From an uncultured Bacteroidales bacterium (GTDB taxonomy: Bacteria; Bacteroidota; Bacteroidia; Bacteroidales; P3), in contig ONLW01000006.1 of the NCBI GenBank assembly GCA_900318835.1, positions 76,327 to 125,364 of the forward strand: DNA of 49,038 bases, given 5' to 3'. Shown piece after piece: positions 1 to 49,038 of this stretch. The position numbers and the translations under genes were made by a program. Each line of letters starts with the position of its first letter. Position 1 is the stretch's first letter. The notes under the pieces are model-generated. The model saw only the letters and a program-made list of their open reading frames with translations. It was not told the DNA's origin and did not search any database.

Positions 1-376
1 TATGATACGCTTGCAGTGTGCATTGATTGACACTCCCGAGATTGAGAAACTGGTGAAATACATCGGCGACCAACGGGGCTATCCCGAAGGATTTGAACTT
101 CCTGAATATCTGGATGAGAATGAGGAACCGAACAAGGAGTTTGACGCAAAGCACAAGGATGAGTTCTTTAACGACGCGGCGCGGCTGGTGGTGGCGAGTC
201 AGTTCGGCTCCACATCGTTGCTACAGCGCAAGTTGCAGCTGGGTTACAACCGTGCCGGCCGAATCATCGACCAGTTGGAAGCTGCGGGCATTGTAGGACC
301 GAGCAACGGCTCGAAGCCGAGGGATGTGCTGATACACGACGAGGTGAGTCTGGAGGAACTGTTAAAATCATTATAA
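1..376 (+). CDS. ftsK: DNA translocase FtsK, C-terminal fragment
   Basis: Only the last ~125 codons are inside the window; the reading frame is open at the left edge and the first ATG (position 2) is an internal Met. The visible part ends the RecA-like motor (a stretch reading IRLQCALIDTPEIEKL) and then carries the winged-helix gamma domain that reads KOPS-type sequences, recognisable by TSLLQRKLQLGYNRAGRIID and the following QLEAAGIVGPSNGSKPRDVL. FtsK pumps chromosome ends through the division septum and activates XerCD at dif. The acidic linker between motor and gamma domain (DENEEPNKEFD) is typical of Bacteroidota members. The gene is followed after 25 bp by a small lipoprotein gene on the same strand. 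Confidence 0.9.
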   Translation, partial: MIRLQCALIDTPEIEKLVKYIGDQRGYPEGFELPEYLDENEEPNKEFDAKHKDEFFNDAARLVVASQFGSTSLLQRKLQLGYNRAGRIIDQLEAAGIVGPSNGSKPRDVLIHDEVSLEELLKSL

Positions 377-401
377 TGGTATTACGTAATAACGATATAA
401 T

Positions 402-644
402 ATGAGAAAGAAGTATTTGTTATTGGGAATGGCGGCGGTGCTGGCAGTGGGAGCGGTGAGTTGCTCGAAGGAGAAGAAGTGCCGTTGCGCCGTGTTGCAT
501 TCGTCGACGGTGAGAATCATTACGATTGACGGTGGTGACTGCGAGGATATCAAAGTGTTCCGTTACCATACGCCGATGAATGTGGCTGTGACGGATTCTC
601 TGTTGTGTACGGATTATGAATTCAAAATAGACTCAGAGTTATGA
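402..644 (+). CDS. Tiny cysteine-rich lipoprotein (paralogue 1)
   Basis: An 80-residue protein with a basic N-terminus, a hydrophobic segment and a lipobox (VGAVSC, lipid Cys21), so it should be exported and lipid-anchored. After the lipobox come a C-x-C pair (Cys27, Cys29), a later Cys47 in the context CEDI and Cys69. The same layout occurs in three other small proteins in this window (641-898, 8210-8410, 43436-43654), which makes them a family although I recognise no named domain. Its stop overlaps the start of the next paralogue (ATGA), so the two are translationally coupled. Function unknown; the cysteines could bind metal or form disulfides. Confidence 0.75.
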   Translation: MRKKYLLLGMAAVLAVGAVSCSKEKKCRCAVLHSSTVRIITIDGGDCEDIKVFRYHTPMNVAVTDSLLCTDYEFKIDSEL

Positions 645-898
645 AAAAACTGATATATGTGCTAGCTGTGGCAGGCGTGATGGTTCTGACCGGCTGTGGT
701 AAAGAACACCAGTGCAGGTGTGAGAAGACAGACGTGGAGTCGGGTTGGGATGAGAATATGGTGTTTGTATTGGATGGCTCGGTGTCGTGCGAGAATATCA
801 CGGAGATGGCTTTTGAGGTGCATGAGTCTGTGGAAGGTGGTACGACGTTGAGGAGGGTGGAGGAACACAAAGTGAAGTGCCGTGACTATGGCGATTAG
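641..898 (+). CDS. Tiny cysteine-rich lipoprotein (paralogue 2)
   Basis: An 85-residue predicted lipoprotein with lipobox VLTGC (lipid Cys19), then C-x-C (Cys25, Cys27), Cys50 in the context CENI, and Cys80. It is tandem to paralogue 1 and its 3' end overlaps the DoxX/thioredoxin gene by 11 bp when that gene starts at the ATG at 888, which suggests one transcript for all three. The neighbouring thioredoxin-like protein makes a link with periplasmic thiol chemistry plausible, but that is inference. No known domain recognised. Confidence 0.75.
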   Translation: MKKLIYVLAVAGVMVLTGCGKEHQCRCEKTDVESGWDENMVFVLDGSVSCENITEMAFEVHESVEGGTTLRRVEEHKVKCRDYGD

Positions 899-1736
899 GA
901 TAGCACTGAGAGTGCTGGTGGGCTTGGTGTTCTGTGTGTCGGCGGTGGCGAAATTACTTGCCATCGACGATTTTGAGCTTTATGTTTATTCTTATGGATG
1001 GCTATCATTGAACGTAAGTTATGTGGTGGCTAGATTGTGCATTGGTTGGGAACTGGTGCTGGGTGGGCTGCTACTGACCGGCTGGTGGAAACGTATGACG
1101 AGGACTGCAGTGCTGCTGACGCTGGTGGCCTTCTCCCTGTTCCTGTGTTATGCGGCCTTGAGTGGAAGAAACGAGTCGTGCGAGTGCATGGGTAAATGGG
1201 TGGATTTGAACCCAGGGATGAGTCTGTTGAAAAATGGATTACTGATTTTGCTTGTCCTTTGGGGAGTTAGGGAAACGGGAGCTAAAGAGTCGAGACAAAT
1301 GTGGAAGATGATTGTGGGAGCGGTGGTTGGAGTAGTACTGATGGTGATACCGTTTGTGGTGAGTGTGCCCGACAGTTGGGGTTTTGGACCACAACAGGAA
1401 CTCTATGGTGAGTCCGATTTGAAGGAGGCAACATCGACTGACGGTGCGTTGCTGAAGATGGGTGTGGGTGAGGGTAGGAGACTGGTGGTCTTTGTTACGC
1501 CTAAGTGCCCTTATTGCAAATTAGCCCGCAAGAAACTGGCCGGACTTGTGAAACGTCATGGATTGAAGGAGGGAAGCGTGGTGTATGTGGAGCCTGAGGA
1601 TATCGGAAAAGAGCTGTGGATAAGGATTACTTATGGCGCACGTCCGCTGATGTTGCTGATGGATGGGCAAGAGGTGGAAGCGACGTATCATTTGCGGAAT
1701 GTGGACGAGGACGAGGTGGTGGATTTTTTGCATTGA
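888..1736 (+). CDS. DoxX/MauE-type membrane protein fused to a thioredoxin-like domain
   Basis: About 282 residues. The first ~130 residues hold four hydrophobic segments in a DoxX/MauE-like arrangement, including the loop SCECMG with a Cys-x-Cys pair that is typical of this family in Bacteroidota. A fifth hydrophobic segment follows (VVGVVLMVIPFVVSV), then a C-terminal thioredoxin fold with the redox motif CPYC and a cis-Pro region near ARPLMLLMDG. Such proteins are thought to pass electrons across or along the membrane to periplasmic thiol partners. A GTG at 882 is also possible; the ATG at 888 is preferred. It overlaps the preceding lipoprotein gene. Exact substrate unknown. Confidence 0.8.
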   Translation: MAIRIALRVLVGLVFCVSAVAKLLAIDDFELYVYSYGWLSLNVSYVVARLCIGWELVLGGLLLTGWWKRMTRTAVLLTLVAFSLFLCYAALSGRNESCECMGKWVDLNPGMSLLKNGLLILLVLWGVRETGAKESRQMWKMIVGAVVGVVLMVIPFVVSVPDSWGFGPQQELYGESDLKEATSTDGALLKMGVGEGRRLVVFVTPKCPYCKLARKKLAGLVKRHGLKEGSVVYVEPEDIGKELWIRITYGARPLMLLMDGQEVEATYHLRNVDEDEVVDFLH

Positions 1737-1775
1737 CCCGTTGATATTTTTTTTACAATACATTGATTTTTTTTG

Positions 1776-1784
1776 TATTTTTGC
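1776..1784 (+). promoter_or_regulatory. Promoter -7 element before the PurF-like gene
   Basis: TATTTTTGC matches the Bacteroidota -7 consensus TAnnTTTG, about 90 bp upstream of the start at 1874, in an AT-rich gap after the preceding gene. No convincing TTTG element is found at the usual 19-base distance, so strength is uncertain. The leader is long and AT-rich. Confidence 0.5.
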
Positions 1785-1873
1785 AATTTCAATCAAGCGG
1801 TTGAAGAGTGCATATATTTATTAGAATCAATATTTTATATATTATTTATCATTAATTAAAAACATTAGATTTT

Positions 1874-3298
1874 ATGAGTGGTTTTTTCGGCGTTGTCTCT
1901 GAACGACCCTGTATCTCCGATCTGTTCTATGGGACGGATTATCATTCACACCTTGGCACCAAGCGTGCGGGAATGGCGACATTCGACGGCATGCAGGCGC
2001 ACCAGAACATTCACAACATCCAGAACTCTCATTTCCGTCCGAAGTTCTCGAAGGATCTGGACGAAATGAAGGGCAATGTGGGTATTGGAGTTATCAGCGA
2101 CACCGAGGCACAGCCTGTGATGGTCAATTCGCATCTCGGTCGTTGGGCTATCACCACGGTGAGCAAGATTAACAATATTGAGGAACTGGAGCGTGAGTGT
2201 CTGGAGAAACACCAGCAGTTTACCGACTTGTCGCGCGGCAAGACCAACCCCACCGAGTTGGTGGCTCTGCTCATCTCACAGGGTAAGGATTTTGTGGATG
2301 GTATCGAGAATGTTTACCGCAAGGTGAAGGGTAGTTGCTCGATGCTGATTCTTACCCCCGACGGTGTTATCGCCGCCCGTGACCGCTATGGCCGCACGCC
2401 CATTGTTATCGGTCGTCGTGGCAATGACTATGCACTGGCCAGCGAGAGTCACTCGTATGTGAACATGGGTTATGAGACCTGCCGTTTTGTGGGTCCCGGC
2501 GAGGTGGTGAAAGTGACTACCGAAGGTGGCATCAAGGTGCTGCGTCAAGCCGAGGAGAAGCTGCAGATATGCTCCTTCCTCTGGATTTACTACGGTTATC
2601 CCTGCACCGAGTATGAGGGAATCAACGCTGAAGATGTGCGCTACAATCTAGGTCGTATCATGGGCGAGCGCGACGACATCACGCCCGACTTTGTTAGCCC
2701 CATTCCCGACAGCGGTATCGGCATGGCCTTAGGATACAGCAACGGGCGCCAAATACCTTACAAGCGCGGTTTACTGAAATATACTCCGACATGGAGCCGC
2801 TCATTTATGCCTGTTAGCCAGGATGACCGTTTCCTGGTGGCCCGCATGAAACTCATCCCCAGCCGTGCTATGCTGGAAGGCAAGGAGGTGGTCTTCTGTG
2901 ACGACTCTATCGTCCGTGGTACCCAATTGCGCGACAACGTGAAGATGCTTTATGACTATGGTGCCAAGAAGGTGCATGTGCGTATCAGCTGCCCGCCGCT
3001 GGTTCATGGTTGTACGTTCCTCAACTTCAGTGAAAGCAAGACCGACCGTGAGCTCATCACCCGTCGCGTCATTGAAGAGCTGGAGGGTACTCCCGCTGCC
3101 GCTCTCGCTCCCGAGAAACTGCGTGCTTACCAGACGGCCGACACTCCAGAATACGTCAAGATGGTGGAGGTAATCCGTCAGCATGTGGGTGTGGATACCC
3201 TCAAGTTTAACACTGTGGAAGATGTGTGCGAGGCTATTGGTATGCCCAAGGAGCGTATCTGTACGCACTGCTTCGACGCAAGTTCGTACGGCGATTAA
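1874..3298 (+). CDS. purF: Amidophosphoribosyltransferase family protein with Ser at the glutaminase nucleophile position
   Basis: 474 residues. The N-terminal half is a class II glutamine amidotransferase (Ntn) domain and the C-terminal half a type I phosphoribosyltransferase with the PRPP loop VVFCDDSIVRGTQ around residues 338-350. PurF makes phosphoribosylamine from PRPP and glutamine, the first step of purine synthesis. The N-terminus reads MSGFFG, whereas canonical PurF has MCGI with Cys as the nucleophile, so here Ser occupies the catalytic position; glutaminase activity may be weakened or replaced by ammonia use. I recall closely similar MSGFFG proteins from Bacteroides, so this appears to be a lineage-specific form. 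It has its own promoter and ends ~30 bp before the next gene. Confidence 0.85.
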   Translation: MSGFFGVVSERPCISDLFYGTDYHSHLGTKRAGMATFDGMQAHQNIHNIQNSHFRPKFSKDLDEMKGNVGIGVISDTEAQPVMVNSHLGRWAITTVSKINNIEELERECLEKHQQFTDLSRGKTNPTELVALLISQGKDFVDGIENVYRKVKGSCSMLILTPDGVIAARDRYGRTPIVIGRRGNDYALASESHSYVNMGYETCRFVGPGEVVKVTTEGGIKVLRQAEEKLQICSFLWIYYGYPCTEYEGINAEDVRYNLGRIMGERDDITPDFVSPIPDSGIGMALGYSNGRQIPYKRGLLKYTPTWSRSFMPVSQDDRFLVARMKLIPSRAMLEGKEVVFCDDSIVRGTQLRDNVKMLYDYGAKKVHVRISCPPLVHGCTFLNFSESKTDRELITRRVIEELEGTPAAALAPEKLRAYQTADTPEYVKMVEVIRQHVGVDTLKFNTVEDVCEAIGMPKERICTHCFDASSYGD

Positions 3299-3331
3299 TT
3301 ATTTGCAACGTTGATAAGTTGATTCTCTAAA

Positions 3332-5170
3332 ATGAAAAGACTGCTGCTGATAATGCTTTGTCTGTTGCCCTTCTGTGCAGTCAATGCTCAGAAGAACAAG
3401 AAGACTGCTCCAAAGAAGGAGAAGGTGCCGACGGTCGTTTCCGTGGGTGACATTCTTCCTAATTATGGTCTGGACACGTTGATGGTGAACGACACATCTC
3501 ACGTGATAGATTATCTGGAGAGCCAGCCTCAGGATTATGTGGAGCTGACCAATTATTGTGTCGGTGTGAGGACGAAAGCCCAGCAGGCCATTAATTCGAT
3601 AGAGAACGACTATGAGAAGCGTGACAACTTGATTTGGATTGACTCGAACACTGTGTTGTCGGATTATGACATCTATGAGTATCGTTTGCGCCGTTTGGCC
3701 GACTTTATGGGCAAGATGAGCATCCGCTACAGTCGTCTCGAACAGCAACGAGTGGAGGCCGAAAAGGAGGCTGCACGTCAGCGTGCCATCGAAGAGGCAG
3801 AAAGACAACAGCGCGAACGCGACAAAGAGGCTACCGACCTGCGTGACAACATCGACCTTCACCATCGGGCCATCATCACCGCTTGTGATGGCGTGGGCAT
3901 CAAGGACAAAGCTAAACTTAAAGAGCTCAAGGACCTTTATTACTCCTACCTGATGGTGTACAACAAGTACGACCTCTCTACGGGCCATGCCACCAAGGAA
4001 TCGATATCACAACTCGACGAGCTCAATGCCTTCCAAAATGACCTTCTCGAGAATGTTTTGGGTCCCAACTCTCTGCCTGCTCAGATTGAGAATTTCAAGA
4101 ATGTTCTCAAAGTGCGTTGTGACCGAGACAACAGCGATGTCTTCCGCAGTTATTCCCGTGTCTTCAAGCAGACTTCAGTACCCGTCTCGTTTGCTGATGT
4201 CACCGAGTATGGCGACTATATCAACCGGCTTCAGACCATCGTTAATGTGCAGAACCGTTACCTCCAAACCTTGGAGTTGCGTGCCACCATCAACACTGGA
4301 TCCAACCAGATTATCCAGCTCTATGGAAAGAAGTACCGCGATGTGGTGAATTCCTACAAGGAAGTGGTTAAGTCGATGAATATGGTGCCAGATTTTACCA
4401 CCAACGCAGAGAGTATCAACTTTATTCAGCGACTGGAAGAATTCATTGCCGCACAGCAGCGGTATATGGATGATTATACCCTGCTTGAGGACATCGCCAT
4501 TCGCTCGGATTCCATCCTTAATGGACACGACAGCAAGTTTCGCGATGTAGTGGTTGCATATCGCGAAGTGAATGGGTCTTTGGTTCCCGTGCCGTCGTTC
4601 AAGACCATTGTTGAGGCTGTCTACTATGAGGAGCAGTTGGCAGAAGTGGTGCGTATCCAGCAATGTTACCTTCAGGTCATCCGTTTGCGCCATGTGATTG
4701 AACGTAACGATGATTCTCTTATGTCCGTGCGTAAAGTGGACCGCACGGTCTATAATGGATACCGACTTCTTCGCAAGCAGATGGACTTCCAGCCCACTTT
4801 CTCAACACTCGAACGCGGGAAGAGTTTCATAGCTTCCCTCAATTCCTACATTGAGTTGCAGACACTTTGTATGACTACGGTACAGAAACGTCGTGGGATT
4901 ACTGTTAACGACGATAAAATTGATAACAAGACGGCCTCGTATCGAAACATAGGGAAGGCTTATTCTCGCATGATGAAGGTGTATGACGATTTTGACGAGA
5001 TTGCCAATACTGAAGACCTACGCCGCTATTCGCGACAGTGTGATGCAGTTTTGGAGATGCAGGAGGCCTTCTTGAGATTGTTGTCGAGCGATCTGGCGTC
5101 GAACAGTGACATGCAGCTCAAACGTGAGACAGATATTGGAAAGATTAAAGCAGTGGTGGGTTTGCAATAA
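3332..5170 (+). CDS. Exported helical-repeat protein, function unknown
   Basis: 612 residues with a clear signal peptide (LLLIMLCLLPFCAVNA then Q). A basic segment follows (KKTAPKKEK), then a charged coiled-coil stretch around residues 130-165 rich in Glu, Arg and Gln. From about residue 220 to 555 the protein consists of five degenerate tandem units of 64-68 residues (about 220-287, 288-355, 356-423, 424-490, 491-554) with a partial sixth. Each has a helical front half (e.g. FIQRLEEFIAAQQRYM), a middle segment resembling KFRDVVVAYREV, and ends in a short turn such as VPDF, VPSF or QPTF. No known domain recognised. It ends just before a shared bidirectional terminator. Confidence 0.8.
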   Translation: MKRLLLIMLCLLPFCAVNAQKNKKTAPKKEKVPTVVSVGDILPNYGLDTLMVNDTSHVIDYLESQPQDYVELTNYCVGVRTKAQQAINSIENDYEKRDNLIWIDSNTVLSDYDIYEYRLRRLADFMGKMSIRYSRLEQQRVEAEKEAARQRAIEEAERQQRERDKEATDLRDNIDLHHRAIITACDGVGIKDKAKLKELKDLYYSYLMVYNKYDLSTGHATKESISQLDELNAFQNDLLENVLGPNSLPAQIENFKNVLKVRCDRDNSDVFRSYSRVFKQTSVPVSFADVTEYGDYINRLQTIVNVQNRYLQTLELRATINTGSNQIIQLYGKKYRDVVNSYKEVVKSMNMVPDFTTNAESINFIQRLEEFIAAQQRYMDDYTLLEDIAIRSDSILNGHDSKFRDVVVAYREVNGSLVPVPSFKTIVEAVYYEEQLAEVVRIQQCYLQVIRLRHVIERNDDSLMSVRKVDRTVYNGYRLLRKQMDFQPTFSTLERGKSFIASLNSYIELQTLCMTTVQKRRGITVNDDKIDNKTASYRNIGKAYSRMMKVYDDFDEIANTEDLRRYSRQCDAVLEMQEAFLRLLSSDLASNSDMQLKRETDIGKIKAVVGLQ

Positions 5171-5178
5171 AAATTAAC

Positions 5179-5207
5179 AAAGGGCATCTGCATGGCAGAT
5201 GCCCTTT
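5179..5207. terminator. Bidirectional intrinsic terminator
   Basis: A perfect 13-bp inverted repeat (AAAGGGCATCTGC / GCAGATGCCCTTT) with a 3-base loop lies between two convergent genes. T-rich sequence on the right and A-rich sequence on the left let it serve both strands. Confidence 0.9.
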
Positions 5208-5224
5208 GTTTTAATTGTGTTTTT

Positions 5225-6682
5225 TTACTTTTTCACCGGAATAGCGGCGAGGGTGGCAACAAGGTAGTCGTAGAACTTCTTGGTGCTGGGAATATTGCAG
5301 CGCTCGTCAGGACTGTGGGGGCTCTGGAGCGTCGGACCGAAGGAGATCATCTCCATGTCAGGATATTTTCCACCGAGCAGACCGCACTCCAAGCCAGCGT
5401 GGATAGCCACGACGGCGGGCTCCTTCTTGTAAAGTTTCTTGTAGGTGTCTTTCATGGTCTTCAGCAGTGTGCTTTCCATGTTGGGCTTCCAGCCGGGATA
5501 GGCGCCGCTGAGTTGACATTTGCCACCTGCCAGTTCGGCTAGGCAGACAAGGCGCTCGGCGAGGGCTTCCTTGGCGGTGTCGACCGAGGAGCGCAGCAGG
5601 GCGTAGACAACAAACTTCTTGGCAGCAGTGGTCTTTGCGATGGCTAGATTGAGCGAGGTCTCCACAAGGCCATCCATATCCTTGCTCATGCGGATGACGC
5701 CGTTGGGGGCCACCATCATGAGGTTGATAATCTTTTGGGTACCCTCCTCGTCGATGACGGTGGGGTTCATGCGCACTTTCTCATATTTCATGAAGAAGTC
5801 GGGCTCGACGGAAGCGAGTTCTTTCTTCACCCATCCGGCCACTTTGTCAAACTCCTTGAGGATGCACTCGACATGCTCCTTGGGCATGGCGATGACGGCT
5901 TCGGCGTCGCGAGGGATGGCGTTGCGCATGTTACCACCTTCGAGGCTGATGAGGCGGATGCCGCACTCGGCGACCCAACGCAGGTGACGGAACAGCAACT
6001 TGTTGGCGTTGGCGCGTCCAGTGTTGATTTCCATGCCGGAATGGCCGCCTTTCAGACCGCCGATGGTGAGTTTGTAGGCCTCCATGCCCTTCGGTGCTTT
6101 CTCTGTCTTATAGGGGATGGAGATGGCAGCATCGATGCCACCGGCGCAACCCACGTAGAGTTCGCCCTCGGTCTCGGAGTCGAGGTTGAGGAGGTAGTCG
6201 CCGTGGAGCTCGCCTTTCTTCAGACCGAAGGCTCCGGTCATGCCGGTCTCTTCGTCGGTGGTGATGAGAGCTTCGAGGGGACCGTGTTTAACGGTTTCGC
6301 TGGCGAAGACTGCCATGATGGCGGCCACACCCATACCGTCGTCGGCACCAAGGGTGGTGTCGCAGGCATAGACCCAGTCACCGACAATCTTGGTCTCGAT
6401 GGGGTCTTTCTCAAAGTCGTGTTTTTTACCGGCACGGGCTTGGGGTACCATATCCATGTGGGCCTGCAGTACCACGGGATGCACATTCTCCATGCCTTTG
6501 GTGGCAGGTTTGCTCAGGATAACGTTACCCACGCCGTCCACACGGCAGGCAATTTTGTTCTTTTTAGCCCAGTCGACAAGGAACTGACGCACTTTCTCCT
6601 CATGTTTCGAGGGACGCGGCTGACGGGTGAGGGAGTGGAAATTGCTCCATAACTCTTTGGGTTCGAGGTCTTTGATTGTCAT
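5225..6682 (-). CDS. pepD: Aminoacyl-histidine dipeptidase (M20 family)
   Basis: 485 residues, the usual length for PepD. It hydrolyses Xaa-His and other dipeptides in the cytoplasm with two zinc ions. The metal ligands and catalytic residues of the M20 fold are visible: QAHMDMV (His75, Asp77), GADDGMG (near Asp114), TTDEETGM (Glu144/145), and a late His in the segment HAGLECG. The lid/dimerisation domain sits between roughly residues 200 and 390. Single gene with a matching promoter at 6730-6761 on the minus strand and the shared terminator downstream. Confidence 0.93.
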   Translation of the reverse strand: MTIKDLEPKELWSNFHSLTRQPRPSKHEEKVRQFLVDWAKKNKIACRVDGVGNVILSKPATKGMENVHPVVLQAHMDMVPQARAGKKHDFEKDPIETKIVGDWVYACDTTLGADDGMGVAAIMAVFASETVKHGPLEALITTDEETGMTGAFGLKKGELHGDYLLNLDSETEGELYVGCAGGIDAAISIPYKTEKAPKGMEAYKLTIGGLKGGHSGMEINTGRANANKLLFRHLRWVAECGIRLISLEGGNMRNAIPRDAEAVIAMPKEHVECILKEFDKVAGWVKKELASVEPDFFMKYEKVRMNPTVIDEEGTQKIINLMMVAPNGVIRMSKDMDGLVETSLNLAIAKTTAAKKFVVYALLRSSVDTAKEALAERLVCLAELAGGKCQLSGAYPGWKPNMESTLLKTMKDTYKKLYKKEPAVVAIHAGLECGLLGGKYPDMEMISFGPTLQSPHSPDERCNIPSTKKFYDYLVATLAAIPVKK

Positions 6683-6729
6683 AATTAAAGTGGTTTATTG
6701 TAAATAAAATTCTTTTTCTATACGAAATG

Positions 6730-6761
6730 CAAAAATACGTATAAAAATTCGAAAAAACAAA
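6730..6761 (-). promoter_or_regulatory. Promoter of pepD
   Basis: On the minus strand the sequence reads TTTG, 20 bases, TATTTTTG, matching the Bacteroidota housekeeping promoter, and lies about 50 bp upstream of the pepD start. Confidence 0.75.
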
Positions 6762-6771
6762 TTTTCTTTTT

Positions 6772-7326
6772 TTATTCAATGCCTGAGAGGTCTAGAAGGT
6801 CAATGATTGTAGTGAGGAGATGCTCCAGTTCACTACGTTCCCTAAGCACTTTTTTTGATGTGGGGGCAGGAGCATTGATATCGTAAAGAGTAACCGGAGT
6901 AAATGCCTGTTGGTAGGAGGTGAGGATGTTATAGCGTTCCTCTTCGGCAGGATTACCGGTGTTGGGGTGGGCTAGAGGGGTTGAAAAGTCAGCTATGATG
7001 TGTTCGGCATCGTTCAGGGCTTGTTCTCCTTTCAGAATCATCATTTTGTGTCCCGGAGCCCAGTGGGGGGCCGTACTTGCCGGGCCTGCGGGGCGTTCGA
7101 TGAGGTAGTAGTCGACCATCTGCAGGCTGTCGCGATAGGTATAGAGTGGCCATCCGTCCCCCTCCAATGGTAGGTCGTCGAGGCGACGCAGAGAGAGTTC
7201 ATAGAGATGGTTGAGGTCGTCAACAAAGACATAGCCCGGGACGGTGGTGTGGAAGAAGAGATAAGCGAGGTCTTCACCGTCGTCTCCAAAGTCGTCCAGA
7301 TCCAGTTTGTATATCTGTTTTTTCAT
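6772..7326 (-). CDS. Hypothetical cytoplasmic protein
   Basis: 184 residues, no signal peptide or membrane segment. The N-terminus is acidic (YKLDLDDFGDDGEDLAYLFF) and the C-terminus ends in a Leu-rich helix (ELEHLLTTIIDLLDL). I recognise no domain. It is the last gene of a minus-strand operon: its ATG overlaps the stop of the radical SAM gene by 4 bp (ATGA), so it is translationally coupled to it and may be a partner or substrate of that enzyme. Good codon structure throughout supports it as real. Confidence 0.7.
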   Translation of the reverse strand: MKKQIYKLDLDDFGDDGEDLAYLFFHTTVPGYVFVDDLNHLYELSLRRLDDLPLEGDGWPLYTYRDSLQMVDYYLIERPAGPASTAPHWAPGHKMMILKGEQALNDAEHIIADFSTPLAHPNTGNPAEEERYNILTSYQQAFTPVTLYDINAPAPTSKKVLRERSELEHLLTTIIDLLDLSGIE

Positions 7327-8225
7327 GAGAATGGGTTGTCTTTTTTGGTGAAATCGGGGCGATAGTTATGCTCTGCGGCCAATTCCTGCAGCCATCCGTC
7401 CAATCCCAATGCCTCGTAGTGGTCGGCTACCTGACTGTACTCCGACTCGGTGAGAGTGCGGTTTAGCGGCTCGGGCAGATCGGGGCGAGGAGGAAAATAC
7501 TGCGCCATGAGCGACACATGGACGCTGAACGGGGGTAGGTTGTCGGCAATCCAATCGAGTACCGCCAGTGAATTGTCCACATGTCCGGGGAGGACAAGGT
7601 GGCGGATGATGAGTCCGCGGAAAGCCATGCCATCCTCGTCGCATTTCAGTCCGGCGCCCACCTGATGTTTCATTTCCAAAAGGGCACGGGTGGCCACTTC
7701 GGGGTAATCTGCTGCATGGCTGTAGTTGTATGCCAACGCGGGGTCCATATATTTGAGGTCGGGTAGGTAGATGTCCACCATTCCGTCAAGCGTCTGCAAA
7801 GCTTCGACACTTTCGTATCCACTGGAGTTGTAAACTATTGTTGGTGAGAAGCCTCGATTCCGGACGGCTTCAATGATTTTTGGAAGAAATTGGATATAGT
7901 GACTGGCGGTGACGAATCCCAGCAGTCCGTCTGTCGGCGGGAGAAGTCCGCAGATTCGGGAGGCCACTTCGTCGACGGTATGGTAGTGGACAAAAGACGG
8001 GTCGACATCGGCTGACGATATGTCGTAGTTCTGGCAGTAGATGCAGTGCAGATTGCAGTGCGAAAAGAACACATTTACAACGGGATTGAGTGGCGGCTCT
8101 TCTCCTGTATGCACGCAGATGGCCGACACTTCCAGCGTATCAGGTGCTCCGCAGAAGCCCCGGTTCGGACTCCGGTCCACATGGCATTGTCGCGGACAAA
8201 GTGTGCAATTCAATCCCAGTCGCAT
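7323..8225 (-). CDS. PflX-like radical SAM protein
   Basis: 300 residues. The radical SAM cluster motif C-x3-C-x2-C is CNLHCIYC (Cys57, Cys61, Cys64). It is preceded by a second cysteine set near the N-terminus (Cys7, Cys10, Cys14, Cys25: CTLCPRQC ... GFCG), which is typical of the PflX/COG1313 group annotated as putative pyruvate formate-lyase activating enzymes. Members of this group have no firmly assigned substrate. The start overlaps the end of a tiny lipoprotein gene by 16 bp and the stop overlaps the downstream hypothetical gene by 4 bp. It lies in the same operon as HydE. Confidence 0.85.
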   Translation of the reverse strand: MRLGLNCTLCPRQCHVDRSPNRGFCGAPDTLEVSAICVHTGEEPPLNPVVNVFFSHCNLHCIYCQNYDISSADVDPSFVHYHTVDEVASRICGLLPPTDGLLGFVTASHYIQFLPKIIEAVRNRGFSPTIVYNSSGYESVEALQTLDGMVDIYLPDLKYMDPALAYNYSHAADYPEVATRALLEMKHQVGAGLKCDEDGMAFRGLIIRHLVLPGHVDNSLAVLDWIADNLPPFSVHVSLMAQYFPPRPDLPEPLNRTLTESEYSQVADHYEALGLDGWLQELAAEHNYRPDFTKKDNPFS

Positions 8226-8410
8226 ACCGAATAGTATTGTACGCCAGCCTGAAAAACCATGTTGGCACAGGAGGCGCCTTGCTCCTCAACCTCGTCGGCG
8301 GTGTAGGTTCTTTCCCTTCCGTGATAGTCTATACAGGTGCAGGTCTTGCGGCAAGAACCCAGTAACATTGTCAGCAGCAAAAGAGATCCTGCGATTTTAA
8401 TATATTTCAT
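8210..8410 (-). CDS. Tiny cysteine-rich lipoprotein (paralogue 3)
   Basis: 66 residues with lipobox MLLGSC (lipid Cys20), then C-x-C (Cys24, Cys26), Cys48 in the context CANM and Cys64. This repeats the cysteine layout of the lipoproteins at 402-644, 641-898 and 43436-43654. It sits between hydE and the PflX-like gene in a minus-strand operon and overlaps the latter by 16 bp. A run of 7-bp AATTAAG-type repeats lies just upstream of its ATG. Function unknown. Confidence 0.75.
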   Translation of the reverse strand: MKYIKIAGSLLLLTMLLGSCRKTCTCIDYHGRERTYTADEVEEQGASCANMVFQAGVQYYSVCDWD

Positions 8411-8417
8411 AAAGTTT

Positions 8418-8437
8418 GTAGTTCTTAATTCTTAATT
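8418..8437. repeat. Heptamer repeat before a start codon
   Basis: TTCTTAA is repeated (TTCTTAATTCTTAATTC) in the short gap between hydE and the tiny lipoprotein gene, ending a few bases from the lipoprotein ATG. Confidence 0.6.
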
Positions 8438-9430
8438 CAAATAATCTCCACGATCGTCGGGTACTTCCATGCCGATGGCTTTCATTCTCATGCGTATGTC
8501 GGCGGCGCTCTCGGCGGCTTCGCTGCCGGTGGAGAGCTTGTTGTTATATATGCTGTAGAGTGCCCGGGTGTCCTGTGGCGAGAGGTTGGGCATTACCACG
8601 TTGGCACCTGCCATTACGGCACGTTCGCGCCCAGTGGGGTGGAGGGTACCGAGAGCTGTGGTGGCCGGTAGCAGCACATGGGGATGCATCACCCGGATGA
8701 TGGCCAATAATCTCAGTGTCAATTCTACACTGCCAGCCCGTTCGTTCTCGAAGGGGGTGCCTGCGGCAGGAATGAAAGGACCGATACCCACCATCTCCGG
8801 TCGGAAGTCGGCGATGAACTTCAGGTCTTTCTTTAGCGTCTCCAGGGTCTGCCCCGGCGATCCTACCATGAATCCGGCTCCCACCTGAAAGCCCAACTCA
8901 CGCAGGTCGTGGAGACACTGCATTCGGTGTTCGAAGAGCATCTCCGAGGGGTGCAGATAAGCGTAGTGGTCGGCATCGGCGGTTTCGTGGCGCAGCAGGT
9001 AGCGGTCGGCACCGGCCTCGCGCAAGCGACGAAAACTCTCCCGGCCCCGTTCGCCCAACGACAGTGTGACGGCACTTTCGGGAAACTCCTTTTTTATTGA
9101 GCTCACTATGTCACAAACCACCTTGTCGGTGAACCATCCGTCCTCGCCACCCTGCAGCACGAATGTCCGGAAGCCCAACTCGTTGCCTGTGCGACAGCAA
9201 TCCATGATTTGCTCTTTTGTCAGGCGATAGCGCTGGGTGCTGATGTCGCGGCGGATGCCACAGTAGCGGCAGTTGTTCTTGCAGTGATTGGTTATCTCGA
9301 TGAGCCCACGCATAAACACGCGGCGACCGTAGACCTTGTCTCTCACTCGGCAGGCCTCGGCGAAAAGCTCGTCTATCGCTGTGGGGTCGCTAGTTGTCAG
9401 CAGATGTTCAATATCCATTCCTGTAAGCAT
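8432..9430 (-). CDS. hydE: [FeFe] hydrogenase maturase HydE-type radical SAM enzyme
   Basis: 332 residues. The radical SAM motif is CKNNCRYC (Cys50, Cys54, Cys57) in the context NHCKNNCRYCGIR, and the family hallmarks FVLQGGEDG, HETAD and GFMVGSPGQT follow. HydE acts with HydF and HydG to build the H-cluster of [FeFe] hydrogenases. The C-terminal cysteines that hold a second, dispensable cluster in some HydE proteins are absent. A second ATG five codons in (9418) is an alternative start. The gene begins 6 bp after the GH20 stop. hydF, hydG and a hydrogenase are not in this window, so a related methylornithine-synthase-like role cannot be excluded. Confidence 0.82.
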   Translation of the reverse strand: MLTGMDIEHLLTTSDPTAIDELFAEACRVRDKVYGRRVFMRGLIEITNHCKNNCRYCGIRRDISTQRYRLTKEQIMDCCRTGNELGFRTFVLQGGEDGWFTDKVVCDIVSSIKKEFPESAVTLSLGERGRESFRRLREAGADRYLLRHETADADHYAYLHPSEMLFEHRMQCLHDLRELGFQVGAGFMVGSPGQTLETLKKDLKFIADFRPEMVGIGPFIPAAGTPFENERAGSVELTLRLLAIIRVMHPHVLLPATTALGTLHPTGRERAVMAGANVVMPNLSPQDTRALYSIYNNKLSTGSEAAESAADIRMRMKAIGMEVPDDRGDYLN

Positions 9431-9436
9431 TAGCCA

Positions 9437-10888
9437 TTACCTGATCACAAATTCGTACACCGAATCTCTTTCCTCGTCTTTGTACACGGGTTGAATCTTG
9501 ATGTGTGTGCCGCGCTTCAGGTTGATGGGGCCGAGATAGACCTGCGAGCGGCGTGTGGGCGTGGTGCTGTCGGTGGTGTAGAAGATGTAGGTGCTCGGCA
9601 CCTCGGTCTCGATGGCGATAGTCATCGAACGGTCGTCTACGCGTGTGGCACGGAAGAGGGGTGTGAACGACCCTTCACAGTAGTTGTAGCCTTTGCTTTC
9701 GAGACGTATCTTCTGCAGTTCCACTTTCTTGCGGAAACGATTCCAGTTTTTTGCGTCATGCGCACTCCACAGGCATTCGCTGATGGCCAGCAAGCGTGGC
9801 AGCAACATGTATTCGGCCTGTGAAACACTCTTGATGTGTTCGGTCCAAAGGTTGCATTGGCCTCCCAGAATGCTCTGTTCTACGTATTTATTGGTTCCCT
9901 GGGGGACAGGATCGAATTCATAGGCTTTTGCCAGAGTGATTAGGCCGTCGCCTGCTTCGGGCTGGTAACGGCGGTCGGCTTGATAGTAGTCCAGCCGACA
10001 GTATTCTTCAGGACACATGACAACCCGGTCGCCTGAGCGGGCGGCGCTTTGTCCGGCTTGCATTGTGGTGCGGGCTGCCACAATCCGACCCTCGGTGAGA
10101 GACATCAGTGGCAGACTCTCCTCGTCATCCCACACAATGGTTGTTCCCTCCGCGGGCACCACCATGATACCCAGAGTGGCGGCGTAATCCACTACTTCGG
10201 CAATCTCCTCTGGGGTGTAGGGTTCGGGTCTTTCGGCTTCAGTGTCAACGCTGTCGGTGTTTCCGTTCGTCTGCCACGCATTGCTGTCGGGCATCTGCCA
10301 ATGGAAACGGTTCAATTTGTAGAATGCCATCAGGTCGAGGTATTTTTTGATGGTTTTCACCGGAAAGAGCTGCCTGTTGGCCTCAAGGTGTGCACCTCGC
10401 CAGGCGAAGCGTGGATAGTCGAGGATAGTGCATTCGGGCAGGGTTATGGAGCTATAGGTGTGCTCCAGAATGTCGGCCGGAACCATCTGGGAGAAAGTCT
10501 GATAGGCATAGAAAAGCCCGACCTCGGTGTTGGCTGAGAGGCGTATGCCTGTCTGCCGCACTTCCAGCAGGTAGCCTTCGTTACCCAGTTCGGGGTTGAC
10601 AGTGTCGTTGATTATCAGGTTTATGTCGCTCTCCTCCGACAATGCCACCAACGACGGGCGGAAGTGGGCGTGGCGCAGCGAGTTCATTATGTATTTTGCT
10701 GTGGGTGAGTTCTGTCCGAGGCCCGATACGGCCACGGCAATAGATCGGTCAAGCGTGTAGAAACCCTCTTTCTGTAGGAGAAAGACGGGTTCGGGAATGA
10801 TGTCGATCTGCGTGACAGTGGCAGTCCGTCCGCAGGCCGCCAGCAGCACTCCGGCTACAATTATCAGGAGTTGGTTCTTTAGAGACAT
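9437..10888 (-). CDS. GH20-like lipoprotein lacking the catalytic Asp-Glu segment
   Basis: 483 residues with lipobox VLLAAC (lipid Cys19). An N-terminal GH20b-like domain (to ~150) leads into the TIM barrel at WRGAHLEANRQLFPVK, then NRFHWQMPDSNAWQ, YTPEEIAEVVDYAATLGI. Normal bacterial beta-hexosaminidases next have a long stretch with the HxGGDE catalytic motif; here residue ~246 (VVPAE) jumps to IVWDDE, which aligns with the later GWDEI strand. About 130 residues including the catalytic pair are missing, in frame. Substrate-pocket residues are also changed (LDVSRH to LEANRQ; FHWHL to FHWQM). The rest of the barrel and a C-terminal beta domain are intact. It may be a pseudoenzyme or binding protein; it heads the operon with hydE. 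Confidence 0.75.
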   Translation of the reverse strand: MSLKNQLLIIVAGVLLAACGRTATVTQIDIIPEPVFLLQKEGFYTLDRSIAVAVSGLGQNSPTAKYIMNSLRHAHFRPSLVALSEESDINLIINDTVNPELGNEGYLLEVRQTGIRLSANTEVGLFYAYQTFSQMVPADILEHTYSSITLPECTILDYPRFAWRGAHLEANRQLFPVKTIKKYLDLMAFYKLNRFHWQMPDSNAWQTNGNTDSVDTEAERPEPYTPEEIAEVVDYAATLGIMVVPAEGTTIVWDDEESLPLMSLTEGRIVAARTTMQAGQSAARSGDRVVMCPEEYCRLDYYQADRRYQPEAGDGLITLAKAYEFDPVPQGTNKYVEQSILGGQCNLWTEHIKSVSQAEYMLLPRLLAISECLWSAHDAKNWNRFRKKVELQKIRLESKGYNYCEGSFTPLFRATRVDDRSMTIAIETEVPSTYIFYTTDSTTPTRRSQVYLGPINLKRGTHIKIQPVYKDEERDSVYEFVIR

Positions 10889-11230
10889 TGCTTATTAATA
10901 ATGTATATTATATGGATAAAAACGTTGAAAATTGACTTTTATTATATTGCGTAAGTATATTGCGTAAAAAAAATTACTGACCCCCACCCCCTGCCTCCTT
11001 CCTGCAGTGAAGGGGTAGAGAGGGGGGGGGGCGTCCGAACTACCTATGCCCCTCCTATCAACTACCTACCATCCCCCTACCAACTCCTACCATGGTAGGA
11101 GTTGGTAGGGGGATGGTAAGGAGATGGTAAGGAGTTTAACCCTACTGTATATCTGCTTCTTATGCTCTATTTCTTTGGTAAAATGTGCTGTTGGGCAATA
11201 TTTGTTGTTCCGAGGCGTTATTTTAACATT
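10889..11230. other. Intergenic region with repeats and a long palindrome
   Basis: Divergent gap of ~340 bp. It holds an AT-rich stretch with a repeated TATTGCGTAA, then a C-run/G-run hairpin-like segment (about 10979-11035, with CCCCTTC and GAAGGGG arms), and the palindrome listed separately. A possible upstream ATG at 11162 in the flippase frame is considered untranslated leader. Confidence 0.6.
11067..11118. repeat. Perfect 26+26 bp palindrome
   Basis: Arms of 26 bp with no loop, centred on CCATGG at 11090-11095. Units related to GGTAGGAGTTGGTAG, which also occur at 18384-18441 and 48982-49014. It could form a hairpin or cruciform upstream of the flippase gene. No T-tract follows, so it is not a plain terminator. 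Confidence 0.85.
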
Positions 11231-12712
11231 ATGGCATCGTTAAAAAGACTCCTTTCCGACTCGGTCGTCTATGGACTGAGCAGCATCGTGGGCAGGTTTT
11301 TGAACTATCTTCTTGTCCCGCTCTACACCTATCACATCTCCGCCGCTTCGGGTGGCTATGGCGTGGTGACCAACGTCTACGCCTATACGGCTCTCCTGCT
11401 GGTCATCCTCACCTTCGGCATGGAGACCACCTTCTTCTATTTTGCCAACAAGGAGGGGGCTGATTCCAAGTCGGTGTTTTCCACCGCCTTGGGGGCTGTC
11501 GGCTCTGTCAGTGGAATCTTTGTGCTGCTCGTGTTGGCCTTGCTTCATCCCATCGCTGTTGCTATGGGTTATGAGGCTTATCCTGAATATATTGCGGTGA
11601 TGTCTATTGTGGTGGCAATCGATGCTTTCCAGTCGATATTGTTCGCACGCCTGCGGTTCGAAAACAAGGCGTGGAAGTTTGCTGCGCTCAAGCTTGCTTT
11701 TATTGTTCTCAACATCGGCTTGAACCTCTTCGTGTTTCTGGTGGCGCCCAAATGGCAGCACCTGCCGTTTATGCAGTGGTACGATGAACGGAACAATGTG
11801 GGATATATCTTCTATATCAATCTGATATGCACAGCTTTGGTGACTTTCGGGTTCTGGCGTGAACTCAAGGACTTTAAACTCTCCACTTTCCATCTTCCAC
11901 TTCTTAAGCCGATGCTTAAGTACGCCTGGCCGTTGCTCGTCTTCGGCATTGTGGGTATTCTGAATCAGGTACTTGACAAAATACTCTTTCCTTTCCTCTA
12001 TCCCGGCGAGGATATGCATGAGCAGTTGGGCATCTATGGTGCATGTGTGAAGATTGCCATGATTATGGCCATGATTACGCAGGCTTTCCGCTATGCCTAC
12101 GAGCCGTTCGTTTTTTCTAATGGGCGTGATGCCAAAAGTAAAGAAAGTCAGGCGCTTGTGATGAAATATTTTGTCATGTTTACCCTGCTGGCTTTCATGG
12201 TCGTGGTGTGCTACATGGATGCCTTCAAGTACATCATCAAGAGCGACTACTGGGAGGGCCTGCGGGCGGTGCCCATCGTGATGATGGCCGAGATACTCAT
12301 GGGGGTCTATTTCAACCTTTCCTTCTGGTACAAGCTGACGGCCAAGACCTATTGGGGAGCCATCATGAGTGCCATCGGCTGCGCCGTGCTGGTGCTCGTC
12401 AACGTGATTCTTGTTCCGAGGATTGGCTACATGGCCTGTGCCTGGGGCGGCTTGGCGGGCTATGGTACCTGTGTATTGCTCAGCTACTTCATTGGCCAAC
12501 GTCACTACCGTGTGCCCTATCCTGTGTGGAGTATCCTTGGTTGGTTCGCTTTCGCCCTCGTTCTCTTTGCCGCCAGCACTCTGGTTCATATCGACAACCT
12601 TTGGCTCCGTCTGGCCTACAACACCCTGTTGCTCATGATGTTCCTTGCTGCTCTCCTCTGGAGCGAACGAGTTTTGGTCCGTAAGTTGGTGAGCAAAATA
12701 CTAAGGAGATAA
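11231..12712 (+). CDS. Polysaccharide flippase (Wzx/MATE-like, MOP superfamily)
   Basis: 493 residues from the ATG at 11231 (MASLKRLLSDSVVYGLSSIVGRFLNYLL split across the first helix), a typical start for O-antigen/lipid-linked oligosaccharide flippases. About 12-14 hydrophobic helices span the whole length. Conserved features include the basic first-helix entry and the repeated Gly/Pro-containing membrane segments. It should move an undecaprenyl-linked glycan across the inner membrane. An in-frame ATG 69 bp upstream (11162) adds a poor, cysteine-containing extension and is less likely. The coding run near 11878-11900 contains a heptamer-like TTTCCAC repeat. No glycosyltransferases are adjacent, so the cargo is unknown. 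Confidence 0.85.
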   Translation: MASLKRLLSDSVVYGLSSIVGRFLNYLLVPLYTYHISAASGGYGVVTNVYAYTALLLVILTFGMETTFFYFANKEGADSKSVFSTALGAVGSVSGIFVLLVLALLHPIAVAMGYEAYPEYIAVMSIVVAIDAFQSILFARLRFENKAWKFAALKLAFIVLNIGLNLFVFLVAPKWQHLPFMQWYDERNNVGYIFYINLICTALVTFGFWRELKDFKLSTFHLPLLKPMLKYAWPLLVFGIVGILNQVLDKILFPFLYPGEDMHEQLGIYGACVKIAMIMAMITQAFRYAYEPFVFSNGRDAKSKESQALVMKYFVMFTLLAFMVVVCYMDAFKYIIKSDYWEGLRAVPIVMMAEILMGVYFNLSFWYKLTAKTYWGAIMSAIGCAVLVLVNVILVPRIGYMACAWGGLAGYGTCVLLSYFIGQRHYRVPYPVWSILGWFAFALVLFAASTLVHIDNLWLRLAYNTLLLMMFLAALLWSERVLVRKLVSKILRR

Positions 12713-12719
12713 AAAAGTT

Positions 12720-12750
12720 TTTGTCAATTGGAAAACATTTCGTATCTTTG
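12720..12750 (+). promoter_or_regulatory. Promoter of the acyl-CoA synthetase gene
   Basis: TTTG (12720-12723), exactly 19 bases, then TATCTTTG (12743-12750): a full match to the Bacteroidota consensus. The leader that follows contains five AAT repeats (about 12763-12779) just before the ATG at 12787. Confidence 0.9.
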
Positions 12751-12762
12751 CAATTTATTAAA

Positions 12763-12779
12763 AATAATAATAATAATAA
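12763..12779 (+). repeat. AAT trinucleotide repeat in a 5' leader
   Basis: Five AAT units lie 7 bp in front of the ATG of the acyl-CoA synthetase gene, where copy-number change would alter the ribosome-binding context. Confidence 0.7.
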
Positions 12780-12786
12780 CAAAGAT

Positions 12787-14859
12787 ATGATAGCAAAAGA
12801 ATTACTCAATCCCCGCAGCATCGTTATTTGCGGTGCTTCCAGTGATGTACATAAACCCGGCGGCAAGTCGCTGAAGAACCTCCTCGAAAGTCCCTTCAAG
12901 GGTCAGGTCTACGCCGTCAATCCCAAAGAGACCGAAGTGCAGGGCGTAAAGTGCTATGCCAAGGTCGAGGACCTGCCGCAGGTCGACTGCGCCATCCTTT
13001 GCATCGCCGCCAAGTTCTGCGCCCAGACGGTCGACGTGCTGGCCAAGGAGAAAGGCTGCAAGGGCTTCATCATCGTCAGTGCCGGTTTCTCCGAGGAGAG
13101 CCACGAGGGCGCTGAGATTGAGAAACACATCGTCGAAACCATCAACTCCGTCGGCGGTTCGCTCATCGGTCCCAACTGCACCGGCTTCCTCAATGTGAAC
13201 TATGCTGGCTGCTTCGACACCCCCATTCCTCCGCTGGATCCCAAGGGTGTGGATTTCATCACCGGTAGCGGTGCCACCGCCGTGTTTATCAAGGAGTACG
13301 GTATGAGTAACGGCCTTAAGTTCAACAGCGTGTGGGCTGTGGGTAACAGCGCCCAGCTGGGTATCGAGGACGTGCTGGAACACCTCGACGAGACCTTCGA
13401 CCCCGTGAAATCCTCTCATGTCATCATGCTTTATATGGAGAAGATTGGTGACCCGCAGCGTCTGCTCAAGCATAGCCGCAGCCTTATCAACAAGGGCTGC
13501 CATATTGCCGCCATCAAGAGCGGTGGTTCTGCCGCCGGTAGCCGCGCTGCCTCCAGCCACACCGGTGCCCTCGCCACCAACGACGCCGCTGTCGACGCCT
13601 TGTTCCGCAAGGCCGGTATCGTGCGTTGCCAGAACCGTCAGGAGCTGACCACCGTCTGCGCCGTCTTCATGTATCCCGAATTGAAGGGCAAACGCTGCGC
13701 CGTCGTTACCCATGCCGGCGGTCCCGCCGTGATGCTCACCGACGTGCTGTCGAACGGCGGCATGGAGGTCCCCAGCCTGAAGGACCATCCCGCCAGCCCC
13801 GCTTTGCTGGAGAAACTCTTTGGAGGCTCCTCCGTGGGCAACCCCATCGACTTTCTCGCCACCGGCACCGCCGAACAGCTTGGCTATATCCTCGACACCG
13901 TCGAGAACGAATACACCGACATCGACTTCTCTGTTGTTATCTTCGGTTCGCCGGGACTCTTCAGCAACAAGGAGGTCTACGACCTGCTCGACCAGAAGAT
14001 GCGCACCTGCAAGAAGCCCATCTTCCCCGTGCTGCCCAGCATCATCAACGTCAAGAGTGAGATTGAGGACTTTATCGCCAAAGGCAATATCAACTTCCCC
14101 GAGGAGTGCGTGCTTGGTAACGCTCTCGTGAAGGTTTACCATACTCCCAAGCCCCAGCCCGAAAATGTCGAGCTGCCTAAGATTGACGTGGCCCGTATCC
14201 GTGCCACCGTTGACCGTTGCAAGGATGGCTACATGGAGATTTCGGACTACAACGAGCTGCTCGACGCTGCCGGCATCAGCCGCAAGAAGAGCGTGGAGGT
14301 GAGCAAGAAAGAGGACGCCCTGGCCTTCGCTAAGGAGGTGGGCTGTTCGAAGGATGTGCCCCTCGTGATGAAGGTTGTCGGCCCGTTGCACAAGAGCGAC
14401 GTGGGTGGCGTGACCCTCGGCGTGAAGGATCTCGACACCGTGGCCAAGGAGTTTGACCGTCTCATCGTCATCCCCGAAACCTATGCTGTGGAGATGTATC
14501 CCATGCTCGACGGTATCGACGTCTACATCGGTGCCATCAAGGACGCCAAGTTCGGCCATCAGATTTTCTTCGGTTTGGGCGGTATTTTCATCGAGGTGCT
14601 CAAGGATGTGCAGAGCGCCCTTGCCCCCATCACCGCTGCCGAAGCCAAGGAGATGCTCAAACAGCTCAAGGGCTACAAGATTCTCGAAGGCGTGCGTGGT
14701 CAGGAGGGCGTCAACCTCGACCTTTACGCCGACCAGGTGGCTCGCGTGAGTGCCCTCGTGCAGGCTGCTCCCGAGATTGCCGAGATGGACCTCAACCCGC
14801 TGCTGGGCAATCCGCGCTACGTCACGGCCGTCGATGCCCGCATCCGTTTAGAGAAATAG
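12787..14859 (+). CDS. ADP-forming acetyl/acyl-CoA synthetase (fused alpha-beta subunits)
   Basis: 690 residues from the ATG at 12787. Order: CoA-binding Rossmann domain (IVICGASSDVHKPGGKS near the N-terminus), succinyl-CoA-ligase-like domains with the phosphorylated His in SSHTGAL (His258), then a C-terminal ATP-grasp domain (about 480-690, with ending DLNPLLG). The enzyme converts acyl-CoA, ADP and phosphate to acid, CoA and ATP, a substrate-level ATP-yielding step in fermentation. Upstream in-frame codons overlap the promoter and are not translated. Very strong codon bias (C-ending) suggests high expression, consistent with a central energy role. A small barrel gene follows after 2 bp. Confidence 0.9.
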   Translation: MIAKELLNPRSIVICGASSDVHKPGGKSLKNLLESPFKGQVYAVNPKETEVQGVKCYAKVEDLPQVDCAILCIAAKFCAQTVDVLAKEKGCKGFIIVSAGFSEESHEGAEIEKHIVETINSVGGSLIGPNCTGFLNVNYAGCFDTPIPPLDPKGVDFITGSGATAVFIKEYGMSNGLKFNSVWAVGNSAQLGIEDVLEHLDETFDPVKSSHVIMLYMEKIGDPQRLLKHSRSLINKGCHIAAIKSGGSAAGSRAASSHTGALATNDAAVDALFRKAGIVRCQNRQELTTVCAVFMYPELKGKRCAVVTHAGGPAVMLTDVLSNGGMEVPSLKDHPASPALLEKLFGGSSVGNPIDFLATGTAEQLGYILDTVENEYTDIDFSVVIFGSPGLFSNKEVYDLLDQKMRTCKKPIFPVLPSIINVKSEIEDFIAKGNINFPEECVLGNALVKVYHTPKPQPENVELPKIDVARIRATVDRCKDGYMEISDYNELLDAAGISRKKSVEVSKKEDALAFAKEVGCSKDVPLVMKVVGPLHKSDVGGVTLGVKDLDTVAKEFDRLIVIPETYAVEMYPMLDGIDVYIGAIKDAKFGHQIFFGLGGIFIEVLKDVQSALAPITAAEAKEMLKQLKGYKILEGVRGQEGVNLDLYADQVARVSALVQAAPEIAEMDLNPLLGNPRYVTAVDARIRLEK

Positions 14860-14861
14860 TT

Positions 14862-15488
14862 ATGAAAAAGGTTTTATCCATTCTGGCATTGACGGGCGCG
14901 ATGCTCTTTGCGGGCGAAGCCTATGCCCAGTTGAGCGTCAATGTGGCCTATATCCACCAGCAGCACACTTTTTACTACCAGAAAGATGCTGCCGACGGGT
15001 TGTTCGACAATATGGACTACATGAATGGCGGTATGATAGGTGTCTCGCTCAATACACCGATGCTCGGCACTGTCGGCCTTGCGCCCGGAGCCTATCTCAG
15101 TTTTGCATCGGCTAAGCAGACCCTCGCAGACTCCTCCGATTTCTCCACGTCCAACGTCAACCTTAAGATTCCATTCTATCTGAATTTCAAGATTCCCCTG
15201 AGTGGCAGTGCCGACGTGTTGGTGTTTGGTGGTCCGGTGTTCAATGTGGGTCTCTCCACCTTGGCCAATTACAAGAAGGTGGCTGACCAGATGGATGTCC
15301 ATTTCGACATGGGTGGCACTGTTGGTGCCGGTCTTCAGATTTCCCGATTCCGCATCTTTGTAGGCTACAATATAGGCCTCATCGACCGCGATGACTTCTC
15401 GCTGACTAACAAGGAGTCTGTCAAGAAAGCTTGGGAGGGCAGCACCCTCTTCGCCGGTGTCGGTGTTGTGCTGGGACAGATGAAATAG
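14862..15488 (+). CDS. Small outer-membrane beta-barrel protein
   Basis: 208 residues with a signal peptide (LSILALTGAMLFAGEAYAQ). The mature part alternates polar and hydrophobic residues in strands such as NVAYIHQQHTFYY, APGAYLSFAS, LKIPFYLNFKIPL and FRIFVGYNIGLI, as in 8-stranded porin-family barrels (OMP_b-brl type). The C-terminus ends VVLGQMK. It starts 2 bp after the acyl-CoA synthetase stop and is closed by a strong terminator, so the two are likely co-transcribed; a functional tie is not evident. Role unknown. Confidence 0.8.
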   Translation: MKKVLSILALTGAMLFAGEAYAQLSVNVAYIHQQHTFYYQKDAADGLFDNMDYMNGGMIGVSLNTPMLGTVGLAPGAYLSFASAKQTLADSSDFSTSNVNLKIPFYLNFKIPLSGSADVLVFGGPVFNVGLSTLANYKKVADQMDVHFDMGGTVGAGLQISRFRIFVGYNIGLIDRDDFSLTNKESVKKAWEGSTLFAGVGVVLGQMK

Positions 15489-15512
15489 GCATTACCCACC
15501 TACCTCAAACAG

Positions 15513-15545
15513 GTAGCCCCGGACGTTGAAAACGTCCGGGGCTAC
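15513..15545. terminator. Strong bidirectional terminator
   Basis: A perfect 15-bp stem (GTAGCCCCGGACGTT / AACGTCCGGGGCTAC) with loop GAA lies between the convergent barrel and dihydroorotase genes. Confidence 0.9.
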
Positions 15546-15548
15546 TCG

Positions 15549-16880
15549 TTATTTGTTGAACTTCAAAGGTTCGGCAGAAATGTCAGAAGCTCCGTTGACC
15601 CATACGCGTTCGATATGGGTGTGGAAGGTTTGGCCTTCGAGTGGAGACCAACCGCATTTATATAATAATGATTTGCGCGTGACGGTCTCTTCCACTCCCT
15701 GACGAACCAGCACGAGGTCGGCCTTATAACCCTTGCGGATGAAGCCGCGATCTTCGATGCCGAAGAGCAAGGCGGGATTGTGACACATCTTCTGCACGAT
15801 AAGCATCAACAAATCATTATCATTGATGGCGGCTTCGAGCATCATCTGTAGCGAGTGCTGGATGGAGGGGATGCCGCTGGGGGCGTCGAAGTAGGATTTC
15901 TGCTTGGCTTCGAGAGGGTGGGGGGCATGGTCGGTGGCGATAGTGTCGATGAGGTCGTCTTCGAGGGCGGCCCACAGCGCCAGACGGTCGTCGTTGGTCT
16001 TGATAGCAGGGTTACATTTGATTCTATTTCCCAGTTCGGCATAGTCGCGGTCGTCGAACCACAGGTGGTTTGGCGTCACCTCGGCGGTGATATGTTTTTT
16101 CTCCAAATCGAAGTTGGAAAGCAGCGAGAGTTCGGTAGCCGTGGAGATGTGGGCCACGTGGAAGCGGGTACCGTATTTGCGGGCGCGCTCGATGGCGTGG
16201 TAGGTCGAGAGGAAGCAGGCCTCGTTATTGCGTATCTTGGGGTGCAGGGTTGCGGTCTCGTCGGCGGTGCCTTGGAATTCAAGTTTGGCATTGAGCAGGT
16301 TGGCCTGGATGACCTCCTCCTGCTCGCAGTGGGCCACGATGAGTTTTTGGGCGTCGCGGAAGAGATGGTCGAGTTGTTCGGGATTGTTGACCAGCATGTT
16401 GCCCGTCGAGGATCCGAGGAAGAGCTTGATGGCGGCATAACGCTTGGGATCGATGTCCAGAAGGGTGTCGATGTTGTCGTTGGTGGCACCGAGCATAAAG
16501 CCGTAGTTGACGGCGGAGTCGCGTGCGGCGAGGGCTTCCTTGGCTTCGAGAGCCTCGAGGGTGGTGGTCTGCGGCTTGGTGTTGGGCATGTCGACGACCG
16601 ATGTTACGCCGCCCGCACGAGCAGCCCTTGACTCGGAGTAGAATGTGCCGGCAGGATTCTCCGACTGTCCCCCGTCGCGGAAGTGCACGTGGGTGTCGAT
16701 GACACCTGGAAGAAGCAGGAGTCCTGTGGCGTTGATGACGGAGTCTGCCGAGGCTGAAGTCTCGTTCGCTGGACAACCCTCGTCCCAAATTTCGGCAATG
16801 CGGTCGTTCTCAATGACGACTGAACCAACAAAAATGCGACCCTCATTCACGATGGTCGCATTATGAATCAATGTTTTCAC
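15549..16880 (-). CDS. pyrC: Dihydroorotase
   Basis: 443 residues, class I type. It closes carbamoyl-aspartate to dihydroorotate in pyrimidine synthesis. Visible zinc ligands are DTHVHFRDG (His64, His66), the carboxylated Lys in AAIKLFLGSS (Lys152), a His in HVAHIST, and the catalytic Asp in ATDHAPH. Translation appears to start at a GTG (16880). An 8-bp-unit repeat (GTAGTTAA) lies just upstream of the start and is shared base for base with the leader of the GH92 gene. Single gene between a strong terminator and the WG-repeat gene. Confidence 0.93.
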   Translation of the reverse strand: MKTLIHNATIVNEGRIFVGSVVIENDRIAEIWDEGCPANETSASADSVINATGLLLLPGVIDTHVHFRDGGQSENPAGTFYSESRAARAGGVTSVVDMPNTKPQTTTLEALEAKEALAARDSAVNYGFMLGATNDNIDTLLDIDPKRYAAIKLFLGSSTGNMLVNNPEQLDHLFRDAQKLIVAHCEQEEVIQANLLNAKLEFQGTADETATLHPKIRNNEACFLSTYHAIERARKYGTRFHVAHISTATELSLLSNFDLEKKHITAEVTPNHLWFDDRDYAELGNRIKCNPAIKTNDDRLALWAALEDDLIDTIATDHAPHPLEAKQKSYFDAPSGIPSIQHSLQMMLEAAINDNDLLMLIVQKMCHNPALLFGIEDRGFIRKGYKADLVLVRQGVEETVTRKSLLYKCGWSPLEGQTFHTHIERVWVNGASDISAEPLKFNK

Positions 16881-16885
16881 AAATA

Positions 16886-16917
16886 TTGTCTTAACTACTT
16901 AACTACAGTTTACTTAA
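16886..16917. repeat. Octamer repeat before pyrC
   Basis: Repeats of TTAACTAC (GTAGTTAA on the coding strand) directly upstream of the pyrC start. The 21 bases at 16886-16906 are the exact reverse complement of 40637-40657, in front of the GH92 gene, so both arrays have the same orientation relative to their genes. Confidence 0.8.
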
Positions 16918-16926
16918 CTACTGAGA

Positions 16927-18279
16927 TTAAAATCTTTTTCCTTCTGCCCAGCGGCGGCCGGCGGTCTGGGCATCAGCCGAGGTGAGGAACTGGTTCTTCA
17001 CCACAAACTGGCCAGTGTGGTCGATGCAACCCCATTTGCCATCCATCTTGGCGGGAGCCACACGGTCGTTCCAGACGTTGATGAACAGTTTGGCGTCCTC
17101 GAAGGTGGGCTTGATGACCCACATGCCCTTGAAGTCGACATAACCCCATGCCTGGGTGCCGGGGTCCATGATGGGGTAGAGCCAGTGGCCCAGTTCCTGC
17201 CGGGTGTCCCATTCGTGGCCTGCCAACCAGGCCTCACGACTGAGGGTGAAGACATTGCGCGAGAGGTACTCGCCGGTGTCGCCTATAACCATCCAGTAGC
17301 CGTCGAGCTTGGCGGTGGCGAACAAGCCGGTGTCGTTGGCAAAACGGGAGGCGTCTTCAAAGATGGGTTGTATGCGCCATTCGCCGCTCCAGTCCACCCA
17401 GCCCCATTTGCCGTCCTGCGGGTTGGTCACCGGCAGACGCCAGCCTTCGAGGGTGCGGCCGTGCTCATACTGGCGCAGGGCGTAGGCGGCGTCTTCCTGG
17501 GTGAAGAAAATGGGGGTGGAGACCATCTCGCCGTTGCGGTTGATGTTGCCCCAGCGGCCTTCCTGCTTCACCTGAGTGAACTCGTAGCAATTGTCGTCGC
17601 CGAAAGGCACCTTGTCGGTATAGAGTGGCTGTACGGCCCAGCGACCCAGATAGTCCACGAAGCCCCAAAGTCCTGTGGTTGGGTTGGTCACGGCGATGCG
17701 CCATTTATAATAGTTGCGTCCGATGGCCCACTGCGCGCCGGCTTGCTCGGCTTGCTCGGCAGTATGGAATATGTTGTTGATAACCAGGATGCCGCGGCCG
17801 TCTATGCAGCCCCAGCGGCCTTCTTTCTTCACCGTGGCGTAGCTCTTCGGGTCCTTGCCCTGATGAGGGTTGGCAGCTTCGTAGACCGGCTGGTATTTCC
17901 ACCGGCCGTAGTAGTCGACGAAACCCCAGAGGCCGTCGGCCTTGTTGCGGGCTGGGTAGACCCATTTGCCCGGTTCGCTCATAATCTCCCATTCGTAGCC
18001 TGCTTCGCGTGCCACCTCCTTGGTGGGTAGCAGGTTGCGGCACACCAGGTTGCCGTCGACATCGATGACACCCCACCAGCCGTCGATCTTCACGGGAGCC
18101 CATTTTCGGGCGCTACCCTCAAATTCGCCTGCGCGCTGGTACTGGGGGGCAATCTTCCAGGTCCCGTTGTCGTTTTTGTATCCAAAGGTCTGTGTAGAAC
18201 TCTCAAAAACAAGTTTTTGGGCCTCAATAGCGCTGGCCGTCAGAATAAGAGAAAGGAGTATATATAAACCGCGTTTCAT
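16927..18279 (-). CDS. WG-repeat protein, exported
   Basis: 450 residues from the ATG at 18279, with a signal peptide (LYILLSLILTASAIEAQ). The body is about nine WG repeats, each with a core such as GLWGFVDYLGRW, GRWGNINRNGEMV, GKWGWVDWSGEW or GKWGCIDHTGQFV, alternating with QP[VIL][YF]-type strands. WG repeats form a beta-rich scaffold of unknown role, common in secreted or periplasmic Bacteroidota proteins. One unit is degenerate (GYWMVIGDTGEYL). An upstream Met (18336) would extend into the promoter and is rejected. Its promoter at 18307-18337 is a perfect match. Confidence 0.85.
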   Translation of the reverse strand: MKRGLYILLSLILTASAIEAQKLVFESSTQTFGYKNDNGTWKIAPQYQRAGEFEGSARKWAPVKIDGWWGVIDVDGNLVCRNLLPTKEVAREAGYEWEIMSEPGKWVYPARNKADGLWGFVDYYGRWKYQPVYEAANPHQGKDPKSYATVKKEGRWGCIDGRGILVINNIFHTAEQAEQAGAQWAIGRNYYKWRIAVTNPTTGLWGFVDYLGRWAVQPLYTDKVPFGDDNCYEFTQVKQEGRWGNINRNGEMVSTPIFFTQEDAAYALRQYEHGRTLEGWRLPVTNPQDGKWGWVDWSGEWRIQPIFEDASRFANDTGLFATAKLDGYWMVIGDTGEYLSRNVFTLSREAWLAGHEWDTRQELGHWLYPIMDPGTQAWGYVDFKGMWVIKPTFEDAKLFINVWNDRVAPAKMDGKWGCIDHTGQFVVKNQFLTSADAQTAGRRWAEGKRF

Positions 18280-18306
18280 TATATATGATGTTTCTAATTC
18301 AAAATG

Positions 18307-18337
18307 CAAAGATACGCACTTTTTCTTACATGGCAAA
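18307..18337 (-). promoter_or_regulatory. Promoter of the WG-repeat gene
   Basis: On the minus strand: TTTG, exactly 19 bases, TATCTTTG, ending ~28 bp upstream of the ATG. Confidence 0.88.
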
Positions 18338-18537
18338 AAAAAGATTTTCTGGCTGTCTTCTGGAGGGGTCGAACTCGCACTTTGTACCTACCAACTACCT
18401 ACCAACTCCTAACCAACTCCTACCACAGTAGGAGATGATAGGTCGTTCGTTAAGTTAAAATCCGTCGTTTTAACGTTCGTTAACAAAGTTCGGCGTCGGT
18501 TTACGCGAGGTTTGGTTTTTGGTGGTTGAAAAAAAAA
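18338..18537. repeat. Divergent intergenic gap with GGTAGGAG-family repeats
   Basis: Between about 18384 and 18441 the sequence repeats TACCAACT/TACCAACTCC several times and then turns into the inverted form GTAGGAGATGATAGG, with arms CTCCTAC and GTAGGAG. The same word family forms the palindrome at 11067-11118 and the array at 48982-49014. GTTCGTTAA words follow (18444-18484). No coding signal. Confidence 0.7.
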
Positions 18538-18569
18538 TTTGGCGGTTTCGGGCAAAAGTTGTATTTTTG
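18538..18569 (+). promoter_or_regulatory. Promoter of the methionine gamma-lyase remnant
   Basis: TTTG (18538-18541), 20 bases, TATTTTTG (18562-18569), 45 bp upstream of the ATG at 18615. Confidence 0.8.
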
Positions 18570-18614
18570 CATTTTCAAAAAAATAATAAAAACAACAATA
18601 AATAATTTATACCT

Positions 18615-19777
18615 ATGACGAAATTTGATCCCGCAACCGCCATCCAGCGCATTGATGGCCGCGATGCCAACCGTGGAGTGAACCCCGCAATCTGCGACAG
18701 CGCCACCTTTACCTTCCCCGAGGCACACCTCATGACCGAGACCTTCCACGGCGAGACCGAGGGCTACTTCCTCTACAGCCGTCACTGGAATCCCTCCAAC
18801 CTTGCTCTCTGCCAGCGTCTTGCCGCCATGGAAGGCACCGAGATGGCTTGGGTGACCGGTAGCGGTCTGGCCGCCATCACCAGCGCCCTGTTGCACGAAG
18901 TCTGCGCCGGCGACCACATCGTGGCCAGCATGACCACCTATGGCGGTACCTTCGCCTTCATGGCCAACTACCTGAAAAAGTTCAACGTGAGCTGCTCCTT
19001 CGTGAACATGCAGAACCTCGAGAGCGTGAAGAAAGCCCTCGCCGAGCACCCCAACACCAAGTCGTAGTCGGTGAAAACAGCAAGATGGCCCATGCCGCCG
19101 GTGCCAAACTCATCGTCGACAACACCTTCACCCCCATGATTTTCAGCCCCTGCCGTCTGGGTGCCGACGTCACCGTCTATTCGATGACCAAGTACATCAA
19201 CGGTACCAACGACTGCGTGGCCGGTGCCATCTGCGGCAGCGCCGAGTATATCAACAGCCTGATTGACGTGAACGACGGCACCTGCATGCTCCTCGGCCCC
19301 GTGCTGGATCCCATGCGCAGCGCTTCCATCAACAAGAACCTCCATACCCTGCACATCCGCATGAAGAAGCACGGCGAGAACGCCATGTACCTTGCCAAGC
19401 GCTTCAAAGAGGTGGGCTTCAAATACAACTACCCTGGCCTGCCCGAGCATCCCGACTACGAGCTGTTCTGCAGCATGATGAACGAGGGTTACGGCTTTGG
19501 CGGCATGATCAGCATCGACATGGGCACTGCCGACCGCGCCAGCAAGATTATGGAGCTCATGCAGCAGAAGGGCGTTGGCTACCTCGCCGTCTCGCTGGGT
19601 TACTTCAAGACTCTCTTCAGCAACAGCGGCAAGAGCACCAGCTCCGAGGTTCCCGAGGATATCCAGCGCGAGATGGGTATGAGCGAAGGCCTTATCCGCT
19701 TCTCCATGGGTCTCGACAACGACATCGAGGCTACCTTCCAGTTGATTAAGGAGAGCGTTGACGCTTTCAATAAATAG
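18615..19777 (+). pseudogene. Methionine gamma-lyase / Cys-Met metabolism PLP enzyme, broken by a frameshift and deletion
   Basis: Two collinear pieces of one PLP-dependent gamma-family enzyme. The first (18615-19067) runs from the N-terminus through the cofactor region (TGSGLAAITSAL, SMTTYGGT) and stops at TAG after EHPNTKS. The second is in another frame from about 19058 and holds AGAKLIVDNTFTPMI and the PLP-lysine motif YSMTKYINGTNDCVAG. Restoring the frame gives NTK-VVVGENSKM-AHAAGAK, still about 14 residues shorter than relatives, where the E-x-x-x-NP segment normally sits. So a deletion of roughly 43-44 bp, not just one base, separates the pieces. The rest is well preserved and the promoter is intact, which points to a recent loss or an assembly error. 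Confidence 0.75.
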
Positions 19778-19789
19778 TTTTTTTCTTGA

Positions 19790-19875
19790 TGGGTCTAATG
19801 GGTCTAATGGGTTTAGTGGGCTGAATATGTATATGCCCATTAAACCCATTAAACCCATTAACCCTATTAAACCCA
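19790..19875. repeat. Nine-base-period palindromic array
   Basis: TGGGTCTAA-type units (left) and CCCATTAAA-type units (right), all with a 9-bp period, form a large imperfect hairpin around a TATGTATATG centre. It fills the gap before elbB and ends 7 bp from its ATG. Confidence 0.85.
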
Positions 19876-19882
19876 CAATAGA

Positions 19883-20560
19883 ATGAAAAAGATAGCAGTT
19901 ATCCTTTCCGGCTGTGGCAACCGTGACGGTAGCGAGCTGCAGGAGAGTTTGTCTCTGATGCTGGCCATCGACCGTCAAGGCTGGCAGTACCAGTGCTTTG
20001 CCCCCGAGGGATTCTTCGAGGTGGTGCCCCATATCGACGTCGAAGATGACGAAGAAGAGGGCACGATGGTCGATATGGAGCAGCGCGACATCTTCGTCGA
20101 GAGTGCCCGCATCGCCCGCGGCAACCTGCTACCCATCGAGGACTACAAGCCTGCCGACTACGACGCCTTGGCGCTACCTGGTGGCCTTGGCGCTGCCCGA
20201 AACCTCTCTACGTTCGCCTTCGACGGCCCGAGAATGGAGGTTGTCGACAGTGTAGCTGACGCCATCCTCGCGACCTACCGTGTCGGCAAGCCTGTGGTGG
20301 CCATGTGCATAGCCCCCATGGTGGTGGCCAAGGTGCTGGGCCGCTACGAGGTGGAGCTCACCCTCGGACCCGACAACAACCAGGCTTCCGGAGTGGCCAA
20401 GGGCTTCGGCTGTAAGGTTCGTTCTTGTGGCCCTACCGATGTCTGCGTCGACAGCGACCACAAGGTGCTTACTACCCCCGCCTACATGGCTGCCTCGCAT
20501 ATCAGCGAGATATTCGACGGTGCTGCCAATATGATTGGCGAATTGGCGAAGATGATTTAA
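19883..20560 (+). CDS. elbB: ElbB-type glyoxalase / DJ-1 superfamily protein
   Basis: 225 residues, the usual ElbB length. Features are the N-terminal ILSGCGNRDGSEL, the ALPGGLGAARNLS loop, and the nucleophile elbow VAMCIAP with Cys142. ElbB is a DJ-1/PfpI-fold protein first tied to isoprenoid synthesis, later shown to have glyoxalase activity; the physiological role is still debated. The gene follows a 9-bp-period array and is closed by a hairpin terminator at 20581-20610. The broken PLP enzyme lies just upstream. Confidence 0.9.
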   Translation: MKKIAVILSGCGNRDGSELQESLSLMLAIDRQGWQYQCFAPEGFFEVVPHIDVEDDEEEGTMVDMEQRDIFVESARIARGNLLPIEDYKPADYDALALPGGLGAARNLSTFAFDGPRMEVVDSVADAILATYRVGKPVVAMCIAPMVVAKVLGRYEVELTLGPDNNQASGVAKGFGCKVRSCGPTDVCVDSDHKVLTTPAYMAASHISEIFDGAANMIGELAKMI

Positions 20561-20580
20561 CGGATTCTGCCAACAATAAG

Positions 20581-20610
20581 AAAAGCCCCTGCATTTGCAA
20601 GGGCTTTTTT
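20581..20610. terminator. Intrinsic terminator after elbB
   Basis: AAAAGCCC ... GGGCTTTT stem extended by TGCA/TGCA across one mismatch, followed by a T-run; also serves the convergent TPR gene. Confidence 0.85.
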
Positions 20611-20632
20611 ATAATTATATTGTTGCCAGTTT

Positions 20633-21298
20633 TTATTTGGCTTCGGCGAGGCCAATGTATTTGTCAATCTCGGGGTATTCGGTGCTGGTGGGATAGTGTT
20701 TCACCTGTTTGAAGAGTTCGAGAGCCTTGGCATTGTCGGTGCCGAGGTAGCAGAGACCGGCCTTGAGGAGGGCAGCGGGGGAGGTGAGTTCGTTCTCGTT
20801 GGTCTGGGCAGCCTTGACATAGAGTTTGGCAGCTTCGTCGAACTTCTGTTGCTCGGCGAGGGCATCGGCTTCACCCATCAGGGCGAGGGGCTTGGTGTAG
20901 AGGTCCTTGCCTCTGTAGTCGCTGAAGAACTTAGCGGCCTCGGCATACTTCTCAAGACGCAGGCTGGCCATACCGGCATAGAGCTTGGCAAGTTTACCGG
21001 CTTTGGTGCAACCGTACTGGTCGATGACGGCCAGGAAACCGGGATTGGTACCGTCGCCGTCGAGGGCGGTCTGGTAGTCTCCGTTGTCGAAATAGTTCTC
21101 AGCGTAGAAGATTGCTTCGGCGGCTTTGGCTTCCCGCGGGGCTTTGTAGAACTTGAAGTAGCAGAAGATAATCAGGGCCACGGCCACGACAGCGCAGACG
21201 GCGATGATGATTTTCTTCTGGTTTTTCTGGATGAACTCCTCATAACGGTTGATGACATTTGCCATCTCGGTGTTTTTTTCTTCTAATTGCTCTTTCAT
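20633..21298 (-). CDS. Membrane-anchored tetratricopeptide protein (YfgM-like)
   Basis: 221 residues. A short cytoplasmic N-terminus with a helix (VINRYEEFIQKNQKK) leads to one transmembrane segment at about residues 29-48 (IIIAVCAVVAVALIIFCYF). The rest is periplasmic and built of TPR-like helix pairs (AEAIFYAENYFDNGDY, KLAKLYAGMASLRLEKYAEA, PAALLKAGLCYLGTDNAKAL). This matches the YfgM type, which works with periplasmic chaperones and the Sec translocon in E. coli; that role here is inference. A likely -7 element (TACTTTTG, minus strand) lies at 21366-21373. Monocistronic. Confidence 0.83.
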   Translation of the reverse strand: MKEQLEEKNTEMANVINRYEEFIQKNQKKIIIAVCAVVAVALIIFCYFKFYKAPREAKAAEAIFYAENYFDNGDYQTALDGDGTNPGFLAVIDQYGCTKAGKLAKLYAGMASLRLEKYAEAAKFFSDYRGKDLYTKPLALMGEADALAEQQKFDEAAKLYVKAAQTNENELTSPAALLKAGLCYLGTDNAKALELFKQVKHYPTSTEYPEIDKYIGLAEAK

Positions 21299-21531
21299 TA
21301 TGAATAACTTTTATTTTTTTCTTTAAAAATATTTTTCTCTAAAATTTTAAGTGTAAAATCGGATGCAAAAGTACAAATTTTTTATGAATTGGAAGATAAA
21401 AGTTGAAAGATTTGGGGTAATGGGGAAAAGAGATACGAAGAGATTAAAAAAATATTTATTGAGAATCAGTTAATTGTGTGTCTTTTGTTAAAAAAAGTGA
21501 AAAAAAATTTTTTTCTTAAATTTATTTTACA

Positions 21532-21539
21532 TATCTTTG
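21532..21539 (+). promoter_or_regulatory. Promoter -7 element before the DHOD-like gene
   Basis: TATCTTTG, about 20 bp before the ATG at 21562; the expected TTTG element is replaced by a T-run. Confidence 0.6.
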
Positions 21540-21561
21540 CAAGTTGAAAAATGAATATGAT

Positions 21562-22545
21562 ATGAATACAAAAACTAAATATTTGGGGCTCGATTTGAAG
21601 AGCCCGATTATAGTCGGCAGTTGCGGATTGACCTCCGATGTGGACAAGATGGTTGAGATGGAGAAGGCCGGTGCTGGTGCTGTGGTGCTGAAGTCTGTTT
21701 TTGAGGAACAGATTATCTATGATATCAAGCGCAATACCCATGTGGTGGCTCCTACCGACAACTACGGCGACAGCTATGAGTACATCGCCGCCCATGTGGC
21801 TGACGACTCGCTAGGCAAGCATTTCCAGATGATACGCGATGCCAAGAAGTGCTTGACCATTCCGGTGATTGGCTCCATCAACTGCTTTTCCTACGAGAAC
21901 TGGCTGACCTACGCCATCAAGTTTCAGGAGGCTGGTTGTGACGCTTTGGAGCTCAACATGGCCATCTTGCCCTATGAGACCTCCTTGTCGGCCGACGATG
22001 TGGAACGTACCTTCAATCAGATAATCAATACCTTGCGTAAATCCATCAATATCCCCATAAGTATAAAGGTTGGAACCTATTTCACTGACATGGCCAAGCA
22101 GATGCAGCAGCTCAGTTGGATGGGCGTCCAGGGTGTGACCATGTTCAACAAGAGTGTTCAGGTGGACATTGACATCGAGAATGAGTCTTTGAAGAATGCC
22201 TCGTTCTTGTCGAATCCCGGCGAGGTGTACAACACGTTGCGTTGGGTGGCCCTCCTAAGCAAGAAGATGCGTTGCGACATTTCCGCCTCGACGGGTGTCT
22301 ATAGTGCCGATGATGTGGTGAAGATGCTTTTGGCCGGTGCCAACACTGTTCAGGTGGTGAGTTGCCTCTACAAGAACGGCATCGATACCCTCCGTGAGCT
22401 CAACGAAGGCCTCAATGCCTGGATGCAGAAGAAAGGCTACGAGAGCATCGACAAGTTCCGTGGCAAACTCGCAGTGCAGCCTAACGACAAGGCTTCTGTG
22501 GCCATGCGTACCCAGTTTATGAAATATTTTGCTGAGATTGTCTAA
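21562..22545 (+). CDS. Dihydroorotate dehydrogenase-like flavoprotein
   Basis: About 327 residues from the ATG at 21562; an ATG at 21544 lies almost at the transcription start and is less likely. It is a TIM-barrel protein of the PyrD class 1 family (LGLDLKSPIIVGSCGLTSD, GAGAVVLKSVFEEQI, VIGSINC, phosphate-binding end GANTVQVVSCLYKNG). In true class 1 enzymes the segment ELNxSCPN carries the catalytic Cys; here it reads ELNMAILPYETS, so that Cys is absent. This fits the separate group labelled dihydroorotate dehydrogenase-like, whose substrate is unknown. A four-helix-bundle gene follows after 41 bp. Confidence 0.82.
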   Translation: MNTKTKYLGLDLKSPIIVGSCGLTSDVDKMVEMEKAGAGAVVLKSVFEEQIIYDIKRNTHVVAPTDNYGDSYEYIAAHVADDSLGKHFQMIRDAKKCLTIPVIGSINCFSYENWLTYAIKFQEAGCDALELNMAILPYETSLSADDVERTFNQIINTLRKSINIPISIKVGTYFTDMAKQMQQLSWMGVQGVTMFNKSVQVDIDIENESLKNASFLSNPGEVYNTLRWVALLSKKMRCDISASTGVYSADDVVKMLLAGANTVQVVSCLYKNGIDTLRELNEGLNAWMQKKGYESIDKFRGKLAVQPNDKASVAMRTQFMKYFAEIV

Positions 22546-22586
22546 AAAATCATAAAACAAATTACTTTAACTAAAATTACAAGATT

Positions 22587-23036
22587 ATGGACCAGCAAGA
22601 AGAAAGAACCGTCAGCTTTTTCCGTTTCGAGGACCTGCGCGTTTACGCCAAGGCCACGGACTATGCAACTTGGGTGACTACTCAAATGAACGCACCCCGC
22701 AGCGAAAGTGAGAAAACCCTTGCCTCTTCGTTCTGTCATTCCTCTTTCGACATCGCCCTCAACATCGCCGAGGGTTCGAGTCGTAGCAAGAGCCAGTTTG
22801 ACCACTACCTGAAGATTGCCAAGACGGCCATCCGCGAATGTGTGGTGTACACTGAGGTGGCACACAATCTGGGACTTATGAACGAGGAGCAGTACACTCA
22901 ATCGCGTGAGTACCTCATGGAACTCACTCGCATGATTGGAGCCCTCATCATTTCGCTCCAACGCTCGGCCGAACGCCGCAACGAGCAGGCCGAGGAAGAA
23001 CAGGGCGATCCCTACTCTAACGACATGTCTTATTAA
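22587..23036 (+). CDS. Four helix bundle protein (S23/IVS family)
   Basis: 149 residues. The family signature is clear: FFRFEDLRVYAKA at the start, then IALNIAEGSSRSKSQFDHYLKIA in the centre. Related proteins are encoded inside 23S rRNA intervening sequences or as stand-alone genes and form pentameric helical bundles; their function is not settled. The acidic, Gln-rich tail (ERRNEQAEEEQGDPYS) is extra. It lies between the DHOD-like gene and kdsA, 9 bp before kdsA, so probably in the same transcript. Confidence 0.85.
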   Translation: MDQQEERTVSFFRFEDLRVYAKATDYATWVTTQMNAPRSESEKTLASSFCHSSFDIALNIAEGSSRSKSQFDHYLKIAKTAIRECVVYTEVAHNLGLMNEEQYTQSREYLMELTRMIGALIISLQRSAERRNEQAEEEQGDPYSNDMSY

Positions 23037-23045
23037 TACCATTGC

Positions 23046-23867
23046 ATGAACCCAAACTTATCAGATTTAAAGTACACAGAGACCGGCAATTTCTTCCTAA
23101 TTGCCGGTCCTTGTGTGATAGAGGATCACGAAAATCCCTTCGTGGTGTGTCAGCGGCTGGTGGAAATCACCGACCGCTTGCATATTCCATTTGCCTTCAA
23201 AGCCTCTTACCGTAAGGCTAACCGTTCAAGCGTTAGTTCGTTTACCGGAATAGGTGACCGTGAGGGCCTTGAAATCCTTGCCACCATCCGCGAGCGCTAC
23301 CATGTGCCAGTGGTCACCGACATCCACTCTGAGGCTGAGGCCGAGATGGCCGCCGAGTATGTCGATGTGTTGCAGATTCCAGCCTTCCTTTGCCGTCAGA
23401 CTGAACTGTTGCATGCTGCCGCCGAGACTGGCAAGTGCGTCAATGTTAAGAAGGGCCAGTTTCTCTCGCCCGAAGCTATGAAACAGGTGGCTGACAAGAT
23501 GCGTGCTTTCGGCAGCGAAAACTTCATGCTCACCGAACGCGGCACCACTTTCGGCTATCAGGACCTTGTGGTCGACTTCCGCGGCGTTCCCACCATGCAG
23601 CAGAACCGTGTGCCTGTGGTGGTCGACATCACCCACTCGCTCCAGCAGCCCAACCAGTCGGCCGGTGTCACTGGCGGTCGTCCCGACATGATAGAGACCA
23701 TCGGCCGTGCTGCCATCGCTGTGGGTGCCGACGGTATCTTCATGGAAACTCACCCCGACCCCGCCCGCGCAAAGAGTGACGGCGCCAACATGCTCCGACT
23801 CGACCTCGCCGAATCTCTTCTGGAACACCTGTCTGCAATAAGAAAGACAATTAATCAACTAGTATAA
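23046..23867 (+). CDS. kdsA: 3-deoxy-D-manno-octulosonate 8-phosphate synthase
   Basis: 273 residues. It condenses phosphoenolpyruvate with arabinose 5-phosphate to make Kdo-8-phosphate for the inner core of lipopolysaccharide. Recognisable segments are FLIAGPCVIED, FKASYRKANRSS, VVTDIHSEAEAE, QIPAFLCRQTELL, NVKKGQFLSP and METHPDP. Cys23 in GPCVIE is the ligand found in metal-dependent forms such as that of Aquifex, rather than the Asn of the E. coli metal-free form. The last two codons and the stop are made from the first unit of a 9-bp tandem array. Its presence shows a Gram-negative envelope. Confidence 0.95.
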   Translation: MNPNLSDLKYTETGNFFLIAGPCVIEDHENPFVVCQRLVEITDRLHIPFAFKASYRKANRSSVSSFTGIGDREGLEILATIRERYHVPVVTDIHSEAEAEMAAEYVDVLQIPAFLCRQTELLHAAAETGKCVNVKKGQFLSPEAMKQVADKMRAFGSENFMLTERGTTFGYQDLVVDFRGVPTMQQNRVPVVVDITHSLQQPNQSAGVTGGRPDMIETIGRAAIAVGADGIFMETHPDPARAKSDGANMLRLDLAESLLEHLSAIRKTINQLV

Positions 23868-23911
23868 CTAGTATCACTAGGAATACTAGTATTACTAGAA
23901 ATACTAGAAAC
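23858..23911 (+). repeat. Six-copy 9-bp tandem array between kdsA and the exonuclease gene
   Basis: Six units beginning ACTAG (ACTAGTATA, ACTAGTATC, ACTAGGAAT, ACTAGTATT, ACTAGAAAT, ACTAGAAAC). The array starts inside the end of kdsA and ends 5 bp before the next ATG (23917). Confidence 0.9.
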
Positions 23912-23916
23912 AAATC

Positions 23917-24777
23917 ATGGAACTGAATCTCACCAAACCTATCGTTTTTTTTGACCTCGAGACCACTGGCGTCACCGTCGGTCATGACCATATCGTCGAA
24001 ATCTGCCTCCATAAAGTGTTGCCCGGCGGAGTTACCGACACGCGGGTAGAACGCGTCCGTCCCGTTGATGCCGACGGCAAGACCGTCCATATCCCCGAGA
24101 TGACCACCGCCATCCATGGCATCACCGATGCTGACGTGGCCGACAAGCCCACTTTCCGCGAACTGGCTTCCAGCCTGTTGGAGTATATCGGCAATGCCGA
24201 CCTGGCTGGCTACAACAGCAACAAGTTCGACGTGCCGCTGCTCGTGGAGGAGTTCCTCCGCGCGGGCATCGACTTCGACCTCAAGTGTCGCCACCTCGTC
24301 GACGTGCAGAACATCTTCCACCAGATGGAGCAGCGTACTCTTGTGGCCGCTTATAAGTTCTATTGCCAGAAGGATCTCGAAAATGCCCATTCAGCCGCCG
24401 CCGACACCATCGCCACCTACGAGGTCCTCAAGGCCCAGCTCGACCGCTACCAGGGTGTCGACTACAAGGACCACTCCGGCAAGGTGTCGCAGCCTGTCGT
24501 CAACGACATGGCCGCCCTCAGCCGCTTCACCGCCAACAGCCAGTGGGCCGATCTTGTGGGCCATATAGGCTACGACGCCCAACACCGCGAGATCTTCAAC
24601 TTCGGCAAGCACAAGGGCGAGACGGTGGAAAACGTTTTCGAGAAGGAACCTTCCTATTACGACTGGATGATGAAGTCCGACTTCCCGCTCTCCACCAAGA
24701 AGCTCATCACCGAAATCTGGGACCGCAAGAAACAGCGCAAGCTCGACCAGCTGAAAGCCCACTTCGGCGGCAAATAA
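23917..24777 (+). CDS. DEDDh 3'-5' exonuclease with ExoX-like C-terminal domain
   Basis: 286 residues. The three exonuclease motifs are present: Exo I FDLETTG (Asp13, Glu15), Exo II GYNSNKFD (Asp105), and Exo III AHSAAADT (His158, Asp163), the DEDDh pattern of DnaQ-like enzymes. After a linker, residues ~225-286 (IFNFGKHKGETVENV ... YYDWMMKSDFPLSTK) match the small domain found at the end of ExoX-like proteins and in other Bacteroidota nucleases. It probably trims single strands in repair; it is not a Pol III proofreading subunit by context. A terminator follows at 24806-24827. Confidence 0.9.
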   Translation: MELNLTKPIVFFDLETTGVTVGHDHIVEICLHKVLPGGVTDTRVERVRPVDADGKTVHIPEMTTAIHGITDADVADKPTFRELASSLLEYIGNADLAGYNSNKFDVPLLVEEFLRAGIDFDLKCRHLVDVQNIFHQMEQRTLVAAYKFYCQKDLENAHSAAADTIATYEVLKAQLDRYQGVDYKDHSGKVSQPVVNDMAALSRFTANSQWADLVGHIGYDAQHREIFNFGKHKGETVENVFEKEPSYYDWMMKSDFPLSTKKLITEIWDRKKQRKLDQLKAHFGGK

Positions 24778-24805
24778 TATTGTATAAATACAATAGTCAG
24801 TCAGT

Positions 24806-24835
24806 GCCGCAGGATTATCCCTGCGGCTTTTTTTA
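24806..24835 (+). terminator. Intrinsic terminator
   Basis: GCCGCAGG (24806-24813), loop ATTATC, CCTGCGGC (24820-24827), then a long T-tract. Confidence 0.88.
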
Positions 24836-24866
24836 TTTTTTCTTTCATTGTTTCAAAAAAAAGTTG

Positions 24867-24875
24867 TATCTTTGC
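24867..24875 (+). promoter_or_regulatory. Promoter -7 element of the rod-shaped RNA
   Basis: TATCTTTGC predicts transcription start near 24881. The upstream TTTG element is poor (TTG about 16 bases away). Confidence 0.65.
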
Positions 24876-24880
24876 ACATG

Positions 24881-25082
24881 ATTTGGGAGTAGAAATCCCA
24901 ATGATTATTATTGAAGCGTTATGCTTCCTTGTACTTGAGAACGTCGGAACTTTTCAAGGTGAATTATCAAGGATGTATGATGGCTTTACGCGTATAGCGT
25001 GGGCTGTTACTACATTAGATAATTCAGGTTTCCGACGACCTTCAAGTACTAAGTGGGCATACAGTGCCACGCTTCTTTTTTG
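24881..25082 (+). ncRNA. Rod-shaped structured RNA of about 200 nt (6S-like outline)
   Basis: A promoter is followed by a 5' hairpin (TTGGGA / TCCCAA, 24883-24901) and then a series of nested complementary arms: GAAGCGT/ACGCTTC (24913-24919 with 25068-25074), TATGC/GCATA (24920-24924 with 25057-25061), CTTGTACTTGA with TCAAGTACTAAG (24928-24938 with 25042-25053, one bulge), CGTCGGAA/TTCCGACG (24942-24949 with 25030-25037), TGAATTATC/GATAATTCA (24960-24968 with 25018-25026), ATGTA/TACAT and ACGC/GCGT. A T-run (25076-25081) follows the outermost arm, as in a terminator. An asymmetric internal loop (about 24950-24959) lies between the fourth and fifth arms. The outline recalls 6S RNA, but identity is unproven. 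A 78-codon reading frame across it is rejected. Confidence 0.6.
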
Positions 25083-25091
25083 TCAATGCTC

Positions 25092-25112
25092 TTTTGGCAC
25101 GAAGGGCCAAAA
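25092..25112 (+). promoter_or_regulatory. Hairpin just before the membrane-protein start
   Basis: TTTTGGC / GCCAAAA, loop ACGAAGG, ending 6 bp before the possible ATG at 25119. No T-tract follows; it could influence translation of the gene. Confidence 0.5.
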
Positions 25113-25118
25113 TGTATA

Positions 25119-25718
25119 ATGATTATGGATGAAAGAGTCAAACAGTACATTGAAGAGCGAAAGAGACAAATGGCGGAACAAGCTTCGTTGGAGAAAGAAA
25201 CAAAAGATGCTTATGAGTTAGAAAGAAAGGAAAAAATTCTCATTAAAGCAGGTCTTTGCGACAGGGAATATATGTCTAAGAGTCATCCGAACTGGGAGGA
25301 TTACCCATATTTTGACAATCTCGTCGGTGAGAGATACAGATTAAAACTATGGGATGTGTCAGATGAAGAGTATTCCGAACTCCTTAAATATATTCCAGAG
25401 GAGGAAAAGCATTCAATTAAGATAGAAGGTGTCGACCCCAACGAAACTAAGAGTGAGGATTTGGCAATAAATCCCAATGCAGAGAAGATATTAGATTGGA
25501 TATCTAAAATTGTTCTTTGGGGTGGTATAGTTGTTTTTGTCATTTACTTCATTCTATCGTTTAGAGAAGAAGGTGGATACTATCGGAGTAAAACGGTTTT
25601 TGACTGGACATTATTCCTTACAAGTTGTACTTCTTTATTCATTGCAGTGTCAATGTATGCTGTTATGCAAGTGTTACGCAACATTTCTATTAACATTTTT
25701 AATAAAAAACAATCATGA
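25119..25718 (+). CDS. Two-helix membrane protein with charged cytoplasmic N-terminus, unknown
   Basis: 199 residues from the ATG at 25119 (a second ATG two codons later is equally possible). The first ~40 residues are a charged coiled coil (VKQYIEERKRQMAEQASLEK). A middle region of about 80 residues has no recognised domain. Two transmembrane segments follow at about 130-147 and 162-186, with a short basic tail. The gene is AT-rich compared with its neighbours on both sides. Its last bases overlap the ATG of the downstream lipoprotein gene (ATGA), so the two form a unit. Function unknown. Confidence 0.75.
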   Translation: MIMDERVKQYIEERKRQMAEQASLEKETKDAYELERKEKILIKAGLCDREYMSKSHPNWEDYPYFDNLVGERYRLKLWDVSDEEYSELLKYIPEEEKHSIKIEGVDPNETKSEDLAINPNAEKILDWISKIVLWGGIVVFVIYFILSFREEGGYYRSKTVFDWTLFLTSCTSLFIAVSMYAVMQVLRNISINIFNKKQS

Positions 25719-26632
25719 AAAAAGTATTATTATCAGTGGCACTCATTTGTGCATTAATGAGCGTGTCTTGCAGCAAGTCTCAGAAGTTGGAGAAAGCAGC
25801 AAAGGAATCGTCAGTTGCTCTTTTGAGAGAGCTTGCCAAAGACCCAACAAGTGTTCAAGTATCAGATCAAGAGACATTTTATGCCAATGATTCTCTTTGT
25901 ATTCTTAGAATGAATTTCAAAGGGAAAAATGGGTTGGGTATGGAAACATCGACTCAGATTGAGTATGTGTATCTTGTTAGTAACGGCGTTGCTTATGAAG
26001 CTCAACAAAAACTTGACGAAGATAGTATTTATCTGTCGCCAGAAGTTTTCGAAAAACAAAAAATTGGTAAGATTTATGAAACCTTGACCTATGATGATGG
26101 TATTCGATACAGGGCAGCAGTCTTGGTTAATTCAACAGGTCGTGCAGTGGGCGATAAGGAAAACAATGTTGATGTGAAAATTCCAGTCCCAACGGGAACT
26201 GGTGCATGGCAATTGCGTTTTTATAGAGACCAATTTAACAAGGAGACCAACGACAAGTATCTTTTATTGATGGGACGGGGTGTTTTTAGCAATTCTGCAA
26301 CAACAGGATCTCGAATGACCGCAATATTATATTGTGATAAATATGAGTTTTCATTTAAGTTTATAGAGTATGATTCTTATGTTGTTAAAGATGAAGGTCG
26401 CGTCAATATGGACATCCGAGATTCAGAAGGAAACATACATAATAATTTGTATTTCTGGAATGATAGTAATGGTAATATCACTTCTTTTTTGTCGGGAGAA
26501 GAGTTGTTGAATATTATAAAAAAGGGAGGAGTGATATCTGTTTCTGCAACGTGTGGCGAATATTCAAGAAGTCAATATATATTTGATTTAGATGTAAGTG
26601 GCTTTGAGAATGCAATAAAATATGTGAAGTAA
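25715..26632 (+). CDS. Predicted lipoprotein, unknown
   Basis: 305 residues with lipobox LMSVSC (lipid Cys19). A short helical stretch (EKAAKESSVALLRELAKDP) comes first; the rest looks beta-rich with patterns such as CILRMNFKGKNG, TQIEYVYLVSNGVAYEAQ and YEFSFKFIEYDSYVV. No domain recognised. AT-rich codon use like the upstream gene and unlike the flanking chromosome suggests both came in together. A terminator hairpin sits 18 bp after the stop. Confidence 0.75.
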   Translation: MKKVLLSVALICALMSVSCSKSQKLEKAAKESSVALLRELAKDPTSVQVSDQETFYANDSLCILRMNFKGKNGLGMETSTQIEYVYLVSNGVAYEAQQKLDEDSIYLSPEVFEKQKIGKIYETLTYDDGIRYRAAVLVNSTGRAVGDKENNVDVKIPVPTGTGAWQLRFYRDQFNKETNDKYLLLMGRGVFSNSATTGSRMTAILYCDKYEFSFKFIEYDSYVVKDEGRVNMDIRDSEGNIHNNLYFWNDSNGNITSFLSGEELLNIIKKGGVISVSATCGEYSRSQYIFDLDVSGFENAIKYVK

Positions 26633-26650
26633 GTTATTGCACAAAACGAG

Positions 26651-26687
26651 AATGCACCTAATCCGATGGGTTAGGTGCATTTTTTAT
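26651..26687. terminator. Intrinsic terminator
   Basis: Perfect 11-bp stem AATGCACCTAA / TTAGGTGCATT, loop of 9, then a T-run. Shared with the convergent barrel gene. Confidence 0.88.
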
Positions 26688-26709
26688 CTTTATGGAGAGT
26701 GGCTTTTTG

Positions 26710-27975
26710 TCAGAACGTGAACCTGAGACCGAAGCTGTGGATGTTTCCGGCCTCGGCCGAGGGCCGATAGGTGGGCAGGAGGTCGACGAAGAAGTCCATC
26801 CGCATGGACATCAATACGGGGAGTGTGATGCCTACCGTGAGGCGCAACTGGAAGGTAGAGAGGTCGCGCACTTTCTCGCTGCCGCTCTTGAAGTGGTCGT
26901 GACTGTTGAGCCACGTGGTTTTGAATCCCTGGCCGAGCTGCAGCATGGGGGTGAGGCCGATGTGGACATTGCTGATGAAGTGTCTCGCTATGTGGTTCTT
27001 CACAGAGTAGCCCATCTGTATGGGAATGCCGAAGAAGTTGTTCCATAGGATTTGGTATTGCCGGTTGTCGGTAGGGATGGTGGCGAGTTGCAGGTGATGG
27101 TCGGCAGTCTCCACGTCGTTGGTCAGGAATCGTCCTTCCATGCCCATGGTCCATCCGAAGTTGAACCACAGCCGGTCGGTGAAGTAGATTTCGTTGCACA
27201 TCAGCGTGAGGGATACGTGGGCGCCGAAGTTGCAGTTGAAGGGAGAGTTGGAGTGGTGGTCGAAGTAGTTGGTGACGCCGAAAGCGAAACCACCGGTGAG
27301 CATGTGCAACTGCTCTCTGATCCAGCGGTTGGCTGTCTTCACCTCGACTTTCTCGTTCTTCTCGGCCAACTCGGGCAGGTTGCCGTAGGACTCGGGGTGG
27401 CGCACGCAGTCGAGATGGAGGGCTTTGTTGTTGTCGATGTTGACGGTGCTGTACTTCATGGTATTGAGCGTGATCTTGTTGCCATCCAAGTTGCCGATGT
27501 GGAGGTTGGCCATTGTGTCGACGGCGATGTGGAGAGGACGTTCGGCGTACAGCACGCGCACATCGAGGCGCGAGTGAGGATCGAGTAGCATCTCATGCCA
27601 GTTTTTTGAGGAGGTGAAGGCGAGACTGTCGGAACTGGCGCTGGCGCCGCGATTCATCAGCAGGTATGTCAGCGGGCGGATGAAATGAATCTCCACGCGG
27701 GTGCCGTGGGGCATGAAGTTGTTGTCCTTCAACGTGAACCAGCCGTTTTCAAGTGTGCAGATTTCGGGCTCGTTGCCTTCGGCGAAGTAGTATTCGCAGG
27801 GTGTGACGATGACGATGGAGTTGAGGGTGTCGTGGATGAGGCGGATGTCCCAGCCGCTGCCGAGTTCCATCTGCTCGATGTCGCCTTCGAGGCGTTGCTC
27901 CACTTCGTAGCGGTTCTGTGCCGTTGCCACCAGCGCGGCGAGGCAGAGGGCGAGGGTGAGGATTGTTTTCTTCAT
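26710..27975 (-). CDS. GIN-domain-like outer-membrane beta-barrel protein
   Basis: 421 residues with a signal peptide (ILTLALCLAALVATAQ). The N-terminal third (about 25-185) resembles the head-GIN/DUF2807 beta-helix fold: SGWDIRLIHDTLNSIVIVTP, then repeated short strands such as LHIGNLDGNKITLNTMKYSTVNI. From about 225 on there are amphipathic strands (ANRWIREQLHMLTGGFAFGV, RLWFNFGWTMGMEGRF, IPIQMGYSVKN) ending in GLRFTF, a typical barrel terminus with final Phe. It is the last gene of the sigma-factor operon and may be that sigma factor's structural target or sensor. Confidence 0.75.
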   Translation of the reverse strand: MKKTILTLALCLAALVATAQNRYEVEQRLEGDIEQMELGSGWDIRLIHDTLNSIVIVTPCEYYFAEGNEPEICTLENGWFTLKDNNFMPHGTRVEIHFIRPLTYLLMNRGASASSDSLAFTSSKNWHEMLLDPHSRLDVRVLYAERPLHIAVDTMANLHIGNLDGNKITLNTMKYSTVNIDNNKALHLDCVRHPESYGNLPELAEKNEKVEVKTANRWIREQLHMLTGGFAFGVTNYFDHHSNSPFNCNFGAHVSLTLMCNEIYFTDRLWFNFGWTMGMEGRFLTNDVETADHHLQLATIPTDNRQYQILWNNFFGIPIQMGYSVKNHIARHFISNVHIGLTPMLQLGQGFKTTWLNSHDHFKSGSEKVRDLSTFQLRLTVGITLPVLMSMRMDFFVDLLPTYRPSAEAGNIHSFGLRFTF

Positions 27976-27986
27976 AATGGAAAGGA

Positions 27987-28568
27987 TTATTTGATTATAA
28001 GGGCAAATGATTTTGTAATGGTGTCTTTGGGGAAGAGGTTGATGGCGAGCTCCTGAGTGTTGTAGGAAGGTCGTGCGCAGCCTTTCTCACAGGCGAGGTT
28101 GCCTGAGGTACGTCGCATGACGCGAGGGGAGGAAGGGGTGTCGATGGTGGTGATGGAAGGTTCGATTTGGGCAATGGGGATATCCGGGATTTCTGTCACT
28201 ACCAGCGTCTGCTCGATGGGTTCAACCTTTGCAATCTCTTCGCTGTGGATTGTTTTGCGAGTGTGACGCACCGCTGGGGTTGGTTGAGGTTGGGCCTCCT
28301 CGGGCATCGCCTCTTCGACGGCTATCGGAAGAAGGCTGTCGGCCTGTGCCACCAGCAGGGGCGTGCTTTCGGGCTGGCGGAAGAGGGGGGGGAGGGCTAT
28401 TAGCAGCAGGACGGAGGCCGCGGCCGCACCCACCCATACGGGCCACAGGCGGCGGCTCTTGGGGGCGGCCTGATTCCCTAACAGCTGGCGCAACTCCTCT
28501 TGGCGGCGGCGGTTGGCCTCGGTGGTGCGTTTGGCTGCGAACAGTTCTTGCAATTCTTTATCTTCCAT
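27987..28568 (-). CDS. Probable anti-sigma factor (single-pass membrane protein)
   Basis: 193 residues. A charged cytoplasmic N-terminus of ~42 residues (KELQELFAAKRTTEANRRRQEELRQLL) precedes one transmembrane helix (about 43-62, PVWVGAAAASVLLLIALPPL). The periplasmic part is Pro-rich and low-complexity and contains a Cys pair (ACEKGC). Its start overlaps the stop of the sigma gene by 11 bp, the usual arrangement for an anti-sigma partner, though the N-terminal domain is not a recognised zinc anti-sigma domain. It most likely tethers the sigma factor to the membrane. 11 bp separate it from the barrel gene. Confidence 0.7.
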   Translation of the reverse strand: MEDKELQELFAAKRTTEANRRRQEELRQLLGNQAAPKSRRLWPVWVGAAAASVLLLIALPPLFRQPESTPLLVAQADSLLPIAVEEAMPEEAQPQPTPAVRHTRKTIHSEEIAKVEPIEQTLVVTEIPDIPIAQIEPSITTIDTPSSPRVMRRTSGNLACEKGCARPSYNTQELAINLFPKDTITKSFALIIK

Positions 28569-29055
28569 GGCTCATCATTGTTTTCAGGTTTGATATGGCT
28601 CGCGAAAGGGTGGTGTAGACGTTGGTCGAGGACATTCCTAACTGACGTTGCATCTCGTCGTGAGTCATCGCTTTCATGTATTTCATCTCCACAGCCTCCC
28701 GTTGCACTTCTGGCAGCTGCTCCATCATGCGGTCAAGTTTCGCGGCGCGTTCTTCGATGAGGGCGGCTTCGGCCAGGATGGCGTCGTCGCTCATGTTGTC
28801 AAGCAACTCGAAATTGCCCGTGGCAATGTTTCGGCTTTTGCGGAGGAGTGAGATGCAGCGGTTTTTGACCGTCTGCATGGCGTAGGCGTTAAGATTCAGC
28901 ACATGATCTAGTTTGTTGCGTTTTTCCCACAGCTCGATGACGGTCTCCTGCACCATGTCCTCGGCGTCGCTCTCGTTGTGTAGCAGTTTCTCTGCGGCGA
29001 GTTGCATGGCCGGTTGCAAGCTCATCAAGGTATTGAGAAAGTTTTCTTGCTTCAT
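28558..29055 (-). CDS. ECF-type RNA polymerase sigma factor
   Basis: 165 residues from the ATG at 29055; an ATG at 29094 would add 13 residues. Region 2 reads LHNESDAEDMVQETVIELWE with NLNAYAMQTVKNRCISLLRK, and region 4 reads LPEVQREAVEMKYMKAMTHDEM followed by a helix-turn-helix (LGMSSTNVYTTLSRAISNL). These are the hallmarks of ECF sigma factors. It is followed at once by a membrane protein likely to be its anti-sigma and by an outer-membrane barrel, and preceded by PD40-OmpA and PorP/SprF genes, which suggests an envelope signal. Confidence 0.88.
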   Translation of the reverse strand: MKQENFLNTLMSLQPAMQLAAEKLLHNESDAEDMVQETVIELWEKRNKLDHVLNLNAYAMQTVKNRCISLLRKSRNIATGNFELLDNMSDDAILAEAALIEERAAKLDRMMEQLPEVQREAVEMKYMKAMTHDEMQRQLGMSSTNVYTTLSRAISNLKTMMSHGR

Positions 29056-29123
29056 CGATTCCAATGCTGATTCACCCTTATGACGCAAAACCATCCTAAA
29101 TCTTACAAATAAAAGTAAAAAAA

Positions 29124-30698
29124 TTATTGAATCTCGCAGCCGAGTATCTCGATGCGGCGTGCGAGGGCGGCGGGAAGTCCGTATACAGGGTCTTTCGATT
29201 GGCTCTCTGTAGTCGGCTCCACGGCGCCGTGGGGCTTCTGAACGATATTGAGTCGACCGTCGTCGAGGGCATTCTCGAAGACGCCGCCTCTCCATGTGCG
29301 TATCATATTTATAAAGGAACCAATCCTGCGGTGCGAAAGGTTGAGGTTGTAGTCGGTCTTGTACACTGGGCTGGCGAAGCCTGCAATGGTGATGGTAATC
29401 TTGTTTCCGGCGTCAAGCAGGCTTTCCGCGTAGTCCAGCAACTCTTCCACGCGGTTGTAGTTGCCCATGACGCAGGTATCGAAGAATATCGCCATCAGCG
29501 TTGAGTCGTCGGCGTTCTTCTGTTTGGCTATATACTCATTGCGCAGCGAGGCGTAGTGCCGTTGGCAGTCGGGATAGGTAGTTGTGGTGGACATTTCGCG
29601 GCTCTGCGGGTCGGGGTCGTCGTTGTGGAAGTAGAGGAACAGCGGGAACATGAAGCGCCGCACGCGTTGCTGGATTGTGTCGATGCTCTCCACAGTGTCC
29701 ATCTTCAGCTCCACCACATCCATGACGAAGGTGGAATCCACTCCCCAGCGGTAGAGGTCGTTGCAGCAGGTGGAGTCGGTGAGGAAATAGCTGTCGCTAC
29801 GATTCGACGCGAGGAAGCCACCGAGAGGGCGGCTTGTGACGCTGTCGTAGTCGGTGATGTTATAGTAGAGGTCGTTGTGCTCGCTGTTCAAGCATCCGCA
29901 CACTGGTTCGGCCTTCTGCCAGGTGTTCCTTTGCCCCACGGCACAATAGATGTCGTGCCCGCCTTTGCCACCCTCGCGGTCCGACGAGAAGTAGAGTACA
30001 CCGTTGAGCTGGTCGTAGAAGGGGGTAATCTCGTCGGCTGCCGAGTTGACCATGGGACCGAGGTTGAAGCACTCGGTGCTCTTGCCGTTCTTGACGAGGG
30101 TATACCAGATGTCGTTTCCGCCCAAGCCGTTTGGCCGGTTACTGACGAAATAAAGGATTATGGTGCTGTCTTTCAGGCGCCCCACGGAGGGATGCGTCGA
30201 GGTGTAGCCCTTCATGTTCACCGGCCCCGGAAGCTTCACAGGCTTCTCCCATCCGCGACGTTTCTTGCGCTTGGCGAAATAAATCTCGCACTGGAGGCTC
30301 TCCACGTCGCCGCGTGTGAAGTAGATGTCTTTGGTCCATGGGTCGAAGGCGATGTTGCCCGTATGGTCGCGCTTGTTGTTGAGTCCCCAGCGGTCGGGCT
30401 TAGGCTTTGCCACCCGGCCGTTCTTGGCGATGCGTGCCTGATAGACCTGCATCACGCCGCCACCCACGTCAAACTGGCTGTTGGTCCTCACTGTCGGTGG
30501 CATCGACGAATAGACCAGCACCGTATCGCCCAGCCGCAGCGCCCCTGTCTCGCTCCCTGGTGTATTCAGCGGTTTCTCTAGATGTACCACACGGTACTGC
30601 GCTCTTAAGGTGAAAGGTGAAAGGTGAAAGGTGAAAGCCAAGCTGACGCAGAGCATCAGCCGCAATAATCTTTTCTGTATGTAAAATCCTTTCATCAT
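29124..30698 (-). CDS. PD40/OmpA-like lipid- or cell-wall-associated protein of the PorP/SprF neighbourhood
   Basis: 524 residues. The N-terminal signal peptide contains the heptamer-encoded insert FTFHLSPFT (30609-30636 repeats). WD40-like PD40 beta-propeller units follow: HTGNIAFDPWTKDIYFTRG, TSTHPSVGRLKDSTIILYFVSNRPNGLGGNDIWY (in two parts), ITPFYDQLNGVLYFSSDREGGKGGHDIYC. After a linker the C-terminus resembles an OmpA-like peptidoglycan-binding domain (TITIAGFASPVYKTDYN, LSHRRIGSFINMI) but its final part is divergent. Such proteins pair with PorP/SprF in gliding and type IX secretion complexes (PorE-like). It lies between the PorP/SprF and sigma genes. Confidence 0.8.
   Translation of the reverse strand: MMKGFYIQKRLLRLMLCVSLAFTFHLSPFTLRAQYRVVHLEKPLNTPGSETGALRLGDTVLVYSSMPPTVRTNSQFDVGGGVMQVYQARIAKNGRVAKPKPDRWGLNNKRDHTGNIAFDPWTKDIYFTRGDVESLQCEIYFAKRKKRRGWEKPVKLPGPVNMKGYTSTHPSVGRLKDSTIILYFVSNRPNGLGGNDIWYTLVKNGKSTECFNLGPMVNSAADEITPFYDQLNGVLYFSSDREGGKGGHDIYCAVGQRNTWQKAEPVCGCLNSEHNDLYYNITDYDSVTSRPLGGFLASNRSDSYFLTDSTCCNDLYRWGVDSTFVMDVVELKMDTVESIDTIQQRVRRFMFPLFLYFHNDDPDPQSREMSTTTTYPDCQRHYASLRNEYIAKQKNADDSTLMAIFFDTCVMGNYNRVEELLDYAESLLDAGNKITITIAGFASPVYKTDYNLNLSHRRIGSFINMIRTWRGGVFENALDDGRLNIVQKPHGAVEPTTESQSKDPVYGLPAALARRIEILGCEIQ
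30609..30636. repeat. Four-copy GGTGAAA array inside a signal peptide
   Basis: Four exact GGTGAAA copies on the plus strand encode the FHLSPFT part of the PD40-OmpA signal peptide. A looser GTGAAA-type array (about 30705-30731) lies directly upstream of the same gene's ATG. Seven is not a multiple of three, so copy changes would shift the frame. Confidence 0.85.
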
Positions 30699-30729
30699 AT
30701 TCTCTGTCTTTCACCTCTCACATTTCACC

Positions 30730-31764
30730 TTATATTATCGGGCACGGCAGCGCTTCCTTGTAGTGTTTGTCGTCGCGTTTCCCTATCTTGTAAACCACGC
30801 CAATCTCGAAGGCTCCCAGCGTGTGGCTGGCCTCGGCGAGGGTAGAGAGGTTGGCGTCGTAGCTGAATGCGAAAACCCATTGTGTCCATTCCACCGCCAC
30901 GTTCACCGCCAGGGCATCACCATGGCGACCCAGCAGTCCGGTGCTGAAGGCCAAGTATTTGCGCGCACGCTCGTTGACGTACCACTTCACGTCGCAACCA
31001 TAGACCAGCTCGCTGAATCCTTTCTGGTGCTGGTAGCCTGCCACCGGCAGGACGCTCCATTGTGGGTGGAAACGCCACTCGGCACGTGTGTAGAGGTTCC
31101 AGCGGAGGCTCAGACGTGTGTCGCTCAGGCCCAGATATGATATGTCGGGCTCATTGATGTTCCTTAGGGAAAAACCCACCTTGGTGTAGACTTCATCGTT
31201 CACCTGGCAGAACCACGCCACACCGGCACCCAGAGTGGGGTAGAGGGCCTTCTCGCGTACGAAGGTCTCGGTGCCGTCGGCCAGATTGATGTGTTCGGGG
31301 TCGAACCCCACCTGACCTACACCGCCTTCGAAGGCCACGGAAATCAGGTTGTTACCGTTGCCAAGGGCTTGGAAATAAGAGACGATGGCGGAGGCTGACG
31401 TCGAGCCGTAGCTCAGTTCGCCTGCGCGGTCGTTGCTCACCCACAGGCCGGCGCTCAGGCCGTTTCCGTTGCGCTTGCTGCGCATGATGCTCAGTTCCGC
31501 CGTGGCACTGAAGGTCTGGAACGGAGTGGTTACCGAGGCCCATTGGTTGCGGTACACCGCCCCGAAGCGCGCCTTGTCGGCGAAGAAGCCGCTGTAGGCC
31601 GGATTGAACAGCAGCGGGTCGAGGTCCAGCATCGTGAAATGAATATCTTGTGCAGTGGATGACGACAACAGCGACAACCCAAACAACAATCCGGCGCACA
31701 TGCGCCGGAGAAGCAAATCGATGTTCGCTTTGCAAGTTGTCTTTGTTGTCGTTAATAAACGCAT
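30730..31764 (-). CDS. PorP/SprF family type IX secretion system membrane protein
   Basis: 344 residues. The family signature follows the signal peptide: QDIHFTMLDLDPLLFNPAYSG, then GAVYRNQWASV. The rest is a barrel of amphipathic strands ending in GAFEIGVVYKIGK. Such proteins sit in the outer membrane and are tied to gliding motility and T9SS cargo anchoring in Bacteroidota. The start at 31764 gives a long n-region; the Met at 31701 gives a cleaner signal peptide and may be the true start. Only 8 bp separate it from the tsaD stop, so it is probably co-transcribed. Confidence 0.9.
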   Translation of the reverse strand: MRLLTTTKTTCKANIDLLLRRMCAGLLFGLSLLSSSTAQDIHFTMLDLDPLLFNPAYSGFFADKARFGAVYRNQWASVTTPFQTFSATAELSIMRSKRNGNGLSAGLWVSNDRAGELSYGSTSASAIVSYFQALGNGNNLISVAFEGGVGQVGFDPEHINLADGTETFVREKALYPTLGAGVAWFCQVNDEVYTKVGFSLRNINEPDISYLGLSDTRLSLRWNLYTRAEWRFHPQWSVLPVAGYQHQKGFSELVYGCDVKWYVNERARKYLAFSTGLLGRHGDALAVNVAVEWTQWVFAFSYDANLSTLAEASHTLGAFEIGVVYKIGKRDDKHYKEALPCPII

Positions 31765-31772
31765 TTGTCGTA

Positions 31773-32771
31773 TTATCGCGTATAAGGTGGCAATGAAATA
31801 TCTGCAAATTCTCCCTTTAGATACTTGAAATAGCCGGCGATGCCCACCATGGCGGCATTGTCGGTGCAGAACTTGAATGGCGGGATGAACGCCTGCCAGT
31901 GGTGCTTGTCGCAGATACGCTGCAACTCGCTTCTCAGCAATGAGTTGGCACTCACTCCGCCGGCGATGGCTACCTGCCGCACCTTATGGTCGATGGCGGC
32001 GCGCTCGGCCTTCTTCAGCAGGAAGCCCACGATGGTCTTCTGTATCGAGGCGCAGAGGTCGGCCTTGTGCTTCTCGATGAAGTCGGGATCCTCCTTCAAC
32101 CTGTCGCGGAGGAAATAGAGGAACGAGGTCTTGATGCCTGAGAATGAGTAGTCGTAGCCCTGAATCTGAGGCGTGGCGAAGCGGTAGGCATCGGCATTGC
32201 CCTCCTTGGCCAGGCGGTCGATGATGGGACCGCCGGGATAGCCGAGGTCCATGATTTTGGCTGCTTTGTCGATGGCCTCGCCGGCGGCATCGTCGATGGT
32301 CTGCCCCAGCACTTCCATCTCGAAGTGGCTCTTCAGCAGCAATATCTGGGTGTGACCGCCGGAAACCAGCAGGCAGATGAAGGGGAACTGAGGGATAGGC
32401 TCGCCGCGGTCAATGAAGTGGCTAAGTACATGCGCCTGAAGGTGATTCACTTCAATTAACGGCTTACCTAGGGCCTGTGCGAAACTTTTGGCGAAGCTCA
32501 CGCCCACCATTAGGCTCCCCATCAGGCCGGGACCGCGCGTAAAAGACACGGCATCAATATCTTCCTTGGCAATTCCCGCCTCGTGGATGGCACCGTCGAC
32601 CACGGGGATGATGTTCTGCTCATGGGCACGCGAGGCCAGTTCGGGCACCACCCCGCCGTACTGCTCATGCACTTTCTGGCTGGCAATCACGTTACTCAGC
32701 AGCACGTCGTTCCGCAGGACCGCCGCCGACGTATCGTCACAACTCGATTCTATCGCTAAAATAATGCTCAT
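31773..32771 (-). CDS. tsaD: tRNA N6-adenosine threonylcarbamoyltransferase TsaD
   Basis: 332 residues from the ATG at 32771. It transfers the threonylcarbamoyl group to A37 of ANN-decoding tRNAs, acting with TsaB and TsaE. Features: ILAIESSCDDTSAAV, the iron-binding pair in VNHLQAHVLSH (His110, His114), LLVSGGHTQ, and IAGGVSANSLLR. It is an essential, highly conserved housekeeping gene. Upstream in-frame codons run into the promoter and DUF6266 gene and are not translated. A perfect promoter lies at 32796-32826 (minus), and the genes downstream through 26710 follow closely. Confidence 0.95.
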   Translation of the reverse strand: MSIILAIESSCDDTSAAVLRNDVLLSNVIASQKVHEQYGGVVPELASRAHEQNIIPVVDGAIHEAGIAKEDIDAVSFTRGPGLMGSLMVGVSFAKSFAQALGKPLIEVNHLQAHVLSHFIDRGEPIPQFPFICLLVSGGHTQILLLKSHFEMEVLGQTIDDAAGEAIDKAAKIMDLGYPGGPIIDRLAKEGNADAYRFATPQIQGYDYSFSGIKTSFLYFLRDRLKEDPDFIEKHKADLCASIQKTIVGFLLKKAERAAIDHKVRQVAIAGGVSANSLLRSELQRICDKHHWQAFIPPFKFCTDNAAMVGIAGYFKYLKGEFADISLPPYTR

Positions 32772-32795
32772 AATAGATGATTCCAAAATAAAATG

Positions 32796-32826
32796 CAAAA
32801 ATACGAAGAATCGACGATATGACAAA
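32796..32826 (-). promoter_or_regulatory. Promoter of tsaD
   Basis: On the minus strand: TTTG, exactly 19 bases, TATTTTTG, 25 bp upstream of the tsaD ATG. Confidence 0.9.
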
Positions 32827-32841
32827 AAAAATGTTGTGTCT

Positions 32842-33618
32842 TTATATTTCTGCGGGCGGTTCGGGTGGCGGACCCTTCTTTTCGGGGACTTTGCTCTGGC
32901 TTCCGTTCGTGCGCCCCTGCGGGACAAACTCCGCGTCGTTCGTCGGCGTCGGTGACCATTCCGTGGAGTCCTCCTGCTGCGTCTCAATACGCTCATCCAG
33001 AGCAATTTCGCCTGCATAGACAGAATCGCTCCAGCGGCCGTCGGCCGATTGCACCATGAGGTAGACGTGCGCCGTGTGGCCAGCGAAACGGTCGGGCAGC
33101 GCCAGGGCCACACGCTTGTCGCGGCGGTAGGAGGGGGCCGTCAGGAAACCCGTCTCCAAATCAGGAATATAGGCATAGAGGTAGACGTGGTCGAAGCTGC
33201 TGCCCGTGCCACGCTCGTAGCGCACGTCGAGCACGTTGTGCGAGGTCCACTCCATCGACTTCAGGCTCACCGTGGCTACATCTCCAACACTGAGAATCAG
33301 CGAGCTATAGTCTACCGTGAGCCGCTCGTCCTCCATGCCGAAGGCGTGCTGATTCATCTTCACGAAGAGGTTGTATGCCGTCATGCCGGTGGCGCGTGCC
33401 GCGTCACGCAGCGTGGTGCCCACGGCCCAGCTCATCTTGGCCGCCAGCTGCACCTCCTGCTTGAACATCTTGCGGTGCTCCATCTGCGCCGCCGTCCGCG
33501 GATTCTTCACCCATCGCTGGTGCGCCCGCACGCAGTACTTCCCGTTCCACATATATCCCACCACGGGACCAATCTTCCCGCTGTAACCACCCAGAATACC
33601 AGATATTTGCTTCGCCAT
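32842..33618 (-). CDS. DUF6266 family protein
   Basis: 258 residues. The N-terminus is diagnostic of this Bacteroidota family: ISGILGGYSGKIGPVVGYMW followed by YCVRAHQRWVKNPRTAAQ. The central part looks beta-sandwich-like with paired strands (SSFDHVYLYAYIPDL, TAHVYLMVQSADGRWSDSVY). The tail is acidic then Pro-rich (EKKGPPPEPPAEI). Function is unknown; genes of this family often lie near mobile or phage-like regions. It is the last typical gene before the AT-rich accessory region to the right. Confidence 0.85.
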   Translation of the reverse strand: MAKQISGILGGYSGKIGPVVGYMWNGKYCVRAHQRWVKNPRTAAQMEHRKMFKQEVQLAAKMSWAVGTTLRDAARATGMTAYNLFVKMNQHAFGMEDERLTVDYSSLILSVGDVATVSLKSMEWTSHNVLDVRYERGTGSSFDHVYLYAYIPDLETGFLTAPSYRRDKRVALALPDRFAGHTAHVYLMVQSADGRWSDSVYAGEIALDERIETQQEDSTEWSPTPTNDAEFVPQGRTNGSQSKVPEKKGPPPEPPAEI

Positions 33619-34044
33619 AACTACTATTTTTAATTGATGCTCTAACTATCATAACGTTATATTCTATTTATTATTGCCTACTTAAGTAATTTTTAACAAA
33701 GGGTATACTAAGAGTATAGTAAGAGATGAGTAAGACATAGTCTATACAAGCCACTGGGAGATAGCATGTTCTGAAGGGCGAAAATAAGAGCAACTCCTCA
33801 TTTTTTTTGATTTTTCGATTCAACAAGAAATGCTCTTTTGTTATATTTTTCTGTAATTTAATTTTGTTATATCAAATTTTATTCGTATAGTCGCCCACGG
33901 TATATAACGTCGTTAAAAAAGAAGCAGTTATAAAAATATAACTACTTCTTCTACTTTTTTGACTGCTTATATACTTGCGCTATAATAGACTTTCGGTCAG
34001 TATTTTACGTGGATTTTGCATAGAGTCTGAATAGGGATAACTAA
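33619..34044. other. AT-rich gap, no gene
   Basis: About 425 bp between the DUF6266 start and a pseudogene. It holds direct TACTAAGAG/TAGTAAGAG words (33706-33732), a pair of arms AAGAGCA / TGCTCTT (about 33786 and 33829) and the hairpin at 33919-33950. No coding signal. Confidence 0.7.
33919..33950. terminator. Intrinsic terminator-like hairpin
   Basis: AAGAAG-C-AGTTATA, loop AAAA, TATAACT-A-CTTCTT, followed on the plus strand by a T-run; 13 paired bases with one mismatch. Confidence 0.75.
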
Positions 34045-34354
34045 TTAGTCAGTCACTTTAAAATAGTATCTGGCATCCTCCCCAGTGAGGTTTTCGACGC
34101 ACCATCCCTCCGCCTCTCGCCAAAGTCGGTCATAGACACGCTCCAGTTCAATGTTATGGTCGTGATGTTGCCATATTTTATGATTGAGGACGAGGACAAG
34201 CTCGGTAACGTATTCAACGACTTGCCAAATCATCCTCGGGCAGTTTGCATCGAAGAAGATAAAGACCTTCTTCGGGCATCGTTTCAAACTCTTTCAGGGT
34301 CAATTCCGTGAATTGAAAGATGGGGTTGGGTTGGGTGTTGTTTTTGTTTACCAT
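34045..34354 (-). pseudogene. Small cytoplasmic protein gene disrupted by a frameshift
   Basis: From the ATG at 34354 a frame reads MVNKNNTQPNPIFQFTEL ... MPEEGLYLLRCKLPEDDLASR and stops at TGA (34214-34216). At the same point another frame continues smoothly with VVEYVTELVLVLNHKIW ... YDRLWREAEGWCVENLTGED and ends at 34045. Joined, they make one acidic protein of ~105 residues with even composition, so a one-base change near 34217 has probably broken a single gene. I recognise no family with certainty. It lies in the AT-rich accessory region next to a truncated recombinase. A sequencing error is an alternative. Confidence 0.6.
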
Positions 34355-34599
34355 AGCTTTGAATATTTGATTGATTATTGTTTCTTTTACACATATGTAT
34401 AAAGGAAAACCCTCAAAAGTTAAGTGGTAAAATCGTTAATTAATGTTAAGTATAAAAGTGGGTGTCAATACGACTGAAAATGTGAATCAAACCTCCTCCC
34501 AAATGGCAATTATGGGCGTGTATAGCCGTTGAAAGACGAGAAACATGTAATCTATAGTATTGATTTTCAATGTATGTCGTTTCTATAAGTCAAAATATT
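34355..34599. other. AT-rich gap, no gene
   Basis: About 245 bp between the pseudogene start and the next promoter; no open frame or clear structure seen. Confidence 0.6.
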
Positions 34600-34631
34600 T
34601 TTGTCAGTGTCAGAAAAATTGCATACCTTTG
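34600..34631 (+). promoter_or_regulatory. Promoter of the accessory operon leader
   Basis: TTTG (34600-34603), 20 bases, TACCTTTG (34624-34631). Predicted transcription start near 34638, about 250 nt before the first gene. Confidence 0.8.
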
Positions 34632-34722
34632 CACTATCAAATTAAAACATAACTATATGGCATAAAAACAACAGAATAAAATAGACATAAATAGACAATT
34701 AGTGCGTTAATCGCCTTTTTTG

Positions 34723-34835
34723 CATACGGAAATTCTGGAAAAATTTCAAAGTGTTATCTGCAAAGGAAAGGGGAAACGCTCACGCCACCGTGAGCTTTCT
34801 TGTTTGCAGATAAGGTTTTCCAGAGCCTCCGTATG
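34723..34835 (+). promoter_or_regulatory. Four-helix leader RNA of the accessory operon
   Basis: Nested perfect arms: CATACGGA/TCCGTATG (34723-34730 with 34828-34835), CTGGAAAA/TTTTCCAG (34735-34742 with 34816-34823), TTATCTGCAAA/TTTGCAGATAA (34754-34764 with 34803-34813), and an inner GAAA-c-GCTCAC / GTGAGCTTTC with loop GCCACC (34773-34799). Internal loops AATT/AGCC and ATTTCAAAGTG/GG separate the arms. The closing arm shares its 3' strand with the left arm of the terminator at 34829-34863, so the two cannot form together. This is what a riboswitch or attenuator would look like, here with the folded state predicted to allow read-through. No known ligand class recognised. Confidence 0.7.
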
Positions 34836-34863
34836 AACAAAGAATCAAGTTCACGGTTTTTTT
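34829..34863 (+). terminator. Competing intrinsic terminator in the leader
   Basis: CCGT-at-GAAC, loop of 10, GTTC-ACGG, then seven T (34857-34863), 27 bp before the first ATG. Its left arm overlaps the 3' strand of leader helix 1 by 7 bases. Confidence 0.7.
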
Positions 34864-34890
34864 ATTGTCTATCCACAAATTCAAAACAAC

Positions 34891-35490
34891 ATGGACACAA
34901 CAGAAACCACTTACTCCAGAGAAGCAGAAATAACCAAAACATTTAATCTGTTTTGGCAAAAGGTCTTTGGAAATAGAGACCCAAAGGATTACGCAAAACT
35001 ACTGACTATTGAGGACTGGATTGAGTTGAAGAAAACGTTGAGTGATGTCAACAATATGATAACTTTGAAAGTCACACAAGCATTCGTCGATAAACTCCAA
35101 GCAATGGGAATCATCAACAAAGTACAGGCAAATGCGATGAAGAAAGAGGTGGATTCCATTCACCCCAACACAAACGGTTTTGATGTCTGTTGGGACAAAA
35201 AAGAGGGCGTGAAGTTGATTGCCGAGGTAAAATGTAACATTCCTGTGAAACCACACGAATTTGGTGCGGCACAAAAGAATGGTATACTGAAAGACCTGAA
35301 AGGTCTGAAAGATGGCAAACGCAGTTTTGACGGTGAGAACACGGACAATTACTATAAGTTTATGGTGGTGCTTGACGTTGAGGGTGTCCGTGATGCAATA
35401 AAGAAACTTTGTGGTAATGAATGCATGGAATTTGTCAATAATCAAATTGACAAACACCATATCTACATATCTTTTATTGAATTGAAATAG
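34891..35490 (+). CDS. PD-(D/E)XK nuclease-like protein, unknown system
   Basis: 199 residues, cytoplasmic. The N-terminal ~90 residues are helical (FNLFWQKVFGNRDPKDYAKL, FVDKLQAMGIINKVQANAMK). The second half shows the PD-(D/E)XK pattern: GFDVCW with Asp98, then LIAEVKCN with Glu112 and Lys114, then a helix with GAAQKNGILKDLKGL and a strand KFMVVLD. That arrangement is typical of restriction-endonuclease-fold nucleases and their inactive relatives. It is the first gene of an eight-gene AT-rich operon behind a structured leader. Whether it cuts nucleic acid is inference; only the motif spacing is seen. Confidence 0.72.
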   Translation: MDTTETTYSREAEITKTFNLFWQKVFGNRDPKDYAKLLTIEDWIELKKTLSDVNNMITLKVTQAFVDKLQAMGIINKVQANAMKKEVDSIHPNTNGFDVCWDKKEGVKLIAEVKCNIPVKPHEFGAAQKNGILKDLKGLKDGKRSFDGENTDNYYKFMVVLDVEGVRDAIKKLCGNECMEFVNNQIDKHHIYISFIELK

Positions 35491-35526
35491 GTTTTATAAA
35501 GACAAATACAATAAATACAATATCCT

Positions 35527-36447
35527 ATGACAAACAAAGTAAGAGTTTATGGCAAGGCACAGAACCGCACGGCTCTGGGAATAATGCATGCCTACATGGT
35601 AATGTATCCGCAAGCCACTATGGATGACATTAAAAAGGCATTCCCCGATGAATTAAATCCCGATAGTGGCGTTAAGAAAAACTTCGTAAAGGCAGGAGAA
35701 AAAGGCACCGATGCCAACTGGGATGGTTTCTTCCAAAAAGAAGATGAACTACTAACTATGGGTGACGGCACAAAGGTTGCTGTTGTAAAAATGTGGACTA
35801 AACCAAGTTTTGAACGTTTGGTAAGTCATGCAACGCAATATGGAATTGAAATCGCTCAATTTGAATCCGCAGAAAAAGGAATTGGTCAAAAAGGGTCATT
35901 CCGATTGGAGTATCTTAACGGATATGTGCCTCCCAAACGTGAGGTAAACAAAGGTATTCCGTGGTGGGTGTGGGCAATTGTTGGTGTGGTTGTTGTGGGA
36001 CTTATCATCGCTTTGCTCTGCCGCCCGAAAGGCAAGAATGAAGTGATAACCGTAACCGACACTGTAGTGCAAACAGTTGTAGATACTGTATATGTTCAGC
36101 AATTGGAACAGATTGAAAACAACTTCAATGCAGCCCAATTCCAGCAGGGGAAATCCGACTTAAGTGAGGATGCAAAATTTGTGTTACACGACTTGGCAAA
36201 GTTGATGAATAGTTATCCAGAACTACGCCTGCGTATTGAAGGACATACCAGTGCCGAAGGTGATGCGGTGGTGAATCAGAAACTCTCCGAGGCGCGCGCA
36301 CAGGCCGCAGTTACATTCCTTATTGAGCATGGCGGCATAGATGCCAACCGTTTGGAGGCGGTCGGTTTTGGTAGCAGTAACCCGAAGAACGCCGACGACC
36401 CAATGGCACCAGAAAATCGTCGCACAGAATTCGTAATCATTAAATAA
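35527..36447 (+). CDS. OmpA/MotB-like inner-membrane protein with unknown cytoplasmic domain
   Basis: 306 residues without a signal peptide. Residues 1-138 are a soluble domain I cannot assign (ALGIMHAYMVMYPQATMDDI, NWDGFFQKEDELLTMGDG). One transmembrane helix follows at about 145-165 (PWWVWAIVGVVVVGLIIALL), a Thr/Val-rich linker (TDTVVQTVVDTVYV), then a complete OmpA domain at about 200-306 with IEGHTSAEGD, NQKLSEARAQAAVTFL, GFGSSNP and ENRRTEF, which bind peptidoglycan. The layout (cytoplasmic domain, one helix, periplasmic OmpA) is that of MotB and of the Zorya protein ZorB, but no MotA/ZorA partner is present. 36 bp after the nuclease-like gene. Confidence 0.85.
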   Translation: MTNKVRVYGKAQNRTALGIMHAYMVMYPQATMDDIKKAFPDELNPDSGVKKNFVKAGEKGTDANWDGFFQKEDELLTMGDGTKVAVVKMWTKPSFERLVSHATQYGIEIAQFESAEKGIGQKGSFRLEYLNGYVPPKREVNKGIPWWVWAIVGVVVVGLIIALLCRPKGKNEVITVTDTVVQTVVDTVYVQQLEQIENNFNAAQFQQGKSDLSEDAKFVLHDLAKLMNSYPELRLRIEGHTSAEGDAVVNQKLSEARAQAAVTFLIEHGGIDANRLEAVGFGSSNPKNADDPMAPENRRTEFVIIK

Positions 36448-36468
36448 TATAAACAAATACACAATCTT

Positions 36469-36891
36469 ATGAAAACAGACCACAGAACATTTGCCGCCTT
36501 TTTGGCAGCAGCGGTATGGGCGGACGGTGAATACGATGAGTCCGAAAAGGCATATCTTTTTGACCTTGCAGAGGATATGGAGTTACCCACAATTCCCGTT
36601 GTAGTCGAAAAAGAGATTAAGGCTACGGAAAACATGACCGAGGAGGAAATCAACGACCACCTGGAAAAAGCAGCCAAACACGTCTTCAAAGGTGAAGAGG
36701 AAGGTGTGTTGACACTCTGTCTGCACATGTTGTGTGCCAATGCGGTACTATCACAAGACGAGGTGGATAACTTTATAGCCTTTGCCGAGATACTCGGCGT
36801 GGATGAAGAAAGAGCCAACACAATCCTCGACGAGTTTGTAAATGAAGAGGAAGACCTAATTGTCGAAGGTGAAAACACTTCGGCTGAATAA
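36469..36891 (+). CDS. TerB-like protein
   Basis: 140 residues, all-helical and acidic. AAFLAAAVWADGEYDESEKAYL is the DG-containing motif of the TerB/DjlA-type fold, repeated loosely later as LCLHMLCANAVLSQDEVDNF. TerB-family proteins bind metal and appear in stress, tellurite-resistance and phage-defence gene sets; the family is broad and this member has no proven role. The acidic C-terminus (FVNEEEDLIVEGENTSAE) could contact the basic protein encoded next. It is 21 bp after the OmpA gene. Confidence 0.75.
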   Translation: MKTDHRTFAAFLAAAVWADGEYDESEKAYLFDLAEDMELPTIPVVVEKEIKATENMTEEEINDHLEKAAKHVFKGEEEGVLTLCLHMLCANAVLSQDEVDNFIAFAEILGVDEERANTILDEFVNEEEDLIVEGENTSAE

Positions 36892-36913
36892 TAACCACAA
36901 AAAACAAATAGTT

Positions 36914-37180
36914 ATGGCAATACAGAGAACAGCCTCCGGCAAGGTTGACAAGAGGACCAAAGAATACAAAGAAATGGTAGAGCGCGCCCGCAAGGCACGT
37001 GAAGCACAGAAAAAAGCATCCAAGAAACCTGCCATCAAGAAGAGCAGTGGGGCCAAACGCAGAGCCGATGGCAAACTTGACCAAAGAACCAAAGAAGGCA
37101 AGGAAGCCGCCGCCCGTATGGCAAAAGCCCGCAAGGCTAAAGGCAGTCTGAAAAACAAAATCAAAAGACTTTTCAAATAA
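36914..37180 (+). CDS. Lys-rich protein with two near-identical repeats
   Basis: 88 residues, strongly basic. Two 28-residue units are visible: TASGKVDKRTKEYKEMVERA (about 6-33) and RADGKLDQRTKEGKEAAARM (about 51-78), joined by a Lys/Ser linker (KKASKKPAIKKSSGAKR) and ending KNKIKRLFK. The composition recalls histone-H1-like or nucleic-acid-binding tails. The ATG at 36914 is chosen over one at 36860, which lies inside the TerB gene. Its high charge next to an acidic TerB-like protein suggests a complex or nucleic-acid role; no direct evidence. Confidence 0.7.
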   Translation: MAIQRTASGKVDKRTKEYKEMVERARKAREAQKKASKKPAIKKSSGAKRRADGKLDQRTKEGKEAAARMAKARKAKGSLKNKIKRLFK

Positions 37181-37207
37181 TCAAATAATCATTTAATATC
37201 AATTATT

Positions 37208-37408
37208 ATGGCTTACAAAAAATCAGCAATCAGTGGCGAGTATATGATTGGTGTACTCGAAAGTGGCGGTATCGAAGTTTACCGTGTTTATGACAATGTA
37301 AAAGGCGCTCTCCGTGAGGTGTCAGAGAAAGAGGGGTTCGAGATTAATCCCGAATGGAACACAAGACAACTCGGAGCAAAACTTATTGATTTCATCAACA
37401 ATAAATAG
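37208..37408 (+). CDS. Small hypothetical protein
   Basis: 66 residues, mixed alpha/beta appearance (EYMIGVLESGGIEVYRVYDN, then a helix GALREVSEKEG and LGAKLIDFINNK). No family recognised. It lies 27 bp after the Lys-rich gene and 7 bp before the next gene in the same operon, and has a clear coding pattern, so it is likely translated. Confidence 0.65.
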   Translation: MAYKKSAISGEYMIGVLESGGIEVYRVYDNVKGALREVSEKEGFEINPEWNTRQLGAKLIDFINNK

Positions 37409-37415
37409 CAATACA

Positions 37416-37763
37416 ATGGAAATCAAAGTTGACGGACGCCTTTTGGTGTCAACCCTATGTAAGAGGTTCAAAGATGAGTTCGGTGGTACACTACGTGTAT
37501 ATCAAGGACAGAAACGCCTTACTGGTGATGAGAAAGTTAGTGAGGTCGCAACAAAAACAGGCAGTTATGAATGCCGTGGAAGTAAGACGGTCGGCGGTTT
37601 CGAGAAGGACATGATGACCAACTTTGGATTGAAAGTTCAAGTTGCATCTTGCGATGACCATGTATTGGCTCTCGATGAAATGACCCTTGCCAAATTGCCC
37701 GACATTCCGAAAATGGCTCGAAAAGCCGATATGGATGCCCTTAAATCCAAATATGCCAAATAA
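37416..37763 (+). CDS. Small alpha/beta hypothetical protein
   Basis: 115 residues from the ATG at 37416. The N-terminal part reads EIKVDGRLLVSTLCKRFKDE followed by FGGTLRVYQGQKRLTG, then TGSYECRGSKTVGGFEKDMM and FGLKVQVASCDDHVLALDEM: two similar beta-alpha-beta halves ending in a Lys-rich helix. I have a vague memory of similar Bacteroidota proteins without function and do not assign a family. It follows the 66-residue gene by 7 bp. Confidence 0.68.
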   Translation: MEIKVDGRLLVSTLCKRFKDEFGGTLRVYQGQKRLTGDEKVSEVATKTGSYECRGSKTVGGFEKDMMTNFGLKVQVASCDDHVLALDEMTLAKLPDIPKMARKADMDALKSKYAK

Positions 37764-37776
37764 AACGGCATAAACC

Positions 37777-37809
37777 AATCTGGTGGACAGGGAGACCTGC
37801 TGCCAGATT
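37777..37809 (+). other. Mid-operon hairpin
   Basis: AATCTGG ... CCAGATT enclosing CAGG-GAGA-CCTG (a GNRA-type loop) in the 65-bp gap between two operon genes. No T-tract, so more likely an mRNA stability or processing element than a terminator. Confidence 0.6.
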
Positions 37810-37828
37810 CCAATTAAACAACATTATT

Positions 37829-38089
37829 ATGTCTGTAGAATATTACCGCAAACGCCTTATTGACCTACGTTCTCAAGTAACAAAGGAACGAGAAGCAAAA
37901 AAGAAGGATAATGAACGATATGCTGCATATATAAAGAGTGCCAGTTCTCCAAGCAGTAAAGCAAGTTACCGAAAACAAAAGATTGACCATGCTGCCAGTC
38001 ATGACCGCAATATTGAGAACCTTAAACGCCAAATAGAGAGCGCAAAAGAAAGTCTCAAACGAGAACGTGAAAGAGCAAAGAGAAAGTAG
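37829..38089 (+). CDS. Small coiled-coil protein
   Basis: 86 residues, very basic and helical throughout: YYRKRLIDLRSQVTKEREAK, then NIENLKRQIESAKESLKRER with RERAKRK at the end, separated by a Ser-rich turn (SASSPSSKASY). This is a coiled-coil hairpin in outline. No signal or membrane segment. It ends 3 bp before the small membrane-protein gene, so the two are coupled. Confidence 0.65.
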   Translation: MSVEYYRKRLIDLRSQVTKEREAKKKDNERYAAYIKSASSPSSKASYRKQKIDHAASHDRNIENLKRQIESAKESLKRERERAKRK

Positions 38090-38092
38090 TAT

Positions 38093-38386
38093 ATGGCAAT
38101 ATTTCTTTGGATATTTCAATTTATTAGTCCTATAGCAATCATTCTCGGTGGACTATACCTACTTGAAGCCCCCTCTCCTGCATCACTTGTTGTGGGTGCG
38201 TTGAGTGCAGTCCTCGGTCTGGTGGTTGGTATTGTTGGTTGGGCTGATACGGTGCCTCCCCGTTGGTTTTGGATAAAGAGCAGCATGGATTTGGCAGGAA
38301 GCCGTTTTATGACCGCCATAGGTTATGCCATCCAATTCTTTTTCCTTGCACTTGCCATATTTGGTTTGGTGGAATATTTAGGATAA
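38093..38386 (+). CDS. Small three-helix membrane protein
   Basis: 97 residues. Hydrophobic segments at about 3-23 (IFLWIFQFISPIAIILGGLY), 30-49 (SLVVGALSAVLGLVVGIVGW) and 74-94 (MTAIGYAIQFFFLALAIFGL). No domain recognised. Last gene of the operon, followed 13 bp later by a strong hairpin. It could be the membrane partner of the OmpA/MotB-like protein, but it is much smaller than MotA-type proteins. Confidence 0.68.
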   Translation: MAIFLWIFQFISPIAIILGGLYLLEAPSPASLVVGALSAVLGLVVGIVGWADTVPPRWFWIKSSMDLAGSRFMTAIGYAIQFFFLALAIFGLVEYLG

Positions 38387-38398
38387 CTGCCGTATAAA

Positions 38399-38449
38399 AG
38401 GAGTTCTCCTATTATCTTTGCCAATTACCAAAGGAATAGGAGAACTCCT
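38399..38449. terminator. Long hairpin closing the accessory operon
   Basis: Perfect 15-bp arms AGGAGTTCTCCTATT / AATAGGAGAACTCCT with an inner CTTTG/CAAAG pairing in the 21-base loop. It lies 13 bp after the last operon stop and next to the truncated recombinase. Confidence 0.75.
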
Positions 38450-38491
38450 GTTATATCACAAATAACCCTGCAAAAACAGGATATTTGAGGA

Positions 38492-38665
38492 CTACAATCC
38501 CATACGTTTCCTTTCTTTCAATATCTCGTCCTCGGTCTGGATGGTTTTCACATAACGGAATATGCCATTGACGGAACGTCCCATCATCGTGGCAAGATGT
38601 ATGGGGTTGGAGCCTTCGCAGTTGAGGTAATGCGTGGCATATCCGTGACGGCAAGAATAGATACT
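38492..38665 (-). pseudogene. Tyrosine recombinase, C-terminal fragment
   Basis: 57 codons on the minus strand ending in TAG (38492-38494). They read SCRHGYATHYLNCEGSNPIH, then LATMMGRSVNGIFRYVKTIQ and TEDEILKERKRMGL. This matches the end of phage-integrase-type recombinases: the RH.xATH segment, the position usually GH (here GR), and the catalytic Tyr in FRYVK. Upstream the frame breaks down into AT-rich sequence with a stop, so the rest of the gene is gone. It marks the accessory region as the remains of an integrated element. Confidence 0.75.
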
Positions 38666-38781
38666 TTTATTTAAGGCATTATCGCATTAAAATGACTTTC
38701 TTAAAGAGAATAAAACGGCATTAACGAATTGATTTTAACGAAGTTTTCTCATCTTTTTATGGTTATATCAAAAATTATTTG

Positions 38782-38789
38782 TATTTTTG
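38782..38789 (+). promoter_or_regulatory. Promoter -7 element of the candidate small RNA
   Basis: TATTTTTG; predicted start near 38796. The matching TTTG element is weak. Confidence 0.5.
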
Positions 38790-38795
38790 CATCAC

Positions 38796-38872
38796 TTTTC
38801 GAGCTTTTCACAATAAGGCTATAAGCCGAAGAGTTTTCTTGAAACCCGCGATTACGTGGGTTTTATTTTTTT
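38796..38872 (+). ncRNA. Candidate small RNA with terminator
   Basis: About 77 nt between a -7 element and a strong terminator hairpin (AAACCCGCG, loop ATTA, CGTGGGTTT, at 38842-38863, then T-rich). Inside lies a small hairpin GGCT-ATA-AGCC (38817-38827) flanked by CTTTTC and GAAGAG, which can pair. No start codon with a plausible frame. Not a tRNA. Role unknown. Confidence 0.45.
38842..38872 (+). terminator. Terminator of the candidate small RNA
   Basis: 9-bp stem with one G-U pair and tetraloop ATTA, followed by TTTATTTTTTTTG. Confidence 0.8.
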
Positions 38873-38925
38873 TGTTTCGATGGTGCAAAGTTACGAAAAA
38901 TATTGATTCGTGGATAATATTTTTT

Positions 38926-38955
38926 TTTGTAAAGTATAGATTAATTGTATCTTTG
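38926..38955 (+). promoter_or_regulatory. Second promoter-like element in the gap
   Basis: TTTG (38926-38929), 18 bases, TATCTTTG (38948-38955). It may be an additional upstream promoter of the TM2 gene. Confidence 0.55.
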
Positions 38956-38989
38956 CAACACTTTTTGGGGGATAAAATCTTGATTTTGC

Positions 38990-39020
38990 TTTGTTGTTTC
39001 GGATTTTATTGTTATATTTG
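38990..39020 (+). promoter_or_regulatory. Promoter of the TM2-domain gene
   Basis: TTTG (38990-38993), exactly 19 bases, TATATTTG (39013-39020), about 60 bp before the ATG. Confidence 0.85.
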
Positions 39021-39083
39021 CAAAATCAATGAGATGTGAATTTTTTTAACAAATATTAATAACCAATTAAAAATTAACACACT

Positions 39084-39548
39084 ATGAAAAAAGCATTATT
39101 AGCTCTGGTGGCTGTTTTCGCAATGAGCACCGTGGCCATCGCTCAGGACGCTGTTGAAATGTCGTTCGACAACAACACCCTCAAGGTGACTGTCAACAAT
39201 CAGGACTTCAGCTTCAACAAGGCTGACTTTGAGTCCATTGAGACTATCGGTGATGTGGACCTTGCCAACCTGAAGGATGTTTCGTTCCCCACCGAGAATG
39301 TCGGAGCCCTCTCCACCGTCAGCATCGACAAGGCCAAGGGTAAAGACCGCGTTGTCGGCGCCATCCTCGCCATCTTCCTTGGCGATTTCGGCATCCACCA
39401 CTTTTATACCGGCGACACCAAGGACGGTATCCTGCACCTCTGCTTCTTCTGGTGCGGCATCCCCGGCATCATTGGTTTCATCGAGGGCATTATTTGGCTT
39501 GTCGACGAGAGTTCCTTCCCTCAGCCTCTCTTCGGCGGTATCATCTAA
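39084..39548 (+). CDS. TM2-domain protein with exported N-terminal part
   Basis: 154 residues. A signal peptide (LLALVAVFAMSTVAIAQ) precedes a short acidic beta-rich segment (SFDNNTLKVTVNNQDFSFN). The C-terminal TM2 domain runs from about 85: KGKDRVVGAILAIFLGDFGI, HHFYTGDTKDGILHLCFFW, IIGFIEGIIWLV. TM2 domains are two-helix modules whose DxxG-type turn (here GDFGIHHFY) is conserved; function in bacteria is unclear. It has its own promoter. A CCCCTCTCC/GGAGAGGGG hairpin follows. Confidence 0.85.
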   Translation: MKKALLALVAVFAMSTVAIAQDAVEMSFDNNTLKVTVNNQDFSFNKADFESIETIGDVDLANLKDVSFPTENVGALSTVSIDKAKGKDRVVGAILAIFLGDFGIHHFYTGDTKDGILHLCFFWCGIPGIIGFIEGIIWLVDESSFPQPLFGGII

Positions 39549-39550
39549 AG

Positions 39551-39592
39551 CCTCACCCCCAACCCCTCTCCGAGCGGAGAGGGGTGTGGTTA
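39551..39592. repeat. CCTCACCCCCAACCCCTCTCC-type hairpin repeat
   Basis: ACCCCTCTCCG (39562-39572) and CGGAGAGGGGT (39575-39585) form a tight inverted repeat just after the TM2 gene. Similar C-run/G-run sequence lies near 10979-11035. It resembles interspersed intergenic repeats seen in many bacterial genomes. Confidence 0.7.
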
Positions 39593-39627
39593 GAAAATGG
39601 TTGCTCTCGGATTGGGGGCAACTTTTT

Positions 39628-39658
39628 TTTGTCATGTCGGGAAAAGTTCGTATTTTTG
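39628..39658 (+). promoter_or_regulatory. Promoter of the ROK kinase gene
   Basis: TTTG (39628-39631), exactly 19 bases, TATTTTTG (39651-39658). Confidence 0.9.
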
Positions 39659-39686
39659 CACTTTAATTACAAATGTACTATTTAAT

Positions 39687-40625
39687 ATGAAATATTCTAT
39701 CGGAGTGGATATGGGCGGCACCAATACCGACATGGGGCTGGTGACTGAGAACGGTAATATCATCCAGCGCCGGAACATCCCGACCAATGCATACACTGAG
39801 TTGGAACCTTACGTGCGCGACATGATGTGCGAGATTGAAACCATGATGAAGGAACAGACGGTGCGCGACGGTGAGGCTGTCAGCCTCGAGGGTATCGGCA
39901 TCGGCGCTCCCAACGGCAATTTTTATACGGGCTGTGTGGACAATGCGCCCAATCTCACAATTAAAGGTGTGTTGGATTTCGGCAAGGAGATTAAGAAATA
40001 CCTCCCGGTGCCGGTGGTGCTCAGCAACGACGCCAATGCGGCGGCCTACGGCGAGTATGTCTATGGTGGCGCCCGCGGCATGAAGCACTTCATCATGTTC
40101 ACCCTCGGTACCGGCGTGGGCAGCGGCATAGTGGTCGACGGCAAGCTGGTGCACGGCAGCACCGGCGGTGCCGGCGAACTGGGTCACAATATCCTTATCC
40201 CCCACGGTCGCAAGTGCTCCTGTGGGCGCGAGGGTTGCCTCGAGACCTACACCTCGGCTCGCGGCATTGTGCAGACCTACTGCGAGTTGAAGGGTGTCCC
40301 GGTGACGGACAACATTACCAGCAAGATGATTGGTGAGCTGGCGCACCAGGGCGACCCCGTGGCCCTGAAGACATGGGAGACGGTGGCCGACCAGCTGGGT
40401 TTGGCGATGGCCAACAGCGTCACCTTCTCGGCCCCCGAGGCCATCTTCCTAATGGGTGGTCCCGCCCAGGTGGGCGAACCGTTGCTGAAACCCCTGCGCG
40501 CGGCTTTCGAGAAGTATTTGTTGAATATCTACGCTGGCAGCTGCCAGATCCGCATGAGCGAGCTCCGCGCCAACGAGGTGGCTATCCTCGGTGCTGCAGC
40601 GCTGATCAAGATGCCGAAAGAGTAG
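39687..40625 (+). CDS. ROK family sugar kinase (glucokinase-like)
   Basis: 312 residues from the ATG at 39687. The ATP-binding motif is GVDMGGTNTDMGLV, the catalytic Asp is in VLSNDANAAAYGEY (Asp115), and the ROK zinc site is formed by GELGHN (His167) and KCSCGREGC (Cys177, Cys179, Cys184). The enzyme phosphorylates a hexose at O6, most likely glucose or a related sugar; specificity cannot be read from the motifs. It lies directly upstream of a mannosidase gene, 32 bp apart, so the pair probably releases and then phosphorylates sugar. Confidence 0.9.
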   Translation: MKYSIGVDMGGTNTDMGLVTENGNIIQRRNIPTNAYTELEPYVRDMMCEIETMMKEQTVRDGEAVSLEGIGIGAPNGNFYTGCVDNAPNLTIKGVLDFGKEIKKYLPVPVVLSNDANAAAYGEYVYGGARGMKHFIMFTLGTGVGSGIVVDGKLVHGSTGGAGELGHNILIPHGRKCSCGREGCLETYTSARGIVQTYCELKGVPVTDNITSKMIGELAHQGDPVALKTWETVADQLGLAMANSVTFSAPEAIFLMGGPAQVGEPLLKPLRAAFEKYLLNIYAGSCQIRMSELRANEVAILGAAALIKMPKE

Positions 40626-40657
40626 TTAAGTAGGCAGTAGTTAAGTAGTTAAGACAA
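40622..40657 (+). repeat. Octamer repeat before the GH92 gene
   Basis: GTAGTTAA units, interrupted by GTAGGCA, reach right up to the ATG at 40658. The 21 bases 40637-40657 match the pyrC leader exactly. Confidence 0.8.
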
Positions 40658-43432
40658 ATGAAAAGAATATTTGTCCTCATTGCATCGGCATTCCTTTTCG
40701 CCGCTTGTGGCGAAAAGAGTCTGACCTCGTATGTCAACCCCTTCGTTGGCACTGACGGCCACGGACATACCTTTCCGGGAGCCATTGTGCCTTTCGGCAT
40801 GATACAGCCGTCGCCCGATACACGACTCGATGGCTGGGATGGTTGCAGCGGCTACCACTATAGCGACGACACCATCTACGGCTTCAGCCATACCCACCTC
40901 AGTGGCACTGGCTGCTCTGACTATGGCGACGTACTGATTATGCCGGTTTGTGGAGAGTGGAAAGTGGAAAGCGGAAAGATGAGAGAGGCATACAAGAGCC
41001 ATTTCTCGCATGAGAACGAAGTAGCGAAAGCGGGCTATTATAAGGTGTTGCTTGACCGTACCAATACCACTGTCGAGCTCACGGCCGACCGCCGTGTGGC
41101 CTATCACCGCTATACTTTCGACGGCGACAGTTGCAATGTTTTCGTCATTGACCTCAACCATCGCGATGTGTTGCTCGGTGGCAAAATCAGAGTGCAGGAT
41201 GGGCTTATTGTGGGCTGGCGCGCGAGCTCGGCTTGGAATCCAGACCAACGCCTGTATTTTGCTATCTGCAGCGATGACGACCTGACTAAGGTCCTTTTCT
41301 CCGAGGATTCCACTTTTGCCATGGTATTTTTTCCCGATGGTGAAAAAGTCCATGAGTTGCAGGTGGCCATCAGTGGCGTGGACATCGACGGTGCCATTGC
41401 CAACCTGAATACCGCCGAGTTTGAGGACTTCGAGAGTGCCCGTCAGGGTGCTGACGCCACTTGGGAGAAAGCTTTAGGCAAGTTAAGGGTGGAAGGTGGC
41501 TCGACGGAGCAGAAACGCTGCTTCTATACTGCCTTGTACCACTGCATGACATCGCCCTACCTCTGGAGCGATGCCGACGGTCGCTACCGGGGTACTGACA
41601 ACCAGATTCATGTGGCCGATAGTGGCCGTGAGGTCTACACGGTCTTCTCGCTGTGGGACACCTACCGCGCCCTGCATCCGCTGCTGACGCAGATAGAGCC
41701 CGAACGTACGGTGGACTTCGTCTATACCGCCATGAAGAACTTCGAACAGGGCGGCGAGTTGCCCATGTGGGAGTTGGCGGGCTACGAGACGCATTGTATG
41801 ATAGGCTATCATGCCATCCCGATGATGCTTGAAGCATATATCCATCTGGCAGAGCCTGATGGTACGCTGGCAGGCTATACTTCCTGGCAATTGCTCGATG
41901 CTATGGTGGCTACCAGCAACCGTACCGAGGCCCACCGTGCCTATGCCAAGCAGGGTTATCTCTCTTCTGAGATTGACAACGAGAGTGTCAGTAAGACGCT
42001 GGAATATGCCTACGACGACTGGTGCATCGCCCAGATGGCAGAGATTGCCGGCGACACAGCTACTGCCCGCACCTACTGGATTCGCAGCCAAAGTTGGCAG
42101 AACATCATTGATAGCAATGGCTTTTCCCATCCCAAGCGCAACGGTGCCTGGCTCACGCCCTTCAACCCCACGGAGGTGAACAACCACTTCACCGAGGCCA
42201 ATAGCTGGCAATATAGCACCTATGTGCCGCACGATTTCGATGCATGGGTCGAGCACATTGGCGGTCAGGATAAGGCCATCGCCTTCCTCGACAGCCTCTT
42301 CGAAGGTCACAACGCCATGAGCGGGCGCGACCAGGCCGACGTTACGGGTCTTATTGGCATGTACGCCCATGGTAATGAGCCGTCGCATCACGCTGCTTGG
42401 CTTTACAGTCTCCTCGGTCAGCCAGAAAAGACGGAGAAGTATGTCCACAGGATTCTCAACGAACTCTACACCAGCAAGCCTGACGGCCTTTGCGGCAACG
42501 AGGACTGCGGCCAGATGAGTGCTTGGTATGTCCTCGCCGCCCTTGGACGCTATGAAGTCTGCCCCGGTAGCGGCTTATGGGTCGAAACCAAACCCATATT
42601 CACCTCACACCTCCCAATTCTCAATTCTCAATTCTCAATTCTCAATTTGCCAGACTCTCTCCGCATCACCCCTTGTCCCGTCTACAGCAATTGGCGCATG
42701 CAGATTACGCCTGGACGGGAAGATACATTTTGGGTTCCGGGAGCTACCCATGTTAAATTCTTTTTTTGGGATGAGGAAGACGGAGATTACACCCAGCTAT
42801 TGAATTGTTTGGCTGAGCCTGATGAGCCTTGGACCTGTATGTATGAGATACCAGGGATGCCCCCTCCTAAATTGAAAGAATTCACAAGCTATCTTTGCGC
42901 GCAACAGGAGGGACGGTTGATGTCGCAAGCAGTGCCGCATCATCTGGTGCGCACCCAGACCGACAAGCATGTCACATACCTCACCCAACCCGCCCCTCAA
43001 TACACCGAGAATGGTCCCGAAGGCATGGTGGACAACATTTACGGCACCACCAACTACCGCATCGGCGGCTGGCAAGGTTGGCAAGGAGATATGGTTGCTG
43101 TGGTGGAGCTGGACAATGAGCAGATTATTCGCTCCGTTGGTGCCGATTGTTTGGAAAATATGCGTTCATGGATATTCTTCCCGAAGAGCATCAAGGTTGA
43201 GTACAGCCTCGACGGACAGACATGGAAAGCCTACGGTGAGGTGCGCAACACGCAGTTTGCCGCCACCCATGCACGTCAGGAAGAGTCTAACACCCATACA
43301 TTTGCCGTCAATGGTTTGGCTCGAGCCAGATATGTCAAGCTGACGGTGAAGAATTTCGGTCCTCTGCCCGACTGGCATGTCAGTGCCGGTCAGCAAGCGT
43401 GGATATTTGTTGATGAAATAATTGTTAAGTAA
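40658..43432 (+). CDS. GH92 alpha-1,2-mannosidase-like lipoprotein with C-terminal beta domain
   Basis: 924 residues with lipobox FLFAAC (lipid Cys17). The N-terminal beta domain starts YVNPFVGTDGHGHTFPGAIV, as in GH92. The alpha-barrel carries SLWDTYRALHPLLT, GNEPSHHAAWLYS and GNEDCGQMSAWYVL, conserved family segments around the active site. GH92 enzymes are calcium-dependent and remove mannose from host or fungal glycans. The C-terminus (about 800-924) looks like a discoidin/F5-8-type beta-sandwich. Two odd inserts are made of 7-bp repeats: CGEWKVESGK near residue 105 and ILNSQFSILNSQFSILN near residue 653 (CAATTCT repeats, 42615-42648). A tiny lipoprotein gene follows after 3 bp. Confidence 0.88.
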   Translation: MKRIFVLIASAFLFAACGEKSLTSYVNPFVGTDGHGHTFPGAIVPFGMIQPSPDTRLDGWDGCSGYHYSDDTIYGFSHTHLSGTGCSDYGDVLIMPVCGEWKVESGKMREAYKSHFSHENEVAKAGYYKVLLDRTNTTVELTADRRVAYHRYTFDGDSCNVFVIDLNHRDVLLGGKIRVQDGLIVGWRASSAWNPDQRLYFAICSDDDLTKVLFSEDSTFAMVFFPDGEKVHELQVAISGVDIDGAIANLNTAEFEDFESARQGADATWEKALGKLRVEGGSTEQKRCFYTALYHCMTSPYLWSDADGRYRGTDNQIHVADSGREVYTVFSLWDTYRALHPLLTQIEPERTVDFVYTAMKNFEQGGELPMWELAGYETHCMIGYHAIPMMLEAYIHLAEPDGTLAGYTSWQLLDAMVATSNRTEAHRAYAKQGYLSSEIDNESVSKTLEYAYDDWCIAQMAEIAGDTATARTYWIRSQSWQNIIDSNGFSHPKRNGAWLTPFNPTEVNNHFTEANSWQYSTYVPHDFDAWVEHIGGQDKAIAFLDSLFEGHNAMSGRDQADVTGLIGMYAHGNEPSHHAAWLYSLLGQPEKTEKYVHRILNELYTSKPDGLCGNEDCGQMSAWYVLAALGRYEVCPGSGLWVETKPIFTSHLPILNSQFSILNLPDSLRITPCPVYSNWRMQITPGREDTFWVPGATHVKFFFWDEEDGDYTQLLNCLAEPDEPWTCMYEIPGMPPPKLKEFTSYLCAQQEGRLMSQAVPHHLVRTQTDKHVTYLTQPAPQYTENGPEGMVDNIYGTTNYRIGGWQGWQGDMVAVVELDNEQIIRSVGADCLENMRSWIFFPKSIKVEYSLDGQTWKAYGEVRNTQFAATHARQEESNTHTFAVNGLARARYVKLTVKNFGPLPDWHVSAGQQAWIFVDEIIVK
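42615..42648 (+). repeat. CAATTCT heptamer array inside the GH92 gene
   Basis: Four exact CAATTCT copies and a partial fifth. They encode the low-complexity ILNSQFS repeat, placed between the barrel and the C-terminal strands. Copy change by one unit would shift the frame. Confidence 0.9.
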
Positions 43433-43435
43433 TAA

Positions 43436-43654
43436 ATGAAAAAGATAATCTTAGGTATTGTGGCCGTTATGGCCGTCGTCGCGCTCTCGTCGTGCGACAC
43501 TAAACTTTGCTACTGTTACGAAAACGGCTATGAGCAGACAATGTATGTCAACGCTGACACTCCGTGCAACTCCATGACCCGCGGTGAGCGTGGCTGTGTG
43601 GAAAGTAATGAACGCATGGATCCCGGACAGGTGGCCAAGAAGCCGCTAGAGTAG
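43436..43654 (+). CDS. Tiny cysteine-rich lipoprotein (paralogue 4)
   Basis: 72 residues with lipobox VALSSC (lipid Cys20), then C-x-C (Cys25, Cys27 in CYC), Cys44 in the context CNSM and Cys54. It repeats the layout of the three other tiny lipoproteins in this window. It begins 3 bp after the GH92 stop and its 3' end overlaps the convergent glycosidase gene by 9 bp. Function unknown. Confidence 0.75.
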   Translation: MKKIILGIVAVMAVVALSSCDTKLCYCYENGYEQTMYVNADTPCNSMTRGERGCVESNERMDPGQVAKKPLE

Positions 43655-44506
43655 GAGGATGGCATTGGAGACCGGCCTTTGGCCCTCGTGGTCGTGGCGG
43701 TTGTTGTCGGAGGGATAGTTTACCACTCCGCTTTCTTTGACATACATGGTGCTGGAGCCGCCGCCGTCGAGATTGATGGCTTCGGTGCAGCCTAGCCATT
43801 GCATGATGCGCTCCAACTCGATGAGTGAGAGGCCTTCGGCTTTATGCTTGAATCGTCCGTCGGCCACCACAAGTAGCGTGGTACCATCGGGTCGGACGCC
43901 CAAAGCGGTGCGGTTGTGGCGATTGGTGACGAAAGTGCGGTCGTCGCGTTGCGGCACCATCTCGCCTTTGCGGAGCAGCATGGGGCCGGCAGTCATGATA
44001 TTTTTCTCTTTCATCTGTTCCTCACTGAGACGGTTGCTGTCGGGCACCGACAAGCAGGGGCGTCCACGCCGTAGCGCGAGGGTGGCGTATTGGTAGTATT
44101 TGCGGTTGATAGAATCGTTCTTCCCGGGAGTGTTCTCGCCGAGTTGGGTGCCGTTGATGCGAAGATAACAGACGGGGTTGCCCAGTTCCATATCGAAGAA
44201 TGAACCATTGATGGCAGCGAAGGCCTCGCTACGCTCGGCCAATGTCGACACCTCGGTCAGCACTGAGTCGTAGGCGAAGGCTAGCCGTCGTGGCGAGTCT
44301 TTGGGAATCTCAATGACAAACAGATGCTGTGCCGAACAGAAGAGCTCTCCTTCTCCAAAATGATAACGTTTCAAAGTGAAGCCGTCGAGTGAGTCAACGC
44401 GCCATTCGGCATTGGTTACCCTCAGTGAGTCGTTGCTATAGTCTACCTGAGAGCAGGCCACTAGCCCCCATATTGTCGTGGCTATCAGTAATAATATTTT
44501 TTTCAT
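43646..44506 (-). CDS. Phosphodiester glycosidase (NAGPA-like) lipoprotein
   Basis: 286 residues with lipobox GLVAC (lipid Cys18). The NAGPA-type fold (PF09992) is shown by FAAINGSFFDMELG, the central RTALGVRPDGTTLLVVADGR, and the ending INLDGGGSSTMYV, where the DGGGS loop is the family hallmark. Members cleave GlcNAc-1-phosphodiester links or related bonds in cell-surface or host glycans. The start overlaps the TamB stop by 4 bp (ATGA), so it is translationally coupled to tamB. Convergent with a tiny lipoprotein gene. Confidence 0.88.
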   Translation of the reverse strand: MKKILLLIATTIWGLVACSQVDYSNDSLRVTNAEWRVDSLDGFTLKRYHFGEGELFCSAQHLFVIEIPKDSPRRLAFAYDSVLTEVSTLAERSEAFAAINGSFFDMELGNPVCYLRINGTQLGENTPGKNDSINRKYYQYATLALRRGRPCLSVPDSNRLSEEQMKEKNIMTAGPMLLRKGEMVPQRDDRTFVTNRHNRTALGVRPDGTTLLVVADGRFKHKAEGLSLIELERIMQWLGCTEAINLDGGGSSTMYVKESGVVNYPSDNNRHDHEGQRPVSNAILLL

Positions 44507-47500
44507 TTCTTTTTCTTGTTTTTCTTCGACTTGAAGAGATCGCTCCAGCGGTCGAAGTCTTTTGTCAGTTTCATTCCCGCGCCTTGTTTGTAGGGCAGGT
44601 CGATGCGTGTATAGTCATTGGTGTTGGTACGGTTGTAAGCGAAGAGGTGGAACATGGGACTGAGGCGATAGCCGATGAGGGCGTCAAGTACTGTACCGTT
44701 CACGGTGTTAGCCTCCAGATCGCGGCTTTCGCCACCATAGCCAAGAGTACTTTCCAGATACCAACGTCCCCAGTCCTTGCTGATGTTCACATCGAGTTGC
44801 TGGTTGGTGTATTCGTTGCCTGATTTATAGTCAATGTTTACATCGACAAACTGTACCATGTCGGTCAAACTGTTGCCCACAAAAGAGGTGACCATTCCCA
44901 ACGGGTCTGCGCCGCCTGTTGCTTGGGCATTTGTGCTGTTGACATTGGAGAAACTGCCGCTGATGAGCAGTGAGACGGTCTGGTTGAGCATGTCTCGTTC
45001 GCTTTTGCGGTCGATATAGGCAAAGACCTCTTCTTCGACGCTTTGGTCGGCATTGGGCAGGCGGATGTCGAAGCCTATCTTTGGGTCTTGCAGTGTACCT
45101 GAAATGGCTATCACGTTCTCCACCTGGAGGTATTTCTGGGTGTTGTCGATGGATGACAGACTTCCCGTTAGCGTCGACAGGTTCACTCGTTGCGAATAGA
45201 CAGCTTGCATGTCGAAGCGTGCATCGGGCACATTCCCAGGGAAATTCAAGCTGCTACCGTTTTCTATGGAAAAACGTTTCTCGTATACCGAGAAGAGTCC
45301 CACTTTCATTAGACCCGATGTAATCACGTAGTCACCTATTACCTGTGGCGCAGAGTTGCCCTTCATATTGAGATGCAGGTCACCGGCTCCTGAGGCTGCG
45401 ACGTTGACCCCCACCTCCTTGAAATCCATAGGCAGGTTTAGTTTCATATCGGGGGTAATAGACAGGTCGAGCTCCAGATTGAGGTCACCTCTGTGTTCCA
45501 CCGTTTCCGTCTGGATCTCGTCCAGAATCTCATCTCCCACGAAGGTGATATAGTTATGTGATTTGACACTTTGTTGATAGGTGATGGGCACCGTCAGTTC
45601 GCATCCCGGATTGGTGCGGGCGCGTACGGCAATGCCAAGATTGTTCACAGGCCCTGTTACTTGGCCGTCGACCGACGCGAAAAGTTTCCCATAGAACTGT
45701 TCTCCGCTCTTTTTGTCAAGGACGAGTAGATTGTCGGTTTTCACATTAAGGTCTAGCATCAAATTGCGGTCGTGAGTAAGTTCTATTGTTCCGTTGGCAA
45801 GGGCCGCATTCCCTAATGGATCGTTGATGTCGAAGTCTTTCAGCCGAACAGTGTTGTTGATGAGCATCAAGCTGTCGGCGAAATGGTAGGTGACGTTTGT
45901 GATATCAATCTTTAGTTCTCCATTCTTCACCACGGCATCGCCTGCAATCATGGGGTGTTTGAGGTTTCCGCTGATGCTGAGACTACCGTTTAAGCGACCA
46001 TCGAAATGGCTGGAGAACGAGGAGAGTAGAGGCTCCATCATGGCCAGTTCGAAACTGTCAAAGTTTACATTCATGAGCAGGGCCGGATTTGTCTTCCCCA
46101 ATTCTATCCATCCGTTGGCATCGATATGGTCGCTCAGTACGTTAAGGTCGAGTATTTTGCGTTCGGCATTCCAATGGCTCTCCATGTGCATCTCTCCGAG
46201 AGGGTGATGGTTCACCACGCAACTGTCCATGGTGAGATTGGCATTGAAGAAAGGAATCTTGTTGATTCCGCTGAGCGAGAATTGACCATCAAGTTCGCCA
46301 TCGATGTCAATGGGGGTATCTTGCAGCAGTAAGTCACTTAGCAGGTCGAGTTTGAATTTCTGGAAAAATAGTTCGATATGGTCATCGACTTGTCCTCTCA
46401 AACTCAGGCGTGCATTGATTTTCTGTTCTTGACTCTCAACTTTCAACTGCTCGCAAACGAGGCTCAGGCGGTCGTCGTTGAGGAGGGTCAAATGCTTGGT
46501 AGCCAGTTTCCAGGGTGTTTTACCGACATAGAATCCTGATTTCTGTACCTCGATGTTGTTGCCCTCTAGGGCGAGCATGAGGTCTCCGTGAGAGGAACTT
46601 TCCGCGTTTCCCCAAACCCACTCGGCGGTGGCTTGATCATGCGAACTCCTGACGGTCGTCCGTAGCCGGTCGAGTAGTTCCAGATGTCCTACTAAGAGGT
46701 TTTGGACCTCCATTTGTAACATGTAGTGATCGCCGATAGGGCGGCCGATGAGTCCTATATTCTCTAGTTTGATGGGTCCCAAACTAATTGTGTCGCTCCT
46801 CATCACTAACTTTACCTGTTCACCGAAATTGTAGCTTATGTCGGCGCGAGTGCCTGCTGACACGGTGATGTCCTCTGTCAAGTTATGAAGCAGGGTTCCG
46901 TCGTCGCGCCAGCGTATTTGGCAAGTCAATGTTTTGTCGGATAAGGTCGAAACTTCGGAACTATCGATAATCTTGTTTGCCTGAAACATCTCTGGTAGAT
47001 AAAGTTGTCCGAAATAGCGTAGCATCAGCGGGAGGTCGCGGTAGTTGAATTGACCGCGGAGGTCGATATCGGCTAAATCGCTCTCCAATTCAATGTCTTT
47101 TCCATGACGGTTGGTCTCTATCTCCAGGTTTAAACGTTTCAACTTCAGGTTTCCGTATTGTGTTCCTCGGACTGCTATCGAGCCTTCAAGGTCGTCTAAT
47201 GTATTGCCGCTCAGGTCTGCGGTTAATGTGGTGGCAAGAGGGTAGGGGAGTAGTCCGAGGTCCAGATTGTCAATGTCAATGTCGGCATGATAGCTTTTGG
47301 TGCTGTCGGAGAGGTTGGTTTGTAGCTCAAGGGTCAGGTCTGCCAAACTGTCGGTTGATTCCATGGAGGTCGTGAGCACACCCTGCTTCAATTCGCCATT
47401 GAGTGTGGCGGTACTTAGTGAGCACCCCCTCACAACACTGTTAATCAGGTGTCCCTCGGCCGATAGTGTCAATCGTCGGCTCCACTGTTTCAATCCCTTT

Positions 47501-48855
47501 AATTCTCCCAGCCAACTACCATCCACACTTAAATCGAACCCGCTGCGAGAAATCCATTTACTGTCCAGCCAGTTCAGTCTCATCCCATCGCTTCCTGCCT
47601 CCATCGTGAACTTGTATCCTTCCGGTGTATGATGCAATGTTGCGTCAGTGCGCAATTGTCCCAAACGGCAGTCTGCCAGTAGATTCACGGCGGCATTCTC
47701 CTGTATGCCTCCTTGTACGGTGGCGCTGAGGTTCAGGTATTCCAGTTCGTTCATCGCCTTTTCCATAGTCCGTCCGCCTATTGCTAGCAGCGGTGCCAGA
47801 TCCTTTGTGTTGGTATTCAGGTGCTCTATGTTCAGGTCGAACTGTGTCTTTTCAATATCCGGCAGGCCCCTCACGGTTCCCGCTATCAGCGCCGACGATT
47901 TCTTTCCCCAGCGTATCATCATATCCGTCGTCAGCGAATCTATTGTTCCCGAAGCGGTACCCTCTGCCTCCACCACGGCTTCCACGTCCCAGAGTACCGG
48001 CGCCCAGTAGGCAACATCACTCATCGATACCCTCGTCCCTTCTTTCAGTTCCACTTGGTGTTGCACTGTCGACAGATATCCGCTGATGCCTTTCCAGGTG
48101 TTGTATTTCAGTTCGGCGTCGAGGGATATCGTACTTGCCCCGGTCTCTATATCCATGTTCTTGGCTACAATCTCATAGCGGTTCACATGCACGTCTCCAT
48201 GCATGTCTTTCATCACAAAACCGCTCTTCTCCTTGGTGGCGAATCTTACAATTCGGCAGGTTACATCGTCTTCCACCACATAAATGTTTTTCATCTTGGC
48301 ATTGATGTCGAAGAATTCCATGTGAGGTATCACCACTCCCTGTGAGTAGGACCACGGTGAATTCTCCTTCAAATCCATGCGGTAGTGGACACCGTCGAGA
48401 ATCAGTGTCTTGGCCTTTACATAGAATGGCTCGTGCTCTTTTTTCTCTTTCTTTACCTTGTCCGATTTATAGTAATCGATGAGGAATTGAAGATTGATTC
48501 CATTTTTAAGTACCTGTAGGTGGTAGTAGACATTTTTCAGGTACACCTCGTTGAGATCCAAACCCGTGCCGTCGAACGGGAACTTGGAAAAACTCACCCG
48601 TATCGACTCGCCGTTGCAGATAGTGTCGCCAGTAGGCGAAATCCAAAGGATGTTGTCAATTATTAAGTGGTCGAAAGGCATAGCGTGTAGTGAGCCGATG
48701 CTCAATTTGCCCCCCCATTCTTTCGAGAAATAGCTGCCTGCCACTGCGCCAGCATACGACTGCACAATGGAATAATTCGCTAGAGCTATAATGATATACA
48801 CTACCAACCCCAGCGTTGTCAGCATCCTCGATATGACCTTCCAAATTTTTTTCAC
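44503..48855 (-). CDS. tamB: Translocation/assembly module TamB-like protein
   Basis: 1450 residues. One N-terminal transmembrane anchor (about 10-30, MLTTLGLVVYIIIALANYS), then a very long series of beta strands forming the AsmA/TamB-type hydrophobic groove, and the C-terminal DUF490 region (about 1080-1420: GTLQDPKIGFDIRLPNADQS, NVSKDWGRWYLESTLGYGG-like segments). TamB-type proteins bridge the periplasm and move lipids between membranes or aid outer-membrane protein assembly with TamA/BamA. The C-terminus is extended by a Lys-rich tail (SKKNKKKK), unlike the E. coli protein. A heptamer-like run near 46425-46447 sits in coding sequence. No Tam A/BamA gene in the window. Confidence 0.92.
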   Translation of the reverse strand: MKKIWKVISRMLTTLGLVVYIIIALANYSIVQSYAGAVAGSYFSKEWGGKLSIGSLHAMPFDHLIIDNILWISPTGDTICNGESIRVSFSKFPFDGTGLDLNEVYLKNVYYHLQVLKNGINLQFLIDYYKSDKVKKEKKEHEPFYVKAKTLILDGVHYRMDLKENSPWSYSQGVVIPHMEFFDINAKMKNIYVVEDDVTCRIVRFATKEKSGFVMKDMHGDVHVNRYEIVAKNMDIETGASTISLDAELKYNTWKGISGYLSTVQHQVELKEGTRVSMSDVAYWAPVLWDVEAVVEAEGTASGTIDSLTTDMMIRWGKKSSALIAGTVRGLPDIEKTQFDLNIEHLNTNTKDLAPLLAIGGRTMEKAMNELEYLNLSATVQGGIQENAAVNLLADCRLGQLRTDATLHHTPEGYKFTMEAGSDGMRLNWLDSKWISRSGFDLSVDGSWLGELKGLKQWSRRLTLSAEGHLINSVVRGCSLSTATLNGELKQGVLTTSMESTDSLADLTLELQTNLSDSTKSYHADIDIDNLDLGLLPYPLATTLTADLSGNTLDDLEGSIAVRGTQYGNLKLKRLNLEIETNRHGKDIELESDLADIDLRGQFNYRDLPLMLRYFGQLYLPEMFQANKIIDSSEVSTLSDKTLTCQIRWRDDGTLLHNLTEDITVSAGTRADISYNFGEQVKLVMRSDTISLGPIKLENIGLIGRPIGDHYMLQMEVQNLLVGHLELLDRLRTTVRSSHDQATAEWVWGNAESSSHGDLMLALEGNNIEVQKSGFYVGKTPWKLATKHLTLLNDDRLSLVCEQLKVESQEQKINARLSLRGQVDDHIELFFQKFKLDLLSDLLLQDTPIDIDGELDGQFSLSGINKIPFFNANLTMDSCVVNHHPLGEMHMESHWNAERKILDLNVLSDHIDANGWIELGKTNPALLMNVNFDSFELAMMEPLLSSFSSHFDGRLNGSLSISGNLKHPMIAGDAVVKNGELKIDITNVTYHFADSLMLINNTVRLKDFDINDPLGNAALANGTIELTHDRNLMLDLNVKTDNLLVLDKKSGEQFYGKLFASVDGQVTGPVNNLGIAVRARTNPGCELTVPITYQQSVKSHNYITFVGDEILDEIQTETVEHRGDLNLELDLSITPDMKLNLPMDFKEVGVNVAASGAGDLHLNMKGNSAPQVIGDYVITSGLMKVGLFSVYEKRFSIENGSSLNFPGNVPDARFDMQAVYSQRVNLSTLTGSLSSIDNTQKYLQVENVIAISGTLQDPKIGFDIRLPNADQSVEEEVFAYIDRKSERDMLNQTVSLLISGSFSNVNSTNAQATGGADPLGMVTSFVGNSLTDMVQFVDVNIDYKSGNEYTNQQLDVNISKDWGRWYLESTLGYGGESRDLEANTVNGTVLDALIGYRLSPMFHLFAYNRTNTNDYTRIDLPYKQGAGMKLTKDFDRWSDLFKSKKNKKKK

Positions 48856-49038
48856 TATCCTATTAACTAAAAAAATCCCCTTTTATTATATATACATTAA
48901 AATATATTTCTCAAATTCACTTAACCCGATCTTTCGGTCACTCTTCTGTCAAACTTCTGCCCAAAACAGGACAAGGCCTACGGTGGTAGGAGATGGTAGG
49001 GAGTTGGTAGGTGGAAGACAGGCAGTTGTGGTCTTGTT
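48856..49038. other. Intergenic right edge with GGTAGGAG-family repeats
   Basis: AT-rich leader of tamB, then from about 48982 to 49014 repeats of GGTGGTAGGAG, ATGGTAGGGAG and TTGGTAGGTGG, the third site of this repeat family. The window ends here. Confidence 0.7.

Follow-up and report, generated by a model that had tools for sequence, protein, structure and literature searches.

What kind of RNA is encoded between positions 34,600 and 34,890 of the window, as we call the whole 49,038-nt stretch of DNA from an uncultured Bacteroidales bacterium analyzed here, and how might it act on the operon that follows it? A first-pass annotation had described this stretch as a structured leader in which a full promoter and four nested helices precede a terminator, had considered it a probable riboswitch or attenuator outside the described classes, and had proposed that related loci be searched for compensating changes, a conserved terminator overlap and a conserved downstream gene. 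We find the leader to be one copy of a large family of folded leader RNAs present in many Bacteroidota and apparently uncatalogued. On the strength of its sequence features, the RNA is quite probably a cis-acting transcription attenuator representing a new class spread through this phylum.

The features of the leader are collected in Table 1. Inspection of the window confirmed the promoter, which is of the Bacteroidetes type, the four nested helices and the run of seven T residues ahead of the first gene. The predicted minimum free energy of positions 34700-34880 was -58 kcal/mol (z -5.15), and none of 200 shuffled sequences folded equally well. The core scored 94.3 bits with covariance model R1 (see below), the window being among the 30 sequences from which this model was built. 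A 9-nt inverted repeat flanking the fold (ATAGACAAT/ATTGTCTAT) was set aside since it was absent, by eye, from the related copies inspected.

Table 1 Coordinates of the leader, of a second copy of the RNA and of the first gene of the operon in the window.
Feature	Positions	Strand	Basis or remark
Promoter, Bacteroidetes type	34600-34631	+	TTTG (-33 type), then TACCTTTG (-7 type, 34624-34631)
Small hairpin H0 (GCG/CGC)	34704-34714	+	Sequence inspection
Core fold	34723-34835	+	Helices A, A2 and B
Helix A	34723-34730/34828-34835	+	8 bp
Helix A2	34733-34742/34816-34825	+	10 bp
Helix B	34754-34764/34803-34813	+	11 bp
Top hairpin GCTCACG/CGTGAGC, putative antiterminator	34778-34784/34789-34795	+	Predicted fold
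Terminator left arm, also top hairpin 3' arm	34787-34797	+	Pairing across copies
Terminator right arm AAGTTCACGGT	34847-34857	+	Pairs with 34787-34797
Seven T	34857-34863	+	ATG at 34891 follows 27 nt later
First gene of the operon, 199 aa	34891-35490	+	No Pfam family above cut-off, no PADLOC match
Second, divergent copy	24867-25081	+	35.5 bits, E 1.9e-5
Second copy, promoter TATCTTTG	24867-24874	+	Sequence
Second copy, core	24929-25051	+	R1 match
Second copy, top hairpin 3' arm AGCGTGG	24996-25002	+	Pairs with CCACGCT
Second copy, terminator arm CCACGCT, then T-rich	25067-25073	+	Arm pairing

BLASTN comparison of the leader with its own genome revealed two more copies at loci L002 and L003 (70% and 76% identity). 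With the L002 leader as a query, matches were obtained in 51 of 80 genomes, namely its own, 46 of 47 from the same genus (47 of 48 with the own genome counted in) and four of 32 others, some of them covering the promoter only. Model R1 was built from the core of 30 copies aligned by MAFFT; as the promoter, the upstream hairpin and the terminator had been kept out of it, these elements could be judged separately. At E <= 0.001, R1 matched 40 of 61 genomes: the own genome, 33 of 36 from the same genus (34 of 37 on the inclusive count) and six of the 24 that belong to other families within the order. The own genome searched alone yielded four matches with E <= 7e-8, one at 0.001 and one reverse-strand echo; the second copy in the window appeared in the search of individual loci only and was absent from the whole-genome matches.

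A loose pattern spanning just the top hairpin and its adjoining strand, rather than the rest of the structure, was then scanned over 84,980 species genomes and occurred in at least 118 stretches. Among the matches listed, 115 of 118 titles name taxa that we take to be placed in Bacteroidota, three say just 'bacterium', and none names another phylum; the carriers include Flavobacterium, Chryseobacterium, Mesonia, Siphonobacter and Sunxiuqinia as well as Odoribacter, Rikenella, Alistipes, Tannerella and many Bacteroidales metagenome-assembled genomes. The complete structure was found in all 80 pattern loci modeled out of these at least 118 stretches (E 2e-23 to 3.5e-6). A second covariance model built from the 80 loci, R2, matched at least 60 of 392 genomes across the phylum, the own genome included, in 31 of 174 genera with nine candidates scored per genome; one contig from each of eight R2-matching genomes carried one to five copies. 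All covariance-model searches covered Bacteroidota genomes. In a scan of viral sequences a single viral contig carried the pattern, and a phage origin of the family was rejected on this basis. Two leader copies stand before different genes at each of loci L083 (497-616 and 3609-3727) and L067 (2539-2660 and 4673-4787), and this spacing of 2-3 kb suggests local duplication of a leader together with its gene.

Searches of Rfam 15 at the gathering score returned no match in the whole window and only tRNA and tmRNA in 12 plus 18 further loci; at a permissive score the window leader gave chance-level matches only, and no family recurred at the RNA in 20 more loci searched at E up to 1. The earlier remark that no described riboswitch class was recognized is supported as far as Rfam 15 is concerned. 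Flavo-1 (RF01705) was not matched at the gathering score in 18 loci, including eight from Flavobacterium, one from Flavobacteriaceae, two from Chryseobacterium and one from Mesonia, nor in 10 loci searched with the E limit relaxed to 1. At locus L096, a near-threshold match to the DUF805b motif (569-604, minus strand; 33.0 bits for a cut-off of 35.6) lies downstream of the leader copy. The candidates of Weinberg 2010 comprise Flavo-1, Bacteroidales-1 (RF01693), Bacteroides-1 (RF01694) and Bacteroid-trp (RF01692), and are, like the family described here, structured RNAs of the same phylum (PMC2864571); none of them was found by cmscan with Rfam 15 in the window and 30 loci at the gathering score, or in the 20 additional loci at the permissive limit. 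Like the present family, FopS of Bacteroides thetaiotaomicron is a multi-copy Bacteroidota RNA with its own promoters and a link to SusC-like genes; it differs in acting in trans and in its consensus structure, where a terminator hairpin follows an unpaired 5' stretch (PMC11697453), whereas the family RNA is a long nested core that precedes operons, and identity with FopS was rejected on the basis of this structural difference. From Flavobacterium psychrophilum, 64 structured 5' regions have been described (PMC9723704). 'Uncatalogued' is accordingly used here to mean without an entry in Rfam 15 and in the literature searchable to us, not in all that has been printed. A 2017 study reportedly listed 224 motifs. 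In the open-access literature searched, we found no description of the RNA, which the 2017 motif list or the candidates of PMC8040213 could contain.

Because the core is nearly palindromic, its strand has to be assigned with care, and the promoter upstream together with the U-run downstream fixes it. An initial placement of the L002 and L003 leaders on the opposite strand was traced to the palindrome and rejected, since the promoter, the gene and the U-run all put the leader on the minus strand of these loci. Of the 213 copies with enough upstream sequence (36 nt or more), 173 had a same-strand TAnnTTTG element at a distance of 35-170 nt upstream, where shuffling predicted about 17; for the three sets of copies used here, the counts were 88/108, 60/76 and 25/29 (about 5, 7 and 5 expected). 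Duplicates (L043, L064 and L110) and the weak reverse-strand matches of L002, L090 and L115 had been dropped before the pairing, terminator and promoter tests, and the reverse match of L159 before the latter two; the sets partly overlap and are not fully independent, with at least L124=L060, L157=L066, L164=L033 and L194=L015 in common.

The compensating changes that the first-pass annotation had proposed to look for were abundant, at least 30 of the 38 pairs being changed on both sides in each of three sets whose alignments, partly overlapping in content, were fitted to the model and so favor the structure. In the genus set plus L056 (88 distinct rows), 94.4% of the cells were paired and 34/38 pairs had changed on both sides; the covariation score reached 0.627, compared to 0.186 upon shuffling and at most 0.084 upon sliding, with 762 double-change cells against 203 in shuffles and only 31-43% pairing in the slid controls. 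Other families of the order (23 rows) were 95.1% paired, with both sides changed in 30/38 pairs. The phylum set (80 rows) was 91.9% paired and likewise had 30/38 pairs changed on both sides, with a score of 0.682 against 0.169 and 801 double-change cells against 235 in shuffles, the top hairpin being fixed by the search pattern in this set and hence uninformative there. In a MAFFT alignment made without structure fitting, double changes occurred in seven of 15 predicted pairs, and RNAalifold recovered A2 and the top hairpin but not A and B. Helices A, A2 and B vary freely in sequence while their pairing is kept; the best conserved letters outside these varying stems are GAAA, UUU, GG and RCCUC.

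The 3' strand of the top hairpin appears to have a second partner. In the window, this strand and the right arm listed in Table 1 form an 11-bp helix of -24.1 kcal/mol placed before seven U, with a long loop of 49 nt between the arms. In 206 of 217 copies from the overlapping sets (103/108, 78/80 and 25/29), the 3' arm of the top hairpin can pair over 6 bp or more with a downstream arm that is followed by five or more T in 8 nt, copies with less than 45 nt downstream (L014) being left out; U-runs are often interrupted among copies. The two arms co-vary in the first set (mean 22.61, compared to a maximum of 19.58 in 200 arm-swap permutations) and in the second (21.79 against 20.29), with no significant covariation in the third set of 29 copies (21.21 against a permuted maximum of 21.52). 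In the unfitted alignment of 32 sequences, the terminator helix was 88.3% paired against 84.4% in shuffles, a modest gain. The arms at L083 (GGTGTGGGC/GCCCACATT) differ from those of the window yet match each other, and matching arms were also found in the distant copies L067 (AGCGTGGTCG/TGACCACGCT) and L079 (GGCGTGGGC/GTCCGCGCT). These sequence comparisons support the notion that the 3' strand of the top hairpin has two mutually exclusive partners, its own 5' arm and the terminator arm. Of the two terminator pairings proposed, only this one co-varies, in two of the three sets, and the conserved exclusion would run via the top hairpin and not via the closing helix: the mutual exclusion of terminator and long fold put forward in the first-pass annotation is supported, while the strand to which it had assigned it is not. 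Forcing the terminator instead of the core fold cost, set by set, a median of +13.3, +12.3 and +8.0 kcal/mol, with nested structures only considered. With the core fold thus favored by a median of 8-13 kcal/mol, the terminator state would need help or a kinetic route. These energies favor the read-through fold in the absence of any effector. The ON direction that had been proposed for the switch is not supported by the sequence data.

An additional strand, AGCGUUU or a variant thereof, adjoins the core upstream and either forms its own small hairpin or pairs with AAACGCU or a variant at the 5' base of the top hairpin. The latter pairing reaches 10-11 bp among copies and is limited to 5 bp in the window, where GCGTT (34704-34708) can pair with AACGC (34775-34779). 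Matching changes were seen at L117 (upstream AAGCATTT with AAATGCTT) and at L083 (upstream GGTTTTC with GAAAACC), and the pairing co-varies, 0, 0 and 1 of 200 permutations reaching the observed mean in the three sets; in the unfitted 32-sequence alignment it was 96.5% paired, with no covariation beyond shuffles. Copies with less than 30 nt upstream, L062:486 and L099 were left out of this listing. Within the core, a short hairpin GAAAU:AUUUC encloses the 5' strand of A2 (87.8% paired, compared to 79.8% shuffled) and shows moderate covariation with 30 double-change cells against 11.4 in shuffles, although a one-column slide still gave 82.8% pairing and the outer pairs share letters with helix A. 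If this hairpin coexists with A2, its loop and the A2 partner strand would make a pseudoknot.

Outside the genus of the window, the terminator right arm can also pair with the sequence that directly follows the U-run (10 bp at L073; also L151, L158 and L176, among others). In the 131 copies concerned, this pairing reached a mean of 15.08 against a permuted maximum of 13.78, and a helix of at least 6 bp was present in 96, chance ones included; the 83 copies from the window's genus gave no signal (12.04 against 12.00). This partner, which might hold the RNA in the read-through state or influence translation, is not explained by the attenuator model. Between the U-run and the ATG at L007, L009 and L028, which are restriction-modification loci, a short inverted repeat of the GATGCTTGG...CCAAGCATC type was noticed by eye and is perhaps a translational element.

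We propose the following model for the function of the RNA. The core and the top hairpin would form during transcription before the terminator arm is made; as long as they hold, RNA polymerase would read into the operon, and where they open it would stop at the U-run. Read-through would thus be the expected outcome for as long as the top hairpin stays closed; the AGCGUUU-type strand may help to pull it open by pairing with the 5' base of the hairpin. A putative effector would act on the conserved core nucleotides (GAAA...UUU, GG and RCCUC). With terminator/antiterminator riboswitches and attenuators the family shares a folded leader, one strand alternating between a core and an intrinsic terminator, and a downstream operon; it differs from the known ones in its very varied downstream genes, the long loop between the terminator arms, the lack of an Rfam match and the extra upstream strand that competes for the 5' side of the top hairpin. 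Judged by sequence, the leaders contain both a conserved, co-varying, aptamer-like core, folded and with conserved unpaired letters, and an expression platform with mutually exclusive structures. The RNA would work like a riboswitch or an attenuator; to be a riboswitch in the strict sense, it would have to bind a small molecule or ion directly and change its structure in response.

We next turned to the genes behind the leaders. An ORF on the same strand started within 700 nt in 175 of 188 copies, at a median of 77 nt from the end of the core to the start codon; ORFs of at least 50 aa were called mechanically and without a chance control, L062:486 being dropped, and 11 of the 13 copies without a first gene sit within about 530 nt of the end of their locus. 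The downstream genes, whose conservation the first-pass annotation had proposed to check, were diverse: 80 first genes from the window's genus fell into 60 clusters and 95 others into 81. By Pfam and PADLOC, first genes of the genus include restriction enzymes and methylases of several types, an Mrr-ResIII protein and HKD-Snf2 helicases along with TerD, a C10 peptidase, glycosyl and acyl transferases and a TonB plug, each family matching one to three of the 60 cluster members; as they were partly found with a methylase leader as a query, this mix is biased. In the own genome, a type I/IIG-like methylase follows the L002 leader and an HKD-Snf2 helicase the L003 leader, while the leader at L273 stands before the first piece of a methylase. 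A gene at 1776-2636 of L003 (minus strand), just upstream of the helicase leader, is presumably BRO/KilA-like or DinD-like.

Family searches downstream of the window leader covered the first eight ORFs. The run of small ORFs at 34891-38386 includes an OmpA-domain protein and a TerB-like one just below the cut-off, and might be an accessory or defence system; a homologue of its first gene (50% identity, 191 aa) also follows a family leader at L114 in the same genus. The ORF behind the second window copy (25086-25715) has no Pfam or PADLOC match and a hydrophobic stretch by eye. Outside the genus, first genes encode SusC-type receptors with Plug and CarboxypepD domains (L174, L142, L202 and L131), further SusC-like proteins recognized by eye, an ECF sigma factor (L190), Por secretion tail proteins (5 of 81 clusters) and response regulators (3 of 81). 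Defence genes are rare there, every matching PADLOC model having one member among the 81 clusters; the link to defence is seen in the window's genus and is limited as a class-wide feature. All these gene types are given as plain occurrences. Genes so diverse do not point to one metabolite, and the effector is probably a common cellular signal. The build common to the leaders, in which one strand can serve either the fold or the transcription stop, suggests that they may act as one kind of switch for numerous genes of surface and defence functions. More tentatively, and with somewhat less confidence than an even chance would warrant, one signal-sensing attenuator class might switch a Bacteroidota-wide regulon comprising nutrient receptors and sigma factors in flavobacteria, and secreted proteins, restriction-modification and helicase genes in gut Bacteroidales.

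The alternative that fares best, unlikely as we consider it, is that the core is not a ligand aptamer but the landing site for a protein antiterminator, a NusG paralogue akin to LoaP, RfaH or UpxY. The leaders recognized by these proteins likewise control accessory surface operons and need a protein partner; the mix of accessory surface and defence genes downstream resembles the horizontally acquired operons reported for RfaH, and long stems of free sequence with few conserved loop letters would suit a protein that reads structure. The family RNA, however, by far exceeds the ops element of RfaH and the LoaP hairpins in size and complexity, and we know of no conserved exchange between a top hairpin and a terminator at LoaP or RfaH targets. 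It is improbable that the terminated leader is itself the product, acting in trans as a small RNA with read-through being incidental: most copies do have a promoter and a terminator-like end, and multi-copy small RNAs such as FopS are known in Bacteroides (PMC11697453), but helix sequences that turn over with their pairing kept are unexpected for seed regions, and most copies are followed at a short distance by an ORF on the same strand. Very improbable, too, is a mobile palindromic, MITE-like repeat that happens to carry a promoter and a terminator; the multiple copies found within single genomes, the resemblance of leaders that precede unrelated genes and the position of some copies near contig ends in fragmented assemblies (G063) would fit it, whereas the compensatory changes, the fixed order of upstream promoter and downstream terminator and the occurrence of the pattern in a single viral contig argue against it. 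Hardly any credence is left for the original proposal that the closing strand (34828-34835) excludes a local terminator (34829-34863, left arm 34829-34838), since those arms can pair in the window but the hairpin (34829-34856) is worth only -5.7 kcal/mol on its own and its pairing is not conserved, staying within the permuted maximum in all three sets (12.16 against 12.44, with a permuted mean of 11.87, in the first; 12.29 against 12.51; 13.07 against 13.31).

Bacteroidota dominate the gut and are also widespread in soil and water, yet to our knowledge a role has been assigned to only a small number of their leader RNAs. A family that recurs across many genera, frequently with more than one copy in a genome, that precedes receptor, sigma-factor, secreted-protein and restriction-modification operons and that carries a conserved pairing switch would represent a new regulatory layer for the phylum. 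It gives a handle on how restriction-modification operons are switched, and with the covariance model the members of the regulon can be listed for each genome. We know of no RNA regulon linking anti-phage defence and surface genes to one RNA-read signal; if true, the shared-regulon reading would place both under such a common signal.
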